Below are positions 1 through 64,000 of a DNA stretch of 64,000 bases, in pieces. Each line of letters opens with the position of its first letter. The first letter of the stretch is position 1. Origin of the DNA: Terrabacter sp. Ter38 (GTDB lineage: Bacteria > Actinomycetota > Actinomycetes > Actinomycetales > Dermatophilaceae); contig NZ_JALJRZ010000001.1 in the NCBI RefSeq assembly GCF_024519435.1, forward strand, positions 558,001 through 622,000. The letters are read 5' to 3'. The position numbers and the translations under genes are program-made. The notes beneath the pieces were generated by a model. The model was not told the DNA's origin and did no database searches. It saw nothing but the letters and a program-made list of their open reading frames with translations.

Positions 1-39
1 GGTCTTCATGCGTCCACCCTAGGCCGGTCTCCCGAGGAG

Positions 40-888
40 CTAGAGCAGCACCGTCGTGAACGAACCGACCTCGCGGAAGCCGCAGCGCTCATACGTCGCT
101 CGAGCCGCGACGTTGAAGTCGTTGACGTAGAGCGACACCTCGTCAGCCAGGCCCGACAGCACCTGCTCGACGACGCTCGCCATGGCAGGCACCGACAGAC
201 CCTGTCCGCGCAGCCGAGGATGCAGCCAGACCCCCTGGACCTGGGCGCAGCCGAGGGCGAGCGAACCGACGTCGGCCTTGAAGACGACCTCGCCGTCCTC
301 GATCTTGACGAAAGTGTGGCCGGCGCGGATCAACGCGGCGATGCTCGCCCGGTAGCCGCGGTCGGAGCCGAAGTAGGGCGGGTAGCCGATCTCCTCGGTG
401 AACATGTGCGCCGCGGCGGGAAGGACGAGGTCGACCTCGTCCATCCGGGCCGGCCGCACTCCGGGGTCGAGGCGCATGCCGAGCGTCGAGGGACGCGTGC
501 GTGTCGTCAGCAGCGGCTGGTGGGTGCGGATCGCGCGAACGGGTCCCCACGTGGGGCCGAGCCGATCCCACAGACCCACGACCTGCCCGCTCGGGCCGAA
601 GATCGAGGCGCACTGACGGCGCATCCTGCTGATGCGCGTCGCGACGGCCGCGACGCCGTCGTCGTCGAGCTCCACGGGCACGACGTTGGCGCTGACCCAG
701 GCGAGGCCGCGCAGCTCACCGTCGCCCCAGTGCCCGAGGAGCGCGCCCGGGGACGTGCGCAGCGATCCCTCGACGATGCGGGCGGCGACGAAGGCGTTGG
801 CCACCCGGTCACGCGCGCACACCTCGAGCGCGGCGTCGTGGTCGGCCGCCGACAGCGGTCGCACAGGGAGGCGTTGGCGGAGCACCAC
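40..888 (-). CDS. GNAT family N-acetyltransferase with DUF4081-type N-terminal domain
   Basis: The 282-residue protein has an N-terminal region (about residues 10-120) like the DUF4081 domain of actinobacterial acetyltransferases and a C-terminal GNAT fold. The acetyl-CoA loop is visible near residue 225 as PRLRGQGLS, followed by the conserved YERCGF stretch close to the C-terminus. It should transfer an acetyl group from acetyl-CoA to an unidentified amine. In actinobacteria this family commonly sits just downstream of ispG; here a kinase gene lies between them. Product family is fairly sure, substrate unknown. Confidence 0.85.
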   Translation of the reverse strand: MVLRQRLPVRPLSAADHDAALEVCARDRVANAFVAARIVEGSLRTSPGALLGHWGDGELRGLAWVSANVVPVELDDDGVAAVATRISRMRRQCASIFGPSGQVVGLWDRLGPTWGPVRAIRTHQPLLTTRTRPSTLGMRLDPGVRPARMDEVDLVLPAAAHMFTEEIGYPPYFGSDRGYRASIAALIRAGHTFVKIEDGEVVFKADVGSLALGCAQVQGVWLHPRLRGQGLSVPAMASVVEQVLSGLADEVSLYVNDFNVAARATYERCGFREVGSFTTVLL

Positions 889-1000
889 CCAAGAGTGCCC
901 GCCCGCGGGCCGGGTGTCACCCCGGCGCGCCTCACGAACCCGTCACGACCACCGTGACCGGGCCTTCGTGCGGCCGGCCGGAACCGCTCGGAGCCGGGTC

Positions 1001-1678
1001 TCACCGTCGCGCGACGAGGCCGGGCCGCTCGAGGTCGGTGTTGTCCAGCACCCACCTCGCCCGGGCTCGCGGGTCGGCAGCCGCGAGGTAGAGGCGCTGG
1101 CCCTGCACGTAGCGGCGGTTCGACTCCGCCTCCGGGTCGGGGTCGTGTCCGTCCCCGAAGCGGGCGTTGCCCCGGGGCACCGAGACGGTGAAGGGCACCT
1201 CGACCCACACCGCGGCATCCCAGACGTCGGCGAGCTCCGGACGCTGGAGGAAGATCCCGTCGACGATCAGCACCGTGTCGGGCCCGACCGTGACGGGGGC
1301 GCGCCGCACCGGCTCGTCGGCCTCGACGTCGTTGACGGCTGGGGTGACGGGTTCGCCGCGGCGGAAGGGCTCGACGACGGCGCGCCGGAACGCGTCGTAG
1401 TCGTAGGAGTCCTCGTAGAAGGTCTCCGGCCCCCGACCCCGGGCGAAGCGCTGGGCCCTGGGCCGGTGGAACCCGTCGATGGAGAGGCGCAGCACGCCGC
1501 GCGCCGCGTCGAGGCCGCCGATCACTTCGGCGAGCTGGTCCGCGAGGACTGTCTTGCCGGCGCCGTCGAAGCCGTCGACCGCCACGGCCACGCGCTCACC
1601 CGGGCGCAGCGCGACGACACGCTCGGCGAGGTCGTGCAGGACGGCATACCGCTCGGTCGAACGGACGGGGGCGCGCAC
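1001..1678 (-). CDS. Uridine kinase-like P-loop kinase
   Basis: The protein (225 residues) carries a P-loop, GFDGAGKT (residues 36-43), followed by the DGFHRPRAQR segment typical of uridine kinase/phosphoribulokinase-type enzymes and a late VDGIFLQRPEL stretch. It probably phosphorylates a nucleoside or related small molecule using ATP. I chose the GTG one base after the ispG stop codon, because the open frame continues upstream only as an antisense shadow of ispG. Tight spacing suggests co-transcription with ispG. The exact substrate is not shown by the sequence. Confidence 0.8.
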   Translation of the reverse strand: MRAPVRSTERYAVLHDLAERVVALRPGERVAVAVDGFDGAGKTVLADQLAEVIGGLDAARGVLRLSIDGFHRPRAQRFARGRGPETFYEDSYDYDAFRRAVVEPFRRGEPVTPAVNDVEADEPVRRAPVTVGPDTVLIVDGIFLQRPELADVWDAAVWVEVPFTVSVPRGNARFGDGHDPDPEAESNRRYVQGQRLYLAAADPRARARWVLDNTDLERPGLVARR

Positions 1679-1679
1679 C

Positions 1680-2840
<1,161 letters not shown>

Positions 2841-2967
2841 GGCGCCATTATGTCGCGCCGCGCCGAAGCGGGAGCCGGGGGAGGTGACGCAGCCGGGTGC
2901 GTGAGGCACGAGCAGACCGATCCGTGTGCCGTCGGCGCGCTCGCGCGGCTCCGGCGCCGCGGCCGGC

Positions 2968-4314
2968 TCAGCCGAAGAGCTTGATCGGCTTGACGATGTC
3001 GGCGTAGATGAGCAGCACCGACATGGTGATGAGCACGAGGCTCATGCCGTAGGCGATCGGCAGCCCCTTGGCGACGTCCACGAAGCCCGGGTCGGGACGG
3101 TGGCGCAGTCGTGCCCACCCCCGCTTGATCGCCTCCCAGACGGCCCCTGCGACGTGACCGCCGTCGAGCGGCAGGAGCGGCACGAGGTTGAAGACGAAGA
3201 GCGCGAGGTTGAGCGAGGCGATGAGCAGGATCAGCTGGGCCAGCTTGACCCAGTTGCCGCCCTCGTCGGCCGGGATGTCGAGCGCCGCGACCTCGCCGCC
3301 GATGCGCCCGACGCCGACGACCGAGATGGGTCCGTTGGGGTCGCGCGCCCCGCTGCCGAACGCGGCCTGGACGACGCCCGTCATCTTCTCGGGGATCTTG
3401 ACGATGATCGAGGCGGTGTCGACGAGGCGGTCCCGGACGAAGCCGGGCGCCTGGGCGATCGGGGTGCGGACGAGCTCCTGGCCGGGCGTGATCCCCGCGA
3501 AGCCCATCGACGCGAGGACGGGCTTGCCGTCCCTGGCGACGGGGTTGCCCTGGTCGTCGTACGTGGCGCGCTCGAGGACGGCGGGCGTGATCGCGATGGT
3601 GACCTGGTGACCGCCGCGCTCGACGACCCACGCCATCGTGGCGCCCTTGCTGTCGCGGATGGCCGAGGTGACCTGGTCCCACGTGCTGACCGGCTTGCCG
3701 TCGACGGAGACGATGCGGTCGCGCTCCTGCAGGCCCGCGGCCTTGGCCGGCGCCACGGGGTCGCCGGGCTTGCACGCGGGCTGCGGCACCTGCAGCGTCG
3801 GGGCCGTGGTCGGCACGCACGCCGAGAGGAGCCCGACCTTGGGGGCCACGTGTGGCAGACCGTAGAGCGTGATGACGCCGGTGATGAGGACGAACGCGAT
3901 GATGAGGTTCATGACCGGGCCGCCGAGCATGATGACGATCTTCTTACCAGGGCTCAGCTTGTAGAAGACGCGATCCTCGTCGCCGGGCCTGACCTCTTCC
4001 ATGGAGTCGGCCCGGGCTTGGTCGACCATCTGGCTGAACCGGCCGGTCGAGAGCGTGCGCAGCTCGCCGGGCTTGTCGCCGGGACGGGGCGGGAGCATGC
4101 CGATCATCCGGACGTAGCCGCCGAGCGGGATCGCCTTGATGCCGTACTCGGTCTCGCCACGCTTGCGCGACCAGACCGTCGGGCCGAAACCGACCATGTA
4201 CTGGGTCACCTTGACCCCGAACTTCTTGGCCGGCACGAGGTGGCCGATCTCGTGCAGCGCGATGCTGAGCGCCACACCGACGACGACGACCAGGACCCCT
4301 AGGAAGAACAGCAC
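2968..4314 (-). CDS. rseP: Site-2 intramembrane metalloprotease (M50 family, RseP/Rip1-like)
   Basis: The 448-residue membrane protease cleaves transmembrane anti-sigma factors or other substrates within the bilayer. The zinc motif HEIGH is at residues 21-25 inside the first membrane segment. A PDZ-like region lies in the middle (around residues 200-290), and the third zinc ligand is in the conserved LDG motif (Asp384), followed by a final membrane helix near the C-terminus. It lies between dxr and ispG, the conserved actinobacterial arrangement, with 112 bp to dxr that contain a long hairpin. Confidence 0.95.
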
Positions 4315-4341
4315 CCCTCCATTGTCACATCGACTTCCTGT

Positions 4342-4402
4342 GATTCACGCGTCGATGGATCTCCGCGCGCGCGTGACGCACAGATCCATCGAACCGTGAG
4401 TC
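4342..4402. repeat. Long interrupted inverted repeat between dxr and the site-2 protease gene
   Basis: The arms are built from an outer pair (GATTCACG with CGTGAGTC, 7 of 8 paired) and an inner perfect 11-bp pair (TCGATGGATCT with AGATCCATCGA). A 19-nt GC-rich loop separates them. No T-run follows. It could be a transcriptional attenuator, an mRNA-processing hairpin or an operator in the gap between two cotranscribed genes. Confidence 0.7.
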
Positions 4403-4425
4403 GTTTCGGGGCGCGCTCCGCGGGG

Positions 4426-5628
4426 CTACCCCGTGATGGCGCTCCGGGCTGCGGTGCGGGCCCAGGTGTCGGCGGCGAGGACGTCGGCGAGCGTGAGGTC
4501 GTCGGCCCGCGAGGTGGGCTCGGCGGCATACGCGTCCACGACGTGCGCGACGGTGTCGACGATGTCGACGAAGCCGATGCGTCCCTCGTGGAAGGCGTCG
4601 ACGGCGACCTCGTTGGCGGCGTTGTAGACCGCCGGCCACGTTCCCCCGGCCTCCCCCACCCGGCGGGCGAGGGCGACGGCGGGAAAGGCGTCGTCGTCGA
4701 GCGGCTCGAACTCCCACGACTGGGCCCGCGTCCAGTCGACCGGCACGTCGGCGTCGGCGAGGCGCTCGGGCCACGACATCCCGAGGGCGATCGGCACGAG
4801 CATCCGCGGCGGCCCGGCCTGTGCGATCGTCGAGCCGTCGACGAACTCGACCATCGAGTGGATCATCTGCTGCGGGTGGACGACGACGTCGATGCGCTCG
4901 AACGGGATGTCGAAGAGCAGGTGCGCCTCGATGACCTCGAGGCCCTTGTTGACGAGGGTGGCGGAGTTCGTCGTGATGACCCGGCCCATCGAGAAGTTCG
5001 GGTGCGCGAGGGCCTGCCCGGGCGTGACGTCCGCCAGCTCGGCGCGCGACCGACCGCGGAACGGGCCACCGCTCGCGGTGACGACGAGCCGCCGCACCTC
5101 GTCGGCGCGGCCCCCACGCAGGCACTGGGCGATCGCCGAGTGCTCGCTGTCGACGGGCACGATCTGGCCGGGAGCAGCGACCGCCTTGACGAGCGGGCCG
5201 CCGATGATGAGCGACTCCTTGTTGGCGAGCGCGAGGGTGGTGCCGGCACGTAGGGCGGCGAGGGTGGGCTCGAGGCCGATGGCCCCGGTGATGCCGTTGA
5301 CGACGACGTCGGCCTCCCGAGCAGCGAGCGTCGTGCTCGCCTCGGCGCCGACGAGCAGCTCGGGGTCGTATGCCGTCACGCCGCTGGCGTCGCAGGCGCG
5401 CGCGAGGGCCGCGGCCAGGTCGTCGTGCGTCGCGCTCGCCGCCGCCACGACGGGGACGCGGAAGGCGGCGGCCTGCTGGGCGAGCAGGTCGAGGTTGGAT
5501 CCGGCCGAGAGCCCGACGACCTCGAAGCGGTCGCGGTTGCGCTGGATCAGGTCGATGGCCTGGGTGCCGATCGAGCCGGTCGAGCCGAGCAGGACGATGC
5601 GGCGGGGGCGCGCCGAGGTGTCAGTCAC
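4426..5628 (-). CDS. dxr: 1-deoxy-D-xylulose 5-phosphate reductoisomerase
   Basis: The enzyme rearranges and reduces DXP to MEP with NADPH, the committed step of the MEP isoprenoid pathway. The 400-residue protein begins with the NADPH-binding GSTGSIG motif (residues 15-21), and shows the NKESLI and DSEHSA motifs of the metal/substrate site and a flexible-loop region with the SWPERL segment. Length fits the family. Together with ispG two genes downstream it supplies two steps of the same pathway, flanking the site-2 protease. Confidence 0.97.
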
Positions 5629-5661
5629 CCCGACATTGTCGCGCAGGCCCCGGCTCGGCGG

Positions 5662-6183
5662 TCAGGCGGTCACTCCCCTCGTCCGGAGCAGCTCGTCGCG
5701 CTTGAACGCATAGGCGACGGCCCAGGTCATGCGCAGGCGGTACATCCGGATGTCGTCGCCCCACGAGTACGGGCTGCTGCCGTAGTGCGCGGTCCAGTGC
5801 GCGTCGACCTCGTCGCGGTCGGGCCCCGGCTCGATCAGCTCGGCCCGGCCGTGGCTGAAGAGCGCGAGCTCCTCGCCGTCGACGTGCGCGACGCTCACCG
5901 CGGGCCGCGCCGCGAGGTGCTTCGCCTTGGCCGACGTGCCGGAGGTGCCGAAGGTCCACGTGCCGTGGAGGAAGTGGCCGTCGAGGGCGCTGATGCGCGG
6001 CTCGCCTGCTGCCGTGACGGTGGCCACGGAGAGGACCTTCATGCCGGTGAGCAGCGCGACGAGCTGCTCGGCGGTCAGGGTGCGGTCGTCGTCGATGATG
6101 CTCCGCAGGTGGCCCGATGCCTTGGCGTGCGAGGCGTCGAGCAGGGCCTGGAGCGCGGCTGTCTCGTCAGGTGTCTCGAGCAT
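5662..6183 (-). CDS. Pyridoxamine 5'-phosphate oxidase-like FMN-binding split-barrel protein
   Basis: The 173-residue protein matches the split-barrel flavin family: an N-terminal helix, then the VATVTAAGEPRIS strand pair, a FGTSGTSAKAKHL segment, and a SVAHVDGEELALFSHGRAE strand region that normally frames the flavin. Members reduce or oxidise small substrates using FMN or F420; which applies here is not visible. It stands 33 bp upstream of dxr on the same strand and could be co-transcribed, but no functional link is evident. Confidence 0.8.
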   Translation of the reverse strand: MLETPDETAALQALLDASHAKASGHLRSIIDDDRTLTAEQLVALLTGMKVLSVATVTAAGEPRISALDGHFLHGTWTFGTSGTSAKAKHLAARPAVSVAHVDGEELALFSHGRAELIEPGPDRDEVDAHWTAHYGSSPYSWGDDIRMYRLRMTWAVAYAFKRDELLRTRGVTA

Positions 6184-6249
6184 CCACCGACGCTAGCGCC
6201 GAGCACCGACGACGAACCTGGTCGTTCGTGCTGACCGGGGCGGGTCACC

Positions 6250-7560
6250 TCACCACCACGTGGCCTCGCTCGCGGCAAAGAAGCCGTCGTCGGTCCACAT
6301 CCGCCACGGTCCGACGTCGTAGCCGGCCGCAGGCGCCGCGACGTGCGGCGGCGGGAGCAGGACGCTCGACGGGACGGACGGGCGGCCGCCCACGGCGTGC
6401 GCGTCGCCCAGGGCGGCCCGACCGGGGGCCATGGCTGGCAGTGGCGCCCGGCTCGTCGGCCGACCCGACGGGGGTGGCAGGTCCGGCACCTGACCGGGCG
6501 GCAGGAACCCGGTGCTCGGGTCACGCTGCGGGACGACACCCGCCTCGGCGAGGTTCTTGACGACGGCGAGGCGGGCGGCCATGAGCGCGGCGATTCCGGA
6601 ACCGTCGACGACGCGACCGGGCCCGGCCGGGAGCCAGCCGGTGAAGGTCTCGGTGAGACGGGCGCCGAGCGCGCACGGCTCGACGGTCGTGACGACGTCG
6701 GCCTCGTGGGAGGAGGTGAGGTCCCGCTCGACGGTCCGGCCGAGCGCCGACGACGGGGCGACGAGCGAGACCGAGCCGGCCCGGCGGCCGTCGTCGTGGC
6801 GGTGGACGGCGAGCACGTGCTCGCGAGCGGGCTCGTCGGCGAGCGGGAGGCGCACGAGCTGCTCGAGAGAGGGCTTGAGCAGCTGGTCGGACGACGGTTG
6901 CTCGAGTAGGTCGCGGAGTCGGTCAGGGGTGACGGCGATCTCGATCGAGGCCGACTCCTGCACCGGCATGACCCCGGGACCGCCGGCCGTGGCGACGCCG
7001 TGTCCGACGAAGCCGCTCGCCATCGCCTCCTCGACCGGTCCGTCGGCCGTCGGGTCCGCCGTCCGGCTGCGCGGGATCCCCTCGACATCCGCCTTGAGCC
7101 CGAGCAGCGCCCTCGCCATCCACCCCCGGGCGAACTCCGCCACAGGGTCCGAGGGTGCGATCCCGTCGAGCCGCTGGGCGACGACGCACCCGCCGTCGAG
7201 CGGCTCCACCGTCGTCGTCAGGGTGAGCGCCGCCGCACCGTCGGCCGACCGGGACACCACCCGGACCCCCTGCTCGACGACGCCCACGGTGCTGAGCCCC
7301 ACCCAGAGCCTGCCGTTCGACCGCCGCCACACACCCGCGAACTCGGGCAGCCCGGCGGGTCCGGAGGCCGGCAGGGCGAGCACCCGCACGCAGTCGACGC
7401 CGAGCTCGGCCCCCGGTGCGGGCGCGACGAGGTGTGGCCAGACCTGCTCAGGTGGGCGCTCGACGAAGACCCGGTGGCCGACGTCGCGCGCGACGACCGC
7501 GAGCGGCGGCTCGTCACGCCGGCCGCCCCGCTCCCCGAAGAGGCCGCGTAGAAGGCTCAC
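6250..7560 (-). CDS. Hypothetical protein, possible tandem SRPBCC-like domains
   Basis: I do not recognise this 436-residue protein with certainty. The segment HRVFVERPPEQVWPHLV near residue 35, and a second similar segment (ASIEIAVTPDRLRDLL) near residue 215, resemble the first strand and helix of SRPBCC/START-like ligand-binding folds. This suggests two such domains. The last 90 residues are Pro/Gly/Ala-rich and end in aromatic residues. The GTG start was chosen because it is preceded at about 12 nt by a GGGGGAG ribosome-binding site and residues upstream look non-coding. Confidence 0.6.
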   Translation of the reverse strand: MSLLRGLFGERGGRRDEPPLAVVARDVGHRVFVERPPEQVWPHLVAPAPGAELGVDCVRVLALPASGPAGLPEFAGVWRRSNGRLWVGLSTVGVVEQGVRVVSRSADGAAALTLTTTVEPLDGGCVVAQRLDGIAPSDPVAEFARGWMARALLGLKADVEGIPRSRTADPTADGPVEEAMASGFVGHGVATAGGPGVMPVQESASIEIAVTPDRLRDLLEQPSSDQLLKPSLEQLVRLPLADEPAREHVLAVHRHDDGRRAGSVSLVAPSSALGRTVERDLTSSHEADVVTTVEPCALGARLTETFTGWLPAGPGRVVDGSGIAALMAARLAVVKNLAEAGVVPQRDPSTGFLPPGQVPDLPPPSGRPTSRAPLPAMAPGRAALGDAHAVGGRPSVPSSVLLPPPHVAAPAAGYDVGPWRMWTDDGFFAASEATWW

Positions 7561-7634
7561 GTGCGGCAGTCTCCCCCAGCGGTGCGGCGCCGTCAGAGGA
7601 TTCGGACCATTGCCTCCTCGGGCATGATGACGAC

Positions 7635-8123
7635 GTGAAGACGCGCGGCTCGCGGCAGGTCTTCCTCGGCGTGCTCGCCGTGGCCGTCCTCGTGCTGGCC
7701 TGGGTCGTCGTGCGGGCCGCGCAGGGTCCGTCCGCGCCGTCGGGCTCCGCGGCACCCGGCGCCTCGTCGACCGGCCCGTCCGTCAGCGGCACTGCCGGGT
7801 CCGGCGCCACCGACCCCGCCACCGACCCCGTCTCGGGACTGCCCTGGGTCGCCGAGTCGGCCCTGCCCGCACCGGCCCGCGAGACGCTCGCGCTGATCCG
7901 CGCCGGCGGCCCGTTCCCCTACCCCCGCAGCGACAACCGCACCTTTGACAACCGCGAACGCCTCTTGCCGCCGCACACGACCGGCTACTACCGCGAGTTC
8001 ACCGTCGTGACACCGGGATCCGCCGATCGCGGGGCCCGGCGCATCATCACCGGCAGCAGTGGCGAGCGATACTGGACCGACAACCACTACGGGTCGTTCA
8101 GGCGGATCAGGGAGGGCACGTGA
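7635..8123 (+). CDS. Membrane-anchored or secreted guanyl-specific ribonuclease (barnase / RNase Sa family)
   Basis: An N-terminal hydrophobic segment (residues 9-27) acts as signal or anchor, followed by a Ser/Pro/Gly-rich linker and a C-terminal microbial RNase domain. The catalytic residues of the RNase Sa family can be placed: Glu121 in YYREFTV, Arg136 in RGARRI and His151 in DNHYGSF. It should cleave RNA after guanosine outside the cytoplasm. The GTG start precedes a basic KTRGSR n-region. Its stop overlaps the start of the barstar-like gene by 4 bp, the expected arrangement for an RNase and its cognate inhibitor. Confidence 0.85.
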   Translation: MKTRGSRQVFLGVLAVAVLVLAWVVVRAAQGPSAPSGSAAPGASSTGPSVSGTAGSGATDPATDPVSGLPWVAESALPAPARETLALIRAGGPFPYPRSDNRTFDNRERLLPPHTTGYYREFTVVTPGSADRGARRIITGSSGERYWTDNHYGSFRRIREGT

Positions 8124-8467
8124 CGACGTTCCTGGGCCGGCACAGCGAGGCCGAGGACCACATCGCCCAGCTCGCCTGGCTCGGCCACGACGTGCGCGTC
8201 GTCTCGGGCGGGGACGACAAGGCGGGCGTGCTCGACGCCTTCGCGACGGGGCTCGAGCTGCCGGACTGGTTCGGGCACAACTGGGACGCCCTCCTCGACG
8301 CGCTGCGCGACCTCGACGGCGCGCGCGGCGTGCCCATCGAGCTCGTCTGGGACCACGCGGCCACCCTCCGCGAGCAGGACCGTGGGGCCTACGACACCGT
8401 CGTCGAGATCCTCGAGCAGGCCGCCGACGAGCGCGACGACCTCCGCGTCACCGTCATCACCCGCTAG
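8120..8467 (+). CDS. Barstar-family ribonuclease inhibitor
   Basis: The 115-residue protein shows the barstar signature: a helix-loop with LPDWFGHNWDALLDALRDL (about residues 47-65), whose acidic residues normally block the RNase active site, and a C-terminal beta strand RVTVITR. It starts with a GTG that overlaps the RNase stop codon (GTGA), so translation is coupled and the inhibitor is made with its partner. It probably protects the cytoplasm from the RNase before export. No signal peptide is visible, as expected for a cytoplasmic antidote. Confidence 0.88.
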   Translation: MTTFLGRHSEAEDHIAQLAWLGHDVRVVSGGDDKAGVLDAFATGLELPDWFGHNWDALLDALRDLDGARGVPIELVWDHAATLREQDRGAYDTVVEILEQAADERDDLRVTVITR

Positions 8468-8487
8468 CCGCCCCATCGGCCGGGCTC

Positions 8488-8554
8488 GCGTATGCCGGCA
8501 CGCCAGCCCGCGCGCGACGGCGCGGGCGCGCAGGCGCCAGGGGACGGCATACGC
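8488..8554. terminator. Nested inverted repeat between convergent genes, possible bidirectional terminator
   Basis: An inner hairpin GCCCGCGC-GCGACG-GCGCGGGC (8506-8527) lies inside an outer perfect 10-bp pair, GCGTATGCCG with CGGCATACGC. Both outer arms contain the octamer that recurs through the window. The position between the convergent ends of the barstar and ATPase genes fits a bidirectional terminator, although there is no T-run. Confidence 0.5.
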
Positions 8555-8570
8555 CATCGGGTGGGACGGC

Positions 8571-9587
8571 TCAGGAGACGAAGACCCTGTCGTCGATGAG
8601 CCGCTCGGTGACCTCCTGGCCCTCCGTGTGGAAGCGGCCGTGCTCGAAGTCCTTGGCGAACTCGAGCTCGAGGTGGGCCCTGCCGTGGCGGTTCTTCTCG
8701 ACGCTGACGACCGACCAGCCCCGGAAGCGCTGGATGTTGCCGAGGTTGTAGACGAGGTGCTCGCGCGAGACGACGTCGACCTTGTCGTTGACGATGAGGA
8801 CGACATCGGCCTCGAAAGCCAGGGCCGATGACCCCCGCAGGTCGTGGGTGCGCATCCGGTGACCGGAGGCGAGGGCCTCCTTGTCGGCTGCCGAGATGGC
8901 GACGACCGGCACCCGCGCGGACAGGGCGAGGTCCTTGAGCCCCTCGGCCACTGCGGTGATGCGCGCGTCCTCGTCGGCGCGCTCGGCGGGCACCTTCTGG
9001 ATGTAGTCGAGCAGCACGAACGGCGCCTGGCCGGTGGCCTCCGTGACGCGGTCGACGGTCTCGCCGATCGTGGCAAGCGTCGTCGTCGCGCCGGACGACT
9101 CGTGGATCTGGAGCCGGTCGCCGTAGCTGCCGAGCGCCGCGAGGGCGCGTTGGCCGCCGGGCAGGCTGCCGAGCACGGTGTCGAGCGAGCCGCCGAGGTC
9201 GGCCGTCTCGAGCGCGCGCCGCACGTCGATGACCCCGGCCACCTCGCCCGGGTCGCCCTCGGCGGCCTCCATCGAGATGAGCCGCTCGAGCAGCGTGTGG
9301 CTCTCGTGCTCGTAGGACAGGACGAGGGCGCTGGCTCCGGCGGCGACGACGTTGCGGGCGAGCTGGAGGCCGATCGTCGTCTTGCCGTGGCCGGCCGGAC
9401 CGCCGAGCAGGACGAGCTCACCGGAGCGCAGCCCACCGGTCAGGACGGCGTCGAGCGCCGGGAAGCCGGTGGGCCACACCCGCGCGCCGGCGGCCGACCC
9501 ACGTCGCAGGACGTCGTCGGTCTCGCTGAGCAGGGCGGCGAGCGGGCGCAGGGAACCCGCGTCGCGGGGGCGGGCTGGTGTCACCAT
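8571..9587 (-). CDS. DnaB-like helicase C-terminal (RecA-fold) ATPase
   Basis: The 338-residue protein consists essentially of the RecA-like ATPase half of DnaB helicases. Walker A is GGPAGHGKTT (near residue 60), Walker B is VLLDYIQKVP, and an SALAFEADVVLIVND segment follows. The N-terminal DnaB primase-interaction domain is missing, so it is unlikely to be the main replicative helicase. The first ATG after a non-coding-looking stretch was taken as start; no clear ribosome-binding site precedes it, so the mRNA may be leaderless. It stands alone, convergent with the RNase/barstar pair. Confidence 0.75.
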   Translation of the reverse strand: MVTPARPRDAGSLRPLAALLSETDDVLRRGSAAGARVWPTGFPALDAVLTGGLRSGELVLLGGPAGHGKTTIGLQLARNVVAAGASALVLSYEHESHTLLERLISMEAAEGDPGEVAGVIDVRRALETADLGGSLDTVLGSLPGGQRALAALGSYGDRLQIHESSGATTTLATIGETVDRVTEATGQAPFVLLDYIQKVPAERADEDARITAVAEGLKDLALSARVPVVAISAADKEALASGHRMRTHDLRGSSALAFEADVVLIVNDKVDVVSREHLVYNLGNIQRFRGWSVVSVEKNRHGRAHLELEFAKDFEHGRFHTEGQEVTERLIDDRVFVS

Positions 9588-9672
9588 GCGCAGATTGCAC
9601 CACAGGGCGACCGCGTGCCGGGCCGGTTCGGTGAATGTCCCGAGAGCGCGGGGAGGCTGGCCGGGCGGTCCG

Positions 9673-11142
9673 TCAGAGGGCGATGCCGACGTACTTCGTC
9701 TCGAGGTACTCGTCGATGCCCTCGAAGCCGCCCTCACGCCCCACGCCGGACGCCTTGACGCCGCCGAAGGGGGCCGCCGGGTTGGAGACGATGCCCTGGT
9801 TGACACCGACCATGCCGTACTCGAGCGCCTCGCTCATCGTGATGGCTCGCGAGAGGTCCTGGGTGAAGAGGTAGGCGACGAGGCCGTACTCGGTGTCGTT
9901 GGCGAGGCGGATGGCCTCGGCGTCGGTGCGGAACGTCGTGACGGGCGCGACGGGTCCGAAGATCTCCTCGCGGGCCATGTCGGCGTCGGTCGGCACGTCG
10001 GCGAGGACGGTCGGCTCGTAGAACCAGCCGGCACCCTTGGGCGCCGAGCCGCCGACGAGGACCTTCGCGCCCTTGGCGACGGCGTCGTCGACGAGGGCCG
10101 ACACCTTGTCGCGGGCCTTCTCGTCGACGAGGGGGCCGACGTCGACGCCCTTCTTCGTGCCCTTGCCGAGCGTCAGCGCGCCCATCCGGCGGGCCAGCTT
10201 TGCGCTGAACTCGTCGGCGAGCGACTCGTGGACGTAGAAGCGGTTGGCCGCGGTGCACGCCTCCCCCATGTTGCGCATCTTGGCGAGCATCGCGCCGTCC
10301 ACGGCCTTGTCGACGTCGGCGTCCTCGAAGACGAGGAAGGGCGCGTTGCCGCCGAGCTCCATCGAGACGCGGAGGATGCCCTGCGAGGCCTGCTCCATGA
10401 GCGAGCGGCCCACGGGCGTCGAGCCGGTGAAGGTCAGCTTGCGCAGGCGCGGGTCGCGGATGAGCGGCTCCATGACGTCGCCCGTCGTCGCGTGCGTCGT
10501 CATGACGACGTTGAGCACGCCGTCGGGCAGCCCGCACTCGCGGAGGAGGTCGGCCAGGGCGAGCATCGTCAGGGGCGTCTGACTGGCCGGCTTGACGACC
10601 ATCGTGCAGCCGGCCGCGATGGCCGGGCCGATCTTGCGGGTGCCCATCGCGAGCGGGAAGTTCCACGGCGTGATCATCAGGGTCGGGCCGACGGGCTGCT
10701 TCATCGTCATGAGCCGGGTCGCGCCGTTGGGGGCCGTCGACCAGCGACCCGAGATGCGCACGGCCTCCTCGGAGAACCAGCGGAAGAACTCGGCGCCGTA
10801 GGCGACCTCACCGCGGCTCTCGGCGAGCGTCTTGCCCATCTCGAGGGTCATGAGCATCGCGAACTCCTCCGCGCGCTCGGTGATCTTCTCGTAGGCCGCC
10901 CGCAGCAGCTCGCCGCGGTCGCGCGGCGCCGTGCGCGCCCAGTCGGCCTGCGCCGCCACGGCGGCGTCGAGGGCGGCCCGGCCGTCGGCGACCGAAGCCG
11001 CCGCGACGTGGGTCAGCACCCGGCCGCTCGACGGGTCGTCGACCGCGATGGTCTGTCCGTCGCCGCCGTCGCGCCACTGCCCGCCGATGAGCAGGCCCTT
11101 GGGCACCGAGTCGATCACTGACTTCTGCGTCAACGCTGCCAT
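9673..11142 (-). CDS. gabD: NAD(P)-dependent succinate-semialdehyde dehydrogenase
   Basis: The 489-residue aldehyde dehydrogenase oxidises succinate semialdehyde to succinate, the last step of GABA and putrescine breakdown. The catalytic Cys296 (GEACTAANRF) and general base Glu262 (MELGGNAPF) are present, as are the cofactor-binding TPWNFPLAMGTRKIGPA segment and the FTGSTPVGR loop. The surrounding sequence is typical of GabD rather than betaine-aldehyde types. It lies at the downstream edge of the putrescine transport and catabolism genes on the same strand, supporting that role. Confidence 0.9.
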   Translation of the reverse strand: MAALTQKSVIDSVPKGLLIGGQWRDGGDGQTIAVDDPSSGRVLTHVAAASVADGRAALDAAVAAQADWARTAPRDRGELLRAAYEKITERAEEFAMLMTLEMGKTLAESRGEVAYGAEFFRWFSEEAVRISGRWSTAPNGATRLMTMKQPVGPTLMITPWNFPLAMGTRKIGPAIAAGCTMVVKPASQTPLTMLALADLLRECGLPDGVLNVVMTTHATTGDVMEPLIRDPRLRKLTFTGSTPVGRSLMEQASQGILRVSMELGGNAPFLVFEDADVDKAVDGAMLAKMRNMGEACTAANRFYVHESLADEFSAKLARRMGALTLGKGTKKGVDVGPLVDEKARDKVSALVDDAVAKGAKVLVGGSAPKGAGWFYEPTVLADVPTDADMAREEIFGPVAPVTTFRTDAEAIRLANDTEYGLVAYLFTQDLSRAITMSEALEYGMVGVNQGIVSNPAAPFGGVKASGVGREGGFEGIDEYLETKYVGIAL

Positions 11143-11202
11143 GCGTGAAACCCTATTCCTGTCGTCGTGGCCACCGTCGAGCCCCTGTCCGTGCGAGCGG
11201 GC

Positions 11203-12456
11203 TCAGCGCTCGTCGATCCCCCACGGGGAGCCGTAGCCCTCGGGCTTGGGCGCCGCGAGGAGGTCGAGGAACGGGACGGCATCGAACGCCTCGGGCCCGA
11301 GGACTCCCGCAGCCTGCCACGTGCCCTGTGCGAGCAGCTCCAGCGCGACGACCGGGTTGACCGCCGTCTGCCAGACGACGCACTGGGCGTCGTAGCCCGC
11401 CATCGTCTCGGCGTTGTCGACGACGTGGTAGAGGTAGGTCCGCCTCGGACGGCCGTCCTTGCCGGTGCCGGTCACGAAGAGGCCGGCGCACGTCTTGCCG
11501 GTCATCCGAGGCCCGATCGTCGCGGGGTCCGGCAGGGCGGCAGCGACCACGTCGCGGGGCGAGACCTGCACGCCCTTGACGGTGATGGGGTCGGTGCGGT
11601 CGAGTCCGAGGGTGTTCAGCACCTTGAGGATGCCGATGAACTCGTCGCCGAGGCCGTACTTGAAGGTGACCCGCTGGGCATCGACCCAGCGGGGCATGAG
11701 GAGCACCTCCTCGTGCTCGACGTTGACGCACTCGACCGGCCCGATGCCCTCCGGGAAGTCGAAGACCTCGGGTTCGCTGAAGGGCGCGGTCGTGAACCAG
11801 CCGCGGTCCTTCTCCCACACGACGGGCGGGTTGAGGCACTCCTCGATCGTCGTCCACATCGAGAAGCTCGGGGCGAAGATCTCGTTGCCGTCGTCGTCGT
11901 GCACGACGAGGTTGGCACCGTCGCGCGTGCCCAGCTCGTCGATCTGCTCGAACAGGTGGTCGGCGGCATACCGCGCGAAGACGTCGGAGAGCCCTGGCTC
12001 GACGCCGATCCCGACGAGCGCGAGGCGACCGTCGGCCTCCCACTCCCCGGCCACGGCGAACTGCTCGTCGCCGAGCATGACGCCGACCTTCTCGTAGGGC
12101 TGCTCGGGGTGACGCTGCGACAGGCTCATCGCCATGTCGAGGTAGTCGGCCCCGGCGGCCTTGGCACCGTGGAAGATCGGCATGTTGAACTTCGGGTCGA
12201 CGGCATTGAAGACGTGGGTCGCCGCGTGCTCGCGGGCCAGCGCCGTCACCGCCTCGGCCGACGAGGCGTCGACCTGGGCCGCGACGAAGCGCGTCTCTCC
12301 CGAGTGCCGCCCGGCGACCGCCGCGACCGTGCGCTCAGCGCGCGTCACGTCGTAGTCGGCGACGACCCAGCGCTCGAAGAAGCCACGCTCGGCGGCGATG
12401 CGCGCAGCGGCGTCACCGACCCCGCCGGAGCCGATCATGAGGACACGCATGGGCAT
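11203..12456 (-). CDS. Saccharopine dehydrogenase-family protein, carboxy(nor)spermidine dehydrogenase-like
   Basis: The 417-residue protein opens with a Rossmann motif, MIGSGGVGDAAA. It then follows the layout of bacterial carboxynorspermidine/carboxyspermidine dehydrogenases: a GVEPGLSDVFARYAADHLF helix near residue 180, a PDPATIGPRMTGKTCAG segment near residue 320, and a WQTAVNPVVALELLAQG C-terminal helix. Family members reductively couple, or oxidatively release, aspartate semialdehyde and a polyamine; lysine-type saccharopine enzymes are the alternative. Its start directly follows the permease stop (TGA then ATG), placing it in the polyamine operon. The exact substrate is inferred from context. 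Confidence 0.75.
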   Translation of the reverse strand: MPMRVLMIGSGGVGDAAARIAAERGFFERWVVADYDVTRAERTVAAVAGRHSGETRFVAAQVDASSAEAVTALAREHAATHVFNAVDPKFNMPIFHGAKAAGADYLDMAMSLSQRHPEQPYEKVGVMLGDEQFAVAGEWEADGRLALVGIGVEPGLSDVFARYAADHLFEQIDELGTRDGANLVVHDDDGNEIFAPSFSMWTTIEECLNPPVVWEKDRGWFTTAPFSEPEVFDFPEGIGPVECVNVEHEEVLLMPRWVDAQRVTFKYGLGDEFIGILKVLNTLGLDRTDPITVKGVQVSPRDVVAAALPDPATIGPRMTGKTCAGLFVTGTGKDGRPRRTYLYHVVDNAETMAGYDAQCVVWQTAVNPVVALELLAQGTWQAAGVLGPEAFDAVPFLDLLAAPKPEGYGSPWGIDER

Positions 12457-13251
12457 TCAGACCACCTGACGGTTGCGCCGGCTGGAGATGAGCTGGCCCA
12501 CCATGACGACGACGAGGGCCAGCAGGAACATCACCGTGCCGATGACGTAGACCTGCACCGGAACACCACGAGCCGATGCGCCCCAGACGTACATCGGGAA
12601 GGTGATCGAGCTCGGGCTGGCGTTGAAGTTCGTGATGATGTAGTCGTCGAAGCTCAGCGAGAAGGCCAGCAAGCCACCCGCGGCGATGCCGGGCGCTGCG
12701 AGCGGCAGCGTGACGCGCAGGAACGTCTGCCTGGGGTTCGCACCGAGATCGGCCGCGGCCTCCTCGAGCTTCGGATCGAGCGTGGCCACCCTCGCCTTGA
12801 CGGCGACGACGACGAAGGACACGCAGAACATGATGTGCGCGATGAGGATGGCGGTACGTCCCGAGGGCACCCCGAGCATGAGGAAGAGCGTCAGCAGGCT
12901 CGAGCCCATGACGACCTCCGGCGTGGCCATCGGCATGAAGATCAGCAGGTTGGTCGCGGACCGTCCGCGGAACCGGTAGCGGCCGAGGGCGAAAGCGATC
13001 ATCGTGCCGAGCACGGTGGCCGCGAGGGACGCGATGACCCCGACCTGCAGGCTGAGACCCAACGACTCGCAGATGCCTTGTGCACCACAGGGATTCGTCC
13101 ACGCCTCGGTGGAGAACTCGTTGAAGTTGTAGTTGTACTTGCCCTTGGGGTCGTTGAACGAGAAGGCCGCGACGATTACGTTCGGCACGAGCATGTAGAC
13201 GAGGACGGCCAGGGCTGCGAACGCGATGAGATGCTTCTTGACCCACGTCAT
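12457..13251 (-). CDS. potC: ABC transporter permease, spermidine/putrescine type (PotC-like)
   Basis: The 264-residue inner-membrane protein has about six hydrophobic segments and the cytoplasmic EAA loop (EEAAADLGANPRQTFLRVTL) that contacts the ATPase. N-terminal features, including a first helix followed by a large external loop with two cysteines, match the PotC branch. The ATG overlaps the preceding permease stop by one base (TGATG), so the pair is translationally coupled. It forms the channel of a polyamine importer with the upstream permease, ATPase and binding protein. Confidence 0.88.
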   Translation of the reverse strand: MTWVKKHLIAFAALAVLVYMLVPNVIVAAFSFNDPKGKYNYNFNEFSTEAWTNPCGAQGICESLGLSLQVGVIASLAATVLGTMIAFALGRYRFRGRSATNLLIFMPMATPEVVMGSSLLTLFLMLGVPSGRTAILIAHIMFCVSFVVVAVKARVATLDPKLEEAAADLGANPRQTFLRVTLPLAAPGIAAGGLLAFSLSFDDYIITNFNASPSSITFPMYVWGASARGVPVQVYVIGTVMFLLALVVVMVGQLISSRRNRQVV

Positions 13252-14165
13252 CAGAGCAGCTCCTCCGTTCCGGCCCGGCGCACGTAGACCGAGACCATCG
13301 TGACGATGATGATGAGCAGGATGAACGACAGGGCAGCCGCCAACGGGTAGTCGAGCACCCTGAGGAACTGGCTGTCGATGACCGAGCCGATCATCGTCGT
13401 CTGCGTGTTGCCGAGGAGCCGGGCGTTGATGAAGTCGCCGGCGGCCGGGATGAAAGTGAGCAGCGTGCCGGCCACGACGCCCGGCAGCGACAGCGGCCAG
13501 GTGACCCTGCGGAAGGTCTGCCACGCCGACGCGTAGAGGTCGCCTGCCGCCTCGATGAGACGCGGGTCGAGACGTTCGAGCGAGGTGTAGAGCGGCAGGA
13601 TCATGAAGGGCAGGAAGTTGTAGGTCAGGCCCATGATCACGGCGAACTTCGACGACAGCAGGGAGTCGTTGGACGTGAGGCCGACGGCCTGGAGGAAGTC
13701 GGTGATGTGCAGCTTCTGCGCCCACTCCGTGACGAACCAGTCGTCCGAGAGGATCGTGCGCCAGGCCAGCGTCCGGATCAGGAAGCTCGTGAAGAACGGC
13801 GCGATGACGAGCACGAGGATGAGGTTCTTGTAGCGACCGGCCTTCTGGGCGATGAAGTAGGCCAGCGGGTAGCCGAGCAGGAGCGCCAGCACGGTGGCTG
13901 TGCCGGCGTAGACGAGCGAGCGTACGTACTGGGGCCAGTACTGCTGCAGGGCGTCGACGTAGATCCCGACGTTGCCGGTGAACACGTAGCCGTCGTCGAC
14001 GTTGCCCTCCTGCAGCGACTGCGACGCGAGGGTGACCATCGGCAGCACGAAGAAGACGACGAGCCAGAGCAGACCCGGCAGGAGCAGCGCGTACGGCACC
14101 CAGCTGCGACGCCGCCGGCTCGGTGCCGCCGCAGACCCCGTCGACAGGACGGCGGCCTCAGCCAT
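13251..14165 (-). CDS. potB: ABC transporter permease, spermidine/putrescine type (PotB-like)
   Basis: This is the second permease subunit: 304 residues, a basic cytoplasmic N-terminus (RRRRSW), about six membrane helices, and an EAA loop reading IEAAGDLYASAWQTFRRVTW. PotB-type permeases pair with PotC-type ones in a heterodimeric channel for putrescine or spermidine. The start codon lies inside the 3' end of the ATPase gene (8-bp overlap). The long external loop after the first helix is typical of this branch. Confidence 0.88.
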   Translation of the reverse strand: MAEAAVLSTGSAAAPSRRRRSWVPYALLLPGLLWLVVFFVLPMVTLASQSLQEGNVDDGYVFTGNVGIYVDALQQYWPQYVRSLVYAGTATVLALLLGYPLAYFIAQKAGRYKNLILVLVIAPFFTSFLIRTLAWRTILSDDWFVTEWAQKLHITDFLQAVGLTSNDSLLSSKFAVIMGLTYNFLPFMILPLYTSLERLDPRLIEAAGDLYASAWQTFRRVTWPLSLPGVVAGTLLTFIPAAGDFINARLLGNTQTTMIGSVIDSQFLRVLDYPLAAALSFILLIIIVTMVSVYVRRAGTEELL

Positions 14166-15279
14166 GGTCTTCCACCAGCTCCGCCCCGGCCGCGGCGTCC
14201 TGCGACGCGTCGAGGGCGAACCCGTGGTGGGCCGCCCACGAGACCGAGACGGTCTCGCCGAGCACCGCCCGGGCCGACCCGTCGTTCTGCTGCACGACGA
14301 TGAGCTCCTGCCCCCAGGGCATCTCCACGGCGTACTGCGTGGCGACACCGCTGAAGGACACGTCGCGGACGATGCCACGCAGCTGGTTGGGACCGCCGGC
14401 CTCCCCCAGCCGCAGCTTCTCGGGGCGCACGCCGAGCCACACGTCGTCGACCCCGTAGGGCAGGTGCTCACGCGAGACCTCGAGGTCGGTGTCGTGGACG
14501 CGTACCGTGACGATCCGGTCGGTGCCACCGGGGTTGACCTGGGCGCGCACGAGGTTCGACTGGCCGAGGAAGTTCGCAACGAAGGTCGATCGCGGCTGCT
14601 CGTAGAGCGTGGCCGGGTCACCGAGCTGCTCGATCCGTCCGGCGTTCATGACCGCGATGGAGTCGGCCATCGTCATGGCCTCCTCCTGGTCGTGGGTGAC
14701 GTGGATGAACGTCAGTCCGACCTCCTGCTGGATGCGCTTGAGCTCCATCTGCATCTGCCGTCGCAGCTTGAGGTCGAGCGCACCGAGCGGCTCGTCGAGC
14801 AGGAGCACGTCGGGGCGGTTGACGAGGGCACGGGCCAGCGCGACTCGCTGCTGCATGCCGCCGGACAGCTGGGTCGGCTTCTTGTCGGCCACCTGTCCGA
14901 GCTGGACGAGCTCGAGGATCTCGCCCGCCTTGGCCTTGGCGTTCTTGTCACCGCGGCGACGCAGTCCGAACATCACGTTGTCCATCACGCTCATGTGCGG
15001 GAAGAGCGCATAGCTCTGGAAGACGGTGTTGACGTTGCGCTGGTAGGCACGCGTCTCGGTGATGTCGGTGTCGCCGATGTGGATGCGGCCACCGGACGGC
15101 TCCTCGAGACCGGCGATCATCCGCAGGGTGGTCGTCTTGCCGCAGCCCGACGGGCCGAGCAGGGCGAAGAACGACCCCTGGGGGATCGTGAGGTCCAGCG
15201 GGTGGACCGCGGTGAACGTGGCGAACGACTTCGTGAGGGCGACGAGGCTGAGGTCGCCCTTCTCCTGGCCGGCCATCAT
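14158..15279 (-). CDS. potA: Polyamine ABC transporter ATP-binding protein (PotA-like)
   Basis: The 373-residue ATPase has Walker [10 protein letters not shown], the Q-loop, the signature [15 protein letters not shown], Walker [12 protein letters not shown] and the switch histidine in [10 protein letters not shown]-terminal TOBE-type domain (about residues 250-373) is typical of MalK/PotA-type regulated importers. It energises the PotB/PotC channel. Its ATG overlaps the stop of the binding-protein gene (ATGA), so the four transporter genes form one tightly coupled unit in the order binding protein, ATPase, permease, permease. Confidence 0.93.
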
Positions 15280-16526
15280 GCCGTCGTCAGGGCTGAGAAC
15301 AGCTTGTTGTACTTGTTCTCCTCGGCAGCCGTCAGGCCACGGAAGACCTGGGCGCGCGACATCACCTCGGGCGTCGGCACGATGAGGGGGTTCTTGCCGA
15401 GCTTGGGATCGAGCTTCGTCAGCTCCTCCGCGGTGCCCTTGACCGGGGAGATGTAGTTGACGGACGCAACGACCTGCGCCATGACGGCCGGGTCGTAGTA
15501 GTAGTCGATGAGCTTCTCGGCGTTCTTCTTGTGCTTGGCGAGCGCGGGGATGACGAAGTTGTCCGACCAGAGGGTGAAGCCCTTCTGCGGCAGGGCGTAC
15601 TGGATGTTGGGGTCATCGAACTGCAGCTGGACGACGTCACCGGTCCACGCGGCACAGGCCGCGATCTCGCCCTTGGCCAGACCCTCGGTGTACTCGTTGC
15701 CCGTGAACCGCAGGATCTGCCCGGCGTCCTTGGCCTGCTGGAGCGTGGCGATCGCGGTGATGAAGTCGTCGTCGGTGAACTTCGAGATGTCCTTGCCCTG
15801 CTCCATCATGACCAGGCCCACCGTGTCGCGCATCTCGGTCAGCAGCGTCACCTTGCCCTTGAGGGCCGGGTCGGTGAGCAGCTGGGTCATCGACTCGACC
15901 TTCCTGCCGCCGGTCGCCTTGAGGTTGTAGCCGATGCCGGCGAACCCGCTCTGCCACGGGACCGAGTAGAGCCGGCCCGGGTCGAACTCGACGTTCGTGA
16001 GCGAGTCGCTGAGGTTAGCCACGTTGGGGATGTTGGCACGGTCGAGCTTCTGCACGAACCCTTGTCGGATCAGCCGGGCGACCATCCAGTCGGTGCTGCA
16101 CCAGACGTCGCGACCGGTGTCCTTGCCGCCCTGGAGCAGCGGACGCACCTTGGCGTAGAACTCGTCGTTGTCGAGATAGTCCTCGGTGTAGTTGACGGCG
16201 ATCCCGGTCTTCTTGGTGAAGGCCTCGAGCGTGGGCCGGGTCTTGCCGTCCGAGCTGGTGTCGATGTACTCGGTCCAGTTCGACCAGTTGACGAGCTTCT
16301 CCGTGTCGGACATGTCAGGCGCGGCGGAGGCCAGCGGTGCGATCGTGCCACCCAGCGTGCCGCCCCCGGAGGAGGACGGGTTCTTCCCCGCCGATCCGCA
16401 GGCTGCCAGGAATGCCGCTGCACCGACACCGGCGGCGCCCATCATGGCGCTGCGCCGGCTGACGAGACCGCGCATGAGGGCAGCACGCAGGATCGGGTTG
16501 TCCTTGTCGAAGGAGCTCTCGTTCAT
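15276..16526 (-). CDS. potD: Polyamine-binding lipoprotein of the ABC importer (PotD/PotF-like)
   Basis: The 416-residue extracytoplasmic solute-binding protein carries a twin-arginine (SRRSAMMG) signal and a lipobox LAAC with the lipidated Cys43, so it is probably exported by Tat and anchored as a lipoprotein. The mature part begins with the VNWSNWTEYID motif typical of PotD/PotF proteins and contains the DVWCSTDWMVARLIRQG hinge-proximal segment. It would capture putrescine or spermidine. The ATG is preceded by GGAG about 8 nt upstream. It is the first gene of the transporter operon. Confidence 0.9.
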   Translation of the reverse strand: MNESSFDKDNPILRAALMRGLVSRRSAMMGAAGVGAAAFLAACGSAGKNPSSSGGGTLGGTIAPLASAAPDMSDTEKLVNWSNWTEYIDTSSDGKTRPTLEAFTKKTGIAVNYTEDYLDNDEFYAKVRPLLQGGKDTGRDVWCSTDWMVARLIRQGFVQKLDRANIPNVANLSDSLTNVEFDPGRLYSVPWQSGFAGIGYNLKATGGRKVESMTQLLTDPALKGKVTLLTEMRDTVGLVMMEQGKDISKFTDDDFITAIATLQQAKDAGQILRFTGNEYTEGLAKGEIAACAAWTGDVVQLQFDDPNIQYALPQKGFTLWSDNFVIPALAKHKKNAEKLIDYYYDPAVMAQVVASVNYISPVKGTAEELTKLDPKLGKNPLIVPTPEVMSRAQVFRGLTAAEENKYNKLFSALTTA

Positions 16527-16626
16527 GGGTTCATCTCCAGAGGTTTCGTGGGGCTCGGGCGGTGGAGGGATCGACGTTGACCCGAGACGGTGCTGCGGTG
16601 GAATGCCTCGTCCGACAGACGAGCTG

Positions 16627-16649
16627 GCGCCGTCCGGGTCGGACGGCGC
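16627..16649 (-). terminator. Hairpin terminator behind the aminobutyraldehyde dehydrogenase gene
   Basis: A perfect 9-bp stem (GCGCCGTCC with GGACGGCGC) with a GGGTC loop begins six bases past the dehydrogenase stop codon. It separates that gene from the potD-like operon on the same strand. There is no T-run, which is usual in high-GC actinobacteria. Confidence 0.6.
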
Positions 16650-16654
16650 GACGC

Positions 16655-18103
16655 TCACGAGTCGATGTTGGCCATGACGTGCTTGATGCGGGTGTAGTCC
16701 TCGAGCCCGTACATGGACAGGTCCTTGCCGTAGCCGCTGTGCTTGAAACCCCCGTGCGGCATCTCGGCGACGACCGGGATGTGGGTGTTGATCCAGACGC
16801 ACCCGAAGTCGAGCCGCTTGCTCATGCGCATGGCCTTGCCGAAGTCACGCGTCCACACCGACGACGCGAGGCCGTACTGCACGCCGTTGGCCCACGCGAG
16901 CGCCTCGGCCTCGTCGCTGAACTGCTGCACCGTGATGACGGGTCCGAAGATCTCGTTCTGGATCTGCTCGTCGTCCTGGCGCAGGCCGGCGAGCACGGTG
17001 GGCTCGAAGAAGTAGCCCTCGCCGAGACCCTCGGCACGGCGACCGCCGGCCTCGATGCGGGCGTGGTCGGGCAGGCGGTCGATCATCCCGCCGACGTGCG
17101 CCACCTGGTTCGGGTTGTTGACGGGGCCGAAGAGGGCGTCGGGGTCGTCGGGCATGCCGACCTTGGCCGAGCCCTTGGCGTACTCGGCGAGTGCGGCGAC
17201 GAAGTCGTCGTGGATGTGGGGCCCGGCGAGGACACGTGTCGCGGCGGTGCAGTCCTGTCCGGCGTTGAAGTAGCCACCGATCGCGATGCCCTCGACGGCC
17301 GCCTCGATGTCGGCGTCGTCGAAGACGATGACCGGCGCCTTGCCACCGAGCTCGAGGTGGACGCGCTTGAGGTCGCGCGATGCGCTCTCAGCGACCTGCA
17401 TGCCCGCGCGCACCGAGCCGGTGATGGCGACAAGGGCAGGAGTGCGGTGCTCGACGAGCATGCGTCCGGTCTCGCGGTCACCGGTGATGACGTTGAAGGT
17501 GCCCTCCGGCAGGAACTCCGAGGCCAGCTCGGCGAGGAGCAGGGTCGTCTCGGGGGTCGTGTCGGAGGGCTTGAGGACGATGGTGTTGCCCGCGGCGAGC
17601 GCCGGGGCGATCTTCCACATCGCCATCATCATCGGGTAGTTCCACGGCGTCACCTGGCCCACGACGCCGATCGGCTCGCGGCGGACGAAGGACGTGTGGC
17701 CCTTCATGTACTCCCCCGCAGACTTGCCCTCGAGCACCCGCGCGGCCCCGGCGAAGAAGCGCAGCTGGTCGAGCATCGGAGGGATCTCCTCGCTCTGCGT
17801 CAGGGCGTGCGGCTTGCCGGTGTTCTCACCCTCGAGGCGGATGAAGTCGTCGGCCCGGGCCTCGATGGCGTCGGCGAACTTCAGCAGGGCGGCCTGCCGT
17901 TCGGCGGGTGTCGTGTCACCCCACGTCTCGAACGCGGTGGCCGCGGCGGCATAGGCCCGGTCGACGTCCGCCTGGGAGCTGACGGGGGCCGTGGCCACGA
18001 CCTGTGCGGTGGACGGGTCGACGACGTCGGTCGTCGCGTCGCCGTCGGGGTCGACGTACTGGCCACCGATGAAGTTGCGGAGCTGGCGCGGCTGCGAAGT
18101 CAT
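16655..18103 (-). CDS. Gamma-aminobutyraldehyde dehydrogenase
   Basis: The 482-residue NAD-dependent aldehyde dehydrogenase has catalytic Cys285 (AGQDCTAATR), base Glu251 (LELGGKAPV) and the TPWNYPMMMAMWKIAPAL segment. The sequence is closest in style to PatD/PuuC aminobutyraldehyde dehydrogenases, which oxidise the aminotransferase product 4-aminobutanal to GABA. It is transcribed divergently from the Lrp regulator and putrescine aminotransferase, with about 110 bp of shared control region, and is followed by its own hairpin terminator. Substrate assignment rests on sequence similarity plus gene neighbourhood. Confidence 0.85.
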   Translation of the reverse strand: MTSQPRQLRNFIGGQYVDPDGDATTDVVDPSTAQVVATAPVSSQADVDRAYAAAATAFETWGDTTPAERQAALLKFADAIEARADDFIRLEGENTGKPHALTQSEEIPPMLDQLRFFAGAARVLEGKSAGEYMKGHTSFVRREPIGVVGQVTPWNYPMMMAMWKIAPALAAGNTIVLKPSDTTPETTLLLAELASEFLPEGTFNVITGDRETGRMLVEHRTPALVAITGSVRAGMQVAESASRDLKRVHLELGGKAPVIVFDDADIEAAVEGIAIGGYFNAGQDCTAATRVLAGPHIHDDFVAALAEYAKGSAKVGMPDDPDALFGPVNNPNQVAHVGGMIDRLPDHARIEAGGRRAEGLGEGYFFEPTVLAGLRQDDEQIQNEIFGPVITVQQFSDEAEALAWANGVQYGLASSVWTRDFGKAMRMSKRLDFGCVWINTHIPVVAEMPHGGFKHSGYGKDLSMYGLEDYTRIKHVMANIDS

Positions 18104-18216
18104 GCGGGAATGCTAAACGCATACCTTCGCAATCGTGAAGACTTGTCGAGATAAAACTTCGGAATCAGTTGTGCAGGGACTTGCCAACAGCGTGTTCCAC
18201 AGGTCAGTATCGGCCC
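18104..18216. promoter_or_regulatory. Divergent control region of the putrescine genes
   Basis: This 113-bp gap between the divergent dehydrogenase and Lrp-type regulator genes is clearly more A+T-rich than its surroundings. It contains a CTTC-N8-GAAG dyad (CTTCGCAATCGTGAAG) and an AT-rich stretch, GAGATAAAACTTCGGAATC. These are plausible sites for the adjacent Lrp/AsnC-type regulator acting on both promoters. No confident -10/-35 pair can be assigned by eye. Confidence 0.5.
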
Positions 18217-18720
18217 ATGACGACGATCCGAGGTGTGGCCAACACCGGGGGCAACGCGGCCAGGAAGCCCTCGGTCAATCTCGACGACGTGAGCAAGACC
18301 ATCATCGAGCTCCTCCAGCACGACGGGCGCAAGTCCTACGCCTCCATCGCCCAGGAGGTCGGGCTCTCCGAGGCCGCGGTGCGCCAGCGGGTGCAGCGAC
18401 TCCTCGACGCCGACGTCATGCAGATCGTCGCTGTGACGGATCCGCTGCAGGTCGGCTTCCAGCGCCAGGCGATGGTCGGGCTGCGGGTGTCCGGAGACAT
18501 GACGTCGGTCGCCGACGCGCTGACCGACATGGAAGAGGTCTCCTACGTCGTCACGACGGCCGGGAGCTTCGACGTCCTGGCCGAGGTCGTCTGCGAGAAC
18601 GACACCCACCTGCTCGAGCTGCTCACGACCCGCATCCGCCCGCTCCCGGGCGTCACGGCGACCGAGACGTTCGTCTACCTGAAACTCAACAAACAGCTCT
18701 ACAACTGGGGTACACGATGA
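18217..18720 (+). CDS. Lrp/AsnC-family transcriptional regulator
   Basis: The 167-residue protein has an N-terminal helix-turn-helix (DGRKSYASIAQEVGLSEAA) around residues 36-60 and a C-terminal RAM/ligand-sensing ferredoxin-like domain with the VTTAGSFDVLAEVVC strand. Lrp-type proteins bind amino acids or amines and act as octameric local regulators. The gene overlaps the putrescine-type aminotransferase by 4 bp and is divergent from the aminobutyraldehyde dehydrogenase, so it most likely controls the putrescine genes. The later of two possible ATGs was chosen because the first lies inside the putative control region. Confidence 0.88.
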   Translation: MTTIRGVANTGGNAARKPSVNLDDVSKTIIELLQHDGRKSYASIAQEVGLSEAAVRQRVQRLLDADVMQIVAVTDPLQVGFQRQAMVGLRVSGDMTSVADALTDMEEVSYVVTTAGSFDVLAEVVCENDTHLLELLTTRIRPLPGVTATETFVYLKLNKQLYNWGTR

Positions 18721-20156
18721 GCATCAACCCGAACGAGGTCTGGGAACCCACCTCGGACCACCGCACGCCCATGGGCACCCTCCACTCCGAGGCCGCCCGC
18801 GACCACCTGTGGATGCACTTCACGCGGCACTCGGTGTTCGAGGACCGTACCGAGGGCGGTCTCGGCCACACCGTGCCGATCATCTCCAAGGGCCAGGGCT
18901 GGAAGATCTGGGACGACCGCGGCAACGAGTACATCGACGGGCTCGCCGGCCTCTTCGTCGTCCAGGTCGGACACGGCCGTGAGGAGCTCGCCGAGGCCGC
19001 CGCCAAGCAGGCCAAGGAGCTCGCCTTCTTCCCGCTGTGGAGCTACGCGCACCCCAAGGCGATCGAGCTCGCCGAGCGCCTCGCGAGCCACGCTCCCGGC
19101 GACCTCAACCGGGTCTTCTTCACGACGGGCGGCGGCGAGGCGGTCGAGACCGCGTGGAAGCTCGCGAAGCAGTACTTCAAGCTGACCGGCAAGCCGACCA
19201 AGCACAAGGTCATCTCGCGCGCCGTCGCCTACCACGGCACGCCCCAGGGCGCCCTGTCGATCACCGGCATCCCCGCGGCCAAGGAGATGTTCGAGCCGCT
19301 CGTGCCCGGTGCGCACAAGGTCCCGAACACCAACCTCTACCGCGCCCCCGAGCACCTGCGCGACGACGAGAAGGCTTTCGGCCGCTGGGCCGCCGACCGC
19401 ATCGCCGAGGCCATCGAGTTCGAGGGTCCCGACACCGTGGCCGCCGTCTTCCTCGAGCCGGTCCAGAACTCCGGTGGCTGCTTCCCGCCGCCCGCCGGCT
19501 ACTTCGAGCGGGTCCGCGAGATCTGCGACGAGTACGACGTCCTCCTCGTGTCCGACGAGGTCATCTGCTCCTTCGGCCGCATCGGCTCGATGTTCGCGTG
19601 CGACGACTTCGGCTACGTGCCCGACATCATCACGTGCGCCAAGGGCATGACGAGCGGCTACTCCCCCATCGGCGCGATGATCGCGAGCGAGCGCCTCTTC
19701 GAGCCGTTCAAGCACGGCACGACGTACTTCCCGCACGGCTACACCTTTGGCGGCCACCCGGTCTCGGCCGCGGTCGCGATGGCCAACCTCGACATCTTCG
19801 AGCGCGAGGGCCTCAACGACCGGGTCAAGCAGAACGCCCCGATCTTCAAGGCGACGCTCGACAAGCTGCTCGACCTGCCCCTCGTCGGTGACGTCCGCGG
19901 CGCCGGCTACTTCTACGGCATCGAGCTCGTCAAGGACAAGGCCACCCGCGAGACGTTCAACGACGCCGAGTCCGAGCGGCTGCTGCGCGGCTTCCTCTCC
20001 AAGGCCCTCTTCGATGCCGGCCTCTACTGCCGCGCCGACGACCGCGGCGACCCCGTCATCCAGCTCGCGCCGCCGCTCATCATGGGCCCCGAGCAGTTCG
20101 ACGACATCGAGTCGCGGCTGCGCTCGGTGCTCACCGAGGCCGAGAACCACCTCTGA
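18717..20156 (+). CDS. Class III aminotransferase, probably putrescine (diamine) aminotransferase
   Basis: The 479-residue PLP enzyme has the class III layout: TTGGGEAVETAWKLAKQY substrate/phosphate region (residues 136-153), LVSDEVICSFGR with Asp280 contacting the PLP nitrogen, and PLP lysine Lys309 (TCAKGMTSGYSPIGA). It resembles SpuC-type diamine:pyruvate transaminases annotated as aspartate aminotransferase family proteins. It would convert putrescine to 4-aminobutanal, feeding the divergently encoded dehydrogenase and gabD. Its ATG overlaps the regulator stop (ATGA). A strong hairpin terminator follows. Confidence 0.87.
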   Translation: MSINPNEVWEPTSDHRTPMGTLHSEAARDHLWMHFTRHSVFEDRTEGGLGHTVPIISKGQGWKIWDDRGNEYIDGLAGLFVVQVGHGREELAEAAAKQAKELAFFPLWSYAHPKAIELAERLASHAPGDLNRVFFTTGGGEAVETAWKLAKQYFKLTGKPTKHKVISRAVAYHGTPQGALSITGIPAAKEMFEPLVPGAHKVPNTNLYRAPEHLRDDEKAFGRWAADRIAEAIEFEGPDTVAAVFLEPVQNSGGCFPPPAGYFERVREICDEYDVLLVSDEVICSFGRIGSMFACDDFGYVPDIITCAKGMTSGYSPIGAMIASERLFEPFKHGTTYFPHGYTFGGHPVSAAVAMANLDIFEREGLNDRVKQNAPIFKATLDKLLDLPLVGDVRGAGYFYGIELVKDKATRETFNDAESERLLRGFLSKALFDAGLYCRADDRGDPVIQLAPPLIMGPEQFDDIESRLRSVLTEAENHL

Positions 20157-20203
20157 CGCCAGCCCTCACCCCTGCCTGCGCACGCCGTGGGGGTGTCGCC
20201 GGC

Positions 20204-20235
20204 CACGAAGCCACCCGTTCGCGGGTGGCTTCGTG
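20204..20235 (+). terminator. Intrinsic terminator after the aminotransferase gene
   Basis: A perfect 14-bp stem (CACGAAGCCACCCG with its complement) closes on a TTCG tetraloop, 47 bp past the stop codon. No T-tract follows, as is common in actinobacterial terminators. Confidence 0.85.
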
Positions 20236-20336
20236 CGTGGGTGGGCTGAAACGGGCCGGAACGCTCGCCCGTGCCGTTCGTTGGGGTAGGTATCCGACGA
20301 GTGCGACGCCGACGCACCGCCGACGAAGGAGAAGAC

Positions 20337-21014
20337 ATGGGATTCCTCGACAAGCTCCTGGGCCGTGAGCCCCTCCAGCAGCAGCAAGCCCAGCACCCGC
20401 CCACCGGGGCGCCGTATGCCGTCGCGCCGCCGCGCGGAGGCGCGTCGTCCGAGGACGAGCGGGCCATCGCCCGCTACACGTACCTGCTGCGCACCGCGCC
20501 GCCTGAGGACATCGAGAGGGTGCACACCGAGGCCTTCGCGAAGCTCTCCCCCGAGCAGCGCCAGATGGTCCTCCAGCGTCTCAACGAGGACCTCCCCGAG
20601 GGTGAGCGCCCGCGCAGCGACCAGCCGGCCGACCTCGCCCGCAGCGCGACCCGCGCCGAGATGAGCCGTCCCGGCTACCTCCGGGGCGCGTTCGGCGGGG
20701 GCGGCGGCATGGGCGGCGGCATGGGCATGGGCGGCATGATCGGCGGCTCGATGCTCGGCACCATCGCCGGTGTCGTCGTCGGATCGGCACTCGCCGACAT
20801 GATGCTCGGGGGCTACGACTCCTCGCCCGAGGCCCAGGAGGCCGGCGACGCGAGCGCCGACGCCGGCGACACGGGCGATGCCGGTGACGCCGGGGGCGAC
20901 GCCGGCGACGGCGCTGGGGACGCCGGTGGCGACGCCGGTGGCTCGGACTTCGGCGACTTCGGAGGCGGGGGCGACTTCGGGGACTTCGGCGGCGGGGACT
21001 TCGGCGGCTTCTGA
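20337..21014 (+). CDS. Hypothetical protein with Gly-rich hinge and Asp/Ala/Gly repeat tail
   Basis: I do not recognise a function for this 225-residue protein. Residues 1-110 are mixed and soluble-looking (MGFLDKLLGREP, then a helical region with TEAFAKLSPEQRQ). A Gly/Met-rich segment then leads into one hydrophobic stretch (MLGTIAGVVVGSALADMMLG). The last 55 residues are low-complexity DAGDAGGDAG units followed by repeated DFGDFGGG. The ATG is preceded by GAAGGAGAAG, a good ribosome-binding site. The tail may be flexible or surface-exposed; that is speculation. Confidence 0.7.
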   Translation: MGFLDKLLGREPLQQQQAQHPPTGAPYAVAPPRGGASSEDERAIARYTYLLRTAPPEDIERVHTEAFAKLSPEQRQMVLQRLNEDLPEGERPRSDQPADLARSATRAEMSRPGYLRGAFGGGGGMGGGMGMGGMIGGSMLGTIAGVVVGSALADMMLGGYDSSPEAQEAGDASADAGDTGDAGDAGGDAGDGAGDAGGDAGGSDFGDFGGGGDFGDFGGGDFGGF

Positions 21015-21046
21015 CCCCGCTCCGCAGCCAGGAACACGACGCGGCG

Positions 21047-21092
21047 TTCGGTTCCCGCGGCCCACCACTCGTTCGCGGCCACGGGAACCGAA
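21047..21092. terminator. Bidirectional hairpin terminator between convergent genes
   Basis: A 16-bp stem with one mismatch (TTCGGTTCCCGCGGCC with GGCCACGGGAACCGAA) and a 14-nt loop lies midway between two convergent stop codons. It starts with TTCGG and ends with CCGAA, so it would work in either direction. Confidence 0.75.
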
Positions 21093-21130
21093 TGCCTGTC
21101 GGTCCGGCAGCCTGGTGCGTCGTCGCGTGC

Positions 21131-21865
21131 TCAGACCCGCGCGATGGCCCCGCTCGCCGCACCCCACACGAAGGGCTGGTCATACATCCGGACGCGGTAC
21201 TCGCGCACACTCGAGACGGTGTAGCGGTAGGAGTAGCGCCCGAGGTTGTCCGCGACGACGTTCTTGAGACCGTGCCACGTCCTCGTGCCCGGTGTCCGCC
21301 ACTCGATGAGTCCGGTGGAGCGCCCCCACGTGCCGAAAGCGTGCGTCGACGTCCAGTAGCGGTATGAACGCGTGGACACCGTGACCGTCGTGCCTGACCG
21401 GCGCGCGGACGCATAGCTCACGGAGCCGACCCGGACGTCCATGCGTGTCGTGTTGAGATCGTTCAGGGTCAGTGGGGCCAGCGTGCGTGCGGGCGTCCAC
21501 GTCCACACCCCCAGTCGCTGGGTGTCCGAGACCTGAGGCGGCTCGTTGATCCCACGTCCGGTCGCGCTGCTGTCGGTGGCGTAGATGACGGTGCCCTGCC
21601 TGACCCCTCCTGCGAGGCCTGCCCACTCGTCCCAGGTGTTCGTGGCGTACTCCCAGTCCTGGCAGTCGGTCGTCACGGACGCGGGCAACACCCGCGAGGG
21701 AACGGACAGGTTGACCTTCGGCTGGACCGCGAGGTGCGCATAGGTGCACGGCCCGAGGGTGGCCGCAGCACGTTCGGTGGCGTGGGCGATGCGCGGCATC
21801 GCCATCGACATCGCTGCGGCGAGCGCGACCGACGCCGACACGGCAGCCCGTGTGCGTGTGACCAT
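21131..21865 (-). CDS. Secreted hypothetical protein
   Basis: The 244-residue protein starts with a clear Sec signal peptide: MVTRTR followed by an Ala-rich hydrophobic core and a likely cleavage near AHATER (about residue 30). The mature part has two cysteines (CTYAHL and DCQDWEY) that may pair, and a beta-rich, Thr/Ser/Arg-rich body with strand-like patterns such as GTTVTVSTRSYRYW. No enzymatic motif is evident. It may be an extracellular Ig-like or binding protein; family unknown. It is convergent with the preceding gene. Confidence 0.7.
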   Translation of the reverse strand: MVTRTRAAVSASVALAAAMSMAMPRIAHATERAAATLGPCTYAHLAVQPKVNLSVPSRVLPASVTTDCQDWEYATNTWDEWAGLAGGVRQGTVIYATDSSATGRGINEPPQVSDTQRLGVWTWTPARTLAPLTLNDLNTTRMDVRVGSVSYASARRSGTTVTVSTRSYRYWTSTHAFGTWGRSTGLIEWRTPGTRTWHGLKNVVADNLGRYSYRYTVSSVREYRVRMYDQPFVWGAASGAIARV

Positions 21866-21919
21866 GCATCGAGGCTACGCCTCGCCCGGACCCGTCCGCC
21901 GTGAACGGCCGAACGACCG

Positions 21920-22858
21920 TCAGACGCCTGCGAGCCAGTGGAAGAGCGCGGCGATCCCGAGGATCACGGGGACCGACGCGAAGGTGCTGACGAAGATGAC
22001 GTCGCGGGCGAGGTTGACCTCGCGTCGGTAGCGGACGGCATACGTGAAGATGTTCTGCGCCGTCGGGAGGGCTGCGGTCACGACCACGGCGAAGAGCGCC
22101 TCGCCCCGCAGCCCGAGCGCCAGGCCGACGCCGAGCGCGACGGCCGGCATGAGCAGGGTCTTGAGGACGACGATCGTCCACACGTGCTCGGCGGTCCGCC
22201 CGGTCGCCGGGCGCGGTCCGCGCCGCAGCGAGATGCCGAACGCGACGAGCATCGACGGCACGGCCATCGCGCCGAGCAGGTCGATCGGCGCCGCGATGAC
22301 GCGTGGGAGGTGGATGTCGAAGACGGCAATGAGCAGGCCGGCCACCGCTCCGAGGGTGATCGGGTTGCTGAACATCCGGCGCAGGCTGCGGCCGAGGGTC
22401 GGTCGCTCGCTACGGGCGTCGCTGTCGAACAAGGCCATGTAGACCGGCGTGATGATGAGCAGCTGCATGAGCAGCGTCGGCGCGACCCACGCGACGTCGC
22501 CGAGGACGTAGAGCGCGATCGGGATGCCGAGGTTGCCCGCGTTGACGTATGCCGCCGAGAGGCTGCCGATGAGCCGTGACCCGAGCGTGCCTCCCGCCCA
22601 ACGGAACCGGGCGATGAGCAGGTAGAGGCCGACAACGATCGCAAAGCTGATGAGCGACGTGACGAGGTTGGCCGACAGGACGGCGTCGAGCGAGGTGCGC
22701 TGCATGACGGTGAGCAGCAAGGCCGGCGAGGCGACGTGGAAGGCCAGGCGCGAGAGGTTGACCTGGGCGGAGTCGTCGAGCACCCGGCGGTCGGCGAGGA
22801 GCCAGCCGACCGCGACGATGACCGCGATCGTCGCGAATCCCTCGAGCACGCCGACCAT
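21920..22858 (-). CDS. AEC family (auxin efflux carrier-like) transporter
   Basis: The 312-residue integral membrane protein has about ten hydrophobic segments arranged as two five-helix halves separated by a short cytoplasmic basic loop (ARSERPTLGRSLRRMFSNP). Each half contains a broken-helix signature, for example the NAGNLGIPIALY motif in the first half and TAALPTAQNIFTYA in the second. Bacterial AEC proteins export or import organic acids such as malate or malonate. The start ATG gives MVGVLEGFATIAV; residues upstream are non-coding in appearance. No substrate clue in the neighbourhood. Confidence 0.87.
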   Translation of the reverse strand: MVGVLEGFATIAVIVAVGWLLADRRVLDDSAQVNLSRLAFHVASPALLLTVMQRTSLDAVLSANLVTSLISFAIVVGLYLLIARFRWAGGTLGSRLIGSLSAAYVNAGNLGIPIALYVLGDVAWVAPTLLMQLLIITPVYMALFDSDARSERPTLGRSLRRMFSNPITLGAVAGLLIAVFDIHLPRVIAAPIDLLGAMAVPSMLVAFGISLRRGPRPATGRTAEHVWTIVVLKTLLMPAVALGVGLALGLRGEALFAVVVTAALPTAQNIFTYAVRYRREVNLARDVIFVSTFASVPVILGIAALFHWLAGV

Positions 22859-22940
22859 GCCGCCGATCCTGTCAGCCACGGAGCAGGCGACGACGCCCGG
22901 GTCCGCTCCTCGGCCACACGGCCGGGGCAGGATGGGGCGC

Positions 22941-24053
22941 ATGGAGATCGAGACGCTCGACGAGCTGGACGACCACCTCGCCTCCGACGGACCGCTCCGC
23001 GGCCTGCGGCTCCAGGACCTCGACCTCACCGGCTACGGCGACCGGCTCGCGGCCTGCGGCGACCTGACGGGCCTGGTCGTCCTCGGAGGCACGGTGCCGG
23101 TCCCGGTGGCCGAGGTGCTGCTGACCCGGGGCGCGATCCTCTTCCCCGGCATCGCCGACGCCCCGGTCGACCCGTGGCGTGGCCTCTACTTCCCCGCCGA
23201 CCTCTACGCCGGTCTCGAGCACGGCTATGCGGCGACGCCCGACGCGAGGGCGTACGCGTGGTTCGTCGACGCGCGGCTGCGCACCGACGCGTACGCCACC
23301 CTCGTCCGCGCGATCCACGACGACTCGGTGACGGACGAGCTCGACGAGTTCGTCCAGGGGAGATCGGTTGTCGGGATCATGGGCGGCCATGCCTTGCAAC
23401 GGGACTCGGCGGCATACGCCGGCGCGGCAGGGCTGGGCCACGCGCTCGCCGAGGAGGGACACCTCGTCGCGACCGGCGGCGGTCCGGGGGCGATGGAGGC
23501 GGCCAACCTCGGCGCGCTGTGCCGGAGCGCAGCCGCCGTCGAGGAGGCCGTCGGTCTCATCGCGACCGTCCCGGACTTCCGCCCCGACGTGACGGCGTGG
23601 GCCACGACGGCGCTCGCCGCACGGCACCTCGTCATCGGGGACGAGCCCCAGGCGCCGTCCGAGACGATGGGCCCGTCAGCCCGGTCGCTCGGCATCCCCA
23701 CGTGGTTCTACGGTCACGAGCCGCCCAACGTCTTCTGCGACGTCATCGCGAAGTACTTCTCCAACGCGATCCGCGAGGAGGGCCTGCTCGCCCGGTCCAA
23801 CGGCGGGATCGTCGTGCTCGACGGTGCGGCCGGGACGGTGCAGGAGATCTTCCAGGCGGTGACGCCGCTCTACTACGCACCTGAGGGTGCTTCCTTGCCT
23901 CCCCTCGTCCTCGTCGGACGCGAGCACTGGACCGAGCGCGTGCCCGTCTGGCCGGCCCTGCGCGCCATCGCCGCCGGCCGCCCGATGGAGCAGGCCGTCC
24001 GCCTCGTCGACTCCGTCGACGAGGTCCTCCCGCTTCTCCCCCCGCTCCCCTGA
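22941..24053 (+). CDS. LOG-family-like Rossmann-fold nucleotide-binding protein
   Basis: The 370-residue protein has a middle-to-C-terminal Rossmann domain with VGIMGGHALQRD, VATGGGPGAMEAAN and a late VLDGAAGTVQEIFQ segment. This is the LOG/TIGR00725 pattern, but the canonical PGGxGTxxE motif is altered in its first residues, keeping only GTxxE. LOG enzymes release nucleobase from nucleoside monophosphates; activity here is uncertain because of that change and a 130-residue N-terminal extension. A second ATG 9 bp upstream is equally possible as start. Confidence 0.75.
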   Translation: MEIETLDELDDHLASDGPLRGLRLQDLDLTGYGDRLAACGDLTGLVVLGGTVPVPVAEVLLTRGAILFPGIADAPVDPWRGLYFPADLYAGLEHGYAATPDARAYAWFVDARLRTDAYATLVRAIHDDSVTDELDEFVQGRSVVGIMGGHALQRDSAAYAGAAGLGHALAEEGHLVATGGGPGAMEAANLGALCRSAAAVEEAVGLIATVPDFRPDVTAWATTALAARHLVIGDEPQAPSETMGPSARSLGIPTWFYGHEPPNVFCDVIAKYFSNAIREEGLLARSNGGIVVLDGAAGTVQEIFQAVTPLYYAPEGASLPPLVLVGREHWTERVPVWPALRAIAAGRPMEQAVRLVDSVDEVLPLLPPLP

Positions 24054-24066
24054 CTGATCGCCACGG

Positions 24067-24147
24067 CCCCACCAGAAGTGCGCCATGGCGCAGTTTCGGG
24101 GGCCTTCGACACCAGGATCCCCACCAGAAGTGCGCCATGGCGCAGTT
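24067..24147. repeat. Two 29-bp direct repeats, each holding a 14-bp palindrome
   Basis: Identical copies occupy 24067-24095 and 24119-24147. Each contains the perfect palindrome TGCGCCATGGCGCA inside a longer imperfect dyad (AAGTGCGCCATGGCGCAGTT). They fill the gap between two convergent genes. They could act as paired terminators, protein-binding sites or copies of a dispersed intergenic element. Confidence 0.85.
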
Positions 24148-24173
24148 CCGGCGAGGGCGGGTGGGTCGTAGGG

Positions 24174-26081
24174 TCAGGAACCGCGCAGGACAGGCGTCAG
24201 GGTCTCGAGGACCGAGGCGTCCTCGATCGTCGCGGGCACGGCCGGCGTCTTGCCGTCGGCCAGCTCACGCATCGTCTTGCGCAGGATCTTGCCCGACCGC
24301 GTCTTGGGCAGGCCGGTCACGATGTCGACCTGGTGCAGGGCCGCCACGGCCCCGACCTCTGCCCGCACCCGGGCGACGAGCTCGCGCTTGATCCGGTCGC
24401 CGTCGGTCTCGGCGTCGACTCCCGACTTGAGGACGACGAGCGCGCGCGGCACCTGCCCCTTGAGGTCGTCGTGGACCCCGATGACCGCGCACTCGGCGAC
24501 GGCCTCGTGGCCGGCCAGGGCGGCCTCGAGCGACCCGGTGGAGAGGCGGTGGCCGGCGACGTTGAGGACGTCGTCGGTGCGACCCATGACGTAGAGGTAG
24601 CCGTCCTCGTCGAGGTAGCCGCCGTCGCCGGTGAGGTAGTAGCCGGGGTACGCAGACAGGTAGGAGCTGACGTAGCGGTCGTCGTCACCCCACAGCGTCG
24701 GCAGCGTCCCGGGCGGCATGGGCAGCTTGATGCAGATGGCCCCCTCGGTGCCCGCGTCGACCTGGTCACCCATCGCATCGAGCACTCGCACGTCATAGCC
24801 CGGCACGGCGACGGTGGGCGAGCCGGCCTTGGTCGGGAGCAGCCCGATCCCCACGGGGTTGCTGGCGATCGGCCACCCCGTCTCGGTCTGCCACCAGTTG
24901 TCGACGACCGGCTTGCCGAGCGCCGCAGAGGCCCACTCGTACGTGTCCGGGTCGAGCCGCTCGCCCGCGAGGAAGAGCGCGCGGAAGTGGGAGAGGTCGT
25001 GGTCGGCGACCTTGGACGCCGTCGAGTCGTCCTTCTTGATCGCGCGGAAGGCGGTCGGCGCGGTGAACATGCAGACGGCGTCGTACTCCGCGATGACGCG
25101 CCAGAACGCCCCCGCGTCCGGGGTGCCGACCGGTTTGCCCTCGTAGAGCACCGTCGTGGCACCCGTCAGCAGGGGCGCGTAGACGATGTACGAGTGCCCG
25201 ACGACCCAGCCCACGTCGCTCGCGGTGAACATCGTCTCGCCCGGGGCGACGTCGTAGATGTTGGCCATCGACCACCGCAGGGCCACGGCGTAGCCACCGC
25301 TGTCGCGGTAGATGCCCTTCGGCTTCCCGGTCGTCCCGGACGTGTAGAGGATGTAGAGCGGGTCGGTGGCCGCGACCGTGACGCACTCGCCCCCCTCGCG
25401 GGCCGCGTCGCCGGACTCGAAGTCGGTCCAGTCGACGTCCCGCTCGCCGAGCTCGGCGACGAGCTGCTCGCGCTGGAGCACGACGCAGTGCTCGGGCCGG
25501 TGCGTGGAGCGCCGGATCGCCTCGTCGAGGAAGGGCTTGTAGGGCACGACGCGGCTCGGCTCGACGCCGCACGACGCCGACAGCACGACCTTCGGCGCCG
25601 CGTCGTCGATGCGCGCGGCGAGCTCCTGCGGGGCGAAGCCGCCGAAGACGACGGAGTGGATGGCACCGATGCGGGCGCACGCGAGCATCGCGATGACGGC
25701 CTCGGGGACCATCGGCATGTAGATGACGACTCGGTCGCCCTTGCCGACGCCTAGCCCACGGAGCCCGCCGGCCACCGCACGCACCCGCTCGAGCAGGACG
25801 GCATACGTCAGCGTGCTCTTCGTGCCCGTCACCGGCGAGTCGTAGTGGATCGCGGGCTGTTCCCCGCGTCCGGCGGCCACGTGGCGGTCGACGGCGTTGA
25901 AGCAGACGTTGAGCTCGGCGTCGGGATACCACCGGTAGAACGGCGGTCTCGAGTCGTCGAGGATGCGCGTCGGCGGCGTCACCCAGTCGATGCCATCGGC
26001 CGCCGCGCGCCAGAACCCCTCAGGGTCGCGCAGGCTCTCGCCGTAGATGCTGTCGTATGCCGTCGAAGCGCCGTCGCTCAT
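24174..26081 (-). CDS. prpE: Propionyl-CoA synthetase-like acyl-CoA synthetase
   Basis: The 635-residue AMP-forming ligase activates a short-chain acid (propionate most likely) to its CoA thioester. The P-loop-like YTSGTTGKPKGI motif, the WWQTETGWPI motif and the catalytic Lys598 (TRSGKILRK), a typical acetylation-control site, are all present. The N-terminus (AYDSIYGESLRDPEGFW) and length are more like PrpE/ACSS3 than acetyl-CoA synthetase. It begins 4 bp after the MFS transporter stop, so the two form an operon; acid import and activation would be coupled. Acetate cannot be excluded as substrate. Confidence 0.87.
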   Translation of the reverse strand: MSDGASTAYDSIYGESLRDPEGFWRAAADGIDWVTPPTRILDDSRPPFYRWYPDAELNVCFNAVDRHVAAGRGEQPAIHYDSPVTGTKSTLTYAVLLERVRAVAGGLRGLGVGKGDRVVIYMPMVPEAVIAMLACARIGAIHSVVFGGFAPQELAARIDDAAPKVVLSASCGVEPSRVVPYKPFLDEAIRRSTHRPEHCVVLQREQLVAELGERDVDWTDFESGDAAREGGECVTVAATDPLYILYTSGTTGKPKGIYRDSGGYAVALRWSMANIYDVAPGETMFTASDVGWVVGHSYIVYAPLLTGATTVLYEGKPVGTPDAGAFWRVIAEYDAVCMFTAPTAFRAIKKDDSTASKVADHDLSHFRALFLAGERLDPDTYEWASAALGKPVVDNWWQTETGWPIASNPVGIGLLPTKAGSPTVAVPGYDVRVLDAMGDQVDAGTEGAICIKLPMPPGTLPTLWGDDDRYVSSYLSAYPGYYLTGDGGYLDEDGYLYVMGRTDDVLNVAGHRLSTGSLEAALAGHEAVAECAVIGVHDDLKGQVPRALVVLKSGVDAETDGDRIKRELVARVRAEVGAVAALHQVDIVTGLPKTRSGKILRKTMRELADGKTPAVPATIEDASVLETLTPVLRGS

Positions 26082-26085
26082 GGCC

Positions 26086-27459
26086 TCACTGTGCCGCCGG
26101 TGGAGCCTCCGCGCCAGAGTCGGTGCGCCGGGGTGACGCATCTGACAGCCGAGCGGTCGTGATCGCGACGCACATCACGGCGGCGACGAGGCACAGCGCG
26201 CCTGCGACGTACCAGGCGAGGTCGTAGGTGCCGAGCTGGTCGCGGACGAGGCCCGCGCCGAGGGCCGCGGCTGCGGCCCCGACCTGGTGCGAGGCGAAGA
26301 CCCAGCCGAAGACGATCGGCGCCCGCTCGCCGTATGCGGTGCGGCACAGGGCCATCGTCGGAGGCACGGTCGCGACCCAGTCGAGCCCGTAGAAGAGGAC
26401 GAAGGCCAGCATGTTGACGTGCATCGAGTCGCTGAAGAGGGCGGGCAGCAGGAAGAGCGAGCCGCCGCGCAGGGTGTAGTAGGCGGCCAGCAGGATCCGT
26501 GGGTCGACCCGGTCGGTGAGCCAGCCGGAGAAGACCGTCCCCACGATGTCGAAGACGCCGACGAGCGCGAGGAGGCCGGCGGCTGTCGTGGTCGGCATGC
26601 CGTGGTCGTGGGCCGCCGGGATGAAGTGCGTGCCGACGAGGCCGTTCGTCGAGGCACCGCACACGGCGAAGCTGCCGGCCAGCAACCAGGACACCTTGGT
26701 GCGGGCGGCGTCACGCAGCGTCGCGAGGGCCAGCTGCGCCGGGTGGCCCGTCGGTCGGGGTGGACGACCCACCGGAGTGCCGGACGGTGCGCCGTAGGCC
26801 GTGATGCCGAGAACGCTCGGGTGGTCGTGCAGCTTCCAGAGCACGAGCGGGACGACGGTCAGGGCCGCGGCCGAGGTGGCGACCGCCGCGGTGCGCCATC
26901 CGTGGTTCTCGGCGAGCCACGCCAGGACGGGCAGGAAGACGAGCTGGCCCGTGGCACCCGCGGCCGTGAGCACGCCGGTGACGAGGCCGCGCCGCTCGAC
27001 GAACCAGCGCCCGGTGACGGTCGCGACGAGGCTCATCGCCATGGCGCCGGTGCCGAGGCCGACGACGATGCCCCAGCACAGGACGAGCTGCCACGAGGCG
27101 GTCATCCAGATGGGCAGCAGGGAGCCCACGCTGACGAGCACGAGGGCGACGGCGACGACCCGCTGGATGCCGAGGCGCTCCATCAGGGCCGCCGAGAAGG
27201 GCGCAGCCAGCCCGAAGAGGACGAGGTTGACGGAAACGGCACCGCCGATGACGCCCATCGGCCAGCCGAACTCCTCGTGGAGCGGCGTCATGAGCACGCC
27301 CGGCGTCGAACGGAATCCCGCCGCGCCGATGATCGTCAGGAAGGTGACGACGGCGACCCACCAGGCCGGGTGGATCCGGTGGGCGGATCGGCCCGGGGTG
27401 CCGGTGGGGTCGGGTGTGGCGTCGTCGGGGACGTCGTCGCGGCGGTCGGTCAGGCTCAC
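26086..27459 (-). CDS. Major facilitator superfamily transporter, possible carboxylate carrier
   Basis: The 457-residue protein has about twelve hydrophobic segments split by a cytoplasmic loop (residues 220-250), with the MFS motif between helices 2 and 3 represented by SAALMERLGIQR. The architecture, including ERRGLVTGVLTAAGATGQLV in helix 5, resembles the monocarboxylate/oxalate:formate antiporter branch. Immediate coupling to a propionyl-CoA synthetase gene supports a short-chain carboxylic acid substrate. A GlxA-type regulator is transcribed divergently from its promoter side and may control it. Confidence 0.85.
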   Translation of the reverse strand: MSLTDRRDDVPDDATPDPTGTPGRSAHRIHPAWWVAVVTFLTIIGAAGFRSTPGVLMTPLHEEFGWPMGVIGGAVSVNLVLFGLAAPFSAALMERLGIQRVVAVALVLVSVGSLLPIWMTASWQLVLCWGIVVGLGTGAMAMSLVATVTGRWFVERRGLVTGVLTAAGATGQLVFLPVLAWLAENHGWRTAAVATSAAALTVVPLVLWKLHDHPSVLGITAYGAPSGTPVGRPPRPTGHPAQLALATLRDAARTKVSWLLAGSFAVCGASTNGLVGTHFIPAAHDHGMPTTTAAGLLALVGVFDIVGTVFSGWLTDRVDPRILLAAYYTLRGGSLFLLPALFSDSMHVNMLAFVLFYGLDWVATVPPTMALCRTAYGERAPIVFGWVFASHQVGAAAAALGAGLVRDQLGTYDLAWYVAGALCLVAAVMCVAITTARLSDASPRRTDSGAEAPPAAQ

Positions 27460-27530
27460 CGACCCACTGTGCAGGATCGGAGCTCGCCACGACGAGTGGC
27501 CGGAAGGACATCATGTGCAAGGATCTGGCC

Positions 27531-28538
27531 ATGACCGCAGCGCTTTCGCGACCGCACCGCGTCGCCGTCCTGGCCCTTGACGGCGTCGTGGCGTTCGAGC
27601 TCGGGCTGCCGCACCGCTTCTTCAGTGCGAGCGCCCTCGACCCCGGCTGGCCCGGCCGCCTCACCGGCGCTGCCCCGCCTTACGAGGTGTCGATGTGCAC
27701 GCTCGACGACGGCCCCGTCATGACGTCGGCCGGCTACGCCGCCCTGCCGACACACCCGAACTCCGTTGTCGCGCAGGCTGACACGGTCGTCATTCCGGGC
27801 ATCACGAACACCGCCGTCGTCACGCGGGGCGAACTGCCTGCCCGTCTCGTCGCGCTCGCCGGCACGGCCCGACCCGACGCGCGGTGGCTCTCGATCTGCA
27901 CGGGCGCGTTCGTCCTCGCGGGCCTCGGCAAGCTCGACGGGCGCGAGGCGACGACGCACTGGGTCTACGAGGACCTCTTCCGCCGTCACTTCCCCGCCGT
28001 CCACCTCGACCCCGACGTGCTCTACGTCGACCACGGCGACGTCCTCACGTCCGCCGGCAACGCCGCGGGAATCGACCTGCTGCTCCACGTGCTGCGCACC
28101 GACCTCGGCACCGAGGCCGCGAACCGGGTCGCCCGTGGCGCGGTCGTCGCGCCGTGGCGGGCGGGAGGGCAGGCCCAGTTCATCGAGCGACCCGTGCCCG
28201 ACGCGTCCGACGCGGGCACCGGGTCGACGCGGACGTGGGCCCTCGAGCACCTCGGCGAGCCGATCGGCCTGGCTGACCTGGCCCGGCACGCCGGGATGAG
28301 CGTGCGCACGTTCACGCGGCGCTTCCGCGAGGAGACGGGCGAGACGTCGGGCACGTGGCTCGCACGGGCTCGCGTCGACCGTGCCCGACACCTGCTCGAG
28401 TCGACCGACCTGCCCGTCGACAGGGTGGCCGCCGCGGCCGGCTTCGGCACGAGCGCCTCGCTGCGCCAGCACCTCGCGGCCGCCGTGGGACTCTCGCCCC
28501 TCGCCTACCGTCGCACCTACCGAGCAGAACCGGCCTGA
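27531..28538 (+). CDS. GlxA-family transcriptional regulator (DJ-1/PfpI domain plus AraC helix-turn-helix)
   Basis: The 335-residue protein has an N-terminal DJ-1/PfpI-type domain with the SICTGAFVLAGLGKLDGR nucleophile-elbow region (about residues 121-138) and a C-terminal AraC domain with two helix-turn-helix units (LADLARHAGMSVRTFTRRF and VAAAAGFGTSASLRQH). Family members sense small metabolites and activate catabolic genes. It is divergent from the MFS/acyl-CoA synthetase operon. The chosen ATG has AAGGA seven bases upstream; another ATG 18 bp earlier also has a good site (GGAAGGA). Confidence 0.88.
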   Translation: MTAALSRPHRVAVLALDGVVAFELGLPHRFFSASALDPGWPGRLTGAAPPYEVSMCTLDDGPVMTSAGYAALPTHPNSVVAQADTVVIPGITNTAVVTRGELPARLVALAGTARPDARWLSICTGAFVLAGLGKLDGREATTHWVYEDLFRRHFPAVHLDPDVLYVDHGDVLTSAGNAAGIDLLLHVLRTDLGTEAANRVARGAVVAPWRAGGQAQFIERPVPDASDAGTGSTRTWALEHLGEPIGLADLARHAGMSVRTFTRRFREETGETSGTWLARARVDRARHLLESTDLPVDRVAAAAGFGTSASLRQHLAAAVGLSPLAYRRTYRAEPA

Positions 28539-28625
28539 ACGGCCCCGCCCACGGCGATCATGCCCGCGCCGCTCCCGCGCCGACGAGGTCCGAGCGGGCC
28601 GCAGCGCCCGGGATACGGCCCCCTG

Positions 28626-29774
28626 TCAGGTCGCGAGCGGCAGGTGCGGGTGCTTCGGCGAGCGGCCCTGGAACGACAGGATCGCCGGGTTCTGGATCTC
28701 GCCGTCCCGGATCTCGATCGCCCGCCGGACCGTCGAGTTCGCGTCCCACGCGTCGGGCCCGCCCATGACGGTCGGCAGGAAAGGCAGCAGCGCCTCGCTG
28801 ATCTCCCACGTGGCAGCGTCCCAGAGGTAGGACGGGCTGTGGTCGACGGCGTAGTAGAGCACGTGGTCGCCGACGAGGAAGGTGGGGTCGGTGAAGGTCG
28901 TCGGCTTGGCCCAGCTGAAGCCCATGCCCTCGTCGCACGACACGTCGATGACGATGCTTCCCGGCGTCATCCGCTTGAGGTCGTCGTCCGTCATGAAGGT
29001 GATCGGGGCGTCGGTGTCCTGGAGCACGCAGTTGACGACGATGTCGTGCTCGGCGAGGAACTCCCCGAGGGCCACCGCCCCGTCCTCGGTGACCGCGTGG
29101 CTGACGCGCGCCGTCGTGTCGTCGGTGTTGAAGTGCACGATCCGCGCCGAATGGATCGGCGAGGCGACGGCCGCCTTCTGGCGATGGGTCAGCACGTCGA
29201 CGTCGCCGATCCCGAGCGCCTTGAGCGCGGTGACGGCCCCGCGGGCCGTGGCGCCGAAGCCGATGACGACGGCACGGCGCTGGGGGCCGTAGTCACCGGT
29301 GATCCCCGCGATCTGGAGGGCGTGGAGCACCGAGCAGTATCCGGCGAGCTCGTTGTTCTTGTGGAAGACGTGGAGGCTGAACGAGCCGTCCTTGTTCCAG
29401 TGGTTCATCGCCTCGAAGGCGATGAGCGTCAGCTCCCGGTCGATGGCGACCTGGGTGAGCTCGGCGTCCTGCACGCAGTGTGGCCAGCCCCAGAGCACCT
29501 GGCCGACGCGCAGGGCCGAGATGTCACGGAGCAGGGGCTTCGGGGCGAGGATGACATCACACCGCTCGACGAGCTCCTCGCGACCGAGGAACCCGCCGAC
29601 GTAGCGCTCGAGCTGGTCGTCGGAGACGCCGTGTCGTTCGCCGTAGCCGGTCTCGAGGAAGATCCGCCCGCGCAGCTCCTCGGGGATGCGCTCGACGTGC
29701 TGGGGGTGCAGCGGCAGCCGGTGCTCGTTCTCCTTGAGGGACCGGGCCATGACGCCGAGGCTGAGCTGGACCAT
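28626..29774 (-). CDS. Alanine dehydrogenase/PNT-family enzyme, N5-(carboxyethyl)ornithine synthase-like
   Basis: The 382-residue protein belongs to the alanine dehydrogenase and transhydrogenase alpha-subunit superfamily. The N-terminal SLKENEHRLPLHPQH motif is the substrate-binding signature of this group, and a Rossmann region, VVIGFGATARGAVTALKALG, follows near residue 170. The overall sequence is most like N5-(carboxyethyl)ornithine synthase, which reductively joins pyruvate and ornithine; opine or saccharopine-type dehydrogenase activity is an alternative. It stands alone between the GlxA regulator and rlmN, with no ornithine-related neighbour. Confidence 0.75.
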   Translation of the reverse strand: MVQLSLGVMARSLKENEHRLPLHPQHVERIPEELRGRIFLETGYGERHGVSDDQLERYVGGFLGREELVERCDVILAPKPLLRDISALRVGQVLWGWPHCVQDAELTQVAIDRELTLIAFEAMNHWNKDGSFSLHVFHKNNELAGYCSVLHALQIAGITGDYGPQRRAVVIGFGATARGAVTALKALGIGDVDVLTHRQKAAVASPIHSARIVHFNTDDTTARVSHAVTEDGAVALGEFLAEHDIVVNCVLQDTDAPITFMTDDDLKRMTPGSIVIDVSCDEGMGFSWAKPTTFTDPTFLVGDHVLYYAVDHSPSYLWDAATWEISEALLPFLPTVMGGPDAWDANSTVRRAIEIRDGEIQNPAILSFQGRSPKHPHLPLAT

Positions 29775-29866
29775 GCGAGGACCTCCTGGTGGGGTCGTCC
29801 CGCGCTCTGCCCGGCGACTGGTCGCCAGTTGCCCGAGCCGGGCACGACCCCGTCAGCGTACGCGGG

Positions 29867-31090
29867 TCAGGCCGTCGAGGCGGCGAGCTGGCCGCAGGCC
29901 CCGTCGATGTCCTGGCCGCGGGTGTCCCGGATCGTCGTCGGGATGCCGTGGGCGCGCAGGCGCTCGACGAAGTTCTGCTCGACGCCGGGGCGGCTCGCGG
30001 TCCACTTCGAGCCGGGCGTCGGGTTGAGCGGGATCGGGTTGACGTGCACCCACCCGCGACCCCGCCGGTTGAGCTTCTCGCCGAGCAGGTCGGCGCGCCA
30101 ACCCTGGTCGTTGATGTCGCGGATGAGGGCGTACTCGATGGACACGCGACGGCCAGTGGCCTCGAAGTAGCGGTAGGCCGCGTCGAGCGCCTCGTCGACG
30201 GACCACCGGGTGTTGATCGGCACGAGCTCGTTGCGCAGCTCGTCGTCGGGGGCGTGCAGGGAGAGGGCGAGGGTCACCGGGATGCCCTCGGCCGTCAGCT
30301 TGTCGATGCCGGGGACGAGCCCGACCGTCGACATCGTGATGCCGCGGGCCGACATGCCGAGGCCGTCGGGCGCCGGGTCGGTGAGCCGGCGGATCGCGCC
30401 GATGGACGCCTTGTAGTTGGCGAGGGCCTCGCCCATGCCCATGAAGACGACGTTGCTGACGCGCAGCGGTGCCTCGCGGTCCTCGTCACCGCCCCCGGCG
30501 AGCTCACCCCGTCGCAGTGCCCGAGCCGCCCAGACGACCTGCTCGACGATCTCACCGGCGGACATGTTGCGGGTCAGGCCGGCCTGGCCGGTCGCGCAGA
30601 ACGGGCAGTTCATGCCGCAGCCGGCCTGGCTCGAGATGCAGATGGTGACGCGCTTGGGGTAGCGCATCAGCACGGACTCGACGATCGCGCCGTCGTGCAG
30701 CCGCCACGCGTACTTCATCGTCTGGCCGTCGTCGGCGACACGCTGGACGATCGGCGTCAGCAGCGTCGGCAGCAGGCCGGCGACGAGCTCGGACCGCACG
30801 GCCTTCGGCAGGTCGGTCATCTGCTCGGGATCGTCCTCGAGCCGCTCGAAATAGTGGGTCGAGAGCTGCTTGGCTCGGAAACCCTTGTGCCCCAAGGACT
30901 CGACGGCCTCTTTGCGTTCGGCCGGCGTGAAGTCGGCGAGGTGCCGCGGCGGCTTGCCGCGACGCGGCGCCTGGAAGGTGAGCTGTCCCGGCACGGGGCG
31001 GGCGGTCGTCGGCTCGGGCAGCACGACGGGCGTCGGCACGGAAGCGCTCTCGGGGGCGGACTCGGACGCGGGGGCTGGGGTGTCGGTCAT
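29867..31090 (-). CDS. rlmN: 23S rRNA (A2503)-C2 / tRNA (A37)-C2 methyltransferase, radical SAM
   Basis: This 407-residue radical SAM enzyme methylates C2 of A2503 in 23S rRNA and A37 in some tRNAs. The cluster motif CxxxCxxC is Cys158, Cys162 and Cys165 (CGMNCPFC). The two mechanistic cysteines also appear, Cys151 (CISSQAG) and Cys399 (GACGQL). The usual GMGEP motif reads GMGEA here. An extra Pro/Ser/Ala-rich N-terminal stretch of about 40 residues precedes the family core. In actinobacteria rlmN normally sits between cdsA and dxr. Confidence 0.95.
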
Positions 31091-31194
31091 CTCCCCACCA
31101 GTCTCTCAGGTGGAGTCAAAACGGGTCGCCCCGACGCAGTCGCCGCCACCGAGGGCGTATGCCGCCCTCCCGCAAGCCGGTGCCCGCGTCAGGG

Positions 31195-32010
31195 TCACGC
31201 CTGCGCGCGCTGCTCGCTGACCGCGTTGCCGCCGTCCACGACGAGGACCTGGCCCGTGACGTAGGACGCCTCACGGCTGGCGAGGAAGGCGATGGCCGCA
31301 GCGACCTCGTCGGGGCTGCCGGAGCGACCGAGCGGCGTGGCCCGCCCCTCGCCGGCCTCCTCGTCGGTCTGCGAGCCGGTGGCGACCCAGCCCGGCGCGA
31401 CGGCGTTGACCGTGGTGCCGTGCACCCCTTCATCGACGGCGAGGGCCCGCGCGAGCCCGACGAGGGCGGCCTTGGCCGTGGCGTAGGCAACCTCGCCGCG
31501 CATCGCCATGACGCCGCCGGTGACGCTGCTGACGAGCACGAGCCTGCCGGCCCCGGACGCCCGAAGGTGCGGCAAGGCGGCCCGACTCACGAGATAGGCG
31601 GTGTCGAGGTTGCGGGCGAGCGAGCCTCGCCAGCGCGAGGGGTCGGTGGACCCCAGGTCCCCGCCGAGCGGGTCGGGGTCGGCGGCGCTCGTCATGCCGG
31701 CGTTGTTGACGACGACGTCGAGACGACCGTGCTCTGCGAGGCAGGCGGCCACGAGCCCTCCGGCCTCCGGCTCGCGGGTCAGGTCGCCGACGTGGCCGCT
31801 GGCCACCACGCCGCCACGACGGAGCTCGGCGACGCGTTCGTGCACCCGGTCGGTCGTGGCCGCGACGACAACGGCGGCACCGAGACGGCCGAGCATCCGT
31901 GCGGCGGCGAAGCCGATGCCGCTCGCGCTGCCGGCACCGGTCACGAGCACGACCCGACCGGTCTGGTCGAAGGGCGCGGCCTCGGAGCCGGACGCCCGGT
32001 CCGCGGCCAC
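31195..32010 (-). CDS. Short-chain dehydrogenase/reductase (SDR family)
   Basis: The 271-residue NAD(P)-dependent oxidoreductase shows the classical SDR motifs. These are the cofactor loop VTGAGSASGIG (slightly lengthened from TGxxxGIG), NNAG in the middle, catalytic Ser in VSSVTGG, YxxxK as YATAKAALVG, and the C-terminal VTGQVLVVDGG. It reduces or oxidises an unknown alcohol or carbonyl substrate, the N-terminus being close to fabG-like enzymes. It lies 3 bp after cdsA on the same strand and so may be co-transcribed, though the canonical cluster does not include it. Confidence 0.88.
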   Translation of the reverse strand: MAADRASGSEAAPFDQTGRVVLVTGAGSASGIGFAAARMLGRLGAAVVVAATTDRVHERVAELRRGGVVASGHVGDLTREPEAGGLVAACLAEHGRLDVVVNNAGMTSAADPDPLGGDLGSTDPSRWRGSLARNLDTAYLVSRAALPHLRASGAGRLVLVSSVTGGVMAMRGEVAYATAKAALVGLARALAVDEGVHGTTVNAVAPGWVATGSQTDEEAGEGRATPLGRSGSPDEVAAAIAFLASREASYVTGQVLVVDGGNAVSEQRAQA

Positions 32011-32013
32011 CCG

Positions 32014-32982
32014 TCAGCCCGGCTTGGCGGCGAGGAGCGTCAGCACGGCCCAGACGATGGGGACGACGACGACGAGCGAGTCGAGCCGGTCCATGACGCC
32101 CCCGTGCCCGGGAAGGATGTTGGACATGTCCTTGATGCCGAGATCGCGCTTGATGAGCGACTCCATGAGGTCACCGACCGTCGCGGCGACGGCCACCCCC
32201 ACACCGAGGGCGATCCCGATCACCCACGCGTGGTCGAGCAGGAAGTGGACGGTGAGCGAGCCGGCGACGACGCACAGCAGCACCGAGCCCGCGAAGCCCT
32301 CCCACGACTTCTTGGGGCTGATGGTGGGAGCCATGGGGTGCTTGCCGAAGAGGACGCCCGCGGCATACCCGCCGACGTCGCTGCACACGGTCGTGATGAG
32401 GAAGACGAAGAGACGAGCGACGCCGTCCTCGGGTGCGAGCAGCAGGATGGCGAAGCCGACGAGGAACGTCGGGTAGGTGGCGATGAAGATGCCGCCGAGG
32501 ACGTCGCGCCCCGCTCCGTCGAGGCGTCCCGTGCCGCGCCAGAGCACGACGGCCAGGCACGTCAGCGACCACGCCACCACGAGGCCGGCAGGACCGTGCA
32601 CGTAGGCCGCCCACAGCATGCCGACCATGCCGACGACCGGTGGCACGAGAGGCGCCTGCACGGCGGCGTGGCGCAGCGCGGCCCGCAGCTCCCAGATGCC
32701 CACGGCCACGGCGAGCGCGACGAGGACGATGAACGACTCCTTGCGGATGAGCAGGGTCGCGACGATGAGCACTCCCAGGCCGACTCCCACTCCGATGGCC
32801 GCCGGTAGGTTGCGCCCCGCGCGGCTCTGCTTCTGCTCGATGACCACGTCTGCGGGGAGACCCGCGAGCTCGTCGAGGGCAGGGTCGTAGGGGACGGGCT
32901 CGAGCGGCCCGGCCCCGCCGTCGCCGGCCTGGGCCGCGGGCGCGGGATCCACGGGGTCCGACGGGGAGTCAGTGGTCATCAT
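32014..32982 (-). CDS. cdsA: Phosphatidate cytidylyltransferase (CDP-diglyceride synthase)
   Basis: The 322-residue membrane enzyme makes CDP-diacylglycerol from phosphatidate and CTP for phospholipid synthesis. An N-terminal Pro/Ala-rich cytoplasmic segment of about 60 residues precedes some eight hydrophobic helices. The CDS signature is visible near the C-terminus as SPKKSWEG and, later, GDLMESLIKRDLGIKDM with DRLDS. It follows frr by 16 bp, the standard actinobacterial order pyrH-frr-cdsA. Confidence 0.95.
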   Translation of the reverse strand: MMTTDSPSDPVDPAPAAQAGDGGAGPLEPVPYDPALDELAGLPADVVIEQKQSRAGRNLPAAIGVGVGLGVLIVATLLIRKESFIVLVALAVAVGIWELRAALRHAAVQAPLVPPVVGMVGMLWAAYVHGPAGLVVAWSLTCLAVVLWRGTGRLDGAGRDVLGGIFIATYPTFLVGFAILLLAPEDGVARLFVFLITTVCSDVGGYAAGVLFGKHPMAPTISPKKSWEGFAGSVLLCVVAGSLTVHFLLDHAWVIGIALGVGVAVAATVGDLMESLIKRDLGIKDMSNILPGHGGVMDRLDSLVVVVPIVWAVLTLLAAKPG

Positions 32983-32998
32983 CGGTCGAGCATCGAGG

Positions 32999-33556
32999 TC
33001 ACACCTCGAGCAGCTCGGCCTCCTTGGCCTTGACGAGTCCGTCGACGAGGTCGGTGTGCTTCTTGGTCAGGCCGTCGAGCTCCTTCTCGGCACGCGACCC
33101 GTCGTCCTCACCCACGTCGCCGTCCTTGACGAACTTGTCGAGGTCGGTCTTGGCCTTGCGACGGATGTTGCGCACCGAGACCCGAGCCTCCTCCGCCTTG
33201 TGGTTGGCGAGCTTGATGTACTCGCGGCGGCGCTCCTCAGTCAGCTCCGGCATGACGCAGCGGATCTGGTTGCCGTCGCTGCTCGGGTTGACGCCGAGGT
33301 CCGAGTCGCGGATGGCGCGCTCGATCTCGTGCATCGCCGACTTGTCGAACGGGATGACGAGGATCGTGCGGGGCTCGGGGTTCTGGAACGAGGCGAGCTG
33401 CTGCAGCGGCGTCGGCGCGCCGTAGTACTCGACCGTGAGCTTGTTGAACAGGCCCGGGTTGGCGCGCCCGGTGCGGATGCCCGCGAAGTCCTCCTTGAGG
33501 ACCTCGACGGCCTTGTCCATCTTCTCCTCGGCCTCGAACATCGTCTCTTCGATCAT
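32999..33556 (-). CDS. frr: Ribosome recycling factor
   Basis: The 185-residue factor splits post-termination ribosomes together with EF-G. The family core is complete: RTGRANPGL near residue 28, the [12 protein letters not shown] segment near residue 45, and the C-terminal helix region [20 protein letters not shown] characteristic of the three-helix bundle. Length matches the family (about 185). It lies downstream of pyrH with a 113-bp gap that holds no other gene. Confidence 0.97.
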
Positions 33557-33669
33557 GGCTCTGGCTTCCTCGTCCCTCGTTCGTGGGGTGCTGCGGGGTG
33601 GTTCAGGGCTGACAGGTGGTTCGGTGCTTCGCGGTGGTCGTGCTCCCCCCGCGGCGGCGGCCGCGGCGC

Positions 33670-34398
33670 TCAGGCGTTGGTGACCAACGTGCCGATCTTC
33701 TCACCGAGCAGGGCGCGCGTGATGTTACCGGCGCCTTCCATGCCGAAGACGACCATGGGCAGCTTGTTCTCCATGCAGAGGCTGAAGGCCGCCGCGTCGA
33801 CGACCTTGAGCCCCTCCACGATGGCGTCCTGGAACGTGACCGTCTCGAGCTTCTTGGCGTCCGGGTTGGTGCGCGGGTCGGAGTCGTAGACGCCGTCGAC
33901 GCCGTTCTTGGCGATGAGCACCGCGTCGCACTTGATCTCGAGGGCGCGCTGGGCGCTGACCGTGTCGGTGGAGAAGAACGGCATGCCGGCGCCGGCGCCG
34001 AAGATGACGACCCGGTGCTTCTCGAGATGGCGGATGGCCCGGCGCGGGATGTACGGCTCGGCGACCTGCTGCATCGCGATCGCGGACTGCACCCGCGTCT
34101 CGATGCCCTCCTTCTCGAGGAAGTCCTGGAGGGCGAGGCAGTTCATGACGGTGCCGAGCATGCCCATGTAGTCGGCTCGCGTGCGGTCCATGCCGCGCTG
34201 CTGGAGCTCGGCGCCGCGGAAGAAGTTGCCGCCGCCGATGACGACGGCGACCTCGACACCGCCGCGCACGGCGTCGGCGATCTGCTGGGCGATGCCGGCG
34301 ACGACGGCCGGGTCGAGGCCGATGCTCCCGCCCCCGAACACCTCACCGGAGAGCTTGAGAAGGACCCGGTGGAAGGGGGTTGTCTGGGCGTCGGTCAT
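33670..34398 (-). CDS. pyrH: Uridylate kinase (UMP kinase)
   Basis: The 242-residue hexameric amino-acid-kinase-fold enzyme phosphorylates UMP to UDP. The N-terminal [13 protein letters not shown] phosphate-binding segment, the [13 protein letters not shown] loop, the [16 protein letters not shown] stretch, and the ATP-site region [14 protein letters not shown] are all present. The ATG was placed at the family-typical start; the frame continues upstream only as a shadow of the next gene. In most actinobacteria it follows tsf directly, but here about 7.7 kb of other genes separate them. Confidence 0.97.
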
Positions 34399-34477
34399 GG
34401 CGCAGGGCCTCCTCGTGGGCAGCGTTCCGGCGGTCGGTCGATCTTTCCACATCCGGCGGACATCGGCCGCATCGGGT

Positions 34478-35617
34478 TCACGCCGTGCGGACCTGGGACA
34501 GCAGGCCCGGCAGCGCGGCTGCGAGGCGGGCGTAGTCGTCCTCGTCGTTGTACGGCGCGGCGGCGAGCCGCACGTAGCCACGACCGCCGAAGGCGACGGG
34601 CGGCACGACGATCCCGGCGGCATACAACCGCTGCCACAGGGCCTCGGCCCCCTCCGTCGTCGTCGCCACCCCGTCGGGCAGCGCGACGAGGCGCAGGCAC
34701 GGGGCGGAGGGTATGCCGCCGTGCGGGTCGTCCGTGCCGAGCGCGTCGCGCACGAGCTCGGTCCCGCGCCGGAGCAGGTCCGCGTTGCACCGGACCTGAT
34801 CCCAGCCACCGAGGGCGGCCCAGGCGGCCAGGCCGTCGGGCACGGCCACCCACGACGAGTGGTCGACGGTGCCCTGGAGGTCGAAGCGCTCGGGAAAGGG
34901 GAGCCCGTGACTCCACGAGGTGACGAGGGGACGCATCGCGTCGCGGTGCTCGGGAGCCACCCAGAGCGTGGCGGCGGCGCGCGGCGTGTAGGCCCACTTG
35001 TGCAGGTTGCCCGCCCAGAACGCGACCCCGAGCGCCTCGACATCGAGGTCCGGCAGGGCTCCGGGCACGTGGGCCGCGTCGACGAGCACCGGGACGGGTG
35101 CGACGGCGGCTGCCACCTCGGCGACCGGGAGGACGAGGGCCGTCGGGGAGGTGATCTGGTCGATGACGACGAGACGGGTGCGCTCGGTCACGGCGGCCGC
35201 GAAGGCCGCCACGACGTCGTCCGGGTCGCTGTCGACTCCGAAGACCGCCGTTCGCAGCGTGCCGCCGCGCGCCTCGGCGGACCAGCCGGCCGTGAGGTAG
35301 CCGTGGTTGCCGACGACGACGTCGTCACCGGACCCGATGCCGAGCCCCTGGAGCACGACCCCGACTGCCTCGGTGACGTTGCGCACGAGGGCGGTGGACC
35401 CGGCCGGCACGCCGAGGAAGTCCGCCGCCGCCTCGCGGGCTCCGGCGAGCGCCGCGGGGAGATCGTCGCGGAAGGCCCGCATCGGTGCCCTCTCGACGCG
35501 GGCCCTGGCCCGGTCCTGCGCCTCGCGGACCGAGCGGGGCACCGCCCCGAACGCACCGTGGTTGAGGTGGGTCAGGGCCGGGTCGAGCTCGAAGAGATCG
35601 GCGATGTCGCGGCGCAC
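34478..35617 (-). CDS. Class V aminotransferase (isopenicillin N epimerase-like)
   Basis: The 379-residue PLP enzyme has the class V layout: [16 protein letters not shown] at the N-terminus, the phosphate-binding [12 protein letters not shown] near residue 80, DAAHVPG with the PLP-binding Asp, and the lysine in [11 protein letters not shown]. Relatives include isopenicillin N epimerase-like and cysteine desulfurase-like enzymes; no cysteine-specific feature is visible, so the substrate is open. The GTG start has AGGA upstream and lies 14 bp after the kinase stop, so it probably belongs to the same transcript. Confidence 0.85.
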
Positions 35618-35631
35618 CCGGACATCCTGCC

Positions 35632-38346
35632 TCAGGGGTTGAGACCTCCGGCCATCAGGCCCGGGCACCGGGCCGCCTCGACGGGGGTCATCGGCGCGAC
35701 GTCCACCGAGGCCTCCCGGGAGCGGCCGAGGTTCCACGACAGGGCGTCCTCGCGGGAGGCGCGTGCCGAGATCGTCGACGGGAGCACGATGCAGGCCGAG
35801 ACGCCGCGCGGGAGGCCGGCGACGATCGCCGGGGTGGCGTCAGCCCCCAGCGTCCGGAGGTAGGCCGCGTCGAGCTTGCCCGTCGCCTGATAGCGGTCGA
35901 TGTTGCGCTGTGCGACCCACGCCTCGGGGTTGGCCAGGCCCCCGACGAGCACGATGGCAACGGCGGAGACGAGCGCCGCCCGCGGCAGCCACCAGCCCGA
36001 GAGACGCACCCCCGCGACGATGACGAGCACGACGAGCAGCCCGAGCCAGAGCTCGAACCCGTCGACGAGCACCCGGAGGAGCGTGAAGCCGTAGGCCTGC
36101 TGGTAGAGGTCCATCCGGTGCAGGGCCGAGCCGACGACGACGAGCGTCAGGGCGCACAGCGCTCCGAGCACCATCCGCAGCACGAGGCGCTCGCGGGACG
36201 TGGAGCGTGGCGCCTTGCGGACCGCGAGCGCCACGGTCGCGAGGGTGAGCACCGTGGCGGCCGTGAGCTGGCCGAAGCCCTGGTGGACGTACTCGGCGTA
36301 CGTCAGCCCCGTCGTGCGCTGGACGTAGTCGTGACCGCCGAAGAGCGCCGCAGCCTGGGCGACGACGAACGCGGCGAAGAGGGCGACGACGAGACCGACG
36401 GGCACGACCCACTCCCAGACCCGGGCCACGGGGCGTCCCTCCGGCAGGGAGACCCGGTCGACGCGCGGCGGGTTGAGGGCGACGTAGCCGGCGGCGAGCA
36501 GGGCGCCACCCATGACGAAGCCGACGAAGAAGCGGAAGGTCAGCCCGTCCCACGCGACGTGCGGCACGATCGCCTGCGCCCACGACCCGAAGACCGCGTC
36601 ACCGGAGGCGAAGAGGCCGCCGAAGACGACGAGCGCGACGAGCGAGATGGCGGCCGTGCGTACGACCGGCCAGACGACGTGGATGCGGCTCGTCGCGGCG
36701 ACGGTGCGCCCGAGGAGCGGCAGGCCGCGCACGGCGGCGAGAGGCCAGGAGGCCAAGCCGGCGACGACGGAGAGGAATCCCTTGGCGTCGGAGAGGGCCG
36801 TGGTGAGCACGACGACCCCGAGCATGACGGAGATGACCGTGAGCCACTCGGCGGCTCGAAGCACCGAGAAGGAGGCGAGGCCGACGCAGAGCACGCTGCT
36901 GACCGTGGTCCAGAGGCGCGCCCGGTGGCGCGTCGTGCGCCAGAGCACGACGCCGCCGAGCAGGAGCACCCCGAAGAGGGCGACCCCGATGTCGCGGTAG
37001 GGCAGGACGACCGCGGACAGGACGCCGACGCCGAGACAGAGCAGCAGCAGGCGCACCTGCGGCCCGAGGCCGGCCTCGGGCCAGAGGTCGCCGAAGAGCG
37101 AGTCGACGACGGGCTTGGGCGCCCCGACCGGAACGCCGGCGTATGCCGTCGGGCGCGCCTCCGCGCCGGGGACGCCGGGCCCTCCGGCCGGGGTGGGTCC
37201 CGCCGCGGCGGGGACGGGTGCGGACACGGTGGGCTCCTCAGGGTCGGGCGCCGCGGTGTGCGCGGTCGCGTCGGTGGTGACGGTCTGGCTCGCGGGACCG
37301 GAGGGGACATCCGCGAGGCCCTCGGTGGCATACGGCGAGGTGCGGGCAGCGTTGCGCGGCAGGACGGCCCGGAGTCGGGCGCCGCGCTCTTCCTCGGGGG
37401 GCGAGACCGCGGAGATGGACCCGCCGTGCAGCTCGCACACCCAGCTCGCGATGGCGAGCCCGATGCCCGTGCCTCCCCCGGCGTCGTCGCCCGATCCGAA
37501 CCGGTCGAAGATCCGGTGCACGTGCTCGGGCGGGATGCCCGGCCCCTCGTCGGCGACCATGAGCCACCACCGGTCGGGGCCGTCGGGCCCCGCGCTCACG
37601 GTGACGCGTCCACCGGCCGGGCTGTGCCGGTCGGCGTTGTCGAGCAGGTTGGCGAGCAGCTGGGCGAGGCGGGCCGCGTCCCCGGTGACGCGCAGGTCGG
37701 CGGGGACGTCGACGACGTGGACGGCGCCGCGCCGGGAGACGCCGGCCTCGGCCACGGCTCCCTCGACGAGCCCGCGGACGTCGACGTCCGCGAGCGCGAG
37801 CGGGGCGCGGCCGCCGTCGACGCGGCTGAGGTCGAGCAGGTCGCCGACGAGCGTCCCGAGTCGCTCGGCCTGGGCCAAGGCGGTGCGCAGGACGACGTCA
37901 TCGGGGCGCACGACACCGTCGACGAGGTTCTCGAGGAGCGCCTGCTGGGCGGCGAGCGGCGTGCGCAGCTCGTGGGAGACCGTGGCGACGAGCTGGCGTC
38001 GCTGCTGGTCGGCGCCGGCGAGGTCGGCGGCCATGGTGTTGAAGGCGTCGGCGAGCACCCCCACCTCGTCGGCGGACGTCGCCGTGACGCGCTGCGAGTA
38101 GTCCCCCGTCGCCATCCGTGATGCCGCCGTCGTCATCTCGCGCAGCGGTGAGGTCATCCCGCGGGCCAGCCACTGGGTGACCCCGAGTGCGGCGGCGACC
38201 GTCACCGGGAGCGTCAGCCAGCCGGGCACACCGGCCCGGTCGCCGATGACGGAGACGAGCGAGGCGGCCACGATGCTGGCCGCGACGAGCAGACCGAGCT
38301 TGGCCTTGATCGAGCGGATGCCGTCGAGCGGCCGGTCGGCGTTCAC
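35632..38346 (-). CDS. Sensor histidine kinase fused to a polytopic DUF4153-like membrane domain
   Basis: The 904-residue protein has two N-terminal membrane helices (residues 16-61), a HAMP linker, and a HisKA domain with His125 in VSHELRTPL. A catalytic ATPase domain follows (NADRHSP, DEGPGIPP, GTGIGLAIA), ending near residue 335. After a Pro/Ala-rich linker comes about 480 residues with roughly eleven hydrophobic segments like the DUF4153/DUF4173 family, a large uncharacterised membrane domain, with a soluble C-terminal end. The ATG overlaps the response-regulator stop (ATGA). The membrane half may sense or transport something and modulate the kinase. Confidence 0.85.
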   Translation of the reverse strand: MNADRPLDGIRSIKAKLGLLVAASIVAASLVSVIGDRAGVPGWLTLPVTVAAALGVTQWLARGMTSPLREMTTAASRMATGDYSQRVTATSADEVGVLADAFNTMAADLAGADQQRRQLVATVSHELRTPLAAQQALLENLVDGVVRPDDVVLRTALAQAERLGTLVGDLLDLSRVDGGRAPLALADVDVRGLVEGAVAEAGVSRRGAVHVVDVPADLRVTGDAARLAQLLANLLDNADRHSPAGGRVTVSAGPDGPDRWWLMVADEGPGIPPEHVHRIFDRFGSGDDAGGGTGIGLAIASWVCELHGGSISAVSPPEEERGARLRAVLPRNAARTSPYATEGLADVPSGPASQTVTTDATAHTAAPDPEEPTVSAPVPAAAGPTPAGGPGVPGAEARPTAYAGVPVGAPKPVVDSLFGDLWPEAGLGPQVRLLLLCLGVGVLSAVVLPYRDIGVALFGVLLLGGVVLWRTTRHRARLWTTVSSVLCVGLASFSVLRAAEWLTVISVMLGVVVLTTALSDAKGFLSVVAGLASWPLAAVRGLPLLGRTVAATSRIHVVWPVVRTAAISLVALVVFGGLFASGDAVFGSWAQAIVPHVAWDGLTFRFFVGFVMGGALLAAGYVALNPPRVDRVSLPEGRPVARVWEWVVPVGLVVALFAAFVVAQAAALFGGHDYVQRTTGLTYAEYVHQGFGQLTAATVLTLATVALAVRKAPRSTSRERLVLRMVLGALCALTLVVVGSALHRMDLYQQAYGFTLLRVLVDGFELWLGLLVVLVIVAGVRLSGWWLPRAALVSAVAIVLVGGLANPEAWVAQRNIDRYQATGKLDAAYLRTLGADATPAIVAGLPRGVSACIVLPSTISARASREDALSWNLGRSREASVDVAPMTPVEAARCPGLMAGGLNP

Positions 38347-39110
38347 GACCCCGCCTCGTCGGGCGTTCCGGGGGTGCTGTCGTGGTCGGGGGCGGCGGCC
38401 GCCTCGAGCGCGTAGCCGACGCCGTGGACGGTGCGGACGCGGTCGGCCCCGATCTTGGCGCGGAGCGACTTCACGTGGCTGTCGAGGGTGCGGGTGCCGC
38501 CGGCGTCCGCCCAGCCCCAGACCTCGCGCATCAGCTCGTCTCGCTCGCGCACGGCGCCCGGCTCGGCGGCGAGCGCCAGCAGCAGGTCGAACTCGAGCGG
38601 CGTCAGGTGCACCTCGCTCCCCCGAGCCGACACGCGCCGCGACCCGCGGTCGACGGTCAGGTCGCCGACCGTCAGCACGGGCGGCTGCTCGGCTGCAAGC
38701 TCGCGCGCCCGCTCGACGCGACGCAGCAGGGCACGGATGCGGGCGACGACCTCACGCATGCGGAACGGCTTGGTCACGTAGTCGTCGGCGCCGACCCCGA
38801 GACCGACGAGGAGGTCGGTCTCGTCCGCGCGCGCCGTGAGCATGAGGACCGGCACCAGGCGCTCCCCCTGGATGCGTCGGCACACCTCGAGCCCGTCGAA
38901 GCCGGGCAGCATGAGGTCGAGGACGACGAGGTCTGGGGCGTGCTCCGCGTGGGCGGCGACGGCGCCGGGCCCGTCGAAGGCTTGGACCACCCGGAAGCCT
39001 TCTGCCACAAGTCGATCCGTGACGGCTTGGTTGATCGTCGGATCGTCCTCGACCACGAGCAGCACGGGAGCGTGGGCGCTCGAGGACGGTGCGGCATACC
39101 CCTGGTTCAT
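38343..39110 (-). CDS. OmpR/PhoB-family response regulator
   Basis: The 255-residue protein has a receiver domain with the acidic pocket EDD (residues 21-23), phosphoacceptor Asp65 in VVLDLMLPG and the conserved Lys in TKPFRMRE. A winged-helix DNA-binding domain follows (LTPLEFDLLLALA, RTLDSHVKSLRAKIG). It is the partner of the overlapping histidine kinase, which would phosphorylate Asp65. The two genes share a 4-bp overlap, so stoichiometry is coupled. Targets are unknown; the class V aminotransferase downstream could be in the regulon. Confidence 0.93.
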   Translation of the reverse strand: MNQGYAAPSSSAHAPVLLVVEDDPTINQAVTDRLVAEGFRVVQAFDGPGAVAAHAEHAPDLVVLDLMLPGFDGLEVCRRIQGERLVPVLMLTARADETDLLVGLGVGADDYVTKPFRMREVVARIRALLRRVERARELAAEQPPVLTVGDLTVDRGSRRVSARGSEVHLTPLEFDLLLALAAEPGAVRERDELMREVWGWADAGGTRTLDSHVKSLRAKIGADRVRTVHGVGYALEAAAAPDHDSTPGTPDEAGS

Positions 39111-39179
39111 GCCCCTGAGCCTAGGAGCGGGCGCGCGGGTGGCGAGGGTGCGACGTGTGGAGATCGTGTGAAGGCCGGC

Positions 39180-39195
39180 CGGGCCCATCGGCCCG
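39180..39195 (-). terminator. Possible short hairpin terminator behind the DsrE gene
   Basis: A 6-bp stem CGGGCC-CATC-GGCCCG lies about 30 bp past the DsrE-like stop codon, in the 113-bp gap before the response-regulator gene. A second small dyad, CCACC-AC-GGTGG, sits just past the stop codon, between it and this hairpin. Weak evidence only. Confidence 0.35.
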
Positions 39196-39223
39196 AGCGG
39201 CCACACCCACCCACCACGGTGGC

Positions 39224-39742
39224 TCAGATGAAGAGCAGCTGCGCGCCCTCCGTCAGCTCGATGAAGTCCGAGGCCGAGATGATCCCCTCGACGTCGTCGC
39301 GGAGGTCGCCCTCGGTCAGGTGCTGCATGTCCGCCGACATCCGGCAGGCCCACAGGTGGCCGCCCGAGCCGACGATCTGGTCGAGGAACTCCGGGACCTC
39401 GGGCACGTCGAGGTCGGCGATGGCCTTCTTCATCTGCGACGTGGCGAGGTGCGTCATCCCAGGGATCCCGCCGAGGCCCTGCGGCATGTGCGTCGCGGTG
39501 TTGCCGAGCATCGTGAACTTCAGGTCGCCCGAGGTCTTCCTGTTGATCATGTCGAAGCCCCAGAAGGTGAAGAAGAGGTGCGTCTCGACGCCCTCCCCCA
39601 GGGCCGCGTTGGCGAGGATGAGGCCCGGGTAGGCCATGTCGAGGTTGCCCTTGCTGCAGATGATCGCCAGTTTGCGGCCCTGCGACTCGGGCGCGTCGAA
39701 CCTCGGCACGAACGGGGTGGTCTGGTCGGCGTGCGTGGTCAT
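39224..39742 (-). CDS. DsrE/DsrF-like sulfur-trafficking protein
   Basis: The 172-residue protein matches the DsrE family: LAIICSKGNLDMAYPGLILANAALGEG at the N-terminal strand-helix (quoted in part: residues about 26-45), a HLFFTFWGFDMI strand, and a late WACRMSADMQHL segment with a candidate sulfur-carrying Cys. A Cys in IICSKG is the other candidate. Such proteins pass persulfide sulfur between enzymes. The ATG overlaps the DsrC-like stop by one base (TGATG), so it is coupled to DsrC and the SQR-like enzyme upstream. Confidence 0.85.
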   Translation of the reverse strand: MTTHADQTTPFVPRFDAPESQGRKLAIICSKGNLDMAYPGLILANAALGEGVETHLFFTFWGFDMINRKTSGDLKFTMLGNTATHMPQGLGGIPGMTHLATSQMKKAIADLDVPEVPEFLDQIVGSGGHLWACRMSADMQHLTEGDLRDDVEGIISASDFIELTEGAQLLFI

Positions 39743-40056
39743 CACACACATCCCTTCGGCTTGGGCAGCCCCGCGACGTAGGCCATCTTTTTGGCCGGCT
39801 TGCCGGGGAAGAGGTCGAAGAGGGACTTGATCGGGGTGCCGGTCTGCGTGCTGACGCGGCGGAGGGTCGCGGTCTCGCGCTGGTGGGCGAAGTCGTCGCG
39901 GAGGAAGTGGACGAGCTTCCAGTGGTCGGCCGTCAGCTCGATCCCGATGAGCCGGGCGAGCTCGGTGCCGAGGTCGTCGGACCACTGGTCGGGACGGGTG
40001 AGGAAGCCCTCGTCGTTGACCTCGACGGCTTGGCCGGCGATCGTCGTGGTGGGCAT
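39742..40056 (-). CDS. DsrC/TusE-family sulfur carrier protein
   Basis: The 104-residue protein has the DsrC/TusE fold pattern: GFLTRPDQWSDDLGTELAR near the start, the DHWKLVHFLRDDF helix in the middle, and a mobile C-terminal arm, PKGCV. The penultimate Cys103 is the conserved persulfide-carrying residue. The second arm cysteine of true DsrC proteins is absent, so it resembles TusE-type carriers. It sits between an SQR-like flavoprotein and a DsrE-like partner in a three-gene operon, implying sulfur transfer rather than tRNA thiolation; that is inference. Confidence 0.88.
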   Translation of the reverse strand: MPTTTIAGQAVEVNDEGFLTRPDQWSDDLGTELARLIGIELTADHWKLVHFLRDDFAHQRETATLRRVSTQTGTPIKSLFDLFPGKPAKKMAYVAGLPKPKGCV

Positions 40057-40087
40057 GGTGACGCTCCTTGTCTGTGTCTGGTCGAGC

Positions 40088-41335
40088 TCAGGCGGCGGGG
40101 ACCTTCCCCGCCATCGACATCTGCGCGGGCAGACCGAGAGGTCGTCCGGGGAGCAGGAGGTTCCAGTAGATGTGGCGGAACGCGAGCTTGCCGACGTGGT
40201 TGGCCCGCGACTCCTTGAGCAGGGTCATGGGACCCAGGCGAGGCAGCGGGAACGTGCCGGTCAGCGGCTCGGTGTCGTAGTTGAAGTCGAGGAGCATCGC
40301 CTTGCCGCCACCGGACTCGACGAAGCAGTTGGCGTGCCCGTCGAAGGAGTGGGTCATGGCCTGCCCGCGAGCGTGCTCGACGAAGTTGTCGACGAACACC
40401 TCGACGGAGAAGTGCGCGACGGAGCCGGCCTTGGAGGTCGGGATGGTGCTCGCGTCGCCGAGGACCCAGATCGCCGGGTGCTCGGTCGAGCGCATCGTGT
40501 GCTTGTCGACCGGGACGTAGTTGAGCTCGTCGCCGAGTCCCGACCGGGTGACGAAGTCGGCGCCCATGTTGAGCGGGATCGTCACGAGCTGGTCGTAGGC
40601 GACCTCGCGCTCGTCGTAGGACACGAGGACGCGCCGGTCCTGGTCCACGTGCTCGACCATGAAGTCGGTCTCGAGGGTGATCCCCTTGTCGGCGAGCAGG
40701 TGGCCCAGCTCGCGGCTCGCGACCGGCTTGGTGAAGGCGCCGTCGAGCGGGGTCACGTAGACGATCTCGGAGCGATCGCGCAGACCCCGGCGGCGCAGGA
40801 AGTCGTCGGCGAGGAACGCGAACTCGAGGGGCGCCACCGGGCACTTGATCGGCATCTCGGTGACGTGCACGACGAGCCGGCCGCCCGAGAAACCGGCGAG
40901 CGACTCGCGGAGCGCCAGGGCGCCGTCGTAGGTGTAGAACTCGCCGACGCTGCGGTGCCACTCGGCCCCGAGCATCCCCGGCGTCTGGTCGGGACGCGGG
41001 CTCGTGCCGGAGGCGATGACGAGCTCGTCGTAGACGAGGGTGCGCCCGTCGAGGAGCGACACCTCACGGGCCTGCGGGTCGACGCGGTCGACGTCGCCGA
41101 GCACGAGCTCGACACCCTGGGTGATGAGACCGTGACGGGTCCTTCTGACCTGCTCCGGCTCGATGAGCCCGAAGGGCAGGAAGAGGTAGCCCGGCTGGTA
41201 GTCGTGCAGGTCGTCCTTGTCGACGACGGTGATGCGCCACTCGCTGGTGGGGAGACGGTGCCTCAGCTTGTTCACGACCATGGTGCCGGCCGTGCCCGCT
41301 CCCAGGACCACGAGGGTTCTCATGGTGGTGGTCAT
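40088..41335 (-). CDS. Sulfide:quinone oxidoreductase-like FAD flavoprotein
   Basis: The 415-residue flavoprotein has the FAD-binding GAGTAG motif (residues 12-17), a YDELVIASG segment, and a second FAD-contact motif WVLGDASTIPTSK near residue 290. Cys165 (IKCPVAPLEF) and Cys337 (ANCFVESGG) are candidates for the redox/polysulfide cysteines. SQR oxidises sulfide to polysulfide at the membrane and reduces quinone. The downstream DsrC- and DsrE-like carriers and the CstR/CsoR-like operator upstream strengthen a sulfide-handling role. Confidence 0.87.
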   Translation of the reverse strand: MTTTMRTLVVLGAGTAGTMVVNKLRHRLPTSEWRITVVDKDDLHDYQPGYLFLPFGLIEPEQVRRTRHGLITQGVELVLGDVDRVDPQAREVSLLDGRTLVYDELVIASGTSPRPDQTPGMLGAEWHRSVGEFYTYDGALALRESLAGFSGGRLVVHVTEMPIKCPVAPLEFAFLADDFLRRRGLRDRSEIVYVTPLDGAFTKPVASRELGHLLADKGITLETDFMVEHVDQDRRVLVSYDEREVAYDQLVTIPLNMGADFVTRSGLGDELNYVPVDKHTMRSTEHPAIWVLGDASTIPTSKAGSVAHFSVEVFVDNFVEHARGQAMTHSFDGHANCFVESGGGKAMLLDFNYDTEPLTGTFPLPRLGPMTLLKESRANHVGKLAFRHIYWNLLLPGRPLGLPAQMSMAGKVPAA

Positions 41336-41344
41336 GCTCCAAAA

Positions 41345-41360
41345 GTACCCCCGTGGGTAT
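41345..41360. promoter_or_regulatory. CsoR/CstR-family operator-like dyad upstream of the SQR operon
   Basis: The 16-bp sequence GTACCCCCGTGGGTAT contains the dyad TACCC-N4-GGGTA about 10 bp upstream of the SQR start codon. This is the TACCC/GGGTA form of operators bound by CsoR-type copper sensors and CstR-type persulfide sensors. Because the operon codes for sulfur-handling proteins, a CstR-like repressor, relieved by persulfide, is the better guess. No repressor gene is present in the window. Confidence 0.65.
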
Positions 41361-41463
41361 CAGGAGCGCTGTGAGCCACCAGACAGAGGGACTGTGAGGT
41401 GAGAGACAAAGGCTTGCCTCACAAGCGATTTCGCCGACATCGCTGTCAGCTGGACGCCAGTGG

Positions 41464-42057
41464 TCAGTCGGCCTTGAGCCACCGACCGAAGAGCCGCGTC
41501 ACGAACGGGAGGAAGACGTAGGTCATCCAGGGCGTCGCGAGCAGTGTCGTCACGAGGACGCGCAGGATGACAGGCCAGTCGCCGCCGAACGGCGAGAGGA
41601 GGTAGGACAGCGCGAGGCTGGTCGGGAAGAAGGCGATCCAGATGACGCTCGCCTGCTTCCAGCGCGGCGGCGGTCCCGTCGGCGCGTCAGCTCCGGCCTC
41701 GTGCACCGACGACGACGCCGGCTCGTCGAACCAGCCCTCGATGCCGGTGCGGTACTCCGTGCGGCGGTGCTCGACGAGGTCCGCCGCCGAGCGCAGCCAC
41801 CGCAGCCGCTCCGGCGACCGCTCCCACGTGTCGAGGTGGGCGCGCGAGTCGAACCGGTAGAGCATGTGCCAGTCCTCGGGGCCGGACCGCACCCATCCGG
41901 CGCCGAGGAAGCCCTCGAAGCGCTCGGCCATCGAGGTTCCGGCGTGGACCCAGGCCTGCATGAGCATCTCGTCCTCGGGAGCCACGCGACGGGTGATGGA
42001 GACGGTCAGCGGACCGTCGACCTCGGCGACGGTCGGCGTGTGGGTGGTGGTGCTCAT
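41464..42057 (-). CDS. Antibiotic-biosynthesis-monooxygenase-like domain with C-terminal membrane anchor
   Basis: The 197-residue protein has an N-terminal ABM/EthD-like ferredoxin fold (about residues 15-110), with the segment YRFDSRAHLDTWERSPER typical of dimeric alpha-beta barrel monooxygenase-like proteins. After a linker, two hydrophobic helices follow (ASVIWIAFFPTSLALSYL and a final one), so it is membrane-tethered. The ATG has a strong AGGAGGAG ribosome-binding site. It precedes the SQR operon on the same strand but is separated from it by 128 bp that include the operator. Confidence 0.8.
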   Translation of the reverse strand: MSTTTHTPTVAEVDGPLTVSITRRVAPEDEMLMQAWVHAGTSMAERFEGFLGAGWVRSGPEDWHMLYRFDSRAHLDTWERSPERLRWLRSAADLVEHRRTEYRTGIEGWFDEPASSSVHEAGADAPTGPPPRWKQASVIWIAFFPTSLALSYLLSPFGGDWPVILRVLVTTLLATPWMTYVFLPFVTRLFGRWLKAD

Positions 42058-42112
42058 GGGGCTCCTCCTGGGGTGGGTCCGGGGCGGCCGGTGACGGCCC
42101 CGGAACGCGACG

Positions 42113-42144
42113 ATGCCGGCCGCCCCGGAGGGGGCGACCGGCAT
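42113..42144 (-). terminator. Hairpin terminator of the rpsB-tsf operon
   Basis: A 14-bp stem with one mismatch (ATGCCGGCCGCCCC with GGGGCGACCGGCAT) on a GGAG loop lies about 65 bp past the tsf stop. One copy of the window-wide octamer overlaps its outer edge. Confidence 0.7.
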
Positions 42145-42208
42145 ACGTCGTCGTGATGCGCGGGTTCGGCGCTACGCGTGGTGCGACGGCACGAAGGAGG
42201 TCAGGACC

Positions 42209-43039
42209 TCACTGGCCGACGCGGAAGCGCGCGAAGGACTTCGCCGTGGCGCCGCCCTCCTCGAGCACCTTGCCGACGGTCTTCTTGGCGTCCTTGGCGA
42301 AGGCCTGCTCGAGCAGGACGTTCTCCTTGAAGAAGCCGTTGACGCGACCCTCGATGATGCGGGGAAGTGCAGCCTCGGGCTTGCCCTCCTCCTTGGCCGT
42401 GGCCTCGGCGACGCGACGCTCGTTCTCGACCGTCTCGGCCGGGACCTCCTCGCGCGTCAGCACCGTGGGGCTGAACGCGGCGATGTGCATCGCGACGTCG
42501 CGACCGACGGTCTCGTCGCCACCCTCGAGCGCGACGAGGACACCGATCTGCGCGGGCAGGTCGGGGCTCGTCTTGTGGAGGTAGGACACGACCTTGTCGC
42601 CCTCGAGGCGCGCCACGCGGCGGACCTCGATCTTCTCGCCGATGGTGGCGTTGGCCTCGTCGAGCAGCTCCTGGACGGTCTTGCCGTCCTCGAGCGTGCT
42701 GGCGAGGAGCGAGTCGGCGTCGGTCGCGCCGGCGGCGACAGCCTGCGTGAGGACCTGGTCGGCCAGGGCGATGAACTTCTCGCCCTTCGCGACGAAGTCG
42801 GTCTCGCAGTTGACCTCGACCAGGGTGCCGACGCCGTCGGTGGCCGAGGCCGCCACGAGGCCGTTGGAGGCCGAGCGGCCCTCACGCTTCGTGACGCCCT
42901 TGAGGCCCTTGACGCGAAGGATCTCGATGGCCTTGGCGCGGTCGCCCTCGGCCTCGTCGAGCGCCTTCTTGACGTCCATCATGCCGGCGCCCGTCTGCTC
43001 GCGCAGCGCCTTGATGTCAGCGGCGGTGTAGTTCGCCAT
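42209..43039 (-). CDS. tsf: Translation elongation factor Ts
   Basis: The 276-residue guanine-nucleotide exchange factor regenerates EF-Tu-GTP. The N-terminal UBA-like domain is textbook (ADIKALREQTGAGMMDVKKAL) and the LVEVNCETDFVAK core motif is present near residue 73. The remaining length fits the two-subdomain core. It follows rpsB by 63 bp. Unlike the common actinobacterial order, pyrH does not follow directly; a hairpin terminator and unrelated genes come next. Confidence 0.98.
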   Translation of the reverse strand: MANYTAADIKALREQTGAGMMDVKKALDEAEGDRAKAIEILRVKGLKGVTKREGRSASNGLVAASATDGVGTLVEVNCETDFVAKGEKFIALADQVLTQAVAAGATDADSLLASTLEDGKTVQELLDEANATIGEKIEVRRVARLEGDKVVSYLHKTSPDLPAQIGVLVALEGGDETVGRDVAMHIAAFSPTVLTREEVPAETVENERRVAEATAKEEGKPEAALPRIIEGRVNGFFKENVLLEQAFAKDAKKTVGKVLEEGGATAKSFARFRVGQ

Positions 43040-43102
43040 GCTCTGTATCGCTCTTTTCGTCAGTGGAGATTGACTCGTGTGATGCGGCTGGTGCGAAGGC
43101 CG

Positions 43103-44065
43103 TCAGGCCTGCTCGGCACCGGCCGTCGCCTCGGCGGGAGCCTCGGTGGCCTCGGCAGCCGGAGCCTCAGCGGCCGGAGCCTCGGTGGCCTCGGCAGCCG
43201 GCGCCTCAGCGGCCGGGGCCGCAGCGGCGTCAGCGGCGTCAGCGGCGTGAGCCTCGGTCGCCTCGGCGGCGGGGGCCTCGGTGGTCTCCGTGGCGGTCGC
43301 GGCGTCGGCGTAGAGCTCGCGCTCCCACTCGGCCAGCGGCTCCTCGGCCTGGGCGTCGCCACCGGACTTGCCCGACGAGCGCTGGACGAGACCGTCGGCG
43401 ACGGCGTCGGCGATGACCCGGGTCAGCAGCGTGACGGAGCGGATCGCGTCGTCGTTGCCGGGGATCTTGTAGTCGACCTCGTCGGGGTCGCAGTTCGTGT
43501 CGAGGATCGCGATGACCGGGAGGCCGAGCTTGCGCGCCTCGTCGACGGCGAGGTGCTCCTTCTTGGTGTCGACGATCCACACGGCCGAGGGGACCTTGGC
43601 CATGGTGCGGATGCCACCCAGGGTGCGCTCGAGCTTGATCATCTCGCGCTTGAGGATGAGCAGCTCCTTCTTCGTGTAGCCCGAGCCGGCCACGTCGTCG
43701 AAGTTCAGCTCCTCGAGCTCCTTGAGGCGCGTGAGGCGCTTGGAGATCGTCTGGAAGTTGGTGAGCATGCCACCGAGCCAGCGGTGGTTGACGTACGGCA
43801 TGCCGACGCGCGTCGCCTGCTCGGCGATGGGCTCCTGGGCCTGCTTCTTCGTGCCGACGAAGAGGATGGTGCCACCGTGGGCGACCGTCTCCTTGACGAA
43901 GTCGTACGCGTTGTTGATGTACGTCAGCGACTGCTGCAGGTCGATGATGTAGATGCCGTTGCGCTCGGTCATGATGAAGCGCTTCATCTTGGGGTTCCAG
44001 CGACGGGTCTGGTGCCCGAAGTGGACGCCGCTCTCGAGGAGCTGGCGCATGGTGACGACGGCCAT
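43103..44065 (-). CDS. rpsB: 30S ribosomal protein S2 with Ala/Glu-rich C-terminal extension
   Basis: The family core occupies about residues 1-235: [22 protein letters not shown] at the start (partly quoted), a [20 protein letters not shown] region and a final [12 protein letters not shown] helix. An extra 80-residue tail is made of Ala, Glu, Pro and Thr in repeating units such as [11 protein letters not shown], giving 320 residues against about 240 in E. coli. The tail is probably unstructured and exposed on the ribosome surface. A GGGAGA ribosome-binding site lies upstream; expression with tsf is expected. Confidence 0.97.
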
Positions 44066-44351
44066 GCCGTGTTCTCCCTAGCGTTGTGTGTTGTCAGTTG
44101 TGCGTGGGCGCGGACGCGGGACGGTCACGTGGATCACGTGGCCCGACCTGCGGCATACGACCTCACTCCTGGCGCCTGACGCACCCCGCCCCGCCGCGAA
44201 CGGTGGGGACTGCCGTGGTGTGACCCGGTCCGGCGGACCGGCAGAAGACGCGCGAATTGCGGTCCGTGCGACGAGCACACGGGACCGCCGACCATCGTAC
44301 GTCCTGACCCGGGTTGTGGAGAAATCGTGGCGACCCGACAGAATGGCGCGC
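44066..44351. promoter_or_regulatory. Divergent promoter region between rpsB and a membrane-protein gene
   Basis: This 286-bp region holds no gene. For rpsB a TACGAT box (reverse strand, 44293-44298) is a possible -10, leaving a long 5' leader. On the plus strand a CAGAAT box at 44337-44342 would start transcription next to the chosen ATG, suggesting a leaderless mRNA for the membrane-protein gene. One copy of the octamer lies at 44151-44158. Confidence 0.4.
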
Positions 44352-46268
44352 ATGGCGCACTGGGTGGAGACGATCCCGGCCTTCGCCGTCCTCTCGGTGG
44401 TGCTCTTCCTGCCCGGCTGGCTCGTCGTGCGCGCCCTGGGCGCGCGAGGCCTGGAGGCGCTGGCCGTCTCCCCGGCGGTCTCCGTCGGCATCATCGCCGT
44501 CTGCGCGACCCTCGCGCAGCGCCTCGGCGTGCGCTGGGGGCTGCTGCCGCTCGTCGTCGTCACGGCGCTCGCCGTGGCCGTCGCCTGGCTCGGGATGCGG
44601 CTCTTCGGCCGCCACGACCCGGAGCTCGGCGCAACCCGTCGCCTCCTCGGTCGGCCCCGGCCCGATGCGGTCGTCGCCATCGCCATCGGCGCCGTCCTCG
44701 CGCTCGCCACGATCCTCCCGGCGATCGGGCGACCCGACGAGCTCGTCGACTCCCCCGACGCCGTCTACCACCTCGGGCGCATCAAGACCTTCCTCGAGAC
44801 CGGCAACTTCTCGATCGCCAACCCGACCTTCTACCCCAACGGCTTCCACTCGTGGATCGCGACGAGCCTCCTGCCCGGCGTCGCCGACGTGCTGCCCGGC
44901 ACCAACGTCGCGACGATCGTGCTCGCGGCGCTCGTGTGGCCGGTCGGCTGCGTGGCCCTCGCGCGTCACGCGCTCGGCACCTCCCGCCTCGTGACGTATG
45001 CCGCCGGGTTCGCATCCGCGGCCTTCATCGCCTTCCCGACGATCCTCCTCGGCTGGGGCGTCCTGTGGCCCAACCTCATGGCGACCGCGCTGACCCCCGG
45101 CGCGCTCGCGCTCATGCTCCAGGCCGCGCGGTCCGGACGCATCGGGCAGTGGCTCGCCTTCGCCGCCGCCATGCCCGGCCTCGCCATGATCCAGCCCAAC
45201 GCGCTCGTGGCCCTCGTGCTCTTCGCGCTCGTCTGGTTCGTCACCGCGAGGGTGCGGGCGGGGCTGCTGCACCACGTCTCGTGGTGGGTGGTCGCTCGCG
45301 ACCTCGCCATCGTCGCCGTCGTCGGAGTGGCTGGGCTCGTGGCCGCCCCCGTCGTGTCGGCCCAGCTCGCCTCGACCCAGTCCTACGAGTGGAAGGACCG
45401 CGTGTCGTTCTGGACCGCCCTCGTCGAGGTCGTCGGCGGCCGACTGCAGATCCCCGACGTGCTCTGGGGCCTCGTCGTGCTCATCACCCTCGGGATCGGC
45501 TGGATCGCGCTGCGCGCCAGGGCCGCGCTGCCGGTCGTGGCCATGTGGGGCGCCGTCGTCGTCCTCTACGTCATGGCGGCGTCGTCGACGATGTCGTGGA
45601 CCTCCCTCATCACGGGCTACTGGTACAACGACAAGGTCCGGCTCGCCTCGCTCGCCGCCGTCCCCGGCGTCGTCCTCGTCGCCGCGGCCGCCCCGGCCCT
45701 GCGCGAGCTGCTGCGCAAGGTGCCCGGACTCGGGTCGCGGCCCGCCGTCGTCGGGCTCGTCGCGGTGCTCGTCATCCCGGTCCTCACGCTCGGGCTCAAC
45801 GGGGCCACCCGTGAGCGGATGCTCACCGGCTTCTTCCAGCCCGACGAGCCGCAGAAGGTCATCCTGTCGTTCGAGGCGCAGGACTCGTTGCGCCGGCTCA
45901 ACGCCCTCATCCCGCCCGGCCAAGGTGTCGTCGGCCGCCCCGAGAACGGCTCACCGCTCATGTGGCCGCTGTTCGGCACCAACACGCTCTACCGCTCCAT
46001 CCCCATCCCCACGACCGGCGACGAGATCGTCATCGGCACCGGCTTCGACGACATGGCGAACCGGCCGGACGTCTGCGCGGCGATGGCGCGCCACGACGTC
46101 CGCTGGGCCATCGACTCCACGCACGTCTACTGGCTCGACCGCCCGGAGCGCTCGTCCGGGCTCGAGAACCTCGCCGAGGTCGACGGCGTCGAGCCCGTGC
46201 GGACCGACGGGGACTACACCCTCTACCGCGTCACCGGGTGCGGGCTGGGTGCCGCGGCGGCCTCCTGA
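44352..46268 (+). CDS. Polytopic membrane protein of the DUF6541 type
   Basis: The 638-residue protein has about twelve or more hydrophobic segments covering residues 10-470 and a soluble, presumably extracytoplasmic C-terminal portion of about 150 residues (with DSLRRLNALIPPGQGVVGRPENG, partly quoted). A large loop with SPDAVYHLGRIKTFLETGNFS resembles the substrate loops of GT-C-like membrane glycosyltransferases, so cell-surface glycan work is possible. The ATG was chosen because a -10-like box overlaps an ATG 9 bp earlier. Function is not established for the family. Confidence 0.7.
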   Translation: MAHWVETIPAFAVLSVVLFLPGWLVVRALGARGLEALAVSPAVSVGIIAVCATLAQRLGVRWGLLPLVVVTALAVAVAWLGMRLFGRHDPELGATRRLLGRPRPDAVVAIAIGAVLALATILPAIGRPDELVDSPDAVYHLGRIKTFLETGNFSIANPTFYPNGFHSWIATSLLPGVADVLPGTNVATIVLAALVWPVGCVALARHALGTSRLVTYAAGFASAAFIAFPTILLGWGVLWPNLMATALTPGALALMLQAARSGRIGQWLAFAAAMPGLAMIQPNALVALVLFALVWFVTARVRAGLLHHVSWWVVARDLAIVAVVGVAGLVAAPVVSAQLASTQSYEWKDRVSFWTALVEVVGGRLQIPDVLWGLVVLITLGIGWIALRARAALPVVAMWGAVVVLYVMAASSTMSWTSLITGYWYNDKVRLASLAAVPGVVLVAAAAPALRELLRKVPGLGSRPAVVGLVAVLVIPVLTLGLNGATRERMLTGFFQPDEPQKVILSFEAQDSLRRLNALIPPGQGVVGRPENGSPLMWPLFGTNTLYRSIPIPTTGDEIVIGTGFDDMANRPDVCAAMARHDVRWAIDSTHVYWLDRPERSSGLENLAEVDGVEPVRTDGDYTLYRVTGCGLGAAAAS

Positions 46269-46344
46269 GCCGGCCGGACGGCATACGCCCTCGGGTCTGC
46301 CGTGCCGACGGTGAGACGGGGCGTAACGCTGTCGGCCTGCGCGC

Positions 46345-46471
46345 GATGGTGGGGGTGGAGATCCCACCAGGACCCCCTGACCGGGTGGGATCTCGACCCA
46401 CGTCCGCGGCAAGGACCCCTCCACAGCCGCTGCGGACGCCAGAGCCCCCGCCGGTGCCCGGCGGGGGCTCT
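46345..46471 (+). ncRNA. 6C RNA-like small RNA with two C-loop hairpins and a terminator
   Basis: Hairpin 1 (GAGATCCCACC at 46358-46368 paired with 46384-46394) has a loop with five consecutive C. Hairpin 2 (CGTCCGC at 46401-46407 paired with GCGGACG at 46432-46438, plus GGC/GCC) has a loop with ACCCCTCC. A perfect 14-bp terminator-like hairpin (AGAGCCCCCGCCGG, loop TGC) ends at 46471. Two hairpins with C-runs in their loops, followed by a terminator, is the description of the actinobacterial 6C RNA (B11 in mycobacteria). The 5' end is a guess. Confidence 0.7.
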
Positions 46472-46508
46472 ACCCGTGGCCGGCTCCGCTCGTGGTTACG
46501 CTCGGGCC

Positions 46509-47699
46509 ATGAGCTCGCCGCTGATCTCGCGCATGCAGCCCTTCGGGCCGACGATCTTCGCCGAGATGTCGGCGCTCGCGAACCGGACCGGTGCCATCAA
46601 CCTGGGGCAGGGCTTCCCCGACACGGACGGCCCTCGCGAGATGCTCGAGGCGGCGAAGGCCGCGATCGACGGTGGCCGCAACCAGTACCCGCCGGGCCCC
46701 GGGGTCCCGGAGCTGCTCGCGGCGGTCTCTGCGCACCAGGAGCGCTTCTACGGGATCCGTCTCGACCCGTCGACGCAGGTGCTCGTCACCGCAGGCGCCA
46801 CCGAGGCCATCGCGTCGGTCGTCCTCGCGCTCTGCGAACCGGGCGACGAGGTCGTCACGTTCGAGCCCTACTACGACTCGTACGCCGCCACGATCGCCCT
46901 CGCGGGAGCGACCCGGCGCACGTCGGTGCTCCGCTTCCCCGACTTCGCGGTCGACGAGGTGTCCCTGCGGGCGGCGTTCTCGTCGCGGACCCGTCTCGTG
47001 CTGCTCAACACGCCGCACAACCCGACGGGGAAGGTCTTCACTCGGGCCGAGCTCGAGCTCGTGGCGTCGCTCGCGCGCGAGCACGACGCGTGGGTCGTCA
47101 CCGACGAGGTCTACGAGCACCTCGTCTTCGACGACGCTGAGCACGTGCCGATGGCGACGCTGCCCGGCATGGCCGACCGCACCATCACGATCAGCTCGGG
47201 CGGCAAGACGTTCTCGGCCACGGGCTGGAAGGTCGGGTGGCTCTCTGGTCCTGCCGAGGCGGTGGCGGCGGCGCGCACCGTCAAGCAGTTCCTCACGTAC
47301 GTCGCGTCCGGACCGTTCCAGCCGGCCGTCGCCCTCGCCCTCGGGCTCGGCGACGAGGTGTATGCCGGCCTGCGGGAGTCGCTCCAGGCCAAGCGAGACC
47401 TGCTGTGCTCGGCGCTCGAGGCGTCCGGTCTGCAGGTGGCCCGCCCGTCGGGCACGTACTTCGTCATCGCGGACGCCGCTCCGCTCGGTGCCGTTGACGG
47501 GCTGGAGTTCGCCCGCCGCCTGCCGGACCTGGCCGGGGTGGTCGGGGTGCCGGTGTCCGTCTTCCACGACGACCAGGAGGCGGCGCGCACGTTGGTGCGC
47601 TTCGCCTTCTGCAAGAAGGACGAGGTGCTGCTCGAGGCCAGTCGACGCCTCGCCGCCGCGGGCACCCGGACCACGTCGCCGGCGCCCACCACCCCCTGA
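46509..47699 (+). CDS. dapC: PLP-dependent aminotransferase, N-succinyldiaminopimelate aminotransferase-like
   Basis: The 396-residue class I/II aminotransferase is very close in style to the mycobacterial DapC: FAEMSALANRTGAINLGQGF at the N-terminus, NQYPPGPGVPELLAA, the NTPHNPTGKVF PLP-site motif, TDEVYEHLVFDDAEH, and the PLP lysine in SSGGKTFSATGWKVGW. DapC aminates N-succinyl-2-amino-6-oxopimelate in lysine and cell-wall diaminopimelate synthesis; kynurenine/glutamine transaminases are the other close relatives. It stands as a single gene after the small RNA. Confidence 0.85.
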   Translation: MSSPLISRMQPFGPTIFAEMSALANRTGAINLGQGFPDTDGPREMLEAAKAAIDGGRNQYPPGPGVPELLAAVSAHQERFYGIRLDPSTQVLVTAGATEAIASVVLALCEPGDEVVTFEPYYDSYAATIALAGATRRTSVLRFPDFAVDEVSLRAAFSSRTRLVLLNTPHNPTGKVFTRAELELVASLAREHDAWVVTDEVYEHLVFDDAEHVPMATLPGMADRTITISSGGKTFSATGWKVGWLSGPAEAVAAARTVKQFLTYVASGPFQPAVALALGLGDEVYAGLRESLQAKRDLLCSALEASGLQVARPSGTYFVIADAAPLGAVDGLEFARRLPDLAGVVGVPVSVFHDDQEAARTLVRFAFCKKDEVLLEASRRLAAAGTRTTSPAPTTP

Positions 47700-47843
47700 C
47701 CATCGAGCGAGTGCGCCAGCCGCTCGAGTGAGCACCCCGTCGGACTCGAGTGGCCGCTCCGCCCCCACCGGCCACGCAGCCGGCCGCTGTCCACATGTCC
47801 TCGGGAGACACGACCGTCGTCCACAGGTGCTCTGACGGACCGG

Positions 47844-48416
47844 ATGTCCCTGCTGAACCCGGACGACCATGAGGCCATGTCGATCGGTTCCGCCCTGCTC
47901 ACCGCCGTCCTCGCAACGGCGTCCGTGACGAGCATGAGCTCGGTGCCAGCCACGTCGGGGACGCCGGTCTCCGCTGGGGGGCCACTCCCCTCCCCGACGA
48001 CCTCGGCTCGCTGGGCATGGCCGCTCGACCCGCCCCCGGAGGTGGTGCGGCGGTTCGACCGTCCCGACCAGCCGTGGCTGCCCGGCCACCGCGGTGTCGA
48101 CCTCGCCGCCACGCTGGGCCAGTCCGTCACGGCCCCGACAGCGGGTCGGATCTCCTGGACCGGCGTCATCGCGGGACGCGCGGTCGTCGTCGTCGGGCAC
48201 GACGGAGGACTGAGGAGCACCTTCGAGCCGGCCGCCGCGGCCGCACCGGCGGGCACGGCGGTGGCTCGCGGGGACCGGGTCGGCGTCGTGACGTCGACTC
48301 CGGGACACTGCGCGCCCCGCACCTGCCTGCACTGGGGCGTGCTGAGTGGTGAGACCTACCTCGACCCGCTGTCGTTCGTGGGTCGGGCGCCGGTCGTCCT
48401 GCTGCCGCTCCCCTAG
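47844..48416 (+). CDS. Secreted M23-like peptidase (LytM fold)
   Basis: The 190-residue protein has an N-terminal hydrophobic export segment (about residues 12-33) and a C-terminal M23/LytM beta-barrel. It shows HRGVDLAATLGQSVTAPTAGRI (partly quoted; His and Asp metal ligands in HRGVD) and LHWGV in place of the usual HLHFE-type motif, which keeps one histidine. M23 enzymes cut peptidoglycan peptides; reduced motif conservation means it may be catalytically weak or regulatory. Proteins of this type commonly sit between rpsB and the xerC/dprA genes in actinobacteria. Confidence 0.8.
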   Translation: MSLLNPDDHEAMSIGSALLTAVLATASVTSMSSVPATSGTPVSAGGPLPSPTTSARWAWPLDPPPEVVRRFDRPDQPWLPGHRGVDLAATLGQSVTAPTAGRISWTGVIAGRAVVVVGHDGGLRSTFEPAAAAAPAGTAVARGDRVGVVTSTPGHCAPRTCLHWGVLSGETYLDPLSFVGRAPVVLLPLP

Positions 48417-48433
48417 CGGCGCGGACCCACGAC

Positions 48434-49372
48434 TCAGGCCCGCGGGTGGGCCTGCGCGTAGCTGCGCCGCAGCCGGTCGACGGAGACGTGCGTGTAGATC
48501 TGCGTCGTCGCGAGGCTCGCGTGACCGAGGATCTCCTGCACCATGCGGAGGTCCGCGCCGCCTTCGAGCAGGTGCGTGGCAGCGCTGTGACGCAGACCGT
48601 GCGGACCGAGGTCCGGCGCGTCGGGCAGGTGCGAGAGCAGCTCGTGCACGACGGACCGGACCTGCCGGGCATCGACCCGCCGACCCCGCCTCCCGAGGAA
48701 CAGCGCAGATCCAGAGTGCTCGCCGACCAGCCGCGACCGGACAGCGAGCCACGCCTCGATGGCGCGGCCGGCCGGGGCGCCGAACGGCACGACGCGCTCC
48801 TTGGCACCCTTGCCCATGACGCGCACGACGCCTTGCGCCAGGTCGAGCTCGTCGATGTCGAGCCCGGCGAGCTCACCCACTCGGATGCCGCTCGCGTACA
48901 ACAGCTCGAGCATGGCGCGGTCGCGCACGTGGATCGGGTCCTCGTCGTCGGCTCGGGTGGCGGCGAGGTCGAGCATCTCGCTGGCCTCGTCCTGACGAAG
49001 GACGCCCGGAAGCGTGGCATGCCGCTTCGGTGCGACGAGGCGCAGAGACGGATCCGTGGGGATGCGTCCGGTGTGCTCGGCCCACCGGAGGAAGGTGCGC
49101 GCAGAGGCGGCGCGGCGCGCGATCGTGGCGCGGGCGGCACCTGCGTCGGCCTGGACCCCCAGCCACGCCCGGAGGTCACCGATGCGCAGGTCGCCGATCT
49201 CGTCGATCCCGCGGGCAGCGGCGAAGGTCAGCAGGTGCCGGACGTCGCCGAGGTAGGCCCGCCGGGTGTGGACCGAGCGGCCCCGCTCGGCGCCGAGGTG
49301 ACGGGAGTACGCGTGGAGCAGCTCCGAGTGCCGCCCGAGCACGTCTGGTACCGCCTTGACCACATCCGTCAC
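48434..49372 (-). CDS. xerC: Tyrosine recombinase XerC
   Basis: The 312-residue site-specific recombinase resolves chromosome dimers at dif. The N-terminal SAM-like core-binding domain is followed by a catalytic domain with the complete set of residues: Arg164 (SGIRVGEL), Lys188 (GKGAKER), His258 and Arg261 ([10 protein letters not shown]), His284 (LGHAS) and nucleophile Tyr293 (QIYTHV). The neighbours dprA and comM show that it is the housekeeping XerC, not a mobile-element integrase. Confidence 0.93.
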
Positions 49373-49478
49373 TCCCGCACCATCGCAAAGCGCGGGGGGT
49401 TAGGCAAGTACTGCTCCGACATCAGCCATGACGCCGAGTCGACGGAGACGGGTCGCTCACTCGAGTGGCGGCGTGGGC

Positions 49479-50582
49479 TCAGGGCCTGGCTGTGCGGGGC
49501 TGGGGGCGTTTGCGCCAGGTGCCGGCGGACTCGGTCACGAGGCCCAGCCGCTCGAGGCGTCCGAGCGCCGCCCGAACCATGAGCGGCGCGAGGGCGACCT
49601 GGCGGACGATGGCGTCGAGGGTCAGGCCGGAACGGAAGGGCACGACCTCGAGGACCGACGCATCGAGCGGTGGCAGGTCGTCCTCCGGCCGGACCGGCCC
49701 GCGGGCCGGCTCGCACGCGTCGTCGCCGAGGTCACCCACGAGGTCGATGACCTCGTCGGCACTCGTGACGAGGACCGCCCGGCCGTCGCGGATCTCCTGG
49801 TGACAGCCGGCCGACGTCATCGACGTGGTCGGACCGGGCACGGCGCCGACGTGGCGGCCGGCCTCGATCGCGTGCTTGACGGTGTTGCGCGAGCCGGAGC
49901 GGAGGTCGGCCTCGACGACGATCGTGCCGCGCGTCATCCCGGCGATGAGCCGGTTGCGGGCAAGAAACCGTGACTTCATCGGCGCCGACCCGGGGGCCAC
50001 CTCCGACACGACGAGTCCGTCGCGGGCGATCCGTGAGATGAGGGTGGCGTGCGCCGAGGGATAGGGCCGCTCCACCCCTCCGGCGAGGACGGCGACCGTG
50101 GCGCCGTCGACGGCCAGGGCACCGCGGTGGGCACTTCCGTCGATGCCGAACGCAGCGCCGGACACGACGGCCCATCCTCTCCGTGCGACGCCGGCCGCGA
50201 GGTCGGCGGCGACCTGCTCTCCGTAGCCGGTGGCGGTCCGTGAGCCGACGATCGCGACGGACCGCTCCACCGTCTCGGCGAGATCGAGCGGTCCGCGGAC
50301 CCAGAGGCAGTAGGGCGGTACGCGGATCTGCTCGAGCCCTTGCGGCCACTCGTCGTCGCCGGGCACGACGACCCGCGCGCCGACCTTCGCCGCGATGTCG
50401 AGGTCACGCTCGGTGTCGAGGGTGGCGAGCCGCGCCTGGAACCGGGTCAAGCTGCCCCGCCCGGCGCGGATGCGCTCGAACGTCTCGACCGCCCCGAGCT
50501 CCTCGATGAGACCCGGCACCTCCTTGTCGCACGGCTCTGCGAGACGCGACAGCGCCGCGCGGGCGAACCGGTCAGCGTCCAC
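49479..50582 (-). CDS. dprA: DNA processing protein DprA
   Basis: DprA binds single-stranded DNA and loads RecA during natural transformation or repair. The 367-residue protein has the Rossmann-like core with VAIVGSRTATGYGEQVA, VVSGAAFGIDGSAHRGAL, VLAGGVERPYPSAH and FLARNRLIAGMT motifs, then a C-terminal winged-helix region. The GTG giving VDADRFARAALSRLAEP fits family N-termini; a GTG 60 bp earlier, just after the comM stop, is an alternative. It lies between comM and xerC as in other actinobacteria. Confidence 0.94.
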   Translation of the reverse strand: MDADRFARAALSRLAEPCDKEVPGLIEELGAVETFERIRAGRGSLTRFQARLATLDTERDLDIAAKVGARVVVPGDDEWPQGLEQIRVPPYCLWVRGPLDLAETVERSVAIVGSRTATGYGEQVAADLAAGVARRGWAVVSGAAFGIDGSAHRGALAVDGATVAVLAGGVERPYPSAHATLISRIARDGLVVSEVAPGSAPMKSRFLARNRLIAGMTRGTIVVEADLRSGSRNTVKHAIEAGRHVGAVPGPTTSMTSAGCHQEIRDGRAVLVTSADEVIDLVGDLGDDACEPARGPVRPEDDLPPLDASVLEVVPFRSGLTLDAIVRQVALAPLMVRAALGRLERLGLVTESAGTWRKRPQPRTARP

Positions 50583-50648
50583 GGCACACCGCCTGCACGG
50601 AGCCCGGACGACGGCCGTGAGCCGACCCGCGGTCCCGGCCACGCGCGT

Positions 50649-52211
50649 TCACGCGGCCACCCCGGCCCGGTGGCGCAGCGACAGTGCGAGGTCGACCTCC
50701 TCACGCCCGGGGCGTTGGAGCCCCATGACGTCGGCGATGGTCCAGGCGCAGCGCAGGGTGCGGTCGTAGCCGCGCAGGCTGAGCGACCCGCTCTCGAGGG
50801 CGCGGTCGAGCGTGGTCGTCGCCGAGGTGGGGAGGCGCCACGGCCGACCGCGCAGGACCGAGCCCGGGACGTCGGCGTTGACCCCGCGACGGCGCTCGAG
50901 CACCTCGCGCCAGCGCTCGCCCTGGGCCTCGCGCGCCCCGGCCACCCGCGCGGCCACCGATGTCGTGGACTCGCCTGCAGGTGCCCCCGCCATCGACAGG
51001 CCCGGCGGCTGGACGTGGACCTGCAGGTCGACCCGGTCGAGGAGCGGACCGCTCAGCTTCCCGAAGTAGGAGCGGCGCATGAGCGGCGTGCACGTGCAGT
51101 CGAGACCCTTGCCCCACCCGTTGCCGCACGGGCACGGGTTCGCGGCGAGGACGAGCTGGAAGCGTGACGGGAACGTCACCGTCTCCTGGGCGCGGGCGAT
51201 GGAGACGGACCCGCGCTCGAGCGGCGTGCGCAGCGACTGCAGCACCCCCTTGTCGAACTCGGGGGTCTCGTCGAGGAACAGGACACCTCGGTGAGCCTGG
51301 GTGATGGCGCCGGGCCGGATGTGTCCGCTGCCGCCACCGATGACGGCTGCCTGTGACGCGCCGTGGTGCGGCGCGACGAACGGTGGTCTCGAGATGAGGC
51401 GCGCGTCCTCACCGGCGCCGAGCGCACCCAGGACGGAGTGGATCGCCGTGACCTCCATCGACTCGGCCTCGTCGAGGGCCGGCAGCAGACCCGGCAGCCG
51501 CTCCGCGAGCATCGTCTTGCCGGCGCCGGGTGGACCGGCGAGCAGCAGGTGGTGCCCGCCGGCCGCCGCGATCTCGAGGGCGAGCTTGGCGTCGGCCTGG
51601 CCCACGACCTCGCTGAGGTCCCGCACCGGCTCGGGAGCCGGCGGCACGACGAGCGGCACCGGGACCTCGTCGACCGCCCGGCCCTTGCCCAGCGCCTCGT
51701 AGCGCCGAACCAGCTCGGTCACGTCGGCCACGGGATGGACGCGGACGCCCGAGACGAGACGCGCCTCGCCGGCGTTGGCGACGGGGACGACGACGTGACG
51801 CACCCCCGTCATCGCGGCCGCCCGGACCAGGGGCAGTACGCCGGGGACGGGTCGCACCGTCCCGTCGAGGCCCACCTCGCCGATGTGCACGAGGTCGCGC
51901 ACGACCGTGGGTGGCACCAGCCGCATCGCGGCGGCGACCGCGACGAAGATGGCCAGGTCGAAGCCGGTGCCGATCTTGCGCTCACCAGCGGGCGAGAGGT
52001 TGACGGTGACGCGACGCTGGCTGACCGGCATGTCGTCGATGAGGGCGGCGGCAGCCTTGATCCGGTCGGACGACTGCTTGACCGCCGAGTCCCCTAGCCC
52101 GCTGATCGCGAAGCCGGGCAGGCCGGGCGTCACGTGCGCCTCGACATCGACGACGAACCCGTGCACCCCACGCAGCCCGACCGACCGCGTGCGACCGAGG
52201 CCGGTGCCCAT
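50649..52211 (-). CDS. comM: ComM/YifB family Mg-chelatase-like AAA+ helicase
   Basis: The 520-residue AAA+ protein promotes branch migration during integration of transforming DNA. The N-terminal Lon-like domain (KIGTGFDLAIFVAVAAA) precedes Walker A LAGPPGAGKTMLAERL, Walker B GVLFLDETPEF and a C-terminal zinc-like ANPCPCGNGWG segment typical of the family. Its ATG overlaps the yraN stop by one base (TGATG), and dprA follows, so the three act as a DNA-uptake/repair operon. Confidence 0.95.
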   Translation of the reverse strand: MGTGLGRTRSVGLRGVHGFVVDVEAHVTPGLPGFAISGLGDSAVKQSSDRIKAAAALIDDMPVSQRRVTVNLSPAGERKIGTGFDLAIFVAVAAAMRLVPPTVVRDLVHIGEVGLDGTVRPVPGVLPLVRAAAMTGVRHVVVPVANAGEARLVSGVRVHPVADVTELVRRYEALGKGRAVDEVPVPLVVPPAPEPVRDLSEVVGQADAKLALEIAAAGGHHLLLAGPPGAGKTMLAERLPGLLPALDEAESMEVTAIHSVLGALGAGEDARLISRPPFVAPHHGASQAAVIGGGSGHIRPGAITQAHRGVLFLDETPEFDKGVLQSLRTPLERGSVSIARAQETVTFPSRFQLVLAANPCPCGNGWGKGLDCTCTPLMRRSYFGKLSGPLLDRVDLQVHVQPPGLSMAGAPAGESTTSVAARVAGAREAQGERWREVLERRRGVNADVPGSVLRGRPWRLPTSATTTLDRALESGSLSLRGYDRTLRCAWTIADVMGLQRPGREEVDLALSLRHRAGVAA

Positions 52212-52576
52212 CAGCACACCCCGCGCAGGTGCTGGAGACTGGCCCGTCCCGAGCGCGGACGCAGGATCGAGATGACGTCGATGCGCAGCGCGAGCCCGCG
52301 CGCGAGCTCGTCGTGCTCGTCGCGCCAGAGCCCCGCCAGTCGCCGCAGCCGGCGCTGCTTGCGCCACGTCACGGCCTCGAACGGCGCGCCGAAGGCCTCG
52401 CTCGTGCGGGTCTTGACCTCACAGACGACGAGCTCGCGGCCGTCGACGGCGACGACGTCGATCTCGCCGCGCACGCAGCGCCAGTTGCGGTCGATGATCG
52501 TCAGGCCCTGAGCGATCAGGTGGCGGCAGGCGAGCCGTTCGCCGTAGTCGCCGAGGGCGCGGGTGGAGAGGTCCAT
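52211..52576 (-). CDS. yraN: YraN (UPF0102) family predicted endonuclease-fold protein
   Basis: The 121-residue protein has the Holliday-junction-resolvase-like (PD-(D/E)XK) pattern: GDYGERLACRHL, then RGEIDVVAVDGRELVVCEVKTR, in which Glu-Ile-Asp and Glu-Val-Lys are the presumed metal-binding residues. Its precise role is unknown, although it accompanies comM and dprA in many bacteria. I chose the ATG with GGGAGG about nine bases upstream, over a GTG three codons earlier. Confidence 0.9.
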   Translation of the reverse strand: MDLSTRALGDYGERLACRHLIAQGLTIIDRNWRCVRGEIDVVAVDGRELVVCEVKTRTSEAFGAPFEAVTWRKQRRLRRLAGLWRDEHDELARGLALRIDVISILRPRSGRASLQHLRGVC

Positions 52577-52678
52577 GACGACCACCCTCCCGGCTCCGAC
52601 CCGGCGAGGACACCGGTCAGCGTGAGGCTGTGGACGGCATACGCGATCAGCGAGGGGGTGTGGACGACGCCCGACGGC

Positions 52679-52999
52679 TCAGCTGAAGTCGCCGTTCTCC
52701 GGGAGCTTGATGTCGGGCTTGGGCAGCTCCTCGACGTTGACGTCCTTGAACGTCACGACCCGCACGTTCTTGACGAACCGCGCGGGACGGTAGATGTCCC
52801 AGACCCAGGCGTCGGCCATGGTGACGTCGAAGAAGACCTCACCACCGTCGCTGCGCACCTTCACGTCGACCGAGTTGGCGAGGTAGAAGCGGCGCTCGGT
52901 CTCGACGACGTGGGTGAAGAGGCCGACGACGTCGCGGTACTCCTTGTAGAGCTGGAGCTCCATCTCGGTCTCGTACTTCTCGAGATCTTCCGAACTCAC
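52679..52999 (-). CDS. DUF2469 family conserved actinobacterial protein
   Basis: The 106-residue protein is a clear member of the actinobacterial DUF2469 family: SSEDLEKYETEMELQLYKEY at the N-terminus and ADAWVWDIYRPARFV in the second half. Its function is unknown, but it is very well conserved and always near rnhB. The GTG start overlaps the rnhB stop (GTGA), so it is co-translated with ribonuclease HII. It probably forms a small soluble domain. Confidence 0.93.
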   Translation of the reverse strand: MSSEDLEKYETEMELQLYKEYRDVVGLFTHVVETERRFYLANSVDVKVRSDGGEVFFDVTMADAWVWDIYRPARFVKNVRVVTFKDVNVEELPKPDIKLPENGDFS

Positions 53000-53766
53000 C
53001 TGATTGCCGTCCCTGTCTGCTCTGCCGTGATGGGCGCCGGAGCGAACGACTCCGTCCCCTCATTCAACACCTCGACCGGCTCGCCCACGTACACGCCGGG
53101 CAGGCGCCACGAGCGGCGGTGCAGCTCGCACGGGCCCAGACGCGCCAGCGCGTCCATGTGCTCGGGCGCGGAGTAGCCCTTGTTGAGCGACCAGCCGTAT
53201 GCCGGGTGGTCGGCCGAGAGTGCCACCATCATGTCGTCGCGCTCGACCTTGGCCAGCACGCTCGCGGCCGCGACCGACGAACACTTCAGGTCGGCCTTGA
53301 TCATCGTCGTCACCGGCGGCGTGGTCGGCGAGGAGTCCTCGGCGAAGGCGAAGAGCCCCACCTCGGTCGGGGCCGTCAGCCAGTCGTGGTTGCCGTCGAG
53401 GATGACGAGGTCCGGCACGACCCCCAGGCCCGCCAGCGCCCGCGTCCCGGCGAGGCGCAACGCCCCCATGATGCCGATCTCGTCGATCTCGTCAGGGCTC
53501 GCGTGCCCGACGGCGTGGGCCACGGCCCAGCGCTGGATGCGCGGCACGAGGACCGTGCGAGCGCGCTCGGTCAGGAGCTTGGAGTCCTTGACGCCGATCG
53601 GCGCCGAGCGCACGGTCTCGTCGATGACGACGATGCCGACGCTGACCGGCCCGGCGAGCGCACCGCGGCCCACCTCGTCCATGCCGGCGAGGAGTCGGTG
53701 ACCGGATCGCTGCAGGGCGCGCTCGACGCGCAGCGATGGCTTCTTGGAGGGGGCGGGGCGTGCCAT
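52996..53766 (-). CDS. rnhB: Ribonuclease HII
   Basis: RNase HII removes ribonucleotides and RNA primers from DNA. The 256-residue enzyme has GMDEVGRGALAGPV with the first acidic pair, the KDSKLLTERAR segment, LVILDGNHDW with a further catalytic Asp, and TMIKADLKCSSVAAASVLAKVERD (partly quoted) with the final Asp. An N-terminal basic segment (PSKKPSLRVER) precedes the core. It lies 17 bp downstream of lepB and overlaps DUF2469. Confidence 0.95.
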   Translation of the reverse strand: MARPAPSKKPSLRVERALQRSGHRLLAGMDEVGRGALAGPVSVGIVVIDETVRSAPIGVKDSKLLTERARTVLVPRIQRWAVAHAVGHASPDEIDEIGIMGALRLAGTRALAGLGVVPDLVILDGNHDWLTAPTEVGLFAFAEDSSPTTPPVTTMIKADLKCSSVAAASVLAKVERDDMMVALSADHPAYGWSLNKGYSAPEHMDALARLGPCELHRRSWRLPGVYVGEPVEVLNEGTESFAPAPITAEQTGTAIR

Positions 53767-53783
53767 GGTGCTGCTCGAGCGGC

Positions 53784-54677
53784 TCAGCCCGCCGCGGCCT
53801 TCGTCGTCGTGGCGCTCGGCTTGCCGCTCTGGCTGGGGTTGACCGTGGCCTTCGTCGTCGGGGTCGTCGACGGCGTCGTCGGCGTCGGGACCTGCGAGAA
53901 GGTGCGCTCGGGAACGCCGAGCCACGTCACGTGGTCGATCGGCCAGACGACGAAGAGGGCGCGACCCACGATCTTGTCCATCGGCACCGAGCCCGTCGCC
54001 CCGGTGCCGTCGTCGTGCCAGCGGCTGTCCGAGGAGTCGCTGCGGTGGTCTCCCATGACCCAGACGCGCCCCGCGGGCACCGTGATGTCGAACTTCTTGC
54101 CCTCGCTCGGGTAGTCGCCGGGCTTGACGTAGGGCTCGGTGATCTCGACGCCGTTGACCTTGAGCTTGCCGGTGTCGCCGTCGGCCTGGACGTGGTCGCC
54201 CGGCAGGCCGATGACGCGCTTGATGAGGTGGTTCTCGGAGTCCTCGGGCAGCAGGCCGACGAAGACGAGGGCGTCGTGGAAGGGGCCACCGACGGTGCTG
54301 TGCTGCTCCTCGAGGTCGCCGAGCCACGGGGTGGGCACGCCGGGGTCCTCGAAGACGACGACGTCGCCGCGCTTGAGGTCGAGCGGTCCGGGCGTCAGCT
54401 TGCTGACGATGACGCGGTCGTCCTTGACGAGGGTGTTCTCCATCGACCCGGACGGGATGTAGAAGGCCTGGAAGAGCCAGGTCTTGACGACGAAGGACAG
54501 CGCCATCGCGAGCACGACGACGATGACGAGCTCCTTGACGCCGGCGAAGAGCGTGGCGCCGAAACCGCGGGGCTCGTCGTCGTAGTCGTCGTCGAGGTCG
54601 TCGTCGAGGTCACCGTCGGTGTCGTCAGCACCGCGCCCGCGCGTCGGGTCTTCGGGGCGTCCGGTGTACTGCGACAT
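53784..54677 (-). CDS. lepB: Signal peptidase I (second copy)
   Basis: The 297-residue leader peptidase cleaves Sec/Tat signal peptides outside the membrane. A very acidic cytoplasmic N-terminus (DGDLDDDLDDDYDDEP) precedes one membrane helix. The catalytic Ser78 is in YIPSGSMENT, Lys153 in LIKRVIGLPGD, and GDHRSDSSDSR is the conserved C-terminal box. A Thr/Pro/Ser-rich tail follows. It overlaps the upstream lepB gene, giving two tandem type I signal peptidases in one operon. A GTG three bases upstream is an alternative start. Confidence 0.93.
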   Translation of the reverse strand: MSQYTGRPEDPTRGRGADDTDGDLDDDLDDDYDDEPRGFGATLFAGVKELVIVVVLAMALSFVVKTWLFQAFYIPSGSMENTLVKDDRVIVSKLTPGPLDLKRGDVVVFEDPGVPTPWLGDLEEQHSTVGGPFHDALVFVGLLPEDSENHLIKRVIGLPGDHVQADGDTGKLKVNGVEITEPYVKPGDYPSEGKKFDITVPAGRVWVMGDHRSDSSDSRWHDDGTGATGSVPMDKIVGRALFVVWPIDHVTWLGVPERTFSQVPTPTTPSTTPTTKATVNPSQSGKPSATTTKAAAG

Positions 54678-55465
54678 CACTCACCATTTCGTGGGACGGA
54701 GGCAATTTGTCCTTGGTCGACCGATCCGAGCCGACCGAGCGGCCAGTATCGCACCCAAACCTTGCCGATGATGTCGTCACCCGGCACCATGCCGCCGCCC
54801 GGATCGCCGAGGTGCGCACGGGAGTCGGAGGACGAGCCGCGGTTGTCGCCCATGACCCAGAAGCGGTCGGCGGGCACCCTCACGTCGAAGGCCAGGGCGC
54901 TCGGTGTCTGGCCCGGTGCGACGTAGGGCTCGCTGACGGCGACGCCGTTGACCTCGAGCCGTCCGTCAGTCGCACAGCACCGGACGCGGTCGCCCGGCAG
55001 ACCGATGATCCGCTTGACGTAGTCGGTGGGCTGGCCCTTGCCGGCGAGGCTCTGGACGGCCTCGACGAGGGTCTGCACCATGCCGCGCTCGGGCACCCGC
55101 AGGTGGAACGCCTGGGAGGCGTCGAAGACGATGATGTCGCCGCGCTGGAGGTCGGCCGGCGTCGTGGTGCGGCTGACGAGGATCCGGTCGCCGATGAGGA
55201 GCGTGTCCTGCATCGACTCGCTCGGGATGCCGAAGGGCGTCACGAGGAAGGCCCGGACGACGACGATCGCGAGCAGGAGCAGCGCGGGGCCGAGCAGCCA
55301 CCGGTGACGTCGCGCGGCGGCATGCGCCGCGGGGGTGTGCCGGCCATCGCCGGCCCCCGACGGCGACGGCGACGTCGCGACGTCGTCCGCACACGACGAA
55401 GGCGCGGCGGACCCCGCCTGCTGGGACGTTCCGGATCGTTCCGGAACGGCCCGCTCGGGGTCCAC
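54677..55465 (-). CDS. lepB: Signal peptidase I (first copy)
   Basis: The 262-residue signal peptidase has one membrane helix (about residues 56-75), catalytic Ser84 in GIPSESMQDT, general base Lys151 in YVKRIIGLPGD and the GDNRGSSSDSR box. A Ser/Ala-rich 50-residue cytoplasmic stretch precedes the helix. It is distinct in sequence from the next gene, so the pair is old rather than a recent duplication. Both are encoded between rplS and rnhB, the standard actinobacterial setting. Confidence 0.93.
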   Translation of the reverse strand: MDPERAVPERSGTSQQAGSAAPSSCADDVATSPSPSGAGDGRHTPAAHAAARRHRWLLGPALLLLAIVVVRAFLVTPFGIPSESMQDTLLIGDRILVSRTTTPADLQRGDIIVFDASQAFHLRVPERGMVQTLVEAVQSLAGKGQPTDYVKRIIGLPGDRVRCCATDGRLEVNGVAVSEPYVAPGQTPSALAFDVRVPADRFWVMGDNRGSSSDSRAHLGDPGGGMVPGDDIIGKVWVRYWPLGRLGSVDQGQIASVPRNGE

Positions 55466-55507
55466 CGCGCCTCGCGTTACTGGACGGACGTCTGCGTCAG
55501 CAGGTCG

Positions 55508-55882
55508 TCAGCTCTTCGCGCCGGTCTTGGACGGGATGCTGTCGCGCTTCTCGCGGATCTTGGCAGCCTTGCCGCGCAGACCGCGCAGGTAGTAGAGCTT
55601 CGCGCGACGGACGTCACCGCGCGTCATGACCTCGATCTTGTCGATGACGGGGGTGTGCACCGGGAAGGTGCGCTCGACGCCGACACCGAAGGAGATCTTG
55701 CGGACCGTGAACGTCTCGCCGATGCCGCCACCGTGGCGACGGATGACGATGCCCTGGAACACCTGGACACGCGAGCGCGTGCCCTCGATGACCTTGACGT
55801 GGACCTTGAGGGTGTCGCCGGCGCGGAAGTCGGGAACGTCCGAGCGCAGCGATGCCGCGTTGATGTCGTCAAACGTGTGCAT
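55508..55882 (-). CDS. rplS: 50S ribosomal protein L19
   Basis: The 124-residue protein of the large subunit lies at the 30S-50S interface. The family pattern is complete: [40 protein letters not shown], and the C-terminal [20 protein letters not shown]. Length is normal. It starts the rplS-lepB-lepB-rnhB-DUF2469 series, with a 229-bp leader and promoter region upstream, and is separated from trmD by a divergent fetB-like gene. Confidence 0.97.
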
Positions 55883-56038
55883 GATGCTTCGCTTTCCTGG
55901 GTGCCACAGGCCACCTCGTCACAAAGGTGTGGGTCGCGTCCGTCGGGCCGCGTCGAGTCACCGGTGGATCTGGGTCGAACTGGTGGTGACCCGACTCCCC
56001 CTGTGGCAGGGGCCGTCGTGTGCCGGACGCAAGGAGCA

Positions 56039-56047
56039 AGTCTGCCA
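56039..56047 (-). promoter_or_regulatory. Extended -10 promoter box of rplS
   Basis: On the reverse strand the box reads TGGCAGACT, an extended -10 form (TGN plus CAGACT). It lies about 155 bp upstream of the rplS ATG, so a long leader is implied. The rpsP gene has an almost identical box, TGGCAGAAT, at a similar distance. One copy of the octamer lies in the spacer. Confidence 0.45.
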
Positions 56048-56111
56048 GAGCACACGGCATACCAGAAATCGGCAGCGGTGGCGCCGACCCTCGGTGCCCT
56101 AGCGTGGGCCC

Positions 56112-56870
56112 GTGGACGTCTCCCCGGGCTGGCCCGTGTACCTCTGTCTCGCCGTCCTGCTCGTCGTGACGCTGCTCGCCAACCGGCTGAGCGGCGTGGG
56201 TCTGGGACGCCAGTCGGCGATCGCCGGCGCCCGGGCGGTCGTCCAGCTCTCCCTCGTGGCGCTCGTCATCACCGCCGTCGTCGGGTCGCTGTGGCTGTCG
56301 TTCCTCGCCGTGGGTGCCATGTTCGCCATGGCGGTGGCGACGACGTCCAAGCGGGTCGGTGCGCCACGCACGTGGCCGTGGGCTGCGGCGGCCATGGCCT
56401 GTGGCGTCGTGCCCGTCGTCGCCATCGTGCTCGCCACGGGCGCGGTCCCGCTGACGGGGATCGCCGTGATCCCGGTCGCCGGCATCGTCATCGGCAACAC
56501 GATGACGGTGCACACGCTCGTCGGGCGGCGGACTTTCGCGGCGCTGCGCGAGGAGCACGGGCAGTACGAGGCGTCGCTGTCGCTGGGACTCACCTCGAGC
56601 CAGGCCATCGACGAGATCATCGCCCGACGGGTGCCCGAGGGCATCGTGCCGAGCCTGGACCAGGTGCGCACCTCGGGCATCGTCACGCTGCCCGGTGCCT
56701 TCATCGGCGTCATGCTCGGTGGCGGGAGTGCGGTGCAGGCGGCCACGGCACAGGTGCTCGTCCTCTTCGCCATCATGGCGACGCAGTCGATCACGGCCGG
56801 GGTGCAGGCGGCGCTGATCCGCCGTCGCCTCCTGCTCCCCACCGACCTCGGCGTGGCGCTGGTCTCCTGA
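56112..56870 (+). CDS. FetB/YbbM-type ABC transporter permease (UPF0014)
   Basis: The 252-residue membrane protein has about seven hydrophobic segments and the family motifs SAIAGARAVVQLSLVALV near the N-terminus and IVIGNTMTVHTLVG and RTSGIVTLPGAFIGVMLGG later on. FetB proteins pair with a FetA ATPase in iron homeostasis or stress tolerance. No ATPase gene lies beside it; it is a lone plus-strand gene placed between rplS and trmD. A GTG start was used. Confidence 0.85.
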   Translation: MDVSPGWPVYLCLAVLLVVTLLANRLSGVGLGRQSAIAGARAVVQLSLVALVITAVVGSLWLSFLAVGAMFAMAVATTSKRVGAPRTWPWAAAAMACGVVPVVAIVLATGAVPLTGIAVIPVAGIVIGNTMTVHTLVGRRTFAALREEHGQYEASLSLGLTSSQAIDEIIARRVPEGIVPSLDQVRTSGIVTLPGAFIGVMLGGGSAVQAATAQVLVLFAIMATQSITAGVQAALIRRRLLLPTDLGVALVS

Positions 56871-56885
56871 GGCGCCCCCGGCCCG

Positions 56886-58076
56886 TCAGTGGCGGCGGCG
56901 CTTGACGAGGGTGACCGCGCCCGGGATCGGCGCGGCCGCGTCGACGAGGCGGTAGCCGGCCTTCTTGTACATCCGCAGGTTGTCGGTGCTGCGCGCGCCC
57001 GTGTGCAGCGTGAACGTGCGTATGCCGTCCGGCGCCGTCGACTCGGCGTGCTCGAGGAGGCGTCGGCCGAGTCCACGACCCTGGAGGTCGGGGACGACGC
57101 AGAGGCGCCCGACGAACCAGTCGTCGTCGGACGCCCCCGCGCTCGTGCGGACGGCTCCGACGAGGCGGCCGCCGCTCCGTGCGACCCACGTCTGCGTCGT
57201 CCCGAGGCTCGCCCGGACGTCGTCGAGGCTCTCGTGCAGGGCCGGGACGTCGAGCGTGTCGTTGGCGACGGCCTCCTGGACCCAGCACGCACGCATGAGC
57301 ACGGCGAGCTCGGGCACGTCCCCCGGCGTCGCGGCGCTGATGACGACGTCACCGCCGTCGGGGGCGACGTGCGAGGCGTGGAGCAGGTCGGGCCGCCGCG
57401 CCGCCGTGCGTGCCAGGCGCTGCTCGTGCCGCCAGGCGGCGATGACGCCGTGGTTGCCCGAGAGGAGGACCGGCGGGACGTCGCGGCCGTTCCACGAGGC
57501 GGGCTTGGTGTAGATGGGGTACTCGAGCAGCCCGTCCTGGTGCGACTCCTCGACGAGCGACTCGGCGTTGCCGATGACGCCGGGCACGAGTCGGCCGACG
57601 GCCTCGACCATGGCGAGGACCGCCACCTCGCCGCCGTTGAGGACGTAGTCGCCGAGGCTCACGACCGATACCTCCAGCCCGAGGTCCTCTCGGGCGTGGT
57701 CGTAGACGCGCTCGTCGATGCCCTCGTAGCGTCCGCAGGCGAAGGCGAGCCACGGCTCGTCGGCGAGCTCGCGCGCGAGCGCCTGGGTGAACGGCTGCCC
57801 ACCGGGCCCCGGGACGATCAGCCGGGGCTTCGCCTGCGACGGGTTGTCCTGGGCGAGAACATGGTCGAGCGCCTCGGACCAGGGCTGGGCCTTCATGACC
57901 ATGCCGGCTCCCCCGCCGTACGGGGTGTCGTCGACGGTGCGGTGCCGGTCGTGCGTGAAGTCCCGCAGGTCGTGGACGCGGACGTCGAGGAGGCCGTCCT
58001 CGCGCGCCTTGCCGATGAGCGACAGGTCGAGCGCGGCGAGGTAGTCGGGGAAGATCGAGATGACGTCGACGCGCAT
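56886..58076 (-). CDS. trmD: tRNA (guanine37-N1)-methyltransferase fused to a C-terminal GNAT acetyltransferase domain
   Basis: Residues 1-235 are TrmD, the trefoil-knot SAM methyltransferase that makes m1G37 in t[62 protein letters not shown] and the [11 protein letters not shown] end. Residues 250-396 form a complete GNAT domain with [20 protein letters not shown] as the acetyl-CoA loop and [10 protein letters not shown] near the end. No stop or frameshift separates them. Start: the canonical ATG was used; a GTG overlapping the rimM stop, with GAGGG upstream, would add 13 residues. Confidence 0.93.
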
Positions 58077-58111
58077 GGCCGGATGCGTGTCGCGACGCGG
58101 GTGGGGCACGG

Positions 58112-58639
58112 TCACTCGGTGCCCTCACGGTAGAGGTCGAAGAGGCCGGGCGGCGGATCGACGACGACGTGGTCCTCGGCGACGACGGGCACGATGCGCT
58201 TGACGAACGGGACGTAGGCCGTAACGCCGTCGGTGAGCGTGAGGACGAGCCGGTCCTGTGCGGGACCGATCTCGAGTCCGCTCACGGTGCCGACCTTCTC
58301 GCCGCTCGGGTCGCGGGCCTCGAGCCCGACGAGGTCCTCCTCGTAGAAGGCCTCGTCCTCGACCTGGGGGTTCGACTCGGGCAGCACGAGCCGCGTGCCG
58401 CGCAGGCTCTCGGCGCCGCTGCGGTCGGGGATCTCCTCGAAGGTGATGAGCCAGATGCCGCGGTGCACGCGCGTCGACGTGATGGTCAGCGTGGTGGGCA
58501 CGCCGGACCCCGGTTCGGCCTCGGTCTCGATGACGGTGCCGACCGCGAAGCGGGTCTCGGGGTCGTCGGTGTGCAGCTGGACGGTCACCTCTCCCCGCAG
58601 ACCGTGGGGCTTGCCGATGCGGGCGAGGACGACGTTCAT
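58112..58639 (-). CDS. rimM: 16S rRNA processing protein RimM
   Basis: RimM assists maturation of the 30S head near S19. The 175-residue protein has the N-terminal RimM domain ([20 protein letters not shown]) and a PRC-barrel C-terminal half ([20 protein letters not shown] and [13 protein letters not shown], with the acidic C-terminus). The ATG is preceded by AGAGGA. It is separated from khpA by a 125-bp gap with a strong hairpin and overlaps a possible upstream start of trmD. Confidence 0.95.
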
Positions 58640-58705
58640 GGGCCGAATCCTCTCAGGTTTGGTGGCGGTCGGAGACCCGTGCGCGAAGGTCGGACGCGGG
58701 GACAC

Positions 58706-58741
58706 GAGAGGGGCGCCCCGGTGGTCCGGGACGCCCCTCTC
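58706..58741 (-). terminator. Strong hairpin between khpA and rimM
   Basis: A 16-bp stem with one mismatch (GAGAGGGGCGCCCCGG with CCGGGACGCCCCTCTC) closes on a TGGT loop. It lies 24 bp past the khpA stop in an otherwise continuous operon, so it may partly terminate transcription or stabilise the rpsP-khpA message. Confidence 0.75.
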
Positions 58742-58764
58742 GGTGACTCTGTCAGAGTCGGCGC

Positions 58765-59007
58765 TCAGCGCACGCGGTCGGTGTCGACGATGTCGACGCG
58801 CACGTTGTTGTTGCCCGCGAGGGCGCCGACGACGGTGCGCAGTGCACTCGCCGTGCGGCCGGAGCGGCCGATGACGCGGCCGAGGTCGTCGGGGTGGACC
58901 CGGACCTCGAGCAGCTCACCGCGGCGCAGCTCCTTGCGGACCACGACGACGTCCTCGTCGTGGTCGACGATGCCCTTGACGAGGTGCTCGAGCGCCTCCT
59001 CGAGCAT
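58765..59007 (-). CDS. khpA: KH-domain RNA-binding protein KhpA
   Basis: The 80-residue protein is a single KH domain with the RNA-binding GRVIGRSGRTASALRT loop (GxxG = GRSG) in the middle and VRVDIVDTDRVR at the C-terminus. KhpA binds RNA with a partner (KhpB) and affects cell division and translation in Gram-positive bacteria. It follows rpsP with a 2-bp gap, so it is made in the same transcript. Confidence 0.93.
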   Translation of the reverse strand: MLEEALEHLVKGIVDHDEDVVVVRKELRRGELLEVRVHPDDLGRVIGRSGRTASALRTVVGALAGNNNVRVDIVDTDRVR

Positions 59008-59009
59008 GC

Positions 59010-59495
59010 TCAGGCCTCGGCCTTCGCGGCGTCGTCGCCGGCAGCCTCGGCCGGAGCCTCGGTCGCCTCGTCGGTCTTGGCCTCGTCGGCCTTGGCCTCG
59101 TCGGCCTTGGCCTCAGCCTTGGGCTCGGCCTTCTTGGCGGCCTTCTTGCGGGGCGTCTGGCCGTCGGTGCCGGCGTCGTTCTTGCCGCCGGCAGCGGCGA
59201 TCGCGGCCTCGTAGAGGTCCTTCTTCGGGGTCTTCGGCTCCTTGGTCTGGAGCTTGCCCTCGTCGACGATCTTGATGAGCGCCGCGACGGCCTCGGTCGG
59301 CTGCGCGCCCTGGCCGAGCCAGTAGTGCGCGCGCTCGATGTCGATGTCGATGAGCGACGGCTGCTCGGTGGGGTGGTACTTGCCGATCTCCTCGATGGCA
59401 CGGCCGTCGCGCTTGGTGCGCGAGTCCATGACGACGACGCGGTAGAACGGTGCACGGATCTTGCCCATGCGCTTCAGACGGATCTTGACTGCCAT
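59010..59495 (-). CDS. rpsP: 30S ribosomal protein S16 with Lys/Glu/Ala-rich C-terminal extension
   Basis: The S16 core (about residues 1-85) is clear: [39 protein letters not shown] and [15 protein letters not shown]. About 75 further residues are low-complexity, with repeated KADEAK-like and AEA units, giving 161 residues against 82 in E. coli. The extension resembles that on S2 in this window. It begins the rpsP-khpA-rimM-trmD series, with a putative extended -10 promoter about 125 bp upstream. Confidence 0.97.
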
Positions 59496-59616
59496 GGTGG
59501 CGGTCTCCTCAACCAGTAGTGAGCGCGGCGAGACCGGCTGGGTTCAGCCGGGGTGCCGACGCTCGGTGTGTAGGCGTCCGGTCCAGCCTGGAGCGGCCGG
59601 ACGGGTACAGCCCTCC

Positions 59617-59625
59617 ATTCTGCCA
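59617..59625 (-). promoter_or_regulatory. Extended -10 promoter box of rpsP
   Basis: The reverse strand reads TGGCAGAAT, an extended -10 form (TGN plus CAGAAT), located about 120 bp upstream of the rpsP ATG. It matches the rplS box in eight of nine positions. No convincing -35 lies 17 bp upstream, which is consistent with an extended -10 promoter. Confidence 0.45.
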
Positions 59626-59711
59626 GACCCGAAGGGGTGCTCCGGACACGCACCCCGCAGTGAGCGAAGGCGCCCGATCCGTCCGCCCGGTGGCGTATGC
59701 CGTCCGCACCC

Positions 59712-60674
59712 TCAGGCGTGGGCCGCGTGGGCCGCGTGGGCCGCGCGGACGGCGAGGGCGTGGCGCACGACCTCGCGACGGGACACGTCGGTGGCGCCCT
59801 CGAGGACCGGCACTCCGGCGGGCTCGAAGCCCGCGCGGGCCAGGCCCATCCGCAGCTCCGGGGCACCGAGCCGGCACTCGACGACCCCGCCGACGGGTGA
59901 GACTCGGAGCAGCTCGAAGAGCGTCGCCGTGCTCTCGACGACGGACGCGGAGTAGAGCGGGATCCCGAGCTCGGCTGCCAGGGCCGAGGCGAGGCTCGTG
60001 CCGCCGTAGGCGCCGAAGGCCGTGGACCCCGAACCGCTCACGACGCAGGCGATGCGGCGGTGCCCGTGCGGTCGGTAGGGCACGGCCGGCCAGTCGGTGG
60101 ACAGCAGGGTGAAGCGGTCGTGGTCGCGCCAATCCCGCCGCCCGTCGATGCCGGGCAGGTGCAGGAAGTCGCGCGAGAAGCCCTCGTGGACGAAGCCGAG
60201 CGAGCGCACGAGCCCGGCCGAGCGATGGTTGGCCGGCTGGATGTTCGCCTCGACGCGGTGCAGGCCCATCCCGTGCGGCTGGTCGGCGAAGACGACGTCG
60301 AGCGTGAGACGCACGCCCTCGACGAAGAGCCCGCGGCCGGCATACGGGTCGTAGGAGTCGTAGCCCACGGTCGCGCTGCGGAAGGCCCCCTCGACGACGT
60401 TCGCGACGTTGATCCGCCCGACGAGGCCGTGCGAGCCCTCGGGGTCGAGCGCGTGCACCATGAAGGTCCGGTAGGTCGGCGACTGGTTGTCGATGACGAC
60501 CGGGAGGTTGTGCGGGTTCGGCATCGCGAAGTCCGCGAGGCGCCGTTCCGAGAGGGTCACGGCTGCGGCATACGACTCGATGTCGGCCGTCGACGGGGGA
60601 CGCACCTCCACGCGCTCTCCCACGGCGCTGAGGGGCGGCTCGTCGGCGGCGGGCTCGGGCCGGTGCTCAGACGA
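59712..60674 (-). CDS. GNAT family acetyltransferase (RimJ/RimL-like) with unrecognised C-terminal domain
   Basis: Residues about 18-195 form a RimJ/RimL-type GNAT domain with RVEVRPPSTADIESYAAAVT at the start and HRVEANIQPANHRSAGLVRSLGF as the acetyl-CoA site. The remaining 120 residues (CVVSGSGSTAFGAYGGTSLA onward, ending in RREVVRHALA) are not recognised. The C-terminus is a short AAH repeat coded by tandem 9-bp units. Start uncertain: a TTG with GAGG upstream that overlaps the amidohydrolase stop is used; a GTG 51 bp further in is the alternative. Confidence 0.75.
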   Translation of the reverse strand, partial: SSEHRPEPAADEPPLSAVGERVEVRPPSTADIESYAAAVTLSERRLADFAMPNPHNLPVVIDNQSPTYRTFMVHALDPEGSHGLVGRINVANVVEGAFRSATVGYDSYDPYAGRGLFVEGVRLTLDVVFADQPHGMGLHRVEANIQPANHRSAGLVRSLGFVHEGFSRDFLHLPGIDGRRDWRDHDRFTLLSTDWPAVPYRPHGHRRIACVVSGSGSTAFGAYGGTSLASALAAELGIPLYSASVVESTATLFELLRVSPVGGVVECRLGAPELRMGLARAGFEPAGVPVLEGATDVSRREVVRHALAVRAAHAAHAAHA

Positions 60675-61755
60675 CAACGCGACCTCGCAGCACGACACCC
60701 TGCGGGTCGCCGACGACGGTGACGTCGGCGATCGGGTCGGCGGCGTAGACGACGAGGTCGGCGTCCTCCCCCTCGACGATCCCGGGGCGTCCGAGCCACT
60801 CGCGCGCACCCCACGTCGCGGCCGCGACGACCTCGGCGTTCGTGAGGCCAGCCTTCGTCAGCTCGACCATCTCCTGTGCGACGAGACCGTGCGGGAGGCT
60901 GCCACCGGCGTCGGTGCCGACGTAGATCGGCACGCCGGCCTCGTGCGCCGCGCCGACCGTGGCGTAGCGCCGCTCGTGCAGGTCGAGCATGTGGCGGTGG
61001 TAGTCGGGAAACTTCGCCTTCGCCGGCTCCGCGAGGTCGGGGAACTGCGCGATGTTGACGAGGGTCGGCACGATGGCGATGCCCTGGGCGGCGAAGGTGT
61101 CGATGGAGTCCTCGCGCAGGCCGGTCGCGTGCTCGATGCAGTCGATGCCGGCGGCGGCGAGGTCGCGCAGGGACTCCTCGCCGAAGCAGTGCGCCGTGAC
61201 GCGGACCCCCTCCTCGTGCGCGGCCGCGACCGCGTCGGCGACGGCCTGTCGCGACCAGCTCGGCGCGAGGTCGCCGACGTCGCGGTCGATCCAGTCGCCG
61301 ACGAGCTTGACCCACCCGTCGCCACGGTGAGCCTCGAGCCGGACGTGGCGGACGAGCTCGTGCTCCTCGACCTCGTGGGCGTAGTTGCGGATGTAGCGCC
61401 GGGTGCGGGCGATGTGGCGACCGGCGCGGATGATCTTGGGCAGGTCGTCGCGGTCGTCGACCCAGTGCGTGTCGCCGGGCTGCCCCGCGTCGCGGATGAG
61501 CAGCGTGCCGCGGTCACGGTCGGTGATCGCCTGCTGCTCGGCCACCTCGCGCGGCACGCCGCCGTGCGGCCCCAGACCGACGTGGCAGTGGGCGTCGACG
61601 AGGCCCGGCAGCACCCAGCCCTCGAGCGTCTGCACGTCGCTCCCGTCGCTCGGCGGCGTGAACGACACACGTCCCCCGATGACCCACAGCTCGTCGACGA
61701 CGTCGTCGGGACCGACGAGCACCCGACCGCGGACGTGGAGCACCGGTGCACTCAT
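60667..61755 (-). CDS. Amidohydrolase family protein (imidazolonepropionase/prolidase-like)
   Basis: The 362-residue TIM-barrel metal hydrolase has the first metal motif DAHCHVGLG (near residue 55), a carboxylated-Lys candidate in VKLVGDWIDRD, TAHCFGEES with a further His, and YVGTDAGG with the last Asp. The C-terminus returns to the small beta-sandwich domain (GRPGIVEGEDADLVVYAADP). The substrate is unknown; similar proteins split dipeptides, hydantoins or cyclic amides. It is followed closely by the GNAT gene and preceded by an alpha/beta hydrolase. Confidence 0.85.
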   Translation of the reverse strand: MSAPVLHVRGRVLVGPDDVVDELWVIGGRVSFTPPSDGSDVQTLEGWVLPGLVDAHCHVGLGPHGGVPREVAEQQAITDRDRGTLLIRDAGQPGDTHWVDDRDDLPKIIRAGRHIARTRRYIRNYAHEVEEHELVRHVRLEAHRGDGWVKLVGDWIDRDVGDLAPSWSRQAVADAVAAAHEEGVRVTAHCFGEESLRDLAAAGIDCIEHATGLREDSIDTFAAQGIAIVPTLVNIAQFPDLAEPAKAKFPDYHRHMLDLHERRYATVGAAHEAGVPIYVGTDAGGSLPHGLVAQEMVELTKAGLTNAEVVAAATWGAREWLGRPGIVEGEDADLVVYAADPIADVTVVGDPQGVVLRGRVVV

Positions 61756-61765
61756 GGCACCGACC

Positions 61766-62617
61766 CTAACCTCCGTCGCGCGCCAGATCCGTGAGGACGT
61801 CCGCCCAGTGCGCCAGGAGCGTCGAGAGGTGTCCGGCGCCCTCCCGGACGACGAGCCGCGAGGTCGGCAGGTGGGCGTGCAGCCACTGCCCGTGCTCGAG
61901 CCCGACCGTCCGGTCATGGTCGCCGTACCAGAGGTGGACCGGGGCGCGGACGTCCCCGAGGTCGACGTCCCAGCCGGCCGTGAAGGCGAGCGCGTCCCGC
62001 GATACCCCGCGGTAGGAGGGCACTCCGGGGCGGCCGCTGCCGGTCCACGGCTCGAGGATCTCGGGCGACTCGAAGCCGCCCACGCGGACCGTCGCCCGAG
62101 CACCCGATCCGCGCCGCCCTCCCCCGTCGGTCATCGCGCCGTCCTGGAGGGTGACCGCCGCGTCGAGGTCGCCGGCGAGCGCCGCGCGGACGGCGGGGTC
62201 GCGGGCCGCGGACGGGTCGAGCTCGAGCAGCGGCCCGACCCCGGCGACGACCCCGACCACGCGCACGCGCTCGGGCAGGACGGCTGCGGCCGCGACGGCA
62301 TACGGCCCTCCCCCGGAGACGCCGAGCACGGCGAAGGCGTCGATCCCGAGTGCGTCCGCGACTGAGCCGGCGTCCGACCCGACGGAGGTCAGCGTCGTGG
62401 GTCCGTCCGTCGAGCCGCCGTAGCCCGGACGGGAGAACGCGACCAGCCGGACGCCCGCGCGGGAGGCCGCCCCGTCGCCGAGGGCGGCCTGCAGCCGGCC
62501 GCCCGGCGTGCCGTGGAAGAAGACGAGCGGGACGCCCTGCGGGTCACCGCCGCGCCACACGTCGACACGCCGCCCGTCGGGCAGCCGCACCCGCGAGCGT
62601 CCGTCGGTGGTGACCAC
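61766..62617 (-). CDS. Alpha/beta-hydrolase fold protein
   Basis: The 283-residue protein has the canonical hydrolase layout: oxyanion region VFFHGTPGGRLQ, nucleophile elbow GVSGGGPYAVAA with Ser near residue 103, the acid in LWYGDHDRTV and the His in GAGHLSTLLAHW. It should hydrolyse an ester or related bond of unknown substrate. The GTG (VVTTDGRS) was chosen because codons upstream run through the intergenic repeat region. Only 10 bp separate it from the amidohydrolase, so they are likely co-transcribed. Confidence 0.87.
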   Translation of the reverse strand: MVTTDGRSRVRLPDGRRVDVWRGGDPQGVPLVFFHGTPGGRLQAALGDGAASRAGVRLVAFSRPGYGGSTDGPTTLTSVGSDAGSVADALGIDAFAVLGVSGGGPYAVAAAAVLPERVRVVGVVAGVGPLLELDPSAARDPAVRAALAGDLDAAVTLQDGAMTDGGGRRGSGARATVRVGGFESPEILEPWTGSGRPGVPSYRGVSRDALAFTAGWDVDLGDVRAPVHLWYGDHDRTVGLEHGQWLHAHLPTSRLVVREGAGHLSTLLAHWADVLTDLARDGG

Positions 62618-62697
62618 GCATCGAGCGTATGCCGCCCGGCGTGCACCGTCACGGGCGTCGAGATGCCACGGTGGCCGGGCACACCCGAGACCGTCCG

Positions 62698-62838
62698 CCG
62701 CCTGATCAGCGGACTGATGGGGAGAACGGACCAGACAGCGGATCAGTCGGCAGTTGGCGCAGCCCTGGCGACTCCACACGCCGACTGATCTGCCGACTGA
62801 CGGCGAGAACGGACCAGACAGCGGATCAGTCGGCGGTT
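62698..62838. repeat. Pair of 58-bp intergenic direct repeats
   Basis: Units at 62698-62755 and 62781-62838 agree at 52 of 58 positions; the last 34 bases agree at 33. Each unit has a CCGACTGATC-like left end complementary to its GATCAGTCGG right end (exact in the second unit), so each can fold into a hairpin. The 263-bp gap around them contains no gene. They resemble extragenic palindromic elements. Confidence 0.85.
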
Positions 62839-62880
62839 CGTGCACCCGTTACGCGCGAACGCACGCCAGTCCCCCCGAGG

Positions 62881-63840
62881 TCAGGCTGCCCACGCAGTGT
62901 CAAGCGGAGTGGCCACGACGTCGGGCCTGGGGCGCCGGCGCGCCCGTTCTAGTCCCGCCAGGACCGCCTCGAGCGCGGCACGAGGGCGTGAGCTGATGAG
63001 GCTGGGCGTTACTGGCACGACCTCGACTCCCGCGTCACGCAGATCCTGGTCTGCGAGCACCGTCGCGTCCCAGTCGAGGACCCCCGAGTGGAAGCGTCTC
63101 GAGTGGACCATCACGGCCAGACCGACGTCATCGGCCCACAGGTCGGGGGTGGTCAGCCGGTTGCCCCCGCCGTCCTTGAGTTCAGGGTTGGCCCACATGC
63201 CGGCCGTCTGCGGCGAGTGTCGCAAGATGTCGGCGAGCTCGGCCTCTGGCAGGGACCATGCCCCGGCGGCAGCCTCTGCAAGAGCGGCCTTCAGTCGCAC
63301 AGTGCCGTTTCGGCGACGGACACCAACCCAGTGCTGCACGTCGGACAGGCGCACGAAGCGTTCCTGTACCGATCCGACAATGATCGCCCGAGCAGTGCGG
63401 TCGTCCACTGCGTCGGCCGCTGCATCGACGATCGCACGCGCGCGGCACGACATCCGGACACCGTCGCGCTCGATGGTGCGCTCGTTGGTGAGTTTGGTTG
63501 CGGCGATGGACACCCACATGACTCGACGCGAGCGCTGGGGATACGGCACGTACAGCTTGACGGGTGCACCGACCACTGACCGCGACCCCAGACAGGCGAG
63601 TGCCGTGTCGCCACGCATCCACGCAGCCGGACCCGCGTACAACTGAGCCGCGACGAGCCGTTGACGGTCGGTCGGCTGACCGGTGTTGAGCATCAGCACG
63701 CCGGGCAGCAGCGACCTCCAGTGCCTCGCGCTCTGCCAGCGGATCAGGCCGGCGGGGACGCCGGCCTCCAGGAGCTGAGTACGCGAAAGGACACCTAGCT
63801 GGGTGTCGGACAGGGCACGGATCTCATCAGGGAGCTGCAT
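62881..63840 (-). CDS. AbiEi-antitoxin-domain protein with degenerate endonuclease-like C-terminal domain
   Basis: The 319-residue protein begins with a winged-helix AbiEi-type antitoxin region (LGVLSRTQLLEAGVPAGLIR, near residues 15-34) and a RSLLPGVLML strand. The C-terminal half has a DUF559/very-short-patch-repair-like pattern (TPDLWADDVGLAVMVHSRRF, LDWDATVLADQDLRDAG, VVPVTPSLI). The usual catalytic acidic residue of the central strand is replaced, so nuclease activity is doubtful. The ATG is placed by family fit, as no clear ribosome-binding site precedes it. No toxin partner gene is adjacent. Confidence 0.72.
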   Translation of the reverse strand: MQLPDEIRALSDTQLGVLSRTQLLEAGVPAGLIRWQSARHWRSLLPGVLMLNTGQPTDRQRLVAAQLYAGPAAWMRGDTALACLGSRSVVGAPVKLYVPYPQRSRRVMWVSIAATKLTNERTIERDGVRMSCRARAIVDAAADAVDDRTARAIIVGSVQERFVRLSDVQHWVGVRRRNGTVRLKAALAEAAAGAWSLPEAELADILRHSPQTAGMWANPELKDGGGNRLTTPDLWADDVGLAVMVHSRRFHSGVLDWDATVLADQDLRDAGVEVVPVTPSLISSRPRAALEAVLAGLERARRRPRPDVVATPLDTAWAA

Positions 63841-64000
63841 GCGATCGACGGTGGGACCGCAGCGGGCGCCGGGCAACAGAGGGTGCCCGTGCCGGTGGAT
63901 GACGACGTCAAGACGCAGAGGATGTGGACGAGCATCGGATCGCGCATGCCCGACCCGATCAGCCTGCGCATCAGGCGGCACTTGCCGTTGTAGGGGCAGC
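63841..64000. other. Non-coding or unresolved end of window
   Basis: No gene is convincing in these last 160 bp. The minus-strand frame of the AbiEi-like gene stays open further up to an ATG at 63981, so a longer start is possible. No RNA gene or repeat is evident. Confidence 0.3.

Follow-up and report, generated by a model that had tools for sequence, protein, structure and literature searches.

TrmD is a tRNA methyltransferase that most bacteria studied cannot do without, and it serves as a drug target. In the soil actinobacterium Terrabacter sp. Ter38 it carries a GNAT-family acetyltransferase at its C-terminus. The fusion lies in a 64,000-nucleotide stretch of the genome, analyzed as a whole and called here the window. 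We propose that the protein is a bifunctional enzyme whose tethered, accessory acetyltransferase would act near tRNA modification or ribosome assembly, a reading to which we give a probability of roughly one half. One fusion of TrmD to another enzyme is already in print, TrmD–Tm1570, described in the accessible parts of PMC11187310. What is new here is that in families f3, f13, and f14 this end of TrmD bears another kind of GNAT, one that is PaiA-like.

One open reading frame, two domains

The fusion is a single open reading frame on the minus strand (56886–58076) that starts with ATG at 58076 and encodes 396 amino acids plus the stop, with no internal stops (Table 1). The genome holds one copy. 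No in-frame ATG, GTG, or TTG that could serve as a separate GNAT start exists at residues 205–253. Internal initiation is thus unlikely to yield the GNAT as a protein of its own.

Table 1. Features of the TrmD–GNAT fusion and its neighborhood in the window.
Feature	Position	Strand	Basis
TrmD methyltransferase domain, residues 1–232	57381–58076	-	Pfam PF01746 and NCBIfam NF000648/TIGR00088, over cut-off
Linker, residues 233–244	57345–57380	-	Low pLDDT at 238–241; relaxed dN/dS of 0.68 (residues 233–246)
GNAT acetyltransferase domain, residues 245–396, with stop codon	56886–57344	-	Pfam PF13508/PF00583/PF13673; structural model; PDB matches
Acetyl-CoA pyrophosphate loop, Q332-G-R-G-L-G337	57066–57083	-	Sequence motif; glycines kept in type-A rows
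Glu282, nearly invariant; possible catalytic or substrate residue (putative role)	57231–57233	-	80/84 type-A rows
Tyr370, usual position of the GNAT general-acid Tyr (putative role)	56967–56969	-	77/84 type-A rows
Basic C-terminal tail KRRR, typical of TrmD-fused type-A GNATs	56892–56903	-	Net charge comparison
RimM, gene upstream of the fusion	58112–58705	-	Pfam
KH-domain protein, KhpA/KhpB type	58765–59007	-	Pfam PF13083
Ribosomal protein S16	59010–59495	-	Pfam
Ribosomal protein L19, downstream of the fusion, same strand	55508–55882	-	Pfam
UPF0014 gene, convergent, between the fusion and L19	56112–56870	+	Pfam PF03649

Residues 1–232 score as a full TrmD (NF000648, TIGR00088). Specifically, the fusion reaches 303.3 bits against the TrmD equivalog NF000648 of NCBIfam (cut-off 220) and 248.8 bits against a second curated model (cut-off 195), and Pfam places tRNA_m1G_MT at residues 22–229 (E 1.4e-61). 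The motif GRYEG.D (residues 115–121) and residues S140, G142, and D143, which we take to be the SAM-binding knot motifs, are invariant in 49/49 fused proteins. The minus-strand gene order, S16, the KhpA/KhpB-type KH protein, RimM, and then TrmD–GNAT, also matches that of known TrmD. The difference lies in the extra GNAT of about 150 residues. Many actinobacterial TrmDs instead end in a tail of about 28–36 residues; among the unfused proteins (L159–L177, L253–L270), many share the pattern LD...LD..DLAVLAE.GW...G, which was not seen on TrmD where a GNAT is fused.

The GNAT half matches Acetyltransf_7 (PF13508) at residues 295–376 with 48.1 bits (Pfam cut-off 27), and the fusion scores 47.0 bits against Acetyltransf_1 (PF00583, cut-off 20.7) and 41.2 bits against PF13673 (cut-off 23.6). 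The acetyl-CoA loop reads D330-L-Q-G-R-G-L-G and fits Q/R-x-x-G-x-G/A, and Tyr370 occupies what is presumably the position of the usual GNAT general acid. Thus far the sequence-only reading of this DNA stands: it had TrmD running unbroken into a full GNAT with an acetyl-CoA loop, and one 396-codon frame, two domains over cut-off, and the loop QGRGLG are indeed present.

The GNAT half is under purifying selection: its dN/dS over nine close sequences is 0.23, compared with 0.10 in TrmD and 0.68 in the linker.

A fold search with the whole-protein model returned only TrmD entries among the 50 rows listed, so the GNAT half was modeled alone. Residues 241–396 by themselves reach a mean pLDDT of 94.7 and match PDB structures with Z up to 20.3 (3f0a: Z 20.3, rmsd 1.9, 148 aligned). 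The top-ranked folds are those of protein N-terminal and small-molecule acetyltransferases, in a best 50 that span Z 17.7–20.3, and this ranking does not decide the substrate. In the whole-protein model both domains are mostly confident, confidence is low for the linker and for TrmD residues 54–57 and 174–188, and the pTM is 0.48. Because of the low-confidence linker and this pTM, the relative placement of the two domains is not fixed by the model.

We call the GNAT of the window's fusion type A. RimM lies upstream of the fusion in 63/64 named type-A loci, the exception being L054, in which none was found. A UPF0014 homolog occurs in 20 of the 64, directly downstream of the fusion in 18, and L19 begins at most about 250 bases past the fusion in most Nocardioides loci. 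Two further features of the window's neighborhood can be recorded. Upstream of S16, a second GNAT gene (Acetyltransf_3; 59712–60809, minus strand) possesses a C-terminal extension of about 150 residues with no Pfam match, and its homologs lie upstream of the fusion in 12/64 named loci, including those of Terrabacter, Humibacillus, and Intrasporangium. Downstream of L19, the minus strand carries two adjoining genes (53784–54680 and 54677–55465) that appear signal peptidase I-like from their translations.

Spread, loss, and decay of the type-A fusion

All nine genomes searched in the genus, the window's included, have a full-length fusion match with no stop inside. In the window's own family, the match extends at least to residue 340 in 126/163 genomes and 37 are unfused, among the matches listed. 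Counts for the family, for the class sample, and for families f14 and f3 were made by eye, and the family count joins pieces of one genome. Counted among the 126 are decayed copies (G022, G071, G116) and four genomes whose match is fragmented or comes from the end of a contig (G014, G025, G101, G179); 9 of the 37 unfused calls (G131, G140, G141, G145, G147, G148, G153, G154, G156) were made from the best E-value alone. Of 393 genomes sampled from the class, 31 match as far as residue 377 or beyond, namely 7/8 from the own family, 23/39 from f41, and G367 of f52 (among the matches listed). Family f41 is probably Nocardioidaceae, going by its named loci and the tree, and within it genus g107 is fused in 19/20 genomes, again among the matches listed. 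G540, a congener of G367, has an unfused TrmD; it also has a GNAT, L189, of the same subfamily as type A (50%), near a ChrB-like gene. The type-A fusion was found in f11 too (L258). Among the matches listed for a phylum sample of 246 genomes, only own-family genomes (three) carry it. The window's genome is close to Terrabacter: within the named collection, strains of Terracoccus and Terrabacter match it best, at 94–97%.

The fusion is no assembly accident, given that 9/9 genomes of the genus, 126/163 of the family, and 23/39 of f41 are fused. These figures also answer the search for the fusion in relatives that the sequence-only reading had proposed (own family and f41 counts among the matches listed). 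The frameshift or stop between the domains that would have spoken against a real fusion in close strains was absent from 9/9 genus genomes.

Conservation of the GNAT half is high but incomplete. In a type-A alignment of 84 rows, in which the window counts twice, loop glycine G335 is kept in 81 and G337 in 80. The strict loop Q/R/K-x-x-G-x-G/A or the Tyr is missing in 16/84 rows, of which about seven seem to be genuinely decayed (L054, L085 with a shifted end, L133, L146, L157, L180, and L178). In the Kribbia fusion (L158, the same protein as L092), the tail falls below Pfam scoring as a GNAT. Judged by motif, the acetyl-CoA site is intact in the window, whereas some relatives at greater distance have lost the motif. 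TrmD is intact in relatives with a decayed GNAT. Such decay beside intact TrmD, together with the unfused genomes, indicates that TrmD does not depend on the GNAT. Moreover, a GNAT search in five unfused own-family genomes returned distant matches only (31–40% identity, E above 1e-7) or none. Thus, GNAT activity is dispensable.

The TrmD-fused type-A GNATs tend to end in basic residues. Their last 12 residues carry a net charge that averages +3.2 (range -2 to 6) in the 84 TrmD-fused rows versus +0.08 in 12 relatives outside TrmD, near-copies among them. This comparison, made with a small group and among related rows, hints that the basic tail may bear on the substrate of the type-A GNAT.

A second, unrelated acetyltransferase on TrmD

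In locus L171 of family f14, TrmD carries a different GNAT, here called type B, at the same end. The gene order is S16–KH–RimM–TrmD–GNAT–L19, with the flanking genes read from sequence. A match was found in 23/24 f14 genomes, and every one of these is fused: in 17 a single match spans the fusion (one of them truncated where the contig ends), and in 6 adjacent matches share one frame; the remaining genome, an 89% complete draft, has no match. In the f3 sample, the match ends at residue 371 or beyond, of 431, in 26/30 genomes (three of these matches begin only at residues 52–58) and stops at 233–307 in the other four, among the matches listed. Both f3 proteins tested contain TrmD and GNAT domains in Pfam. 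The single f13 genome read (L259) likewise has a type-B fusion.

The type-B GNAT of L171 resembles PaiA-like GNATs, with 53.8 bits against NF053587, and its assignment as PaiA itself was rejected because this score is under the curated cut-off of 250. The window's type-A GNAT has no significant match to this PaiA-like domain (16.5 bits, E 0.18). Among 174 GNAT sequences, a type-B query gave at most 17 bits against any fused type A, and a type-A query gave no reported hits to fused type B. Each type does have relatives outside TrmD: the window's GNAT shares 47% identity with the GNAT of an FMN reductase fusion, and the type-B GNAT is 52% identical to a stand-alone protein in the window's own genome. 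Types A and B are thus mutually unmatched, although both have relatives outside TrmD at about 50% identity, so that this end of TrmD must have captured a GNAT independently at least twice, in different actinobacteria. That two unrelated types recur here favors a link to tRNA modification or translation more than an isolated case would.

Type B retains the Tyr in 42/42 rows, with one loop glycine replaced in nine rows and the other in seven. It possesses no basic tail, the mean charge being -0.52 in the fused rows (42) and -0.73 in the free ones (30).

Trees were built after removal of near-copies and fragments and thinning of Nocardioides. One origin for all type-A fusions receives an AU p of 0.055, and the GNAT of the f52 fusion groups with stand-alone GNATs. 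For type B, the test does not reject a single clade (p 0.36). In fused Nocardioidaceae, the TrmD half mostly clusters with that of unfused Nocardioidaceae rather than with the window's own family.

Comparison with known systems

The closest precedent for the architecture is TrmD–Tm1570, which PDB entry 8b1n presumably represents. Its accessible description likewise places a second enzyme domain on the TrmD C-terminus (PF01746–PF09936; PMC11187310). There the partner is a SPOUT methyltransferase, whereas the window's partner is a GNAT: in a Pfam scan PF09936 had no match in the window's fusion, and GNAT models matched there instead. The main text of PMC11187310 has no mentions of acetyltransferase or GNAT.

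A different parallel comes from RimI, a GNAT that is likewise genetically linked to enzymes of tRNA position 37, being encoded among tsaE, tsaB, and tsaD. In the window's genome, RimI is encoded among TsaE and two TsaD-family genes, which we read as tsaB and tsaD, putative t6A37 enzymes. Thus, a GNAT near a position-37 enzyme is not unique to the TrmD fusion. RimI is a separate gene, whereas the window's GNAT is fused to TrmD, and identification of the latter as RimI, the S18 acetyltransferase, was rejected: it scores 26.2 bits against TIGR01575, far under the cut-off of 86.4, and the genome's separate RimI scores 111.9. According to the accessible parts of PMC4926160, Mycobacterium tuberculosis RimI interacts with TsaD and acetylates a peptide of the TsaD N-terminus, although it does not acetylate folded TsaB–TsaD.

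Members of the type-A subfamily also occur in other settings. The GNATs of FMN reductase–GNAT fusions (L154, L208, L210, L213) and the L189 GNAT are 46–48% identical to the window's, differing in that they have another partner or none and little or no basic tail. The FMN reductase fusions (L154:1676–2779, L208, L210, L213), from the own family, f35, and f48, are apparently another bifunctional pair.

The TrmD–GNAT architecture is presumably present in domain databases through automatic listing. No description of such a fusion was found by title or abstract among the papers searched, or in the accessible passages that mention the terms together. The SPOUT survey and SPOUT review among PMC1829167, PMC1282579, and PMC9508554 do not mention acetyltransferase or GNAT in their accessible parts. 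Three papers (PMC8546594, PMC10962704, PMC12637814) mention TrmD and acetyltransferase together for reasons that, in the passages seen, are unrelated.

Possible functions of the fused acetyltransferase

We propose the following. A normal TrmD, known to be a dimer, would make m1G37, and a GNAT would be attached to it by a short flexible linker. The GNAT half would be catalytically competent and dependent on acetyl-CoA, and we consider activity quite probable. Through its tether, the GNAT would reach a substrate linked to translation that approaches TrmD. Candidate targets would be a protein N-terminus or a lysine in the tRNA-modification or ribosome-assembly neighborhood, or TrmD itself; tRNA would be less likely. 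Acetylation would be an accessory and conditionally beneficial activity that methylation does not need. For a bifunctional enzyme we count the intact signatures, the open frame, conservation, the dN/dS of 0.23, the confident GNAT model, the second capture, the basic tail, and the RimI parallel. Against it stand the unfused genomes, the decayed halves, the FMN reductase fusion, the missing tail and the loop losses of type B, and the folded TsaB–TsaD that RimI left unacetylated; the two lists leave the proposal about evenly poised. The sequence-only reading had gone further, proposing regulated acetylation connected with tRNA modification or translation, for instance of a ribosomal protein or TrmD itself; TrmD, S16, RimM, L19, and tRNA would be candidate targets. 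The connection with tRNA modification or translation gains from a fusion that is conserved, under selection, recurrent, and preceded by RimM, whereas the 37/163 unfused family genomes (among the matches listed) and the several decayed GNATs are evidence against a tight regulatory role.

Because this GNAT family is mobile and often lost, a serious rival is that an ordinary detoxifying or metabolic GNAT was joined to trmD by chance and kept for co-expression with a highly expressed ribosomal operon, its substrate having nothing to do with tRNA. We give this account a real, if minority, chance. Type-A GNATs do occur on FMN reductases and alone, type B stands alone even in the window's genome, and loss and decay are frequent; the same type-A GNAT on FMN reductase means that the domain may be a generic mobile one with a small-molecule substrate. 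A chance joining sits less well with two unrelated GNATs found on the same terminus of a single essential protein across much of at least three families, or with a basic tail typical of the TrmD-fused type A. Nor did the part checked reveal a GNAT gene right after unfused trmD as a source of the fusion: among 78 unfused-trmD loci (some genomes twice), 20 of the 63 same-strand open reading frames (one per locus) were run in Pfam and none was a GNAT. L19 lies within 400 bases of unfused trmD in 40/78 of these loci, and in L144 the neighboring open reading frame is a transposase. A type-A copy relocated after loss was not found either: each unfused family genome has one match (up to 11 candidates scored in each, among the matches listed), except G136, with two that are both parts of TrmD. 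PADLOC assigned neither GNAT type to a toxin or defense family, which alone does not exclude such a role.

The GNAT might instead add a second mark to the very tRNA that TrmD methylates. Its tethering behind the C-terminal domain of TrmD and its KRRR tail would suit this activity, and enzymes that acetylate tRNA exist, TmcA among them. Another, AcpA, has an acetyltransferase domain and acetylates tRNA to form acacp3U, as the accessible parts of PMC10962704 report. Nonetheless, the best-ranked folds are those of protein N-terminal and small-molecule acetyltransferases (fold alone shows no function), and type B lacks the basic tail. Moreover, we know of no acetylated nucleoside in these organisms, and tRNA acetylation seems improbable to us. 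Finally, the GNAT half could be a structural or acetyl-CoA-sensing extension that modulates TrmD with no catalysis of its own. Decayed GNAT halves do remain attached in some lineages, but the loop and Tyr are kept in most copies and many TrmDs have no extension at all, and we regard this as very unlikely.

Returning to the bifunctional enzyme, two or more independent fusions suggest that these bacteria have something near TrmD worth acetylating. The fusion is a directly testable enzyme, and it comes with a short list of candidates for a substrate search. We speculate, tentatively and with considerably more doubt than belief, that actinobacteria captured GNATs repeatedly because acetylation at the site of tRNA-37 modification is useful: an acetyl-CoA-dependent step could tune TrmD, the tRNA, or a ribosome-assembly factor, coupling carbon status to reading-frame fidelity. 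If so, central carbon status would be tied to the fidelity of the reading frame in these bacteria, in parallel with RimI in the t6A37 gene cluster.
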